DNA of 64,000 nt from Mytilus galloprovincialis (taxonomy: Eukaryota > Mollusca > Bivalvia > Mytilida > Mytilidae): contig NC_134846.1 of NCBI RefSeq assembly GCF_965363235.1, forward strand, positions 72,886,724 to 72,950,723, read 5' to 3'. This document shows positions 1 through 64,000 of the stretch, one piece after another; position 1 is the stretch's first letter, and every line of letters starts with the position of its first letter. The translations under genes and the position numbers were made by a program. The notes under the pieces are model-generated. The model made no database searches. It was not told the DNA's origin and worked only from the letters and a program-made list of their open reading frames with translations.

Positions 1-1977
1 TATCCCGGATACAACGAATTCGAACTGAACTATTGCCGGCTGGCCAAACTAAGAGATTCTCCACATCGACCATTATACCAGAGGTAGAGGTTGGTATTGC
101 CTCTAAAATGGCCCATAGCACTTATGCCCTAGACCCGTACGAGTTAGTCAGAAAAGGATAAGGGGGGTACCCTGGTATATCACAAATTCGATAATGAACT
201 ATTGCCGGCTGGCCAAACGAAGAGATTCTCCACGTGGGCAATGATACCAGAGGAAGAGGTACTTATTGCCTTTAAAATGGCCCATAGCACTTATACCCTA
301 GACCCGTACGAGTTTGTCAGTAGAGGGTTCAAAGGGGGGATATGGTATCCCGGATACAACGAATTCGAACTGAACTATTGCCGGCTGGCCAAACTAAGAG
401 ATTCTCCACATCGACCATTATACCAGAGGTAGAGGTTGGTATTGCCTCTAAAATGGCCCATAGCACTTATGCCCTAGACCCGTACGAGTTAGTCAGAAAA
501 GGATAAGGGGGGTACCCTGGTATATCACAAATTCGATAATGAACTATTGCCGGCTGGCCAAACGAAGAGATTCTCCACGTGGGCAATGATACCAGAGGAA
601 GAGGTACTTATTGCCTTTAAAATGGCCCATAGCACTTATACCCTAGACCCGTACGAGTTTGTCAGTAGAGGGTTCAAAGGGGGGATATGGTATCCCGGAT
701 ACAACGAATTCGAACTGAACTATTGCCGGCTGGCCAAACTAAGAGATTCTCCACATCGACCATTATACCAGAGGTAGAGGTTGGTATTGCCTCTAAAATG
801 GCCCATAGCACTTATGCCCTAGACCCGTACGAGTTAGTCAGAAAAGGATAAGGGGGGTACCCTGGTATATCACAAATTCGAAAATGAACTATTGCCGGCT
901 GGCCAAACGAAGAGATTCTCCACGTGGGCAATGATACCAGAGGAAGAGGTACTTATTGCCTTTAAAATGGCCCATAGCACTTATACCCTAGACCCGTACG
1001 AGTTTGTCAGTAGAGGGTTCAAAGGGGGGATATGGTATCCCGGATACAACGAATTCGAACTGAACTATTGCCGGCTGGCCAAACTAAGAGATTCTCCACA
1101 TCGACCATTATACCAGAGGTAGAGGTTGGTATTGCCTCTAAAATGGCCCATAGCACTTATGCCCTAGACCCGTACGAGTTACTCAGAAAAGGATAAGGGG
1201 GGTACCCTGGTATATCACAAATTCGAAAATGCACTATTGCCGGCTGGCCAAACGAAGAGATTCTCCACGTGGGCAATGATACCAGAGGAAGAGGTACTTA
1301 TTGGCTTTAAAATGGCCCATAGCATTTATACCCTAGACACGTACGATTTTGTCAGTAAAGGGTTAATAGGGGGATATGGTGTCACGGTATACAACGAATT
1401 CGATCTGAATTATTGCCGGCTGGCCAAACTATGAGATTCTCCACGTGGGCCATTATACCAGTGGTAGAGGTAGGCATTTCCTCTAAAATGGCCCATAAGA
1501 ATCATGCCCTAGACCTGTGCAAATTTGTCAGCAGACGGTTTAAAGGGGGATATAGTATCCCGGTGTACAAAGAAGTCAAAATGAAATATTGCCAGCTGAC
1601 CGACTAAGATAATATAAACGTGGACCATATTAGCAGAGGTAGAGGTAGCCATTGCCTTTGAGATGGACCATAGCACTAACCCTGATTGCGTTGTCAAACA
1701 TATCAGATGTATGGAATAATGTTGCCTCGAAAATTACCCATGGTTCTTATGTCCTAGACCCGTACCTGTTGAACAGCAAAGGGAAGTACTCTTGTATATC
1801 ACAAAGACCAAACTAAGAGTTTCTCCTTGTGGGCTAACAAAAAGATTAGCCTAGGTGTTTTCTCTAAAAAGGCCCATGTATCGTATATCATAGATCCGTA
1901 CGTATTGGTAGGAAAAGGGTAAGGGAAGTACTCTTGTATATCAAAATATTCAAACATACTTTTACTTGCTGGTCATT
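1..1977 (+). repeat. 345-bp dimeric satellite array, + orientation
   Basis: Tandem array with a 345-bp period. The same open frame recurs at 202, 547, 892 and 1237, and the first three copies are identical in translation. Each unit is two related halves of about 172 and 173 bp, both containing the landmark 'TTGCCGGCTGGCCAAAC' and an 'AAATGGCCCATAGCACTTAT' block. Units to about 1235 are nearly identical; from 1237 to 1977 they decay steadily. The array starts before base 1. The monomer length is like the ~173-bp satellites reported from mussels, but I cannot establish identity. The recurring 76-residue frames are by-products of homogenised repeats, not genes. Confidence 0.95.
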
Positions 1978-2545
1978 TTAAAGGTAATTAGTACCTTAAC
2001 CTCTGTATCATGGTCCACGAGGAGAATCTTTTAGTTTGACAAGTCGTCAATAGTTCAATTCGACTTTGAGATATATAAAGGTGCCCATCTTTCACTTTGC
2101 TGACTAAGTCGTACGGTCTAAAGTATAGTAGTATGGGTCATTTTAGAGACAATTCCTATTTCTTCCTCTGATATAATGACCCACGTGGAGAATTTCTTAA
2201 TTTGGCCATCCGGCAATAGTTTTTTTCGACTTCGTGATGAATCGGAGTACCACAACCCTTGTTATCCCCTCCTGACAAACTCGTACGGGTCTAGGCCATA
2301 AGTACTATGGGCCATTATACAACTACTACATATACCTCTTGTGTCATGACCCATGTGGAAAATGACTTGGTTTGGCCAGCTGGCAATAGTTCATTTCGAC
2401 TTTGTGATAGATAAAGGTACCAACCTTATCCTTTCCTGGCTAAGTCGTACGAGTCTAGGGCATTAAAGATTTTTGTCATTTTTGAGGCAATGGATACCTC
2501 TCCCTCTGATATAATGACTCGTGTGAATAATTCTTTCTATTCAAG
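1978..2545 (-). repeat. Degenerate satellite units, - orientation
   Basis: At about 1977/1978 the satellite flips. The + text ends near '...TTGCTGGTC' and continues at once with 'ATTTTAAAGGTAATTAGTACC', the reverse-strand reading of the repeat. About three diverged half-units follow (landmarks such as 'GGCCATCCGGCAATAG' near 2205 and 'GGCCAGCTGGCAATAG' near 2375). This tract ends inside a half-unit near 2545, where retroelement-like sequence begins. Confidence 0.8.
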
Positions 2546-5110
2546 CTCTAATGTCAACATGTCACACATGTTACAATGAATATGGGCAGCGAGAACGTTG
2601 CGTTTGTGATTTTGCTCTTAACATACTTGGGCCGCACATGAATTAATTTAAAATAAATGAAAGTGATCACAACATTAATTATTAAAGTTCTAATAAAATA
2701 AATTACTAGTACAATTTTAAAGTTTATATGTAAAATATTTAACAGCCCACGGTTTAAATTCATTTTAATGTCCATATGCTAATCACACGTTATCATTTTA
2801 CTTTTCACGATTTATATTTAACACATGTTAGTCTATGTTTTTATTTTCGTCTTTTCCTCACTCTGAACTGCTATATTTTCAAGTTCCAAAGAATTCAAGT
2901 TTGATGATTAGTCTAGATATCAAACCAGTTTTTGTTCGAATTATGGCTGATCGTGTAAGTCCATCTTTGCCGTAAAATAATTTGTCAATGATCGCCAAAG
3001 TCCAATTTACTCTAGATACATAGTCCTGAATCTGAACTACATATTTCCGACGTTAATGTTCTATGTGTTTCGATCTGTGTATCGGTAATATTTCCTAAGC
3101 GAATTTATGTATTCCTGCTTCCATCTTTTTATGTAGTTTTTAAGAATTAATGAAAGAAACTTCGATTGTCTAGCCAGTTACTGGTTCATGCGTAGTGTCT
3201 TTGGTTCCTGGTTGTAAACTACAGTCTTTAAGGCCGTTATACGGTAGCGTCTTGGTCCGTTTTCAATATAATAAATGTGACGGAGTAAGGGGTTCGTCGT
3301 CCGCGTTTGATCCGATGAAACGTATGTTAGTGGGCGATCACTGAGTAAACGTTCTACTTCAGTCATTATCGTGTTGAGTGTTTAATTGTCCATATGTGCT
3401 CGTTTAATGCAGTTTTTCGTTATTCCTCTCAATCTCTCCCACCATCCACCGAACAAAATTGTTCCATAAGGATTAAGCTTCTGGGTTACATGATGATTTT
3501 GATAAATGTTCAATTTCTTATGCTCTCGCATCATACAAATCATTAACAAATAATAAACCTGATGCATGGAAGAAGTATAACAAAGCTCTTTGTTAATTAA
3601 AGCTCGATATAATATTGTCAACATAAAAGTATTTCTTTAACATTGCTGTCCAGTCTGTTGAATTGCAGTCAAATGTTTACGTATAACAGCATTTAGGATA
3701 AACGGAGAGAAAGTTGCTCCAAATTATACTGACTTGAATCTGTTTGCGGTTAGTTGACTATTTGGGTCATCCGGGTTACTACGCATATGAGAATCTGATA
3801 ACATCACGATCCTCTTCCTCCAGCCCATAATAAGTAAGGCTTTTTTCTATACCTGTCGAGACGGCGTATTTGTGCATTCTAAATCGGAGAAAAATTCCGG
3901 TTAAATCATTAAAGTTTGGCCAAAGATCCATCAAACAATCATTTAAGCTTAGATTAATAGGTGAAGGTTTGCAGCTACAGTCAAATACAATTCTGATTGG
4001 CGTGGTTGACGACTTTTTACGGAAATAATGGTGCGGTATGGAATGAACAATTGTTTTGGCTGATCGTTCATCAACTCTCTCGATAAATCTACGTTTTTCT
4101 TGTTCATTAATAATTTTTCCGTTTTTCTGTAAAAGTGTTAGTTCACGATTAAGACGCTTAATGACATTTTCTGTTCTCCGTTATTCAATACTTCTGTTGT
4201 CTAGTAAGGTGTGGTGTTCCTCCTTACAAGGTAACTTATCAACATATCTTTATGTTTCCATATGGTAACCTCTACCATTTGATTTATATACATCTTGGAA
4301 TTGTCTGTTTTCAGATTTGTTGTCACTATTATTTATACTAACAGCTTCAACTTCCATAAATTTCTCCATTATAAAAGTTCTACTCTTCAACTTTGTGACC
4401 TACTAATATGTTCATCATTGACGTAAGTATGTGATCTGGATTTGCAGGTATTCAATTGATTGTGCCGGACAGAAGGTTACGGATTTCCGACTTGACGGTA
4501 GTAGGTCCTGTTCCTCATACTATTCTATCATCGACAATTGACCAGTAATAATCGAATTAGATATAATTCAATAGAGAATCTTCAACCATTGGGTCATGCG
4601 AGACCGGATGGTCTAATTTCAAGCCAAACAAATACTTTAAATTTGTTATATTACGTACATAAGTCTTCATTGGTCCAGCTATTTCTGGTACAATCAAAAC
4701 GTTGATAGGTAATTTGCCGTTGTCTGTGCCATCACTTGTGTCACAAAATCCTGACAAATTTATGGTCTTCTGTCTGGTAATTGTCAAATCAAGCTCTGTA
4801 GCTTATTTTTCTGTGATGAGGGCATCTGTGCGCCCTTGTCAAATAATGTGTTTGTGTAAGTACATTGAATGCCCGAACTTACTTGCGCTACGACAGTTTT
4901 TAGTCTGTGTCTGTGAGTGAAGAACTGTACCCGTTTTCTTCGCGTTGTGTTGTGTTTACTGAATTGTGTTACTAGTAATATATTCATTAGTGTTACTCTG
5001 TTTTTAATCTTTTTAACCTCGTCTTTGCATAAACTAGTATGCTGCTTTATTTTACATTTCCTGCAACTTTTGTGTGATTTGCAATCAGCTATATTGGGGG
5101 TCAAAGACAG
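2546..5110 (-). mobile_element. Fossil BEL/Pao LTR retroelement piece
   Basis: Reading right to left, the minus strand shows remnants in normal pol order: a gag-end zinc-knuckle-like Cys/His cluster (about 5050-5090), an aspartic-protease-type region with 'LFDKGAQ' (about 4800), a reverse-transcriptase region with 'TTPIRIVFDCSC' (about 3960-4020), and an integrase part with 'FGGWWERL' (about 3430) and 'RPLTYVSSD' (about 3310). These are BEL/Pao family hallmarks. It is heavily decayed, with well over ten breaks, so old. The left edge abuts satellite DNA. A short direct repeat shared with 5950-6040 may mark a terminal repeat. Confidence 0.75.
2548..2632. repeat. Short direct repeat, copy 1 (possible terminal-repeat edge)
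   Basis: The stretch from 'AATGTCAACATGTCACA' through 'GCTCTTAACATACTTGG' resembles 5949-6035, which has 'AATGTCAACACGTGACAC' and 'TCCTTAACATATTGTC' in the same order and orientation. The two copies flank the left minus-strand BEL/Pao piece, so they may be remains of its terminal repeats. Divergence is high and the exact ends are not clear. Confidence 0.4.
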
Positions 5111-5947
5111 TTAAAAAATAAACGATGCTGTTTAACAACAGAAATATTTGCTGTTTGATCAATTATCTTAGTGCAATTAACGGGAACATGTGATTCGTTA
5201 CAAAAGTACACATGATTTTACGTTTATTTGTGTTGATTTATTTTGTACGTACCTTTGCATTGGTGTGAAATGCTGCTGTAGTGGTTTAAGTTTCCGTATG
5301 ATCAGAGGAATTGCCTCTCTCCATAATGTTGAGTTCTTGAGATAGTATATGTAGTAGTTCATTTAATTGCCAACTATTTGATTCATGGTGTCTTGTAAGA
5401 TTTATGCGTACGTCCCCGGTAACTTTTTCAATATGATAGGGACCAATAATGGGTCATATGTATTCTCTGTCTGACCAAGGGATTCTAAACCACGTACATA
5501 TGTTTCAATTTTGTCGTAAAAAATAACGTAAGCTCTTGTATGAAGGTATGTAAAATTATGTATTCATGTACGTTTGCGTGATGTTGCGAACTTGTGGCAT
5601 TTGTGTTTAGCGTTGATGTTTGTACTTAGATAAATTTTGCTATTGGCTGTATTTTTTTTCTAAATTAAATAAATAATCATCAGAGTTAACGATTTCTGTT
5701 TCGAAGGTTATTGGAATCAACAAGTTTTGTGCCGCTCTCCCCATTTTTCGTCGAATTTCTGGAATATTCCGGAGACGGCACTACTATGTCCTGCTAGCAT
5801 CGATTTCAGCTGTAAATTCATCCTGGTCACTTGACACCAATATCGTTAAGAGGTTCACTTGACACCAATATATTTAAGAGGTTACATCGGACAACTATAT
5901 AGCTAACAATAACAAAAGCGAATAGAATGTATGTATATCTATTTTGA
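5111..5947. other. Interval between BEL/Pao pieces; no gene seen
   Basis: No coding remnant is recognisable on either strand. A short duplicated phrase 'CACTTGACACCAATAT' occurs twice near 5828-5870. The tract may hold the decayed terminal or leader sequence of the neighbouring retroelement pieces, but nothing proves it. Confidence 0.4.
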
Positions 5948-6880
5948 CTATAATGTCAACACGTGACACTTACGTAACATTACAATGATTAACAACAGCG
6001 AAAACTTGATCAATTACTCCTTAACATATTGTCTAAGTATCGGTACCCAATACGATTGTAATACGTAAGTAAGCGTAGCATTGAGTCCGAATTAAGTGAA
6101 CGCTCGTGTGCGTCTGTCACTATCAGTTTGGTAAGTAAATGATTCGCAGGTAATAAATACGGAAATTTGGTATTCTCTAAAATGATTCCGCTGTGAATCC
6201 TTCCATTGCATCTCAAAAACCTACCGTCATCTATGAAGAGTCACAATTGTCTAGTGCTAGGATATTGCCTTGTGTTTTTATCTCAGATGTTTGGTATATC
6301 GGTATATTGGTAGTTAAATATGAACCGCTGAACGTAAGCAGTTACTCAAATCACTTTCCTGAAAATTTCAATATTTCCAATTGTCTATAACGTTACTGAT
6401 ATCATAGTGATCAGTATGAACTTCATTGTTTAGAAATTCCTCGTCTTCGTTTTTTCCTGTAATTGTCAATACCGTTAACTAATTCTGTCTTTTTTTAAAG
6501 GACACTATCGATGTATTGATCGACGTCAATTCCTCGTGTAAAGAGATTGGTTGGGTTGCATTCTTTCGGGCAATATCTCCATTAATTGTGATTTTGTAGA
6601 TTTTGTTATTCCTCGCGCTCGATTCACAATAAATCGTTTAAACAGTTTCGATGATTTAACCAGTGCAATACTATACAGCTATCCGACCAGAAAGCCACGT
6701 TTTTACATTAGAAGGTCGATTTTACATGAAAAGCTAGTCTAGTTCCAATAACTGCGGCCATAAGTTCTAGTTGCGGTTATGTAAGGGTTTTCACTTGCGC
6801 TAATCTGCTTTTCGAAATCACTAACGTAATTTCGGTTCCGTTGTTCAGATAGTCAGTCGCAAAATACGTGTAGTTCAAGG
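5948..6880 (-). mobile_element. Fossil BEL/Pao piece (RNase H / integrase N-part)
   Basis: Minus-strand translation near 6010-6216 reads like the integrase zinc-binding region of BEL/Pao elements (phrases 'KFPYLLPANHLLTKLIV' and 'DAHERSLNSDS'). Further upstream on that strand, near 6690, 'VAFWSDSCIVLHWL' fits the RNase H region. It is broken in several places and old. It meets the + strand piece head-to-head near 6882. It may be a rearranged part of the same insertion as 2546-5110 or a separate copy. Confidence 0.65.
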
Positions 6881-6884
6881 TATA

Positions 6885-9800
6885 CCGAAGATTTGATGAA
6901 ACAAAGGAGAATACAAAATTCGATCAAGTAGAAGTCATTACAACACTAGGAAAACTTGTGCAAACACAAACATTGTTTTAGGACTTGAATGAACAAATTC
7001 TAAAGTTAACGGAACCGGAAGATGTGGTAAATTAGATTATTTCATTCAGATGAATTTTCGGTTAATATGATAACCTTGATTTGACACGTACGTAAGTTCA
7101 TACAAATGTCCAAAATCCTGCAGTCCCGTCACATTGAATCAAATACTAAAGTACTAGAACGCACACTTTAAATCCAAAAACTATACCGTTTGTTTCAACG
7201 CAAAACATAGCAAACCTACACAACGCACTGTCGTTTGAAAACCAGTTTGCCCAAGCCATTCTCACAATCAACACGCAATAAAGTACATTTCCTGCAACTT
7301 TTAATCAGAGTAACGTACCAAAACTTACGCTTCCAACTTTCGAAGGCACGATTTCAGAATGGCAAACCTTCTGGGACTCATGTGAGTCGTCCGTACATCT
7401 TAACTAGTTACTTACAAATATACAAAAGTGTAACTGCTTTAAAGCTCATGAAGTAGAACACGAAGCACTAGATTTAGAAATTCCTTCGCCTATAAATCAG
7501 TAAACAAGCTTACGAAGTTTTTTACGATCAAATTGGAGGTAGCGTCAAGGTCTAGAAACTTTAGGTAAGACACATGAAACATACGGCACACTACTTCTTC
7601 CCATTATTGTCTACAAATTACCCGTTGAAGTCAGAAAATATCTCGCGCGAGGACATAGAACAAAAACGTTGGTATAACGGACCTCCCTGAAAGCATATTA
7701 GACGATATCGTTATACCGGACACAGGACAAAAGAGTCGACATCCGAAATTGGTGAAATCTAAATCTTACAAGAATATTGAGACTAGACCTAGCGTTTAAT
7801 GTCACGAAATACATCCACCAACTCATTGCAGTAAAACAGCCGACACATAATGCCGTATGAACAAATTTGTTATCTTTAACTACCTTGGTATACACAGACT
7901 AAACGAATGTAAATCTAAACGCACATTGTAATGAGAAACACCACACAAACTAATGTAATGCACGTTAAACCCACTATCTTCGAATTCGCCCAACGTTCAA
8001 CTCGTGAATGACATTGATGATACGGAACATAATACTACTATTTTGTATTCTCAACGGACAGAATTGCAATCGAATGTACTTTTGAAAACTGCCGTGGCAC
8101 AAGTAGGCTCAAATCAGTTCTTTATCGATACGGATATTCTTTTTGACGAAGGAGGGCAAACATCTTTTGAAACGCAAAACTTAACTAAATTTACAGATAG
8201 CGGGAACATAAATAATATATTAATCGGCATTTGGAGGTGCAGAGAAAAACGTGAGACACATAGAAAAGTCAACAATCTATCTGAAAACCGATGTAGGACA
8301 CGTATTGTCAATCAAAGTACTGATAGTACAGATGATCGGCATGCCTATACAGAATCACATACGTAATATTGATACACAGAACGGTTATTTGCGTGGTTTA
8401 AAGATAGCGCACACGGTGACAAAGCACGATTCATTCGAGATATCGTTGCTGGTAGGCGCATATCACTACGGGGACATTGTTAAAGATTATATAGTCCGTG
8501 TAAACGATCCTACCGCCGTGAAATCCAACATCGGATAAATGCTTTCGGTACTTACATACGGTAAGAAAACAAACACGTCGAAGACTAGTATGTGTAATGT
8601 TCTAGTATCACACAAAGTTAAAGAATTCAATCTGGAGAGATTTTGGAATTTAGATTCAATAGGAATAAATAGTAGGGAGGTAGACGAAGACGACAATGCA
8701 TATTGTACTTTTTTCACTTTCGATCTTTTATATCTGGGCGTCACTGGTGAGTCTTGTGTGGGCAAGGCGCGTTTTTGGCGTATTGAATTTTAAACCTGAT
8801 GCTTTTTGTTATCTATTAATCATGTTTTTCTGTGTCCAATATGTTCTCCTATTTATTTGTATTGTAGTCCTGTAATATTATGTTGTCATTTCAATGTTAT
8901 ATTTAACTTTGCCATTAAAGTGCGAGGTTTGGCATGCCTTAAAACCAGGTTCAACCCACCACTTTTATTCCCCTTTAAAAGTGTCCTGTACCAAGTCAGG
9001 AAGATGGTCATTGTTATATATTGTTCGTTTCTCTTTGTGTTGCATTTTAACGTTGAGTCGTTTGTGTTTTCTCTTATTTTTGAGATATTGAGATAAGACG
9101 TGGCACGGTACTTGTCTATCCCAAATTCATGTATTTGGTTTTCATGTTACATTTGTTATTCTCGTGGTGTTTTGTCTGATGATTGGTCTGTTTCTGTGTG
9201 TGTTGCGTTTCGATGTTGTGTCGTTGTTCTCCTCTTATATTTAATGCGTTTCGCTCGGTTTTGGTTTGTTACCCCGATTTTGTTTTTTGTCCATGGATTT
9301 ATGAGTTTTGAACAGCGGTATACTACTGTTGCCTTTATTTATTATTCATATATTTAAGTCTATCAGGACAGATCAATTGAGTTCTGAGAAAACAAATATT
9401 CCGCTATGTTACCTTGAAAACGTGATGAATTGCCTATAAATTAAGCAGTCACGAACAGAAGGACAGAAAACGTCCTTTAAAGACTTACTCAAAACTCAGA
9501 TATGTTAAAGAAGTACGGGAACATTATACAAGAACAGGAACGAAGAGGATTCATAGAGAAGGTAGATGAAACAGATGAACTTAAGAAAAGTATCACTACA
9601 TTCCTTATCATCCTGTACAGAAGGAATCAAGCACTATGCCTATCAAAATTGTTTACGACTGCATTTGTCGACATCGCATAATTCGCAAAGTTTGAATGAC
9701 TGATTTGTATGTGGACAACATTCTGTTAAGTTTACAGAACGAGGGTGGGCTGACTATAAGGAAGGGAGATCAATGATGGAGGAAACTGGATTCTATCTAC

Positions 9801-9955
9801 GATCCTGGACGTCAAACCGTGTGGATATACGTAAGCTAGCTAAAACGGAAAAAGTACTACTATATGCGGACAAAACACAAAAGTACTTGGTATGTTATGG
9901 AATAGCTGATTCGATGATCTGATGTACCAGAAATTAATACGGCCGCTTTGTGAAA
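6885..9955 (+). mobile_element. Fossil BEL/Pao LTR retroelement piece (gag-protease-RT)
   Basis: Plus-strand remnants in order are gag ('LPTFEGTISEWQTFWDS' type near 7330-7380 and 'LPVEVRKYLARGH' near 7620-7650), a protease region ('ILFDEGGQTSF' near 8140), a pol spacer ('DYIVRVNDPTAVKSNIG' near 8490-8535; 'ERFWNLDSIGIN' near 8635), and the start of reverse transcriptase (about 9480-9850). The later RT, RNase H and integrase are absent: the element is cut off at the palindrome near 9955. It is fossil, with more than ten breaks. A dispersed repeat (about 8700-9358) sits between the protease and RT parts. Confidence 0.75.
8700..9358 (+). repeat. Dispersed repeat nested in the BEL/Pao fossil
   Basis: Contains the module 'GCGTCACTGGTGAGTCTTG...GGCGCGTTTTTGGCGTATT' (8738-8785), then 'TTTGTATTGTAGTCCTGTAA' and a tail 'ACTACTGTTGCCTTTATTTA'. 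The same text occurs inverted at 47395-48190, so it is a mobile or dispersed family. Retroelement coding remnants lie on both sides, so this repeat inserted later. Long open frames inside it are chance frames with no recognisable product. Confidence 0.7.
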
Positions 9956-9959
9956 AATT

Positions 9960-11590
9960 GTGCAAATCATGCTACAGGAATAAAATTTGGCATAGACTCA
10001 GCTCAGCTGTTACTCTTTTATTCAAGATAAGGAGGCATTTGAAAAAAATGTCTCACATCCGGTAAAAATCTGAAATGGCCGACATCATACTTAAATCATC
10101 CAAATATCAGAGGCTAGTGTAAGTGTGTGAAAAGCGGTTTTTATCATGCTGATATAATAATATTTGGAACAAACCTTTGTTATGTACTACTTTTGGATAT
10201 TTTATATAGATTAGATGTCTTTTAAAACCCTTCTTTCGGTAAAATCCGACATGGCGGACATTGTACTAAAATAAGCTTATTTTTAAAGGAGGGTATTGCT
10301 ACTATCATTAAATTGTTCCGGAACCTTTCTTCGATGCTGCTTATGGATACAATACATAAGACATATGTCTTTAAAAGCATTACTTCCGGTTATAGTCAAA
10401 CTGGCGGACATGAAACATCATTATTTTACTTTAATATTCAACTTTATTTCAAAATGTAAAGAAACTGTTTTTTTTTTGTGCTGGTCAGTTACCATTTGGT
10501 TTTGGCTTTAAGTTATCTTCTAAACCACCTATTGTATTCTATAGATAATGATTAAATACAAAGCTAACACTTCCGGTATATAAAACCAATTTGGAGTAAA
10601 TTTCAAAGATGAGTCCTCAGTCCATATCTTCGAAATAGAGCTTTTATTTGGAATGATTGATGAAAATAAGATAAAATCACTGTACTACTAAAACATCTTT
10701 AAAAGTACAGATCATTTATTGCCGCAAATATTCACAATCGGAAAGCTGATTTTCCTCATTTACTAAGACAGCGGCGGTATTGGTTTTTACATCAATAATG
10801 TACAAGCTCCTGATAAGGTGAAGAGGCCTCACAAAGAGTTGTCCAAAGGGGTTCCAATGTTTCATATTTTCCCCGCCATTATAAGCGTCTGGAATAGTAA
10901 GCATAGAAACCAAATCTCAAGCTTGTTACTCATCCACACCCGCCATGGTATATTGCACGTTTTAAATGATGAAAAACATTAGACCGAGTCGTTCTAATAT
11001 CATCAATAAGTCTACCACTTTCAAAAACATGTTTTCTTGCTTCGTAAACCCCATCTGATAAGTTTGTTCGATCTTACTACAAAACCACGTATCGTTTTAT
11101 CAATGGCATTATCAAATCCATATCTGGTGATGTTGGCTGATCAATCATCATTCTAAATCATTAAGTCACATCTTCAAACGCCATCCATGTCAACAACGAA
11201 GTTCCCTTTCAAGTAAACGTGCACTTGAAAGGTCGCGGATAGATTATATCTAAGGCTTTTTCCACTTCCAAATACAAGCCAAAGTTCATCTGCCCCCATG
11301 TCACGGAATAATGACACAGCAATGACAGCAGCATCAGTATCGACTGTTCAAGTCATGAGTCAGTTAAGTCTGTGAATCAATGCATCAGACACATGTTTTT
11401 TTTGTATATTGATTCTATAGTATAAGCCTATTCATTTTAACATGGGGCTAAACTTGAAACACCATCATGTGGTGAATAACACAAAACATCCTGAGCATTT
11501 GTTGCTACAACTAACTCTTCCTCAAAATCTATTGAGCAAGCGCCTGTAAATAAAAACTAAAAAGTTCTTTCTTAATGTCGTCATCTCTCA
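9960..11590 (-). repeat. Left arm of a large imperfect palindrome
   Basis: Reverse complement of 11740-13650, with an axis near 11665. Matching landmarks: 'GGCATTTGAAAAAAATGTC' (10033) against 13563-13583; 'GATGAGTCCTCAGTCC' (10609) against 'GGAGTGAGGACTCATC' (12765); 'GTCACGGAATAATGACA' (11298) against the segment near 12030; 'GTTGTAGCAACA' type text near 11500 against 11829. Divergence looks like roughly 20-30 percent with indels, so this is an old duplication and not an assembly fold-back. Within the arm the phrase 'ACTTCCGGT...GGCGGACAT' recurs about every 165-180 bp. Confidence 0.8.
10716..11590 (-). pseudogene. Decayed coding segment in left palindrome arm
   Basis: On the minus strand the start of the arm reads 'EELVVATNAQDVLCYSPHD', a phrase type I know from large uncharacterised repeat-encoded proteins common in mollusc and cnidarian genomes (EEADTR... 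DTDVVVLAV... GCDTVS.F.GKGKK pattern). The mirror copy in the right arm preserves more of the pattern. The function of this family is not known to me. The copy is clearly dead. Confidence 0.45.
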
Positions 11591-11739
11591 GAAAACTTTA
11601 CCAATTTTGAGATTTGTTTCGACTCTGGACTCGTCTTTGTATTCTCTTACCCCTAAGTGTATTTCTTTTTTCTTGTGGCAGCATTCAAACTACCGGTATT
11701 GTCTATATATGCATTCATCCACTGTTACAGTTTCAAGTT

Positions 11740-12660
11740 GTTTCATAACGAGTATGCTGATAGGGTATTATGCCCTTATCTTAAAAAGCATGAAACTATT
11801 ATGATAAAGTCTTGGATGCATATGACAGTTGTAGCAACACATGTTCAGGATATTCTATCTTTACCGCCGTGATGCGTTTCAAGTTAAACACCATATTAAT
11901 ACATATGTATTAAAAGGCTGACACTAGAATCATGGTGCATGTGTCTGATGCAGTGAAACACGAAATTAAACAAGTCATTATTCGAACAGTCGTTACTGAT
12001 GATGCTGTCATTACTGTTTCGCTATTCCGTGACATAGGGATAGACGAACTATGGATTGTGTTTAAGAGGAGGAAAAGCTTTGGATAAATATATATAAATG
12101 ACCTTCCAAATGCACTCGCGATTAGGGATCACACACAAATATTGTGATCCATTTTCCGGTTGTGATACGGTTCTCTGTTTTCTTGAAAAGGGGGAAAAAG
12201 ACTGTTTGGGAGACATTGATAGCATTTGAAGATGTGACTTTAACTTAAAGAATGATAATTGATCCGCCTAAATCACCGGTGTTTACTGTAAGATAGCAAA
12301 AAATAATCATATGGGGTTAGCATGGTTAACAAAGCAAGAAATATCTATTTACGCAACAGGGTAGGTTAATTGAGGTTATCAGCTTAGTCTAGTCTTTTCC
12401 AGCATGCAAAATGTACAATATACTAAGACACGTGTTTAGGGGACGAGCCTGAAATTGGCTCGTATGCTACCAAGTCCAGGCGCTAATGCATGACGACGAG
12501 ACAAAGAGGATCACTTTTAAAAAACTCTTTCTGATGGCTCATCATGTTGTCCGAAGCTTGCACATTGTGGATGTAAGAAAGGTTGTCGCGGTTGTTTTTA
12601 TGAGGAAAATCAAGTCTCCCGTGCCCTGCGTCGTGTGCATGTGGTGGTAACTGGGAATTT
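11740..12660 (+). pseudogene. Decayed coding segment in right palindrome arm
   Basis: Plus-strand phrases in order are 'ADTRIMVHVSDAV' (11911-11949), 'SLFRDIGIDELWIVF' (12020-12064), 'FSGCDTVLCFLEKG' (about 12154-12195), 'KKTVWETLIAFEDVT' (about 12195-12240) and a Cys-rich 'LAHCGCKKGCRG' (about 12556-12593). This order matches a widespread uncharacterised repeat-encoded protein of molluscs and cnidarians. The acidic blocks faintly recall nuclease-type active sites, which is only inference. The copy is broken and old. Both arms read outward from the palindrome centre, so the duplication is head-to-head. Confidence 0.55.
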
Positions 12661-13279
12661 ACAAGTTTTTTTTGCCAAATAGTGGTAATTTTTAAAAGGT
12701 TTAGTACTTAAGTGATTTTATTTTGATTAAATCAATCTATCCAAAGCTCTACATCGAACATATGGAGTGAGGACTCATCTTTGACATTTACGCCATATTG
12801 TTTTTTTTTTACCGGAAGTGTTAACTTTGTATTTAAATATTAACTACAGAATATGATAAGTGGTTTAGAGGATAAATTAAAGCCTAAAGTTGATGACCAC
12901 CACAAAAAAAAAACCACTTTCTTCACATTTTGAAAAAAAGATAAATATCAAAATAAAAAAATGGCATATTTATGTCCTCCATTTTGAATATTACCGGAAG
13001 AAAGGATGTTTAAGACATATATCTTATACATTGTATCCCTTGGAAGCATCAAAGAAATGTTCCTGTACAATTTAATGATAGTAACAATACGTTAAAACAC
13101 ATTTCAATCCCCCTCCCTAAAAAATAAGCTTATTTTAGTCAATGTCCGCCATATTGGATTCTACCGAAAGTAGGGTTTTTAGAGACATTTTATCTATATA
13201 ATATACCCAAAAGTATTACATAACAAAGGTTTGTACCAAATATTATTATAGCAGCATGCTGATAGATCCTTTTCACATA

Positions 13280-13494
13280 CTGTGGATTCATTATTATTCA
13301 TGGGATACCAATTTTTCGTGGATTTCGTTGGTACAGGCAAACCACGAAATTTGATGTTCAACGAATGACAAATTTTACAAAGGCTTGTACTAGTATGCAG
13401 ACTTCGGTAAAACCACGAAATTAAATATCCACGAATATGTAAGTTTCCCTGAATCCACGAAAATTGGTACCCACGAAAATAAATGAATCCACAG
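13280..13494. mobile_element. 215-bp MITE with TA target duplication
   Basis: Begins 'CTGTGGATTCATT' and ends with its reverse complement 'AATGAATCCACAG', flanked on both sides by TA (13278-13279 and 13495-13496). The interior has repeated 'CCACGAAA' phrases on both strands. It has no coding capacity. TA duplication and size fit a Tc1/mariner-type non-autonomous element. The corresponding place in the left palindrome arm (about 10120) lacks it, so it arrived after the inverted duplication. Confidence 0.8.
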
Positions 13495-13650
13495 TACTAG
13501 CCTTCTATATTGGGCCGATTAAAGTATGATGTCCGCCATTTTTTATTTAACCGGCAGTGAGACATTTTTTTCAAATGCCTTCTTATCTGAAATAAAAGAG
13601 TAATATTTCAGGAAGGTCTATGCCAATGTTCATGCTTATATCAGGATGTG

Positions 13651-14179
13651 CACAACTCGTCTGAAATATACTTGTGGCCGCCGGACTAAATGTGATATTC
13701 CAATACTAGACATTGTAACAAAAAGTGAGATTTTGAAAATTCTTCGAAAAAATACGATCCACTTAGAATACTTAGCCCGGTCACAATACGAACAAAGAAG
13801 CTCATACAGGATCTATGGAAAAGTGGATTGAATTGGGATAAACACGTTTCGGAAAACTCTAAGGATTACTGTAGCAAGCGACTTTGGGAAAGCGACACAC
13901 AACGTATTTCCGAGATATTATTTCTCCGGATATTCTATTTCGGAATAGTCTGGTAACAGCGCTTCTGTCTTCTGTTCTCCGATCTGACTGATTTCATTTT
14001 TTCGAGATCCGGGTCACGGTATCATAAATAAAGATGATAGTTAAGGCAATATGTACTACAACAACTGTTCAGCCAGTACATTAAATATACATATTCGTAT
14101 TCCAAGGCGTAGTCACTGACAGTACGACGTCGACAATGGACAAGTACAATAAATCGGACGTTATGCTCCCGCGATAGGT
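13651..14179. other. Spacer between palindrome and satellite; no gene seen
   Basis: About 530 bp joining the right palindrome arm to the right satellite block. The first ~100 bp may still pair weakly with the left arm near 9900-9960. No convincing coding, RNA or transposon end was seen. Confidence 0.4.
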
Positions 14180-17100
14180 TAACCAATAATGGCTAACGTG
14201 GAGAATCACTTAGTATGGCCAGTCAACAATAGTTAATTTCAATTTTTAACCCTCTTCTGAAAAATCTTACGGGTCTAAGGTATCAGTGCTTTTATCCATT
14301 TTAAAGGTAATAACTACCTTTGTCCCTGTTATCGTGGCCCTAGTGGAGAATCTTTTAGTTTTGCTAGTCGGCAACAGTTCAATAAACCCCTTTCCCTTTG
14401 CTGAATGACTCGTACGGGTCTAGGGCATAAGTGTTATGGGTCATTTTAGAGTCAATATCAACTTCTACCTCTGGTATAATTGTCGATGTGGAGAATCTCT
14501 TACCTTGGCCAGCCGGCAATAGTTCAGTTCGAATTTGTTGTAAACCGGTATCCCATATCCCCACTTTTAACCCTCTACTTACTTACTCATACGGGTCTAG
14601 GGTATAAGTGCTATGGGTCATTTTAAAGTCAATAAGTACCTCTTCCTCTGGTATCATTGCCTACGGGGACAATCTCTTCGTTTGGCCAGCCGGCAATAAT
14701 TCATTTCGAATTTGTGATATACTTGGGTACCCCCTCCTTATCCTTTCCTGAATAACTCGTACGGGTCTAGGGCATAAGTGCTATCGGCCATTTTAGAGGC
14801 AGTACCAACCTTTACCTCTGGTATAATGGTCGATGTGGAGAATCTTTTAGTTTGGCCAGCCGGCAATAGTTCAGTTCGAATTCGTTGTTAACCGGAATAC
14901 CATATCCCCCCTTTTAACCTTCTACTGACAAACTCGTACTGGTCTAGGGTACAAGTGCTATGGGCCATTTTAAAGGCAATAAGTACCTCTTCCTTTGGTA
15001 TCATTGCCCACGTGGAGAATCTCTTCGTTTGGCCAGCCGGCAATAGTTCATTTTAGAATTTGTGATATACCAGGGTACCCCCCTTATCCTTTCAAGACTA
15101 ACTCGTACGGGTCTAGGGCATAAGTGCTCTCGGCCATTTTATAGGCAATACCAACCTCTACCTCTGGTATAATGGTCAATGCGGAGAATCTCTTAGTTTG
15201 GCCAGCCGGCAATAGTTCAGTTCGAATTCGTTGTAAACCGAAATACCATATCCCCCCTTTTAACCCCCTAATGACAAACTCGTACGGGTCTAGGGTACAA
15301 GTGCTATGGGCCATATTAAAGGGAATAAGAACCTCTTCCTCTGGTATAATTGCCCACGTGGAAAATCTCTTCGTTTGGCCAGCCGGCAATAGTTCATTTT
15401 CGAATTTGTGATATACCACGGTACCCCCCTTATCCTTTCCTGACTAACTCGTACGGGTCTAGGGCATAAGTGCTCTCGGCCATTTTAGAGGCAATACCAA
15501 CCTCTACCTCTGGTATGATGGTTGATGTGGAGAATCTCTTAGTTTGGCCAGCCGGCAATAGTTCAGTTCGAATTCGTTGTAAACCGGAATACCATATCCC
15601 CCCTTTTAACCTTCTACTGACAAACTCGTACGGGTCTAGGGTACAAGTGCTATGGGGCATTTTAAAGGCAATAAGTACCTCTTCCTTTGGTATCATTGCC
15701 CACGTGGAGAATCTCTTCGTTTGGCCAGCCGGCAATAGTTCATTTTAGAATTTGTGATATACCAGGGTACCCCCTTATCCTTTCCAGACTAACTCGTACG
15801 GGTCTAGGGCATAAGTGCTCTGGGCCATTTTATAGGCAACACCAACCTCTACTTCTGTTATGATGGTCGATGTGGAGAATCTCTTAGTTTGGCCAGCCGG
15901 CAATAGTTCAGTTCGAATTCGTTGTAAACCGGAATACCATATCCCCCTTTAACCCCCTAATGACAAACTCGTACGGGTCTAGGGTACAAGTGCTATGGGC
16001 CATTTTAAAGGCAATAAGTACCTCTTCCTCTGGTATCATTGCCCACGTGGAGAATCTCTTCGTTTGGCCAGCCGGCAATAGTTCATTTTCGAATTTTTGA
16101 TATACCAGGGTACCCCCCTTATCCTTTTCTGACTAACTCTTACGGGTCTAGTGCATAAGTGCTATGGGCCATTTTAGAGGCAATACCAACCTCTACCTCT
16201 GGTATAATGGTCGATGTGGAGAATCTCTTAGTTTGGCCAGCCGGCAATAGTTCAGTTCGAATTCGTTGTATCCGGGATACCATATCCCCCCTTTGAACCC
16301 TCTACTGACAAACTCGTACGGGTCTAGGGTATAAGTGCTCTGAGCCATTTTAAAGGCAATAAGTACCTCTTCCTCTGGTATTATTGCCCACGTGGAGAAT
16401 CTCTTCGTTTGGCCAGCCGGCAATAGTTCATTTTCGAATTTTTGATATACCAGGGTACCCCCTTATCCTTTTCTGACTAACTCGTACGGGTCTAGGGCAT
16501 AAGTGCTATGGGCCATTTTAGAGGCAATACCAACCTCTACCTCTGGTATAATGGTCGATGTGGAGAATCTCTTAGTTTGGCCAGCCGGCAATAGTTCAGT
16601 TCGAATTCGTTGTATCCGGGATACCATATCCCCCCTTTGAACCCTCTACTGACAAACTCGTACGCGTCTAGGGTATAAGTGCTATAAACCATTTTAAAGG
16701 CAATAAGTACCTCTTCCTCTGGTATCATTGCCCACGTGGAGAATCCCTTTGTTTGGCCAGCCGGCAATAGTTCATTTTCGAATTTGTGATATACCAGGGT
16801 ACCCCCCTTATCCTTTTCTGACTAACTCGTACGGGTCTAGGGCATAAGTGCTATGGGCCATTTTAGAGGCAATACCAACCTCTACCTCTGGTATAATGGT
16901 CGATGTGGAGAATCTCTTAGTTTGGCCAGCCGGCAATAGTTCAGTTCGAATTCGTTGTATCCGGGATACCATATCCCCCCTTTGAACCCTCTACTGACAA
17001 ACTCGTACGGGTCTAGGGTATAAGTGCTCTGGGCCATTTTAAAGGCAATAAGTACCTCTTCCTCTGGTATTATTGCCCACGTGGAGAATCTCTTCGTTTG

Positions 17101-19645
17101 GCCAGCCGGCAATAGTTCATTTTCGAATTTTTGATATGCCAGGGTACCCCCCTTATCCTTTTCTGACTAACTCGTACGGGTCTAGGGCATAAGTGCTATG
17201 GGCCATTTTAGAGGCAATACCAACCTCTACCTCTGGTATAATGGTCGATGTGGAGAATCTCTTAGTTTGGCCAGCCGGCAATAGTTCAGTTCGAATTCGT
17301 TGTATCCGGGATACCATATCCCCCCTTTGAACCCTCTACTGACAAACTCGTACGGGTCTAGGGTATAAGTGCTATGGGCCATTTTAAAGGCAATAAGTAC
17401 CTCTTCCTCTGGTATCATTGCCCACGTGGAGAATCTCTTCGTTTGGCCAGCCGGCAATAGTTCATTTTCGAATTTGTGATATACCAGGGTACCCCCCTTA
17501 TCCTTTTCTGACTAACTCGTACGGGTCTAGGGCATAAGTGCTATGGGCCATTTTAGAGGCAACACCAACCTCTACCTCTGGTTTGATGGTCGATGTGGAG
17601 AATCTCTTAGTTTGGCCAGCCGGCAATAGTTCAGTTCGAATTCGTTGTATCCGGGATACCATATCCCCCCTTTGAACCCTCTACTGACAAACTCGTACGG
17701 GTCTAGGGTATAAGTGCTATGGGCCATTTTAAAGGCAATAAGTACCTCTTCCTCTGGTATCATTGCCCACGTGGAGAATCTCTTCGTTTGGCCAGCCGGC
17801 AAAAGTTCATTTTCGAATTTGTGATATACCAGGGTACCCCCCTTATCCTTTTCTGACTAACTCGTACGGGTCTAGGGCATAAGTGCTATGGGCCATTTTA
17901 GAGGCAATACCAACCTCTACCTCTGGTATAATGGTCGATGTGGAGAATCTCTAAGTTTGGCCAGCCGGCAATAGTTCAGTTCGTATTCGTTGTATCCGGG
18001 ATACCATATCCCCTCTTTGAACCCTCTACTGACAAACTCGTACGGGTCTAGGGTATAAGTGATATGGGCCATTTTAAAGGCAATTAGTACCTCTTCTTCT
18101 GGTATCATTGCCCACGTGGAGAATCTCTTCGTTTGGCCAGCCGGCAATAGTTCATTTTCGAATTTGTGATATACCAGGGTACCCCCCTTATCCTTTTCTG
18201 ACTAACTCGTACGGGTCTAGGGCATAAGTGCTATGGGCCATTTTAGAGGCAATACCAACCTCTACCTCTGGTATAATGGTCGATGTGGAGAATCTCTTAG
18301 TTTGGCCAGCCGGCAATAGTTCAGTTCGAATTCGTTGTATCCGGGATACCATATCCCCCCTTTGAACCCTCTACTGACAAACTCGTACGGGTCTAGGGTA
18401 TAAGTGCTATGGGCCATTTTAAAGGCAATAAGTACCTCTTCCTCTGGTATCATTGCCCACGTGGAGAATCTCTTCGTTTGGCCAGCCGGCAATAGTTCAT
18501 TTTCGAATTTGTGATATACCAGGGTACCCCCCTTATCCTTTTCTGACTAACTCGTACGGGTCTAGGGCATAAGTGCTATGGGCCATTTTAGAGGCAATAC
18601 CAACCTCTACCTCTGGTATAATGGTCGATGTGGAGAATCTCTTAGTTTGGCCAGCCGGCAATAGTTCAGTTCGAATTCGTTGTATCCGGGATACCATATT
18701 CCCCCTTTGAACCCTCTACTGACAAACTCGTACGGGTCTAGGGTATAAGTGCTATGGGCCATTTTAAAGGCAAGAAGTACCTCTTCCTCTGGTATCATTG
18801 CCCACGTGGAGAATCTCCTCGTTTGGCCAGCCGGCAATAGTTCAGTTCGAATTCGTTGTATCCGGGATACCATATCCCCCCTTTGAACCCTCTACTGACA
18901 AACTCGTACGGGTCTAGGGTATAAGTGCTATGGGACATTTTAAAGGCAATAAGTACCTCTTCCTCTGGTATCATTGCCCACGTGGAGAATCTCTTCGTTT
19001 GGCCAGCCGGCAATAGTTCATTTTCGAATTTGTGATATACCAGGGTACCCCCTTATCCTTTTCTGACTAACTCGTACGGGTCTAGGGCATAAGTGCTATG
19101 GGCCATTTTAGAGGCAATACCAACCTCTACCTCTGGTATAATGGTCGATGTGGAGAATCTCTTAGTTTGGCCAGCCGGCAATAGTTCAGTTCGAATTCGT
19201 TGTATCCGGGATACCATATCCCCCTTTGAACCCTCTACTGACAAACTCGTACGGGTCTAGGGTATAAGTGCTATGGGCCATTTTAAAGGCAAGAAGTACT
19301 TCTTCCTCTGGTATCATTGCCCACGTGGAGAATCTCCTCGTTTGGCCAGCCGGCAATAGTTCAGTTCGAATTCGTTGTATCCGGGATACCATATCCCCCC
19401 TTTGAACCCTCTACTGACAAACTCGTACGGGTCTAGGGTATAAGTGCTATGGGCCATTTTAAAGGCAAGAAGTACCTCTTCCTCTGGTATCATTGCCCAC
19501 GTGGAGAATCTCCTCGTTTGGCCAGCCGGCAATAGTTCATTTTCGAATTTGTGATATACCAGGGTACCCCCCCCCCCCTTAATCCTTTCCTGACTAACTC
19601 GTACGGGTTTAGGGCATAAGTGCTATGGGCCATTTTAAAGGCAAT
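14180..19645 (-). repeat. 345-bp dimeric satellite array, - orientation
   Basis: About 16 units of the same satellite as at 1-1977, read on the minus strand. Copies from about 16190 to 19550 are almost identical; those from 14180 to about 16000 are more diverged, so homogeneity falls toward the insert on the left. Two places (near 18840 and 19355) lack the alternate half-unit, so two like halves are joined directly; this also shifts the open frames there. The array ends abruptly at about 19645, shortly after a C-tract (19567-19578). Open frames of 60-111 codons occur but follow the repeat. Confidence 0.95.
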
Positions 19646-21592
19646 GATATAAATTGTTAATGTTAAGATTAATGACTGAGATTGGTCTCCGTAATTTTGA
19701 AGAATTATATGTCATTGAAATAGTACTTGACAGTTTTTATTTTTCTGTTGTTTTTATTTCTGCAATTAACTATGTTTCTATTTTTTCTGATCTGTTTAAA
19801 TAGAAAATACTGTCTGTATTGTATGTTTTAGTTTCATGATTGGACTATATTTGTAGACAACGAACAACGAACAAATTATGGAATGCCCATATGACCAGCA
19901 ATTCTCTGTAATTCCTAAATTTCTATACTAGTATTCAATCATTTTTTTTATTTATTGTAGCTTACATTAATTCAATAATCACAAAATTTTAATAAGAACT
20001 GTTCTTTACTTTGTTTGTTTGTTGTAATGTCCCATTAAATTTCTATATTTAATTATATTTATTTCAACTTGTTATTGCTTCAGTTTACATTATTTCTCTT
20101 ATCACAGAAGGTTAAAAGACCATTACTTTGTTTTATATTTATGGAATGTTATTTAAAGACGCAGACCTAGAAGTCCTTGAAGAAGACCAAAAGTTAATTT
20201 AGTAAACGCGGACCTCGAAGAAGACACCCATTGACATGCCTGTTTGAAGTAATATCACATATAAATAGGAACGTTATTTAATCATAGTTATCGTTCATAG
20301 TTTCTAACAACACTTCTTCGAACGCAAGTCATCTCATGAATATTATTGCCGGCTCATGAATATTATTGAAGGCTGGCCTCATGAATATTAACGCCGGCTG
20401 CTATCGACGGCTAGATCCACACTAGTGTTAAATTCACGTAATTTTTTAAAATAGAATCATTGAAATAATATTATTATTCTACAATTTAATTAAAATCATA
20501 AAAATACCTACATATTTTTGTAAATTCTAAGTGAAAATAATATGAAAAATTTCACGTGAGATTCATTCGAATAACGGATTTTTTTTAACTCCATCATATT
20601 AGACAATGGCGGTGTCATCGCTGCATCCATGGATGAATATATTAACTCAAAATTGATTAATTAAGTTAACTGTTTTTTAATAATCAAGTTTGATAGTTGT
20701 TTACGTTCAGCGGCAAATATTACATGCATGTTCGGGACGATACAATAAAATTTTGAAAACAGTTGCTTATAAAAGACACATTTGGTGCACAAGTCAAAAA
20801 AGGTCAAACATTCTGTTAGTTTTGAAAATTATAAAGAAAAAAATGCTCCTGATAAAAAACACATTCTGAAGAATTAAACAACAAAACGAAAAAGTCTCTT
20901 AATATATAACGACGAAATGATAAGCTCAAAGACATCAAAAGATTGACAACTGATATATTCTTGGCTCGACACAGAAATTAATATAATGTTCTCTGTGTGG
21001 TGTAAATGTATAGGTTGTGTGCTTAAGAAAGTCGGACAAACCTTGCAAACTGTATGCTACATTTCACAAAGTTCAACATTCTGTCAATCTGTGAAAATTA
21101 TTTACAAATCAAATCTTGAGATCATATATGCATTCTTTATATAAGTAAAACAAACTGCGAAGATAAAAGTTCTAGCTTGAAATTGCGTTCCTTTATAGTT
21201 TACCAAAATGCCTAATCCATCAACCTGTCATGAATAAAAAAGAGAAAATCAGACCGATATGCGCACCTTATATATATATAGTAACACCAGGTACATGTTT
21301 GTAAATATGCAGTTCATATAGTGGAATGGCAATTTAGAGATCTAAAATGTAGTAGAAATGTAAACAAGCTAACATTTCCGTCATTTCGTCTTTGTAGGAA
21401 AGTTGATAAAGTGGCAATATTACCACATCTCCTTTATTCATTATGGTTTGATTTTTAGATAGTACAAAACTTTTAAGACTCAAACAAATATGTACAAAGA
21501 GACTGAAATGTTACTGTGATAATAACACTAAATATACTCCAATTTAGGAGACCAACGTTTTCTTAAACTACAAATTAGAAATAAAAAGATCA
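19646..21592. other. AT-rich gene-free interval
   Basis: No gene recognised on either strand. At 20334-20400 the phrase 'TCATGAATATTATTGCCGGC' occurs three times with small changes, a short degenerate tandem repeat. Confidence 0.5.
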
Positions 21593-21750
21593 AAGGCGGA
21601 TTTAGAGGGTGGCCAGGGGGCGCGCCCCTCTTTTTCTGGGCAAAATTTGGTAGCTTATAGAGAGACTCACTGAAGCATGACCAGAGCGGGCCCCCTCTTA
21701 GGCAGTCAGTGGACCCCCACTTATGAACATTTCTGTATACGCCACTAAAG
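21593..21750. repeat. Short dispersed GC-rich element
   Basis: A GC-rich ~155-bp island in AT-rich DNA, running from 'AGGCGGATTTAGAGGG' to 'CTGTATACGCCACTA'. The ends are imperfect inverted repeats (GGCGnATnnAGA). The inner phrase 'CTCACTGAAGCATGACCAGAG' type and the tract near 21690-21720 are familiar from a very common short repeat of marine invertebrates. No coding capacity. Confidence 0.55.
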
Positions 21751-22631
21751 ATACTAGTCTTATTGACAGATTTTCCTGATGTCTATGGTTTTAATGTCGT
21801 TAAATGCCCAGATGTTGCTATCTTATAAATTGTATATTCCATATCTCCATTTATCCTGCAATCCGTCAACTATTGTACAAATAACATTTACACAAATATG
21901 TTTTTGTTTTATTTGTACTTTTACAAATAAAGTCTCATGTTAGCCCACTTCCATAATGATCATATTCATTTATGTTCCTTTTCGCTTTCCGCGTTTAATC
22001 TATGTCGACTTCTTTGAAGAAAATAGGGGCAAAGATTTATTTTTTTACAAATTAAGTTGCAAGTGAAGGATGAAAATTGTAGGATAAAAACACAATAAAA
22101 ACTGTGTACATTGTCGGAAATATAAAATGTTTTGATACATACTACGAAACAAGTTGAATACACCTTATCGCTGTTTAGTCCATTCCGGGAAAAAACAGTC
22201 ATTTATACAACTTCCTGTTTGGGTCAACGGCCGAAAAATGGAGGTCATCAGTAGTGAGCTGAGGGAGAAAAAACTTTAGAAAGTGATCATCAAGAAACTT
22301 TGATATAGTATGATCCACTTTTTTCGAAATTAAAATTGAAGTAAAAACATATTTTGTTTGAAGTATTTACGGTAGTTTAAACAGGTCTCATTAAAAAGTA
22401 TCATGCATGGTGAATTGTTTAAACAGAGTCCCCAGATAGCTTCAACTGGATGAAAAAGTTGTGTAATTTTAGAACTTATCCGGAATGGAATAAATAGCGA
22501 TTAGGTGTATTGCAAATAGTCATAAGAAAAACATGTATATCAAGAAATATACTGAACTAGTAACTCAGCAATTCAGAAAACATGAAGTTATTGTCTGAGA
22601 GATTCAAAACACACAAACTACAACTTGATAC

Positions 22632-23598
22632 TAGTGTTGTCAACGGTTAACCGGTTAATCGGTCGAAAGACCGAATTCCGAATACCAAAAACGTTAACCG
22701 GTTAACCGGACTTTTTTTTAATTTTTGACAGATTTGATATAAATTTGTATTGAAATCATTAAATAGTTAGGTTTTAATTAAAAATTGTCGTCTTGGTAAT
22801 TAATTTGACAGATCAATTGTCCAGTAAATTGATTGCTATTGTTAATCCTATACACATAAAATTAATTAGAACTTGTCTCTCAGCTCGGGGCAGGATCTTG
22901 AAAAAACATAATTAGTATACATGTCTTTTAACAGTAACTTTAAATCAGTAAGCGATTAAATTTACGATTTACTTCATTATTTCGTTTCTGATCTAATATT
23001 GTGTAAACCTTCACCTAAATGTACAACCTCCGTCGCGCAAGGCTTAGTCTTACTTTAAACGAAATGCTAACAAAAAATTGTGAAATGCAAACCAATGTGA
23101 ATGTATTCAATGTATACGTGATAGTACGAGTAACATGCAAACAAAGTAAAGAAACGGTGACCTATAGTTGTGAATTTCTGTGTCATTTTATTCTCTTGTG
23201 GAGAATTGTCTCATTTGCAATCATCTTCTTTTTTATAATTAATCTTTTAAATTGAAATACTCCACATCATTTTCGGAGTCAACAAGTGATTTTTCAATCT
23301 GAAGTTGGTACAAACGCTATAGTTGATACGGTGTGGTTGATTATTTAAAGTCAAACTTCGCCAGGAATCCTAACGGACAAGCCGTATAACAAAGAGGACA
23401 AACTTCACTTCTAAAAGCGTAAATTTATGACTTGGATGAAAGGTTGTCAAATTGACACTCATACCACATGTTATATCTATGTGTGGTACTATTGATAAGG
23501 CTTTCAAGCACCAACTCAAACTACCGGTTAACCGGTTAATCGGTTGAACGATTATCCGAGTAACCGGTTAGGTAAAAGTGTACGATTTGACAACACTA
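22632..23598. mobile_element. 967-bp non-autonomous hAT-like transposon
   Basis: The left end begins 'TAGTGTTGTCAA' and the right end is its exact reverse complement 'TTGACAACACTA'. Both sides carry the 8-bp duplication 'CTTGATAC' (22624-22631 and 23599-23606), the target-site length of hAT elements. Both sub-terminal regions contain several 'AACCGGTTAA' palindromes (22637-22710, 23522-23570), as expected for transposase-binding repeats. No transposase is present. It has captured a fragment of a dispersed repeat (about 23405-23475). A 78-codon frame at 23019-23255 has no recognisable product. Confidence 0.85.
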
Positions 23599-23606
23599 CT
23601 TGATAC

Positions 23607-25800
23607 GGTTGGCCGCTGACAAAATATGAAGGCATTCAAGATGCACGCCATATCCCCATGCCATTTTGTTTGAAAGTCACTCGGGATGCAATTAATAGTA
23701 AGATTTAACAAAGAGGTACAAAACTCATAAACACATATGTTCATGTTAAAGCACATTGTCTGTACTTCAGCTTGTGACTTGCGTATTTTGAGTTTATCCA
23801 TTCCTTGCTAACGGACATTTGGGGACTACAGAAAATATAGCATAATCTGTCACATAATGCAGAACCAATAAACAATTGTCAAGATTCTTTGATAAAAATA
23901 CTTTATGCGTATACCTATTGTTAATTCTATTTATTGTGCAGATGTCTACATTAAACGGGATTCTATAATAATTCAAAGTGACTAAAAAGAGAGCAACAGA
24001 ATACGAGCAATAACGAATAAATTAATAAAAACTGATTACGATTTTTTTTCTTCAAATTGGTATACTGTTCAAGGTAGATCTGGTTCTTTGTCTTCTGGGC
24101 GTCTTGGAAAAATTAAGTTGGTTTGAGAATATATTTGAAAGTATTATCCAAAAAACAACAGCAACATCCATGACTTGAAATGTAAAAATTAAACTTTCAA
24201 GAAATCAAATTGTCTTCAAGTGTATCTTAAGAACCTAAAGAGAATAATCCTTCTCAAAAGAAGAGCAATAATTATACAGATATTTTTGATTTTTTTTATG
24301 AAAATTAGGCCTATTACCGTTTACTTTTTTATGTGATGTTTCGGAAATATTCATGAAAAGCAATTCTCTCCTTTAATTTTAAACAATTCTCTCCTTTACT
24401 TTTAAACAATTTTATCGTTTAATATTTCCTCAATAAGGAAAATGAGCATTCTCCTTTTCAACTTTATAAAATAACAGTGGTTTTGCTAATTTCAATGCTT
24501 TTTAAAAAGATACCCAAGGTCTATGACCCCCTGTTTTATCGTGTGTACATTGGAAATCGAAAATATATTGATCCAGAGGTCTTTTAAAGAAGTTTAAAAT
24601 CTATCGTCCAACATTTAGACACCAAAGCTACCTGAAAGCAATTACTTATGTTTTAACTATTTTTTTTTTAATATGTTACCATGGTTATTGTTGCCATAGC
24701 AACGGTAACCATGTTATTATAAGTATAATGAATCGTAAACAAATATCATGAAATAGCATTTGTACACTGTATGAGTTGAAAGATAACATTTTCCTAGTAT
24801 ATACTACATACAAATTTCAAAACGGCCACAAAAAAAAGTATTTCATGAAAATACATGATTTTTTTTAATTTATCTGTCATCAGTTTTAAAAGTGTCTTAC
24901 GCAAAAACGGCTTGAGATATGAACAAAATTTGTTCTAAACTGGGGCCGATTTTGGCCATTATTGTCCATACTCCGTTTTAATTCGAGAACAAATTATCTC
25001 CCTGATTTGATCGGGATTAATACAACAGTCAACTATATATCACTGTTCTAACAACGGGAGGGGGGTATAGGAGGCCATATCATTTTACTGCTGCTATCTT
25101 TTCAGTTGTTTTTTTTAAAGAACAAGTCAACGTTTTGACAATGAGAGGCCAACATAATTCAGTAGTATATTTATGCTGAACAAAATTAAAACAAACATAT
25201 TTATCTTCATTTATTTAATAAATAAAAACCAAAATAATAATCAAATGTAAAAATTCATATAAACAAATTCAACAATGAAAATAACAATAAGGTAGATACC
25301 CTATAAAATGCCAGCTAGAAATATTGAGATCGAGATTGAGATACAGTATAACAAATCAAAATAACAAATGGCAAAGAAAAAAATTATGCAAAAAAAAAAT
25401 AGAATAGAATACATATTGAGATAACAACGAATACTGTATATTGCACTAGAGAAATATTGAACTACAAATTGTAACAAATTCAGAAATGGAAAACGATAAA
25501 GGGACATATTCAAAATGATGCTATACAATAGAAATGAAACATTGATTGATTAAATGCAAAAATTGATTTTCGCTCAGAAATTATCAATAAAATGATAACG
25601 ATATGTATTCATGAATTGAATTATTAATGAAAGTGCAATCGTAACAATGGCAAGAAAAAACATTAGCATACTGAAAATGTTTTCCGCATGTCAGTAACTT
25701 TTAGCCACTCCTTCACCTTGGCTTGGTCGGGAAAAGATATGAGATCAGACCGTCATTTCGTCCTCCAAGTGAATGACTCTGTTCACGTTTATATCCCGTC
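23607..25800. other. AT-rich gene-free interval downstream of ABCC gene
   Basis: No gene recognised. A near-palindrome sits at about 24678-24715 ('CATGGTTATTGTTGCC' against 'GGTAACCATG'). A 25-bp phrase with 'TTCTCTCCTTTA' is duplicated near 24364-24410. The part near 25700-25830 could be transcribed 3' sequence of the ABCC gene but carries no clear mark. Confidence 0.4.
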
Positions 25801-25830
25801 AGATCACTTTATTCCGGTCGCAAAGTATAC

Positions 25831-25851
25831 TTTATTCGATAAATGTCTTTA

Positions 25852-25853
<2 letters not shown>
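25831..25853 (-). terminator. Poly(A) signals of the ABCC gene
   Basis: On the minus strand two AATAAA hexamers occur, one at 25848-25853 overlapping the stop codon (25852-25854) and one at 25831-25836. If either is used the 3' UTR would be very short; the actual cleavage site cannot be told from sequence. Confidence 0.45.
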
Positions 25854-38096
<12,243 letters not shown>

Positions 38097-39094
38097 GGTA
38101 AGATGTACAAGTCTTGATTGCTAGTTTGTTATATGCCATGGCTAGACTTTATCAGCTTTTATAAAGGCTAAGGATTATAACAATAGAAATTCAAAATAAA
38201 CTATAAATTCCCCTTTTCCAACCGACTGACCGTGTGGGAGATACTTAAATGTATACGCGGCTATTTACATTGATCTGTTTACATTGGTGACCCTGTTCAT
38301 ACCATTTAATATTATCGATTATTAGTTAAGTATAATATGGATTCTCCATATATTAATAGACTGTGCTTACATTCTGAACTTTACAATAAGCTTATTGTTG
38401 AGATATGTCTGTGTGACGTCAGTTGGAATGAAATCAGAGAGAATACCCGTTAAATTTAGATTTGGTTCAATGAAGACTGATTTCGTTAATATATTAAATA
38501 TACATGGTCATCAAAGGTATTTGCTTATTTGTGTCGTTTTTATTCATTGTTTTTAAACGTTATTCTAGTATGATTCAACAGCATAGATAAAATAATTTCT
38601 TTTGGATTAATGTTCATACTAGCCGGTAGGTTTAAAAAAAATGGGGGGGGGGGGGGGGACTATTAACCTCGATGTTACAAAAATCAAAAAAGGAGAGGAA
38701 AACAATAAAATTGTGAGTTCAACATTAGAGACTGATTAATGTCGGAGAACTGTCCATATCATACTACTCTAACTCGCCACGGGTCACAAGTTACGAATGA
38801 ATTCACAGATAACTTGAACACCAAATACATCTTTCGTTTAAACTTAACATACCTTTTCGAGAATGGTCTCGATGGAGTCTTCATCACTTTTTTTTTAAAT
38901 ACTTGATTTTGGGCCTCTCATTTTTTTGCCGATTTCTTGACCTCGCTTAAAATTCCGTACACACGACCAAAATTTTAAGGATATAAATTGCACCAAGCGC
39001 GGCTACGGCTACAGATATCCATATTCACCCGGATTTATGTTAGCTTTACCAAGCTAAGCAAGAGTTGTGTCCCTTAGATTGTCGAACTTCCGGA
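38097..39094. other. Region upstream of the ABCC start; poly-G tract
   Basis: Would contain the promoter and 5' UTR of the ABCC gene if exon 1 is right; I see no distinctive core-promoter element. A run of 16 G lies at 38643-38658, a possible hypervariable or quadruplex-forming site. No gene recognised. Confidence 0.4.
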
Positions 39095-39173
39095 GTTCGT
39101 TTGAGTCGAACTACGTGTATCTCGAAATATTTCTCTGGTCCGGCTGACTTCGACATAACGAGAGTCGACTGTA
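39095..39173. repeat. Possible Tigger/pogo-type transposon end
   Basis: The stretch ends 'ACATAACGAGAGTCGACTG' followed by TA. Its reverse complement, 'CAGTCGACTCTCGTTATGT', looks like terminal inverted repeats of Tigger/pogo elements, which duplicate TA. Inside, 'TCGAACTTCCGGAGTTCG' is palindromic. I could not find the other end, so this may be a solo fragment. Confidence 0.35.
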
Positions 39174-39737
39174 TATGAATTGGGATACATAAACCTTAGT
39201 GTTTCAAATTAATCAAAATTCTATAAACAAAAAATTGTGAAAATATCAATGGTATTTCATGTTATTTTGTTTGATTTTTCATTCGTAATCTATGACGATG
39301 TTCTGGATTTTATAGATTTGTTATGTTTGTAAATCCTGACAACCACTTGTACGAACAGTGTATATTGATGTTTTGACTTGTTGGGATTTGTTGGAGAAGA
39401 AATCACAAAACTATAACTTTAAGGTGCTGGCCTTTTTCTCATTTTGAAACAAATACTGCTATGTAAAAATCATTGATTTAAGACCTGTGCACTGAATATC
39501 TGTCATCGATGAAGATCAAATGATGTTTAGTAGCTGCTGACCATCTTTCATTTTGTCTTTTGAGTACATAATCGTTCCACAGTTTCATAACTTGTGATTT
39601 CAGAATGAATATTATACATTCAGTAATACATTCATGATTCATAACCACAATTTTTAAACAATAATTCACATCATAGACTTTCATATCACTTCAAATGTTC
39701 CTTTTTTCTAATCATTGATAATATAAGTTTATGATAA

Positions 39738-39999
39738 AGAGAAGATTTTAATTATTTACATTCAGAGAAGATTTTATATTATTTACATTCAGAGAAGATT
39801 TTAATTATTTACATTCAGAGAAGATTTTAATTATTGACATTCAGAGAAGATTTTAGTTATTGACATTCAGAGAAGATTTTAATTATTTACATTCAGAGAA
39901 GATTTCAGTTATTTACATTCAGAGAAGATTTTAATTATTTACATTCAGAGAAGATTTTAGTTATTTACATTCAGAGAAGATTTTAATTATTTACATTCA
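39738..39999. repeat. 26-bp minisatellite, about 10 copies
   Basis: Unit 'ATTCAGAGAAGATTTTAATT' plus 'ATTTAC', 26 bp, repeated about ten times with few changes (TTAATT/TTAGTT/TCAGTT, TTTAC/TTGAC variants). Non-coding. Confidence 0.9.
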
Positions 40000-40014
40000 C
40001 ACTATGTACCATTC

Positions 40015-40260
40015 AACACGATCAAAAAGTAAAATCACAAAAATACTGAACTCTGAGAAAAATTAAAAATGGAAAGTCCCTAATCAAATGGCAAAATCAA
40101 ATGACAAAACACAATAATGGAATAGATAACAACTATCATATTCCTGACTTGGTACAGGCATTTTCTTATGTAGAAAATGGTTGCAAAACACACTTTCTGC
40201 TTCAAATATCCAATTAGAAAAGCAGCATTAAATTTACCCTGATAAACAACACCACAGACA
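40015..40260 (+). repeat. Dispersed repeat ('ATTCCTGACTTGGTACAG' family), copy 1
   Basis: Shares in order 'ACTGAACTCTGAG', 'AAAGTCCCTAATCAAAT' and 'ATTCCTGACTTGGTACAGGC' with 50805-50985, and more weakly with 41635-41775, all on the same strand. No coding capacity. Confidence 0.6.
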
Positions 40261-40429
40261 TGAATACTTACTTATCAGCAAATACAATTTCTGTTTCAAT
40301 TGTAAAGTTTAAAATAATTTATCTACCGCAAAATTGCAAACTCATAAATGTTTTCAAATTAATCAACAGTTTTCGTGAAAAAGATAAGAATTCAACATAC
40401 AGGTAACTAGAGTATTTTTTTTTTTCGTT

Positions 40430-40752
40430 GTGAGCCGCTTGAGAAGTTTAAATGTAGCCCAGTAGCCAGTACTTCGGTACTGGCATGATAATACGGATTT
40501 TTTGTTATTAAAATTTGCTGTAACAAAATGATAGAAATTATTATAAATGAAGGAATGTATCTCCGTCATGCAAAGCTCTGATTCCTTTCACGGATTTGGC
40601 TATACTTTTTGGACCTTTTGGATTATAGCTCTTCATCTTTTATATAAGCTTTGGATTTCAAATATTTTGGCCACGAGCATCACTGAAGAGACATGTATTG
40701 TCGAAACGCGCATCTGGTGCAAGAAAATTAGTACCGTTAATTTTATTAAATG
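40430..40752 (+). repeat. Dispersed SINE-like bivalve repeat
   Basis: Contains 'CCAGTACTTCGGTACTGGCA' (a hairpin), 'GAAGGAATGTATCTCC', 'TGATTCCTTTCACGG', then 'CACGAGCATCACTGAAGAG' and 'TCGAAACGCGCATCTGG', ending in an AT-rich tail near 40750. The last part is the module found in at least five other places in the window. No protein is encoded. Confidence 0.6.
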
Positions 40753-40759
40753 ACTATAA

Positions 40760-42450
40760 ATATGACCACACTGCATCATCTATGCATCAGAACCATGTAT
40801 AGTTGACACCTAACATAAACATAAAAATATAAAAAGTAACTATGATCTGTACGGTTAAGTGCTACTTTTATTTATCAACAATGGTATTTGCCTTAAACAT
40901 GTTCTCCAGTGCCAATATCACAGTTGTTTTCCATTCGTTTGATTTGTTTGAGCTTTTGATTTTGCTATTTGATAGGGTCTTTCTATTTTAGATTTTCCTT
41001 TGAGTTTGTTATTTTTGTTTCTTTAAGTTTTTATGTTTTTTCGCCGAAGTGGCCAAGGAAATGGCGATTTTAATTTTTTTCTGTGGCGAAATGTTAAGCT
41101 TGTTTGTTGTATATTTGAGCATTTTATAAAGTTTTTATTGTGATTAGCTTTTTGTGATCGAACATAATCTGAGTTTGAGATAAGAATGCCTAAGATGGAT
41201 TGTGCTCTTGGTGATAAAAATAAAGTCTTCTGTCAATTCGCAAAACTTTCATTTATTTCATCTCGCTTCACAGTACTCTTAAAGTATTTTGAAATTTGAA
41301 AAAGATGTAATGCTTTTTTAATCATTTGAAACTTTATAAAATGTCATACGGAATAATTTTGGGATGACACTTTGTCTTCACTTGAAAGTAGTTTCACGGT
41401 TTCACATCTCGACATGTTAATGCAGTTTTTATATAGAGTTATCTCGCTTCGCTTTCGTCAAACTGTTAATTCTTGAAGCTTTATTTTTTTGCTAATTTCG
41501 CGATAACAGTTATACATGAAAAGTCCACTTGGAATATCTAGTGAAAACTCGATCCAAAGGACAAACTTGTGCATGAATAAATACCATGCAACTGATACTG
41601 ATATGGATTGATACATAGATGAGGGTTCAACTTATATACGAGTTAAAAATAAAATCACAAAACAAATCCAATGAAAATTTAAAGCAGAGAGTTCCTAACT
41701 AAAATTTCTATATGATAAAATAAAAAAGCTCAAACAAATGGATAACAGCTGTCTTATTCCTGACTTGGTGGTTTAAACGACTTTTAAATTCTTCTTGCAT
41801 TATTTATGTAATGCTTTGAATTGTTAACGTAAAAGTAGTTGTTTCATAATCATTTTTGCGTTAATTTATGGTGGGTTTCTGTGTGTAGTGTCTTCATGCT
41901 TTGTAGAAGAACCCCTATGTGTCAACAGTTTAAAAAACAGAAATTTACATAGTTACTACACCAATGATATGTCATGTCAACGCAGAAGTGCTGGATAATA
42001 GAAAATGATTTAAAAATTTGATGTTCAATATCTTATTAGTTTACCTTGTGTACAAAAGCATGTTTATACGAGTCAAATTTTCTGTATGAAATTTTACTAG
42101 TTTAAAGAATGAAAGATCAGAGAAGGTTTTTAAACATTCATATAGATTTAAATAAGTATATAAAGTCAGACTTCAATTTGTGTGGTCGTTTTGCTAGATT
42201 TTATTTTAAATCTGCCAGATTCCCCTACCTATTTTATACCAATGTAGACTAGTCATGGTTATTGAACCTTATTCATTTCGAATGGTAAAGTTAATATTGT
42301 TTATTTAAATCGCTGAAGATTGTCCATGCATTTAAATATGTTAGAAAAATTACCATTTGTTGTTAATCATTTATTTCATTTATTACGTAGTACTGTATTA
42401 TATTGAAAATGAAAGAGAACAGCAGTATAGAGTTTTATTGCAGGGTTTAT
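40760..42450. other. AT-rich gene-free interval
   Basis: No gene recognised. Holds a weak copy of the 'TTATTCCTGACTTGG' dispersed repeat (41635-41775) and a short 'TCAACGCAGAAGTGCTGG' phrase near 41980 that recurs at 48543. Confidence 0.4.
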
Positions 42451-42451
42451 C

Positions 42452-42728
42452 AAGGTGGTACCTAACACCTTAACTAAAATTGATTTAGCTCGTTCAATTT
42501 TCTTAAAATTTTGACAAAGTATTTACTTTGACCCTTTAACAAAAATATAAAAAAATCAAAAAAATTGAACCAACCGTTTAATCAGAAAAATTACACTGGT
42601 TATATAGCAGTTTGACAAACACTCGTTTTGATCATTGAGAAACTTAATATTCCCTTAAGAACACAGCGTCATTTAAACGTTCTTCTGATTTTACAGAGTT
42701 ATCTCCCTGTAGTGTTAGGTACCACCTT
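42452..42728. mobile_element. 277-bp MITE with 17-bp perfect terminal inverted repeats
   Basis: Begins 'AAGGTGGTACCTAACAC' and ends with its exact reverse complement 'GTGTTAGGTACCACCTT'. The right flank gives TTAA (42727-42730) and the left has ATCA at the matching place, which suggests a piggyBac-like TTAA target, one copy mutated. No coding capacity. Confidence 0.75.
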
Positions 42729-43800
42729 AAGAATAAAAATAATGCAAATGTTAAATGTTTTTTTTGTCAGAGTGTGGAAATATTCTAAAGGAGTTTATCG
42801 CTTGTTTTTTTAACCGATTATCAATTCTGCTGATTTGATTTGAAACTATCTATAAACACACAAGGATAAAAGAACTAAATGTCACCGTTCGGCATTTAAC
42901 AATGAGCGAAAACCATACTGTGAAATCAGCTTTAAGCAATCTCCGATAATAATAAGAAATTGATCCTAAGACATTTTCAAGATTTATGGAGGAGAATGTT
43001 TATAAGAACCTTTCCGCAGCTATAGTTAAAAAAAACTTTAACATATCCCCGATTTACACAAGTCCATCTCATAGCCTTAGACAGATTGAAATAGATAATC
43101 AAAGATTTTTATCGTTACAATGAACGAACAACAGTGTAATTTTAAATCTAACTGAAATCATATCAATAATATCTTCGTAATGTTTTATTTGGCTTTGAAA
43201 CTGTTGATTTTAGAGCTACTTCGATGAGTATATTGTAGACTAAACGCTTGTCTAACGTACGCATACTTTTCCTGTTATCTATGATGAGTATACATACTTT
43301 TCCTGTAATCTATGATGAGTTAATTTATGGAAAACTTTTGTTTCTAATTGACTGCAATGAAAAACCTGCTTCACAGTTGACGATATATTTGTTCGAATTG
43401 TCGTAGCCAGAATCACGATTCTCGTGTTGACTTACACCGACTACGATACATCAGCTGACTTTTATTTTGCTATGGGACAGCACCAGTTTACTCAATTACT
43501 AGTGAGACAGGAATTACATACCCTTCAAGAGCAAAACAAATATCTTAAATGTCTTTTTGATCGGAATGAACCAAATACTTCAAAAAAGGTCCTTTTGTTT
43601 TCATTGATAATTATTTTACTTCAATTCTTAGTTTACTCCTGTTTTTCAAAAGGTTCACATTTTTTCTTGCTATTGTATTTTTTTTTGTGTATATGTTGAT
43701 TCTATCGGTGATGGTGTTTTCTATTCTTCGTCACCATTTAATGAAATATCATTTTCAAGCTTTAGCATTAGACACGTATTAGGATTTAAGATACATGTAA
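42729..43800. other. Gene-poor interval with a possible orphan exon
   Basis: A 35-bp phrase containing 'CATACTTTTCCTGT' is duplicated at 43262-43320. An open stretch at about 43376-43588 (+) preceded by 'CTGCTTCACAG' could be an exon; it includes 'ADFYFAMGQHQFTQLLVRQE' and a short coiled-coil-like tail. I could not link it to any gene, and nothing else was found. Confidence 0.3.
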
Positions 43801-43995
43801 AAGAGGGGCGAAAGATACCAGAGGGACATAGATCGAAAATCAACTGACAACGCCATGGCTAAGATTGAAAAAAAAAAACAAAAAAGGCAAATAGTTGTAC
43901 ACAAGACACAACATAGAAAACTAAAGTCTTTGCAACACGAACCCCATCAAAAACTGGGGTGATCTTGGGTGCTCCAGAAGGGTAAACAGATTCTG
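43801..43995 (-). repeat. Dispersed repeat, copy inverted to 51120-51315
   Basis: Reads 'GGCGAAAGATACCAGAGGGA', 'ACAACGCCATGGC', 'CACAAGACACAACATAGAAA', 'ACGAACCCCATCAAAAA' on the plus strand; the reverse complement recurs at 51130-51315. Non-coding; open frames within it are spurious. Confidence 0.65.
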
Positions 43996-44639
43996 CTTCA
44001 CATGTGGCACTTGTAGTGTTGCTCATGGTTATTACAAACCCGGTAAATATTACAATTCGGTAGGTCCCATTCATGAAAAGGGAAGGAGATTGTTCGATTG
44101 TATTCGATATCATCTGGGTAATGTAGGTTTAGAATTGTAATAATTTTGTACACAAGACCAATATCCTATTGTATGATGTTTTATATTTGGACAAGAATTG
44201 CACCTTCTTAAGTATCTAATTTTGTGTGGTTAGATCTTCGTATTGAAGTACTGTGATAACGTTTACAACTTTGAAAAAACAGTGATTAAAAGAACAGTTT
44301 ATAAATAAGATAATATCTTCAAGTTAGATTATTAAAGACATATACACCAATCACTACACTGTTCTTTGATGTCTCATATCACAAGCCTAGCAATCAGCAC
44401 TTCTATGTTGGCATGAATTATCATTGATTTTGACGTATTTATATATCAACTATTAATAAAACTTTGAAATGGCTGTCCGAAATACTAAGTGTTTACTACC
44501 CCATACATAGATTACTCTAGTTGATTTGGCGACATCTTTCGGATTTTTAGGTCCTAAATAAATAATATGTGACATCCAAGTCAGATGAATTCAAACAGTT
44601 GTGATACCATACTTATATGTTCTTGATGAATTGTAGCCA

Positions 44640-45306
44640 GATATGATAGAAAATTAAAGAAGTAAATAAAATTGAGAAAGGAAATGGTGAATATGTCAAA
44701 GCGACAACCACCCGACCATAGAGCAAACAACAGCCGAAGGCAACCAATGGGTCTTCAATGTAGCGAGAATTCCCGCACCCGTAGGTGTCCTTCAGCTGGC
44801 CCCTAAAATATGCATAATAGTACAGTGATAATGGACGTCATACTAAACTCCGAATTATACACAAGAAACTAAAATTTAAAATCATACAAGACTAACAAAG
44901 GCCAGAGGCTCCTGACTTGGGACAGGCGCAAAATTGCGGCGGGGTTAAACATGTTTATGAGATCTCAACCCTCCCCCTATACCTCTAGCCTATGTAGAAA
45001 AGTAAAAGAATAACAATACGCACATTAAAATTCAGTTCAAGAGAAGTCCGAGTCTGATGTCAAAAGATGTAACAAAAGAAAATAAATAAAATGACAATAA
45101 TACATAAATAACAACAGACTACTAGCAGTTAACTGACATGCCAGCTCCAGACCTCAATTAAACTGATTGAAAGATTATGTCTTCATCATATGAATATCAG
45201 GTACAATCCCTCCCGTTAGGGGTTTAGTATCATACTATCATAAAATATATGAGAAGAACATAACCCGTGTCATGCCAACAACTGTTTTTTTTAGAAATAA
45301 ATGTGT
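44640..45306 (-). mobile_element. 3' tail of the truncated reverse-transcriptase element
   Basis: Lies just downstream (in minus direction) of the RT frame. Phrases such as 'GGCTCCTGACTTGGGACAGG' (44905), 'CCGCACCCGTAGGTGTCC' and 'CTCCCGTTAGGGGTTTAGTA' are of a kind common in mussel repeats. Taken as the element's 3' non-coding part because of position and orientation; the outer end near 44640 is approximate. Confidence 0.5.
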
Positions 45307-46071
45307 TTAGTTCCGATGCAAAGACCCTATCAGTGAATCAATGTTAAAGCCAAAATATGCAATCTTTAATGACCTGACAACAGTATCGTAACTATATCCC
45401 CTTTTAATAAGTCTATTTAAAGGTTTTGTTAGTTTCTGAGGAGAATACTGACATTTTTGTGCTTTATAAAGAATATTTCCATAAAATTTTGGATGTGAAA
45501 TACCTGAACGTATAAGATGTCTGCATGTTGAGTTATATTTACGAATTATTTCCTTATACCGGTGATAAAATTTAGTAAATGTTTTGACCAGTTTGTGATA
45601 TCGAAAACCCTGGTGTAATAATTTTTCAGTAATACATAAATTTCTCTCGCTAAAATCTAATACATTGTTACATACACGAGCGAATCGTACAAGTTGAGAT
45701 ATATAAACACCATAAGATGGTGACAAGGGAACGTCACCATCTAAAAATGGATAATTAACAATAGGAAATGAAAAATCATCTCTTTTATCATAAATTTTTG
45801 TATTAAGCTTCCCGTTTATGATATAGATATCAAGATCGAGGAAAGGGCAGTGGTCATTGTTATCATTAGCTTTATTTAAAGTAAGTTCTACAGGATAAAT
45901 TTCTTTAGTATACATACTGAAGTCGTCATTATTTAGAGCCAATATATCATCCAAATATCTAAAAGTATTGTTAAATTTTTGTATCAAATGTTGTTTTGAT
46001 GGGTCTTTGCTAATTTTAGTCATAAATTGTAACTCATAACAATACAAAAACAGGTCCGCAATAAAATCCTT
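45307..46071 (-). mobile_element. Truncated reverse transcriptase (probably Penelope-like)
   Basis: An uninterrupted frame of 246 codons from Met (46047), open upstream for about eight more. It holds the C-terminal part of an RT: 'FRYLDDILALNN' with the catalytic Asp pair, then 'CPFLDLDIYIINGKLNTK', 'IYDKRDDFSFPIVNYPF', 'PSYGVYISQLVRFAR' and 'YKEIIRKYN'. This RT type is abundant in invertebrates; I assign it to Penelope-like elements with moderate confidence. The fingers and first palm motifs and any endonuclease are missing, so it is 5'-truncated, as is usual for target-primed retroelements. The absence of stops suggests a young copy. Confidence 0.65.
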
Positions 46072-46264
46072 TTACAGATCCGTTACAAACCTTAATGTTA
46101 ATGTCGATTATAATTCTAAACATGAATCTGATATATGAGAGAACTTATTTGGTGGTTCGATTGTCATTCTTATGCCTACTCATATATTACTTCCGACAAC
46201 TTCTGTCACATTCATTTTGTAAACTTGTAAATAAAATTGCATATAAGTTCAGTCATTTTATGGT

Positions 46265-46681
46265 CTAAGAGATATACTGTTTGTCACGGCTTTGTCCTTC
46301 CATAATAAACCAGTTCCTGAATTTTGATGGTAGCTGTCCTTGGGGAGGGTGTCGTTTATCTTTTACACAAGCATTTTTAATAGACTCCGCTGTAAATATC
46401 TCGGCTTTTCTAGTACTCATAAGGAAACGAATATAGCTAGACACTGTTGGTTGATTAAGGCACAATGCACTGAATTGTTTCGTTCTCGACGTTGGAGGTC
46501 TTTTTGTTCCTTGCTGTTCCTGATCCTTGTTTGGCCTTGCTTTTGGCGTATTTAACCGTTCCACTATTTTGTTGATTTCATATTTAGACTTTGTTTGAAA
46601 AGCAGGTGCTTTTTGAATAAATATCTTATATTCAGGAATATATTCTTTATTCCTATTCGACATTTTACAGTATCTATTCAA
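46265..46681 (-). CDS. Uncharacterised single-exon protein, paralog family copy 1
   Basis: 138 codons, one exon, basic. I do not recognise a characterised family. It aligns along most of its length with the products at 49589 and 57991. Shared blocks in order: 'EYIPEYKIFIQKAPAF' (residues 13-28), 'VERLNTP' (40-46), a variable hydrophilic spacer, 'LNQPTVSSYIRFLMSTRK' (75-92), and 'RHPPQGQLPSKFRNWFIMEG' (109-128). No signal peptide or membrane segment is visible. It may start at the second Met (residue 7). It lies directly upstream of, and on the same strand as, the truncated RT, which is probably accidental. Role unknown. Confidence 0.7.
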   Translation of the reverse strand: MNRYCKMSNRNKEYIPEYKIFIQKAPAFQTKSKYEINKIVERLNTPKARPNKDQEQQGTKRPPTSRTKQFSALCLNQPTVSSYIRFLMSTRKAEIFTAESIKNACVKDKRHPPQGQLPSKFRNWFIMEGQSRDKQYIS

Positions 46682-47104
46682 GTCATAAACTTTTAAAATA
46701 CAGCTGGTATTTTATATGTTTTTTTTTATATACTTCCAATTTCTTTTATATGTACTTATATAAAATAAATTATAAATTCAATTTAAAAAAATGCTAATAG
46801 AAGTCATAAAACGATTTACATACACATCATGTGGCAATCGGTGTTACAAAGCACAAATTTTACTTTACAGAATCCCATTAGAAACACGGCATGAAAACCA
46901 ATCAAAACAACATAAACTGCTCATCCTGATAATCTGAATTTTTTTTCACAGCCAGTATCATAACAGATTGTAAATGGTTATCAAAGGTACCAGGATTCTA
47001 AACTTTTGAAAAATAAATTGTGTCTTTTGAAATTTTTCAACCGATTGAGTTGTTTTATTAAAATTACATGCTGTATCAAATATGTATTATTATCATATAA
47101 CAGT

Positions 47105-47260
47105 TCATATTTACATAGATATAGGAAGATGTGGTGGGAGTGCCAATGAGACAACTCTCCATCCAAATAACAATTTATAAAAGTAAACCATTATAGGTCA
47201 ATGTACGGCCTTCAACACGGAGCCTTGGCTCATTCCGAACAAAAACCTTAAAAAGGCCCT
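47105..47260 (-). repeat. Dispersed repeat fragment
   Basis: 'GGGAGTGCCAATGAGACAAC', 'AACCATTATAGGTCAATG' and 'TACGGCCTTCAACACGGAGC' (plus-strand reading) recur inverted at 62590-62690 and 29870-29965. Non-coding. Confidence 0.6.
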
Positions 47261-47394
47261 CAACATTACAAGTGTTAGATAAATATTTAAATATAGAATG
47301 TTTTACATTAAGTTATTTAATATATTAAGGTATAGATAAAGAGTGTACGTGAAATGTATTGTTTTTTTTATTTTATTTTTTGTATAATTTTTCC

Positions 47395-48445
47395 TAGATA
47401 CCAGGATTGAAATTTTATATTTTCGCCAAACACGCGTTTCGTCTACAAAAGATTCATCAGTAACGCTGGAAGATATTATTTTTTAGAAAGGCCAAATAAA
47501 GTACGAAATTGAAGAGCATTGTAGACCAAAGATTCCTAAAAGTTTTGCCAAATACAGTTGAGGTAATCTACCCCTGAGGTTGAAAAGCCTTAGTATTTAA
47601 AAAAAATTCAAAGTTTTGTAAACAGTAAATAAAGGCAACAGTAGTATACCGTTATTCAAACCTCATAAATCCATGGACAAAAAACAAAATCGGCGTAACA
47701 AACTAAAACTGAGGGAAACGCATTAAATATAAGAGGAGAACAACGACACAACATTAAAATGTAACACATACACACAGAAACGGACTAAGCATTAGACAAA
47801 ATCCTATGAGAATAACAAATATAACATCAAAACCAAATACATGAATTTGGGATAGATAAGTACCGTGACACGTCTTATAGTAATGTGAATTCACCCTAAA
47901 AAAATAAGAGAAAACAACGACACAACGGAAACACAACGTTAAAATGTAACACACACAGAACGAACTATAATATAACAATGGCCATATTCCTGATTTGGTA
48001 CAGGACATTTTTAAAGGAAAAATGGTGGGTGAAACTGGTTTTGTGGCATTCCAAACCTCCCTCTTTTATAACCATTTGAAATATAACATTAAAATGACAA
48101 CACAACATTACAGGACTACAATATAAATAAATAGAACACAATTGACAAAGAAACACACGAAAAATTGCTAACAAAAGGCATTAAGTTTAAAATTTTTAAT
48201 ACGCCAGAAGTGCATTTTGCCCACACAAGAATTACTAGTGACACCCAGATACAAAAGTTTGAAAGCCGAAACAAGTATAAAGTTGAACAGCATCGGGGAA
48301 CAAAAGTTCAAAAAAAGTTGTGCCAAAAACGGCCAGGGTTTTCTTTAGGTACAAGAACATCCCTATTATTTAGAATAGTTTATACTTTTGCAAACAGTAA
48401 ATTTTATAAAATAACTATACAAAAGATGCACATGATAAACTGAAG
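47395..48445 (-). repeat. Dispersed repeat, two adjacent copies
   Basis: On the minus strand this matches the repeat nested at 8700-9358: 'GTAGTCCTGTAATGTTG', 'GTCCTGTACCAAATCAGG', 'CAAATTCATGTATTTGG', 'TTGTCCATGGATTTATGAGG', 'TACTACTGTTGCCTTTATTT'. The conserved module appears twice (47398-47470 and 48180-48250), so two related copies lie head-to-tail. It carries open frames of 60-90 codons with no recognisable product. Confidence 0.7.
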
Positions 48446-49588
48446 TATTAACTAATTATATTTTACAGGAAACAACCGAAATACATCACATAACCCGTCA
48501 CATAGTAAATCTATAATTATGACCATATCAATGAAAACTCATGTCAACACAGAAGTGCTGACTACTGGGCTGGTGATACCAGGCATACGTGCTTGTGGTT
48601 ATTATGTATTTGGTCCATCATTAAAAATAAATGTCTGATTTCTTTTTGATAACAACCTATCAGATTCGAGAAATAAAAACAACAAAGGAAATCATGTATG
48701 TGCTTAATTGTGAATTATATTAGTTTAGTTTAGGACTTGAATTGAAATTCCAATTGTTTTTTAAAGAGGTATCTGGATTCTAATGATTCCGAATTTGTAC
48801 TGTAGCAACTGCAACGAAATATTTATAATTCAAACTTATCCGATTCTATATAACTACCAATATAACGTTTGCTGAATATTCATTTTTATTAAATTGTATC
48901 CGCTTTACATTATTTTAAAGATAATATAACAATTTATTAAAATTCATTTTATCTTTGTTTCGCCATCTTGTATTCTTCTCAAAAAGTTTTGTGATATATG
49001 AAAAAACCCTCATATCTTGATTAATCATTGCTTAATCCCGAGAGTCCGTCATTAAGACACATGTGACAAAGAAAGAATTATACACCAAATAATTTGCTGT
49101 CTTTAAAAATCGACGAATACATAGCAGTAACCTATCCTTTAATTCATGTTTAAAGAGTTTTTCCTCATACATTTTTACTGATATAATGTTCAAATTTTGA
49201 TAATTGTTCAAGGCAAGATTGATACAATAAAATACAATACTGGTCCTTATTGGGAGATATTTTGATACAACAAGGTCATACATAATATTAAGGACATTAA
49301 TTATGAATACAAAGCAAACTTAATTATTTCGTGTAAATTGAACATTTTAACTATATGTTGAAATAAATCCTTTTAAACTGATAAAATATAAACGGGTTAT
49401 GAATCTGTACAAGAAGTGAATTGTGTTAACTATGTTGACAAATGGTTTGGAACGATCATAAATTGAATAAAAAACGTTGAAACAATGAAAGTTTTGTTTA
49501 TCCCACATTTTGTTTTAACATAAAATTAAATAAAAAAAAAAGAATTTAATTTAAAAAATTATGCAGAAAAGGGTAGTCTTATATCAAA
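48446..49588. other. AT-rich gene-free interval
   Basis: No gene seen. 48543-48600 carries 'ACAGAAGTGCTGACTACTGG', a phrase type that recurs near 41980 and 55055. It would include any promoter of the gene at 49589, but no distinctive site is visible. Confidence 0.4.
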
Positions 49589-50053
49589 ATGAGAAACCAA
49601 AGGATAATTTACAGAGGCCCGGGATTTGCACCTCTATCCAAAAATGTGAACATTGTCAACTATGAGTACATTCCAGAATATATGACGTACATTCCTAAAG
49701 CAGCAGCATTTAGAGCAGCTTCTGGTGACAAGATAAATGAAATGGTAGAAAGATTAAGCACTCCATCATCATCTGCTAGCAGAGAAAGCAGCAGCAATAG
49801 GGCAAGATGTACGGATAAAAAGGGCATCGTTCAACCATCTCTGGTAGACTGCAGATTAAATATTCTTAGACTGAACCAACCAACTGTATCAAGCTATATA
49901 AGATTTCAGATGAGAAGCAGAAAGGATCGGTTGATAAATGTTGAGGATATAAGGAATTCTTGTGATAAATATAATAGACATCCTCCACAAGGATATGTAC
50001 ACGCAAGGTATAGAAACTGGTTTACTGTAGAGGGGCATACACTCTGGAATTAA
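49589..50053 (+). CDS. Uncharacterised single-exon protein, paralog family copy 2
   Basis: 154 codons, intronless, stop TAA at 50051-50053. Same family as 46265 and 57991; closest to the first. Blocks: 'NYEYIPEYMTYIPKAAAF' (residues 24-41), 'MVERLSTP' (52-59), a Ser-rich spacer, 'LNQPTVSSYIRFQMRSRK' (94-111), 'CDKYNRHPPQGYVHARYRNW' (123-142), 'FTVEG'. No membrane segment or signal peptide. The first ATG is taken because the frame is closed upstream. Being on the opposite strand from copy 1 while keeping the same blocks, it is a true duplicate and not an antisense shadow. Function unknown. Confidence 0.75.
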   Translation: MRNQRIIYRGPGFAPLSKNVNIVNYEYIPEYMTYIPKAAAFRAASGDKINEMVERLSTPSSSASRESSSNRARCTDKKGIVQPSLVDCRLNILRLNQPTVSSYIRFQMRSRKDRLINVEDIRNSCDKYNRHPPQGYVHARYRNWFTVEGHTLWN

Positions 50054-50059
50054 GAACTA

Positions 50060-50800
50060 ATGAATGGCATATACAAAATGTATTTTATTAACTTGGTTAT
50101 TTTTGTGATGTAAGGCAAAGTTCATTGTTTATTCTCAGTTGAGACACTTTTAAGGACTATATTAACATGTTTGATATTCAAGTGTTTCGCGTTGCTACAA
50201 TTGAAAAGAAGTGAGCAAATGTGTAACAACAATATCAACAAAGTGGAGATAATTTTCTATATATCAGACAGAATTACTGATAGTTTTATTTGCTTTGAAG
50301 CCAAATATATTCCTTCAGATTACATGTTAAAACCAAATAACAATATTAAGAATGCACAATCAGTGGGTAAGATATGTCTTGACGCGGGTATCTTATAATG
50401 ATAATTTATGTAAAATGACAACAATATGTACAGAACTCGACAACAAAATTCTCTATTTTTCTATATCATTTTGCCGGAATAGACGAATTGGGCAGTCGAT
50501 AAAAGGAGACTATATCGTTCAACATAAAACTTGACTGGCTTATTTCAATTGTCTGCTAAATTTCGTATTAAGAGTATTAGAAGTGTACTTCTTTTATAAA
50601 AGCTCCATAAAAGAGCTATTGTGTTTACTATTTTTTTCTATTTATTATCAGACCTCATTCTAACATTATAAACGAGTCCAAGTTGTACGCAAATTTACCA
50701 AAATCTATGACATAATCCATTTACTGTTCTTTGATCTTAAACATTAGTAAAATATTGCTTCTACATCTAAAAGAGAAACACTTCACGTTGCACACTATTT
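50060..50800. other. Gene-free interval downstream of copy 2
   Basis: AT-rich, no recognisable feature on either strand. The open frames at 50171-50398 and 50352-50534 have no recognisable content. Confidence 0.4.
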
Positions 50801-50804
50801 AGAA

Positions 50805-50985
50805 GTAAAATAAAAAAAAAATACTGAATTCAGATGAAATTCAAAAAGAAAAGTCCCTAATCAAATGTTAAAACCAAAAGCTCAAACACATCAAACGCAT
50901 TCAAACCAATTGCAAAGGTCATATTCCTGACTTGGTACAGACATTTTCTGATGTAGAAAATGGTGGATTAAACCTTCCAATAATT
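50805..50985 (+). repeat. Dispersed repeat ('ATTCCTGACTTGGTACAG' family), copy 3
   Basis: Matches 40015-40200 in order: 'ACTGAATTCAGATGA', 'AAAGTCCCTAATCAAATG', 'CATATTCCTGACTTGGTACA', 'TTCTGATGTAGAAAATGG'. Non-coding. Confidence 0.6.
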
Positions 50986-51119
50986 ATTTTTTGTACGATA
51001 TATAGATAAGCAGAAAGACTGTTAAATCACCACTAGATTTGGTGGAATAAAATGAAAACAACACGTTATTTATTGTATGCGGCCACAACGCTTTTTGATT
51101 TAGATTTCCCTGTATCAGG

Positions 51120-51315
51120 AATGCTCACAGCTTTATAACCTGAGATTCCACATTTTTGATGGGGTTTGTGTTGCTTAGTCTTAAGTTTTCTATGCTGTGT
51201 CTTGTGTACTATTATTTGTCTGTTTGTCATTTTCCTTTTTAACCATGACGTTGTCGGTTTATTTTCGATCTATCATTTCGAATGTCCCTGTGGTATCTTT
51301 CGCCCTCTTTTGAAA
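51120..51315 (+). repeat. Dispersed repeat, inverted partner of 43801-43995
   Basis: 'TTTTTGATGGGGTTTGTG', 'TTTCTATGCTGTGTCTTGTG', 'CCATGACGTTGTCGG' and 'GTGGTATCTTTCGCCCTC' are the reverse complement of the 43801-43995 tract. A weaker trace of the same family is near 57008-57070. Confidence 0.65.
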
Positions 51316-51630
51316 GCCAAGGATGTATAAGAACCGATTCATTCGAAGAGCTAAATAACTACAACTGAAATGTAAAATAACCAAATCCCTCTAAGGTAAA
51401 CCTTGCCTTATGGAGTTGAAACCTTAGTTTCTTTTACATTAATTAAATTTAAACGGAAAAATTTGGAAAGGTTTGATATAATAACATAAACGGTACCAAT
51501 TTTGCTGCACAATTAATGTTTCTTATGAAATAGGCAAAGCCGGGTAAGGAATCGGAGCTTTGCATAGAGAAATATGTTCCTCAATTTAATATAATTCCAA
51601 ATATTTTATAAAGCAAATTTTAATATAATA

Positions 51631-54600
51631 CAAGAGGCTCTCAAGAGCCTGAATCGCTCACCTTAATTCTTTTGGTTAAATCTCTCATCAATGATTATTT
51701 TGGCTTTTCAATTTATTTAAATGTTTTTTGGATCGTCCTATTTTCTTCAAAAGCCAAAAAAAATAATCATTTTCTCCTATGTTCTATTTTAGCCATAGGA
51801 GCTATGTTTCTTGACATACAAGGAAATAAAATATAAAATTTATACTAGATACTCTGAAACTCATTTAGCCTAAGTTTGGCTGAAATTGATACAGCAGTTT
51901 CAAAGGAGAAGATTTTTTAAAGTAAGTCAACATGATGAACAAATTGTAAAAAAGTCTTTAAAGGGCAATAACTCCTTAAGGGGTCAATTGACAATTTTGG
52001 TCAATTTGACTTAATTGAAGATCTTACTTTGCTGAACATTATTACTGTTTACAGTTTATTTCTATCTATAATTATATTCAAGATAATAAACAAAAACAGC
52101 AAAATTTCCTTAAAATTATCAATTCAGGGGCAGCAACCCAACAACAGGTTGTCTGATTCATCTGAAAATTTCAGGGCAGATAGATCTTGACCTGATAAAC
52201 AATATTACCCCGTCTATTTGCTCTAAATGCTTTGGTTTTTGAGTTATAAGCCAAAAACAGCATTTGACCCCTATGTTCTATTTTTAGCAATGGCGACCAT
52301 GTTTGTTGATAGATCATAACTTCGGATACAATTTACAAGCTAGATACCCTAAGGAACATTCAGTTAAAGTTTGGAAGTATTTGGCCCAGTAGTTTCAGAG
52401 GAGAAGATTTTTGTAAAAGATTACTAAGATTTACGAAAAATGGTTAAAAATTGACTATAAAGGGCAATAACTCCTAAAGGGGTCAACTGACCATTTCCGT
52501 CATGTTGACTTATTTGTAAATCTTACTTTGCTGAACATTATTGCTGTTTACAGTTTATCTCTATCTATAATAATATTCAAGATAATAACCAAAAACAGCA
52601 AAATTTCTTTAAAATTACCAATTCAGGGGCAGTAACCCAACAACAGGTTGTCTGATTCATCTGAAAATTTCAGGGTAGATAGATCTTGACCTGATAAACA
52701 ATATTATCCCTGTCAGATTTGCTCTAAATGCTTTGGTTTTTGAGTTATAAGCCAAAAACAGCATTTGACCCCTATGTTCTATTTTTAGCAATGGCGACCA
52801 TGTTTGTTGATAGATCACAACTTCGGATACAATTTACAAACTAGATACCCTAAGAAACATTCAGTTAATGTTTGGAAGTATTTGGCCCAGTAGTTTTAGA
52901 GGAGAAGATTTTTGTAAAAGATTACTAAGATTTACGAAAAATGGTTAAAAATTGACTATAAAGGGCAATAACTCCTAAAGGGGTCAACTGACCATTTCCG
53001 TCATGTTGACTTATTTGTAAATCTTACTTTGCTGAACATTATTGCTGTTTACAGTTTATCTCTATCTATAATAATATTCAAGATAATAACCAAAAACAGC
53101 AAAATTTCTTTAAAATTACCAATTCAGGGGCAGTAACCCAACAACAGGTTGTCTGATTCATCTGAAAATTTCAGGGTAGATAGATCTTGACCTGATAAAC
53201 AATATTACCCCGTCAGATTTGCTCTAAATGCTTTGGTTTTTGAGTTATAAGCCAAAAACAGCATTTGACCCCTATGTTCTATTTTTAGCAATGGCGACCA
53301 TGTTTGTTGATAGATCATAACTTCGGATACAATTTACAAGCTAGATACCCTAAGGAACATTCAGTTAAAGTTTGGAAGTATTTGGCCCAGTAGTTTCAGA
53401 GGAGAAGATTTTTGTAAAAGATTACTAAGATTTACGAAAAATGGTTAAAAATTGACTATAAAGGGCAATAACTCCTAAAGGGGTCAACTGACCATTTCCG
53501 TCATGTTGACTTATTTGTAAATCTTACTTTGCTGAACATTATTGCTGTTTACAGTTTATCTCTATCTATAATAATATTCAAGATAATAACCAAAAACAGC
53601 AAAATTTCTTTAAAATTACCAATTCAGGGGCAGTAACCCAACAACAGGTTGTCTGATTCATCTGAAAATTTCAGGGTAGATAGATCTTGACCTGATAAAC
53701 AATATTATCCCTGTCAGATTTGCTCTAAATGCTTTGGTTTTTGAGTTATAAGCCAAAAACAGCATTTGACCCCTATGTTCTATTTTTAGCAATGGCGACC
53801 ATGTTTGTTGATAGATCATAACTTCGGATACAATTTACAAGCTAGATACCCTAAGGAACATTCAGTTAAAGTTTGGAAGTATTTGGCCCAGTAGTTTCAG
53901 AGGAGAAGATTTTTGTAAAAGATTACTAAGATTTACGAAAAATGGTTAAAAATTGACTATAAAGGGCAATAACTCCTAAAGGGGTCAACTGACCATTTCC
54001 GTCATGTTGACTTATTTGTAAATCTTACTTTGCTGAACATTATTGCTGTTTACAGTTTATCTCTATCTATAATAATATTCAAGATAATAACCAAAAACAG
54101 CAAAATTTCTTTAAAATTACCAATTCAGGGGCAGTAACCCAACAACAGGTTGTCTGATTCATCTGAAAATTTCAGGGTAGATAGATCTTGACCTGATAAA
54201 CAATATTATCCCTGTCAGATTTGCTCTAAATGCTTTGGTTTTTGAGTTATAAGCCAAAAACAGCATTTGACCCCTATGTTCTATTTTTAGCAATGGCGAC
54301 CATGTTTGTTGATAGATCACAACTTCGGATACAATTTACAAACTAGATACCCTAAGGAACATTCAGTTAAAGTTTGGAAGTATTTGGCCCAGTAGTTTCA
54401 GAGGAGAAGATTTTTGTAAAAGATTACTAAGATTTACGAAAAATGGTTAAAAATTGACTATAAAGGGCAATAACTCCTAAAGGGGTCAACTGACCATTTC
54501 CGTCATGTTGACTTATTTGTAAATTTTACTTTGCTGAACATTATTCCTGTTTACAGTTTATCTCTATCTATAATAATATTCAAGATAATAACCAAAAACA

Positions 54601-55033
54601 GCAAAATTTCCTTAAAATTACCAATTCAGGGGCAGCAACCCAACAACGGGTTGTCTGATTCATCTGAAAATTTCAGGGCAGATAGATCTTGACCTGATAA
54701 ACAATATTACCCCATGTCAGATTTGCTCTAAATGCTTTGGTTTTTGAGTTATAAGCCAAAAACTGCATTTGACCCCTATGTTCTATTTTTAGCAATGGAG
54801 ACCATGTTTGTTGATAGATCAAAACTTCGGATACAATTTATAAATTAGATACCCTAAGGAACATTCAGTTAAAGTTTGAAAGTATTTGGCCCAGTAGTTT
54901 CAGAGGAGAAGATTCTTGAAATAGTTTACGACGACAGACGACGACAGACGACGGACGACGGACGACAGACGACGGACGACGACGGACGCCAAGTGATGGC
55001 ATAAGCTCACTTGTCCCTTCGGGACAGGTGAGC
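51631..55033. repeat. 3.4-kb element with a ~501-bp core amplified ~6x
   Basis: The landmark 'AAGGGCAATAACTCC' recurs at 51961, 52460, 52961, 53461, 53962 and 54463, a period of 499-502 bp. The outer ends are unique: left 'GAGGCTCTCAAGAGCC' (hairpin) then 'CGCTCACC'; right a (GACGACAGACGACG)-type tract (54930-54990), then 'GTCCCTTCGGGAC' (hairpin) and 'AGGTGAGCTA'. CGCTCACC and GGTGAGC give a sub-terminal inverted repeat. Inner units are almost identical; the first and last are more diverged. Variants ('TATCCCTGTC' versus 'TACCCCGTC'; 'ATCACAAC' versus 'ATCATAAC') are shuffled between units, as after gene conversion. No protein is encoded. Confidence 0.9.
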
Positions 55034-55039
55034 TAAAAA

Positions 55040-57990
55040 TTCGTATTTTCATGTCAGTACCGAGGTACCGTGGTACTGACAACTGAGCTGATGATACCCT
55101 CGGTGACTAATGGTCATCTAGCAGAAGGTATTGACCAAGTTCTGTAAAAATATTCAAACAACATAAACGCTTCTTAATATTAATATTGTCACCTGTATAC
55201 AATTGACATTTCTTTGTTCAATTAGTGTTTTATAATTCCATTGATTCTCCATAAAAAATGGATGAAAATTATCTGTGTACAATGAGTGCTTTAAATATAA
55301 TTTCAAATTATTATCAAACAGGAAGTGTTTGCACAGTAGATGTTGAACTTTATATGTTTATGTGTACAATGAATGGTGTAAAATTTGTTACCAATCGACA
55401 AAGAGGATGAAGCTGCACGATAGATCTAACAATTGATCATACGCTACAACTCAAAATTATTAAGATGCTGACCAAATAAAAAAATCAATCCAATAAAAGA
55501 CCAGAACAACTTTATCGAACTTGGACAGCGGAAGGAAACAGATTCGTCAGGTTTATGCAGTTTGAAGAGCATACTATAATGAATACAAGATATATTTTAA
55601 TAAACTATAAACTCCAAAAATGTAAAGAATGAATTTACAATAAATCCTCAATTTCAGCTTGCTTACTCGCCCTTTTACAAGAAAAAAAATTTAAGACCTT
55701 ATCCTCAAGGACTCATCGAGGCCAATTTAAGTATGTTGATGTATTTGGTCCTTTCACTTTTCTTCAGCATTTTGACATTTAAATTAGGTTTCAAATAATT
55801 TGGTCTCGAGCATCACTGAGAAATATAATTGAAAGCAACAGTAATATGCCGCTGTTCGAAACTTTGAGAATACATTAATTGTCAAAATGCGCAACTTGTG
55901 CAGTAAAATTGATACCACTTTTATTATCTTTTTCATGTCTTTTCCATGGTAATCTGCATATTATTTACTATCAGATTTTTTTTATAGACCACTCCAAATT
56001 ATTTCCAGTACTTTGAATTACTTCTGTATTAGAGGAGTGAGCTAACGATAAACAATCTTCTTCGAAATTTATAGTTTTCTTTAGAGTTGAAAGGAATTTC
56101 TCTAGCGCAACATTTTCTTAGAATTTTTGGTTAAATTAGCGAAAGTTTTTTGGTTCCTAGTAAGCGAATTTATGATAATAGTTAAATTGAACCTTGACCA
56201 TTATTTCCTTTGTCTTACAAATGACAAAGGGATATGGATTCGATTCTGAAAACATGTAATCTTAAAATCCCTATAAAACAGGTCGAAAATATGACATTTC
56301 TAGAACTTATCGTTTATGCACCTTGTCATGTATAAATGTGTTGATGATGAATATCATTATCTGTTTGTCTGTGATAATATTATTTCAAAACACAGAAAGA
56401 AATACATTTCTAAATATTGATATATTACAAATACTTCTGTACTGAAAAATGCAAAAGTTGATGTTCGAAATTTATATATATTTATCAAGAGGCGGTCTTT
56501 TCTCATCTACGTACATACATAAACAGTTTAGAACTCATCATAATGCAAATTTCAGTAAGTATTTTTTTCTATTTTTTCAATTTTATTCTGTCTTTTTGTG
56601 TTACTGATATATGTGTTGTCTTGCTGTTACATATTTTGGTGTATATTTTTACAAAAAGAATTGACAAGAACTGATTTTAGATAAGACAAAGGTTTTGTAG
56701 TTGCTCAGACTACATACTAGTTTGATTAAAACGAACTTGCTGAGTACGAAAGATTATCATATACGAATATGAAGCATGACTTGTGACCAGTCAACTGTCA
56801 AATTCATAAACGGATACCTGGTGCATTGACATTTTTAATACAAGAACATAGAAAAGTGATTTATGATATTCAAAATAATAAAAAAAAGTGCATACGAAAG
56901 TGACATTTTCATACATGTATGCAGGTATAAGCATATAAAAATAGAACATGAATATATGACTGATCTTTTCTATAACAAAAAAACTAGTGCTTTTTATCTT
57001 CGGTTTTGTGTGTAGTTTTTTATGATCTGCTGTTTGTTTGCTTATCTTTTGAGTGCCCCTTGGTATCTTTTATTTGCATAGCAATTCATGTACTAATGGT
57101 CAAACTCTATTGTTTCGAACACAATTCAATACTTCATTCAATATGTCTAATGCATTGCTGCATATACGGCTTTAAACATATCCAATACTCATAATATTTC
57201 TTCTTCAATTCGATACTTCATTTCATACATTTTACAATGCATTTTCTTCTTCAGTTTCTTTGTAGAGTACAGAGGGCAATCAGCAACATCATTGTCACCC
57301 GGTGAAAATTACAAAATTATATAAGATATAAGATATTACCTCAATGTTTTGTCTTTTAGCGCGGTGACCTATAGTTGTATTATATCTTTTTAAATTAATG
57401 ATATAAGCTACATTTTTGCTTATCTGAAATATTCTGCCATATTTTGTTCAGAATCCCAAACTGCATTTATGCCTCGGTAGGTTTAGTCAGATAATAGTGG
57501 TGCACATCAGTCTTGGATGTCTTATTTCTCCTGGTTATTTCAAGTGCATTCTACAAACGATCGTGTACAGTTGAGATATATATCATATTTCTTTCCCTAT
57601 ATTTATTCAGTTTCATTTCACTTTGCTTATCGAATTATCTATACAAATTCTGCCTTTAAAAAAGTTAATATCTATTTCAATTGGTATCTTTCAACTACTG
57701 ACAAATTTCTTTATAAGTTTTCAACTACTGACAAATTTCTTTATAAGTTTTCAACTACTGACAAATTTCTTTATAAGTTCACATTTATGATGTACTATTC
57801 CATACAAGAAGTCAATATTTTTCTCCAGTGTTAATACATTCTTTTTTTTTATCTTCTTTTAATATATTTGTAATATTACCTAAGAACACAGTCGATTAAA
57901 TGCCATCTAATACGATGTCTGATCTGCTAAGCGATAAAGAAATGTTTTTATGACACATAATAAACAGATACATCAAGTAAAGCCGAACTA
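55040..57990. other. Gene-free, repeat-containing interval
   Basis: No gene recognised. Contains 'GTACCGAGGTACCGTGGTAC' (55060), a SINE-like fragment at 55690-55930 with 'CTCGAGCATCACTGAGAAA', a weak dispersed-repeat trace at 57008-57070 and the 30-bp minisatellite below. Confidence 0.45.
57691..57780 (+). repeat. 30-bp minisatellite, 3 copies
   Basis: 'TCAACTACTGACAAATTTCT' plus 'TTATAAGTTT' repeated three times at 57691, 57721 and 57751. Because 30 is divisible by three it keeps a 105-codon frame open across it (57517-57834), which has no other sign of being a gene. Confidence 0.9.
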
Positions 57991-58623
57991 TTATATATCA
58001 TAATCTAACGAGTCTAAACTGCTTTTGTTCGTATTTGTTGAGAGAAAGCTAGATCTCATACTTTTCGTACCATCAACATTTAACCAGTTCTTATACGCCA
58101 TTGGAAAATATCTTTGTGATGGTGGTAAATTAAGTCTGTCACAAGCATTTGTAATTTCAGTTACCTTCAATTTTCGTTGATTAGCACTCCTCATTCGCAG
58201 CCTGATTTTACTAGCTACTGTTGGCTGACTTAATCTGTCAACACTACAATTTTGAGATTCATATGACGATGGCTCTGGGTGAAGAGATTTTATCTCCGAT
58301 TCTGTTTCCAATTTAGGAGTTCGCATCCGAGGTGTGTATAATCGTTTAGATATTTCTGTCGCTTTACTTCCCGACACAGTTTTGAATGCAGGTGCTTTCG
58401 GAATGTATGCCTTGTATTCCGGAACATATTCGTAGGTGATTAAACTAGTTTTTACATCCACATAAACAGGCTTTCTGCCACATTTTCGATGATTTTGTTC
58501 TTTCCGTTTCATTGTCCTGTTCTCTAATGAAATGTTTGTGCTGTAAATATTCCTAATGTTGTGTTTCTGAACAGATTGATACCCTGTACTGAAAGCCATT
58601 GCTATCCCACGTAAAAATGTCAC
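57991..58623 (-). CDS. Uncharacterised single-exon protein, paralog family copy 3
   Basis: 210 codons, intronless, the longest and most diverged of the three paralogs. Blocks: 'YEYVPEYKAYIPKAPAF' (residues 64-80), 'SKRLYTPRMRTP' (92-103), 'LSQPTVASKIRLRMRS' (131-146), 'CDRLNLPPSQRYFPMAYKNW' (159-178) and 'LNVDG'. It has extra N-terminal (about 45 residues) and C-terminal ('KSSLDSLDYDI' end) parts. Later Met codons at residues 9 and 38 are possible starts. The protein is basic, with no signal peptide or membrane segment. Function unknown; conserved Tyr/Pro/Arg-rich short blocks recall structural or cytoskeletal proteins, which is only a guess. Confidence 0.75.
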   Translation of the reverse strand: MTFLRGIAMAFSTGYQSVQKHNIRNIYSTNISLENRTMKRKEQNHRKCGRKPVYVDVKTSLITYEYVPEYKAYIPKAPAFKTVSGSKATEISKRLYTPRMRTPKLETESEIKSLHPEPSSYESQNCSVDRLSQPTVASKIRLRMRSANQRKLKVTEITNACDRLNLPPSQRYFPMAYKNWLNVDGTKSMRSSFLSTNTNKSSLDSLDYDI

Positions 58624-58629
58624 AAGTTA

Positions 58630-60347
58630 CATAAAATATATATGTAGTCTTGTGCAAACATTGATAATTGTGTATCTATTGACTTGATTTTTAAAATATG
58701 CACTTGTGCGTATAAACTTCCTCTTTAAGTTAGCTGGTAAAGGTGAATAAATGAGAAGATTGCATCAATATCTTCAATTATCAATCACTAAGGAAAATGT
58801 TAAATGGGTTAAGGGTCCTACAATACATGTGTCTATGGTAAAAACAAACAAAAGATAAAGTTTGATAAATAGAAATACAAACATACTTATTAAAGGTACT
58901 ATAGCATTCTTTATACCAATAAAGGAAAGTTTAAATATTTTTATCAATCGTACTTCAGTAAAGCAAACTTGTCAGGCTATTTAAGTTAAACGCTAAATAA
59001 GACGAGAGAAAAATAACATTCAGCAAATCATTGGTAAAGTATCACGATTTGTATTGTCATAAGTTGTCATAAGTTGTCATCAGTAATTGACATTTGTCTG
59101 GTGAACCAGTATTTGCGCAGATTGTGAAACCGTTTATTTATTACAAGTATAAGAGCTTTAGCATGTAATAGATAATTTGAAATGAACATTTAATAGCTGA
59201 ACACATAGACAAAAGAATTTAAAGAAACCGATGGACAATTAAAATTCAAAGCAAAAGAAAACAGAAAATGTACAGGAACAAAAGATAATCGTCGTAAGAG
59301 AACAAGTAGACGGTTCCTACACAGAAAATATCGCACATTTCTTTCGGTGTTATACTCTGCAGAAGGCATAACTGATATTTGTTACCAAATTGACCAAAAA
59401 AATGGATTAGTTTCAATTTTTTTAAAAGATTTTGTTTATCAAAACACGCTTGGACTTTTTATAAGGTTTATATTTTCCAAATGTGTTGGGTTATAGTACA
59501 AATAATACCACATCTCGACTCTGGTGCAACTTAATGTGTGTACAGGTGTATATAGGTATGTTTGTAAAATAATACGTATGATACTTGTAGTAAGTGTACA
59601 CAATAAGTGATGTGTAGCATAATTTATTAAAAATAAATACAAAACCATTAACAAGTAACATGGTAAAAGTTAAAACCAATCTTTAAATCTGAAAAATATA
59701 AAGAAAAATGCATTTAAATCACACAAGTTAAAAATTAGAATATACATTAAAAATACCTATGTTGTCGATAATTTATTTTCAAGACCTTCGTCATCTACTG
59801 TCAATTTAAAAGGAATTTATAATGTGAAAACTTCATAACAAATCATGTTAACTCGTTTTCATAAATAAAGGGTAAATTATGATATTTGCCGATGAAAGAG
59901 CAAGCGGAAAAAAAGAGAGAAAAAAAAGATAAGACATATATAATCCAACATGAACTTTTCATGTCGTGTCTCCCTGTAAAGCGTATGTCGTTGCTGTGCG
60001 AACTCTTGTTTGTTATTAGTCATTTTAAGATTTTTGGTGTTTAATGGTTATGAACTTCATATTGGATTTGCGCTCTAACTTTTTTGGTTCGAGTCCTAGG
60101 TAGACAAAACGCTAGTATGGCGAACTGAATAATATGCCTGGTATCTTTGATGAATCTATATGACAAATATATAAACTGATTCAAGAGTATAGGAGGATAG
60201 GATTTAATATTTCTATGTAAACTTTAGAGAGCATTCTTAGATATGTATATTGGTATATGTGTTCTGATATTTAGCATACCTTTTTTTCCTTTTCATACAC
60301 ACACGAACAGGCATATATAATAACACTTGGCTAATGCGTTACACTTA
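58630..60347. other. Gene-free interval between copy 3 and chitinase 3' end
   Basis: No gene recognised. 'GTTGTCATAA' is repeated three times near 59062-59090. At 60085-60150 'GGTTCGAGTCC' (like an RNA polymerase III box B) is followed by 'TAGACAAAACGC', another decayed copy of the dispersed module. Confidence 0.4.
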
Positions 60348-63068
60348 CTATTTATTTGTAGGTCGACCGTCATCGTCACAAGTAACAGAATCTGACCAGT
60401 CACATGTTATTTTCTTTGGATTAAATCTTAATTCACTTGGACATCTATAGTGGAACGTTCTTCCCATATGACATACAAAATATTTATTACAGTTATTTGG
60501 GTCTTGGAAATATCCAAACGGTTTTCGTCTACATGAGAATGAGTCTGAAAAAAAAGCAAAATTTAATTAAATTGGAAAATTGGAAAATACAGCTTTTGAA
60601 AATGGAGCATGGATAATAATTTTTTCATCATATATCAAGAGTCTCCATGTCCTTTGCCAACTGTCATTCCGGCCTGATTTCTCTAGTCTAACAGTAAAGC
60701 AATAGCTAAAATTGTGTATGTTTCGTATTGCGGGATGCATATATACGCGGCCATTTCATGTCAAAGTAGGGAGTACAATTCGATGTCTCGTGTAGTGTGA
60801 GTGCCAAGGTTTCTGCACGTTATATAACCCTCTCAATGACTCTCTGAGGGGTACTTATATGTCCATTTTAAAGGTATGTTTTAGCCAATCCAGCATATCC
60901 TCGTTTACCAGTGGTAGTTTGAAGAATCTACCTATTTTAAAATTGTTATTTTTTCTCCTTCTGGATATGCATGAAATACCCTTTTATAGTTCATCCCTGT
61001 CCATATAAAATTCAAAAGAGCATATCAAGTAAAACAGCTTGACCATCAAGTGCTTCCTGGTCTAATTCCACGTTATTTGTCGATTTTCCTCGACGTTGTA
61101 TTTTAAGCAAATATGTATTTTAATGGAACTGGAATTATTTTTAAAGATACATTTTGTAAGTCGTGTTCACAAAATTGTGCAATTTTTCAAACTACTTAAA
61201 GTAAGGTAACCTCAACAAATGGTGTTTTACGACCTTGACTGGCTATATGCACGTTCGGCTTCAGGCAAATAATTTCATTTAAATTCAATATTTAAATTGT
61301 GAAATCCGATGTAGGTATTAACATTAAAGAATTTTATAATAATGGTTAAATGTTAAAGGCGACATAACTCGATGACAACCTGAAAAACATACCGTCATAC
61401 GACCGAGATATATTTCTTGCATACCAGGGAATACCTCGCATTCTGGTGTATACTTTTTTGTGTTTTTATGATTGAATTCGTTGAATTTTCACGTGAACAA
61501 TACATTTAACATCTCTTGGTTACACAATGAATTTATTACTATGTGTGTTAAGTTAGAACAAATCAATGTAGAAATGCAATGTGATTTCAGTGAAACAAAC
61601 CCCCTCAAAATGCCATAAAACCCCACTATAAGCAAACACAAATCATATTGTGACACATTCCACAAATCCATCTAATGTTTCAAGGGATTAAAAGACAGAA
61701 ATGATGAACTATATTTTTGTATTTTTAGATTCAGGATTCACCTTCACCAGGAACGCTAACAGCCGAATAATTGAAAGCCAAAGATGTATAAAAACCGAAA
61801 CAGTTGAATAGCAATAAAGGACATAAATATAATAGTTAAATAGATCTAAAGTGACACAAAAGCTACTTGAGTTGTTCTTTGATACTTTATAATTACAAAA
61901 ATGCAAGATTTTTAATAATTAACTAGAAAGCGGGTTTTTAAATGCGAGTACAACTCCTTTCATAATAGATCTGTTGTCCTTCTTAATCAAAAAATTATTA
62001 CGTGGTTAGAACAACACTAATACTTACATTTTCCGTAAACCATCTCTGTTGGTGCCCAGATTGCAGGTGGTGCAATCTTATTGGGTTCTGTTTTGTAATG
62101 CAAATCAGCTGTCCACAACTTTGTAGTAGCTTCCGGTATTGAAGAAAAGATTGTTGGAGTTTTCATGGTCGTCGTCGTCGTGGTTGCTGTTGTGGTTGTA
62201 ACTGTTGTTGGGGTTATAAGACGCTGAGTTGTTGTCTTCGGAACTATTTTCCTGGTCGTACTTGATGTCAGATTTAATACTTTAGCTCTTTCTATATTTT
62301 TTAATGTCGATGATAATGCGTGTGTTAGAGGAAATGGAACGAGTGATGAAGAGCAGGTTTTACTGAAGTCATCCAGTGAGAGAGACCAGACCATGCTTCC
62401 ACCATATCCTTCTCTAGCTATCCATTCCGCCTACAATTAATACATAGTTATACAATTGAAAAGTAATTTGATTACAGTCGATTCACATTTCGTATGAATC
62501 AGACTGGGATTTTATTCATTCAAGACATTAGAAATAGTGCAAACAGAACAAAATCTGTCTCTTCTTTTGCTAGTATGGGTACAGCTCCGTGTTAAAGACC
62601 GTACATTGACCTATAATGGTTTACTTTTACTTTTGACTTAGATGAAGACTTGTCTCATTGACACTCATACCACATCTCCTTACATCTTTGAATGAAGGTT
62701 AGACGAAACAGCAGTAGTCAATTTGAACAAGTTTGCCTTATCTCAGCATATATGTCTTCAGTGCTCTTGTAACCGTTTTATAAGCTGCCGATTAAATGTA
62801 AGACAAAAAGCAAACACGCGTTATTTTGACGTTTGCTTGATGTTACAGCTGTATTCAAAAACATTTGTTCATTCACAATATTTAGTTTTCATAAATGGGT
62901 GGATCCCTGGTCCGCCACTCTAAAGTACTTGTGTATTGAATTTACCTTGGTTCTCACGCTGTCCTCGTCATCATAGCCAATCCACAGATCTCCTTTCACA
63001 TAGTAAGGTACCATTTGTTCTTCATCTCTGTATATCTTACCTTGACCGTCTTTTTGTAACTGACATAT
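60348..63068 (-). CDS. GH18 chitinase, last three exons (5' part outside window)
   Basis: Exons: 63068-62946, 62430-62028, 60544-60348 (stop TAG 60348-60350), phases 0, 0 then 1. The first gives the end of the GH18 barrel: 'ICQLQKDGQGKIYRDEEQ', 'VPYYVKGDLWIGYDDEDS'. The second gives 'GYGGSMVWSLSLDDF' (last barrel strand), then a Thr-rich linker with a long Thr/Ala run, likely O-glycosylated. The third is a type-2 chitin-binding (CBM14/peritrophin) domain with six Cys, including 'DPNNCNKYFVC' and 'ITCDWSDSVTC'. The product would hydrolyse chitin and be secreted. The catalytic DxxDxDxE motif and signal peptide are upstream of the window, so activity cannot be judged. Confidence 0.92.
62155..62235 (-). 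repeat. Thr-codon low-complexity tract in chitinase linker
   Basis: The coding strand is rich in ACA/ACG/ACC codons, including a run of six Thr and alternating Thr/Ala-Thr. Likely length-variable. Mucin-like linkers of this kind are usual between catalytic and chitin-binding domains. Confidence 0.75.
62590..62690 (+). repeat. Dispersed-repeat fragment in chitinase intron
   Basis: 'ACCGTACATTGACCTATAAT', 'GATGAAGACTTGTCTCATTG' and 'CACTCATACCACATCTCC' match the repeat at 29870-29965 and, inverted, 47105-47260. Lies between the two chitinase exons. Confidence 0.6.
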
Positions 63069-63219
63069 CTAATTTGATATTAACAATATAAATTAAGGTG
63101 GTATAAACTCCTGTGTGTGAATTAGACAAAACAATATAGCAAACTAGTATCTCAATTGTTTGTAAAACAATTGAAAGGTCTTTCCTGTAAAAGTGATGTT
63201 TTCGTAATGTAATTTGTAT

Positions 63220-63720
63220 GAACTTTCGTTTGATATACGACAAGCAAACCTTCTGAAACTTTTCGCTTTTTACACTTAATGAGCTCATCCGCCTACATTT
63301 TTGAGATCGGAATTATGATATATGTAACATAGAGTAGATGAGCTTTCATTTGATATGCGACAACGCCATGTTCTAGAAAGTTTGATTTTTGCACTTAATA
63401 ACCCTATCCAACTAATTTTTGGATTACAGGAATTGGATATTTCAAATATACACATTATGACCTTTCATTTGATATACAACAACCCTATCTTAAAAGAAAA
63501 TTTATTTTTTGCACTCAATGACCCCATCCAACCCATTTTGGGAGACGTCAATTTGAAATTTGAAATGTACGCTTTATGTTCTTTCATTTGATATGCGACA
63601 ACCTTACCATCTGAGAAATTTGAATGTTTGCACTAAATGACCCAACCCGTCCCCCTGTGAAGAAAAGGGGGTTTAAAATTTTCATTTTTAAGTAGAGTTT
63701 ATTAAGACCTTCAATTTGAT
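63220..63720. repeat. ~117-bp tandem repeat, about 4 degenerate copies
   Basis: The phrase 'CTTTCATTTGATATGCGACA' recurs at about 63226, 63343, 63461 and 63579 with changes, a spacing of about 117 bp; a fifth trace is near 63707. Each unit also has 'TTTTTGCACTTAATGACCC' type text. It sits in the chitinase intron or its 5' flank within the window. The frames at 63037-63288 and 63355-63591 follow the repeat and are not genes. Confidence 0.75.
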
Positions 63721-64000
63721 ATATCAGATGATAATGATGCAATACCAACTATATAAATAGAAGTTATGAAACTTACAAAGTCAATGCAAAACTTGAAAAT
63801 TTCCTTATAAAGGTTAACAACAAAATAATTGTATATGTTTTTTGACATTGCCATCTGGTCTTGTACATGTTGCCGTTTTCAAATCGATTCTATCATTAAT
63901 ATTTTTTGAGAAAAATGCAAAAGAAAGAAATTGCTTCAAGGGGACATAACTCTCATAGGGAATGATGAAATCCTTAGCAGCCTGACAAGGTAACACATCA
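63721..64000. other. Right-edge sequence, no feature seen
   Basis: Probably intron of the chitinase gene. 'CAAGGGGACATAACTCTCATAG' resembles the 'AAGGGCAATAACTCC' phrase of the 501-bp element, so a repeat fragment may begin here. Confidence 0.3.

Follow-up and report, generated by a model that had tools for sequence, protein, structure and literature searches.

The 64,000-nucleotide stretch of Mytilus galloprovincialis DNA analyzed in the current work (referred to as the window) carries three dispersed frames that share short sequence blocks, which raises the question as to whether they represent a genuine protein family and, if so, what the encoded proteins may do. The three frames were confirmed in the window at the positions originally predicted and, as had been claimed, each of them is intact, all three being open. 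P1 (P0001) is located on the minus strand (46265..46663) and specifies 132 amino acids from its ATG, P2 (P0002) is located on the plus strand (49589..50053) and specifies 154 amino acids from its ATG, and P3 (P0003) is located on the minus strand (57991..58599) and specifies 202 amino acids from its ATG, including an N-terminal block MAF...NIRNIYS. From the lengths given in the original prediction (138, 154 and 210 residues) only that of P2 is retained, the other two having been counted from a TTG at 46681 (P1) and a GTG at 58623 (P3), while the first ATG is found at 46663 and 58599, respectively. When read from this ATG, P3 opens with MAF, as does its paralog L015.

Kinship of the three frames and extent of the family

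The alignment of P0001, P0002 and P0003 contains 33 invariant columns, with P0001 and P0003 being 44% and 37% identical to P0002, and with the closest pair of frames reaching 46% identity. Since a protein search of the mussel's own genome with P0002 as query returned the other two frames at E 3.3e-26 and 9.0e-24 (P1 being related to P2 at E 1.8e-26 in the own-genome search), their kinship is not due to chance, and the claim of three paralogous frames is borne out. The five common blocks that had been described are present in the same order, except that the fourth of these, C(D/V)K....PP, applies to two of the copies, P0003 having CDRLNLPP in which R replaces K and the PP is one residue closer. 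In addition, the second and third blocks look like two copies of one unit, so that the blocks partly correspond to a repeat.

Thirteen intact single-frame members were found, six of which are located in a cluster of ~120 kb and seven on contigs C2 and C14, this number being a lower bound for the genome of 1.38 Gb. One pseudogene (L018) was counted apart from these intact members, and the matches at C9:25593995 (E 0.58, three stops), C3:8514092 (E 2.9, two stops), C7:69458899 (E 1.1, one stop), C12:28645568 (E 3.8), C6:35481217 (E 2.9) and C9:81255177 (E 3.1) were left out of the member count. The six cluster members form a single group in the tree (support 88/90), in agreement with the proposed local duplication, which does not account for the seven members on C2 and C14.

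Mismatches at third codon positions (0.56-0.67) exceed those at second positions (0.31-0.56) in each of the 15 pairwise comparisons among the six cluster genes, the excess being small in the pairs L020-L015 and L020-L017. Furthermore, pairwise dN/dS values (NG86), the calculation of which had been proposed as a check, are 0.16-0.76 in 13 pairs, the remaining two being saturated and undefined, and are to be read as qualitative only because dS amounts to 1.4-3.5. These comparisons support the notion, put forward originally, of a real family under selection at the protein level. The family proteins carry a net charge of +7 to +33, and none of the 13 members reaches a Pfam cut-off, the best sub-threshold match having E 0.026.

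A repeated helical unit with an arginine at a fixed position

The repeated unit corresponds to a helix ending in x-R-L, often followed by P-T/S, two copies of which were recognized by eye in 12 of the 13 members. The distance between unit 1 and unit 2 is 32-60 residues in 11 members and 159 residues in L020. The Arg of unit 1 is invariant (13/13), while that of unit 2 is present in 10 of 12 members, being replaced by Cys in P1 and by Thr in L020. When the second unit was scored with the HMM of unit 1 in comparison with 200 shuffles, its score was above all shuffles in four of the 13 members, was matched by at most four of 200 in three more, and by 12-70 of 200 in six.

In P1, unit 1 (QTKSKYEINKIVERLNTP..., 46517..46597, minus strand) contains the invariant Arg, and unit 2 (...SALCLNQPTVSSYIRFLM, 46418..46489, minus strand), with Cys at the Arg position, was assigned by eye, its score being matched by 12 of 200 shuffles. 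In P2, unit 1 (49712..49792, plus strand; HMM and model) comprises a predicted helix at residues 46-57 in which Arg55 is the tenth residue, and unit 2 (49838..49912, plus strand; 1/200 shuffles and model) comprises a predicted helix at residues 85-95 with Arg94 as its tenth. The equivalent units of P3 are located on the minus strand at 58303..58383 (HMM and model; predicted helix 77-88, Arg86 tenth) and 58192..58272 (0/200 shuffles and model; predicted helix 113-124, Arg122 tenth).

The structure prediction that had been recommended places the Arg of both units as the tenth residue in a helix of 11-12 residues, in AF2 models of P3 and P2 which are poor overall (pLDDT 59 and 64). Directly preceding unit 1 of P2, the segment YEYIPEYMTYIPKAAAF (49652..49711, plus strand) is predicted to form a beta-hairpin (strands 25-28 and 33-36; block pLDDT 72-77). 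The fold comparison, likewise recommended, gave nothing reliable, Foldseek returning a single match (E 5.1) for one model and eight matches (E 3.4-9.3) for the other. Two human doublet-microtubule chains occur among these eight matches (E 6.8 and 8.2) and were not counted as support.

The N-terminal helix is without R-L, and the C-terminal block is specific to cluster members. A third unit in this C-terminal block was rejected, as it was no better than shuffles, the sum over seven members being equalled in 800 of 1000. An overlooked upstream exon encoding the N-terminal block was also rejected, the block profile matching P3 and L015 only within a 190-kb region (next E 0.065).

Resemblance to trypanosomatid doublet proteins and competing explanations

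Profiles of the family were searched against 177,635 PDB sequences. The unit-1 profile placed ArcMAP1 first at E 0.0012, this being the best of four family-profile searches and the units having been delimited after the whole-protein profile had already indicated MOP23; MOP23B was second (0.023), and MOP23C and MOP23A were matched at 0.48 and 0.79. MOP23A-C are taken here to be outer-surface proteins of the trypanosome doublet, a limited literature search having found no paper naming MOP23. Unrelated proteins account for 13 of the 17 unit-1 matches, e.g. a designed helical repeat (0.12) and RNA polymerase II factor B subunit 3 (0.2). The profile of unit 2 only gave one match at E<=10, namely ArcMAP3 (E 0.42), and the profile from both unit sets gave ArcMAP1 (0.0055) and MOP23B (0.0085), with six of its nine matches being ArcMAP/MOP23 and with four units aligning in ArcMAP1. 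The whole-protein profile had two matches only, MOP23C and MOP23B (E 1.7 and 6.1). Taken singly, the motif stretches do not reach significance (best i-Evalue ~1), which only their sums over repeats do. The unit-1 matches are without ArcMAP2 and ArcMAP3, the unit-2 matches are without ArcMAP1 and MOP23, and ArcMAP4 was retrieved in no search; PDB searches with single proteins gave no match for P0003 and P0002, and chance matches only for L022 and L023. As controls, a permuted unit-1 profile had no match in the PDB sequences, and a reversed one had 49 matches (best E 0.12), with no microtubule protein among them. The distances between units in ArcMAP1 are 33, 46 and 81 residues, as compared to 32-60 in 11 of 12 family members. 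The original statement that no characterised family has this pattern stands with regard to Pfam, but has to be modified in view of this weak, recurrent counterpart.

Both the mussel family and ArcMAP1-4 of the Leishmania tarentolae doublet (PDB 9E78; PMC7617938) are paralogous sets in which a helix that terminates in R-L recurs, the R being common to both, and several units in MOP23B and MOP23C (PDB 9e2g, 9e5c) match the mussel profiles. As described in PMC7617938, ArcMAPs are located on the outer face of Leishmania doublet microtubules, where each helix occupies one protofilament, often by means of a conserved arginine which bonds alpha-tubulin D431, and deletion of ArcMAP1 or ArcMAP4 results in slower swimming. 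The mussel family is unlike the ArcMAPs in being animal, in having two units where the ArcMAPs have four or more helices over successive protofilaments, and in its added hairpin, N-terminal and C-terminal blocks; its differences from MOP23 (unit number, added blocks, animal) are the same.

Considering that the helix motif resembles that of trypanosomatid flagellar microtubule claspers, it is suggested that the family decorates microtubules, perhaps those of cilia or sperm tails. By analogy, and with a probability of roughly 60%, these small, basic and mostly disordered proteins would represent a lineage-expanded animal family of microtubule-associated proteins that work like ArcMAPs. The earlier idea of ciliary microtubule proteins was correct in direction, the ArcMAP/MOP23 match pointing to the outside of the microtubule and not to its lumen.

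A less likely alternative is that the frames constitute a genuine orphan family, under selection but serving some other function (e.g. nuclear, signalling or gamete), and that the likeness to ArcMAPs is a coincidence arising from a short amphipathic helix which happens to carry R-L. The motif is indeed short and low in information, the unit-1 profile matches unrelated proteins as well (13/17), neither model has a reliable fold match and the second unit is not above shuffles in six of 13 members, but two separate profiles (unit 1 and unit 2) each put an ArcMAP first, six distinct ArcMAP/MOP23 sequences recur across the profile searches, and neither control profile brings any of them.

Kinship with SPMAP2, presumably identical to THEG, or with TEX33 is improbable. 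THEG repeats (PF14912) hold LSxP, as the units do, and among the mussel THEG frames one scored above 300 of 300 shuffles and another above 287 of 300; however, the likeness to the unit profile shrinks to LsrP in the alignment, equally high scores are reached by four unrelated frames among the region's 1,812, the THEG repeat is absent in Pfam scans of the 13 members, and THEG and TEX33 each have loci in the mussel genome apart from those of the family. According to the account in PMC7617938, SPMAP2/SPMAP2L occupy a niche in mammalian sperm similar to that of ArcMAPs and are unrelated to them; their LSxP likeness to the mussel family is without sequence relation beyond LsrP. TEX33 (PF15400) contains a short stretch, NIKHQYG, resembling NIRHIYS of the N-terminal block, but hhalign indicates no relation (E 0.42, Probab 0.14) and Pfam TEX33 is absent from the 13 members.

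That the frames are transposon or virus pieces (ORF1-like proteins), the former of which the original prediction had itself raised, is scarcely credible and is not supported: a retroelement-like, very high-copy fragment (45307-46047) is located on the same strand as P1, 217 bases downstream, and a short piece of it occurs ~1 kb downstream of L025, but this neighbour, taken as a coincidental high-copy element, has at least 150 identical copies as compared to 13 intact, strongly diverged members (a lower bound, 1.38 Gb), flank matches among intact paralogs (blastn) are at most about 220 bases, scattered and at differing distances, the 13 members have no transposon domain over the Pfam cut-off, and a viral search with P0002 as sole query, directed at close relatives, found no relative.

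Proposed arrangement on the microtubule

If the mussel proteins do work like ArcMAPs, each helix would be seated on a single protofilament, at its outer face, where the Arg of the unit would bond alpha-tubulin D431 as described for ArcMAPs (PMC7617938), and the flexible spacer would reach across to the neighbouring protofilament. Contacts with tubulin or a partner may be made by the conserved hairpin (Y-P-E-Y..PKAPAF) and by the C-terminal block specific to the cluster, which would thereby fix the position. The likeliest setting would be the axonemal doublet in sperm or ciliated epithelium, with paralogs taking different positions or cell types.

Lineage-specific axonemal doublet coat proteins are usually first found by cryo-EM. 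The unit defined here by sequence connects an uncharacterised animal family with the contact, already known, between Arg and D431 of alpha-tubulin and, if this connection is true, would provide a directly testable rule for recognizing outer-surface microtubule proteins from genomes, and would suggest that molluscs possess a paralog set of their own with which the doublets of cilia or sperm are tuned. A doubtful further step would be to regard the family and ArcMAP/MOP23 as one ancient superfamily of external, protofilament-clasping microtubule proteins with an animal branch and an independent molluscan expansion, in which case arc-forming outer-doublet proteins would be older than the animal/Discoba split. 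The alpha-tubulin stretch EKDYEEVG, which by its numbering we take to hold D431, is encoded at 18 sites in the mussel genome, one tail having been read.

A dispersed family of small basic proteins

The three frames described in the original prediction are present, encoding 138, 154 and 210 residues on translation, or 132, 154 and 202 residues when counted from the first ATG (P1, window 46265-46663, minus strand; P2, 49589-50053, plus strand; and P3, 57991-58599, minus strand), and an alignment of the three proteins contains 33 invariant columns. The window corresponds to G000:C9:72886724-72950723 of a 1.38-Gb assembly, for which a satellite with units of roughly 173 bases would point to Mytilus. 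Searches of this assembly, performed with eight family proteins as queries (six plus two more), retrieved at least 13 intact members, all basic (net charge +7 to +33); member counts are lower bounds because scoring was limited to the best candidates. Six members (L020, L015, L017, P1, P2 and P3) are located at 72.825-72.945 Mb of contig C9, six (L025, L021, L023, L057, L024 and L061) on C2, and one (L022) on C14. The C2 and C14 members are tied to the C9 cluster by the pairs L021-P3 (E 7.8e-5) and L022-P2 (E 3.4e-4), the weakest best link among them being L061-L022 (E 2.7e-7). The 190 kb around the cluster hold 1,812 frames with a length of 40 aa or more, and a profile scan of these recovered the same six genes and no seventh (next-best frame, E 0.12). 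In the tree the cluster forms one side of a branch with support 88/90; three dispersed members, L061, L057 and L025, have long branches and unsure placement. At 91.48 Mb, the pseudogene L018 (G000:C9:91478999-91482316) represents a segmental duplicate, 18.6 Mb apart, of the L017 gene region (89% over 655 bp), in which the gene has lost roughly its initial 25% and contains a frameshift and in-frame stops.

Mismatches are more frequent at third than at second codon positions in all 15 pairs of cluster genes, the excess being narrow for L020 versus L015 and L020 versus L017; the family protein is therefore under selection, as had been proposed. Pairwise dN/dS, the check suggested with the original prediction, was near saturation in the cluster genes. 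Of 11 presumed start codons (L018 being set aside and L057 and L061 being outside this list), 10 have a purine at -3.

A putatively duplicated unit with a predicted helix

Five conserved blocks had been recognized, of which the second and third now look like duplicate copies of a single unit (unit 1 and unit 2), ending in R-L. When a unit-1 profile was applied to the rest of each protein, the second-unit score beat all 200 shuffles in four of 13 members (L057, P3, L024 and L023), was reached by at most four of 200 shuffles in three (L015, P2 and L025), and by 12 to 70 in the other six. Within the C-terminal block, what seemed by eye to be a plausible third unit scored no better than shuffles. 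An N-terminal block (MAF...NIRxIYS) is carried by nine members; four genes of the cluster are without it, and next to these no upstream exon encoding the block was found.

AF2 models of P3 and P2 are poor overall (mean pLDDT 58.9 and 64.4, respectively); in these, the YxYxPEY..YIPKA.AF segment is a predicted hairpin, and each of the two units per protein contains a predicted helix of 11-12 residues, with the R of R-L as tenth helix residue in all four.

Likeness to trypanosomatid ArcMAPs

Profile matches and predicted models suggest that the mussel family probably works like an ArcMAP, a reading to which we assign a probability of roughly 60%. According to PMC7617938, ArcMAPs are four paralogous proteins arranged as an arc that runs laterally across the outside of protofilaments B04-B08 (L. 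tarentolae model 9E78). Each helix contacts a protofilament, often by way of a conserved Arg that bonds to D431 of alpha-tubulin, and swimming is slowed by deletion of ArcMAP1 or ArcMAP4, not of ArcMAP2 or ArcMAP3.

The whole-family profile gave two PDB matches at E<=10, neither significant, to the outer-doublet proteins MOP23C (1.7) and MOP23B (6.1), after which unit profiles were pursued. Profile A4, comprising 13 unit 1s starting directly after the conserved PAF-type anchor (one offset by one residue), was compared with 177,635 PDB sequences, the top match being ArcMAP1 (E 0.0012), followed by MOP23B (E 0.023); its 17 matches at E<=10 consisted of four ArcMAP/MOP23 sequences and 13 unrelated ones, the latter from E 0.12 up. 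Twelve unit 2s (A8) matched a single sequence, ArcMAP3 (E 0.42), and all 25 units together (A3) matched nine, six being ArcMAP/MOP23. As controls, a permuted unit-1 profile matched nothing in the PDB, and a reversed one gave 49 matches, mostly arrestins (best E 0.12). No individual matched stretch was significant alone, and ArcMAP4 was absent from the matches of all these profiles.

The Arg common to all four matched ArcMAP1 stretches is that of R-L, and is probably the one contacting D431 of alpha-tubulin. The corresponding Arg is invariant in mussel unit 1 (13/13) and is found in 10 of 12 unit 2s, the exceptions being Cys in P1 and Thr in L020. Unit spacing also fits (33, 46 and 81 residues in ArcMAP1; 32-60 in 11 of 12 mussel proteins and 159 in L020), and the alpha-tubulin stretch EKDYEEVG is encoded at 18 sites of this genome. 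Unlike ArcMAPs, however, the mussel family does not display the four-helix feature; because of this, and because the sequence relation is inconclusive, we do not claim that the family is ArcMAP.

Transposon and viral origins received no support from the tests made, nor did origins from THEG or TEX33. The same genome contains a TEX33 (PF15400) homolog (L062, G000:C9:94154500-94155900, E 7.5e-18), carrying NIKHQYG, and THEG-repeat genes at G000:C12:15.24 Mb (L063), C4:100.85 Mb (L064) and C12:73.57 Mb.

Repeats and neighbouring elements

A fragmentary, very high-copy retroelement-like frame (window 45307-46047, minus strand) carries a YLDD motif that we take to be reverse-transcriptase-like. It has 48,690 first-look candidates in the genome, the best 150 scored all being 100% identical, and genomic frames of up to 504 aa, for which a Pfam scan gave no match above cut-off. 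A higher-order satellite of 345 bp (176 + 169 bp) forms two oppositely oriented arrays (1-1677 and 14387-19645), which are up to 99% complementary. Between P2 and P3, a 501-bp unit is present in about six tandem copies (51948-55020); most of these agree at 90-100%, the last having diverged to 74%. A 26-bp repeat occurs in 10 copies at 39738-39999 (94% matches). In the L043 region, a 481-aa frame (G000:C9:72863220-72864665) resembles transposases of the MULE type that have a SWIM zinc finger, and a short-period repeat (G000:C9:72867302-72868234), encoding RSRDIFRGF on one strand and SRDLKPRNM on the other, has three frames (one plus, two minus) open over 155 to 310 codons.
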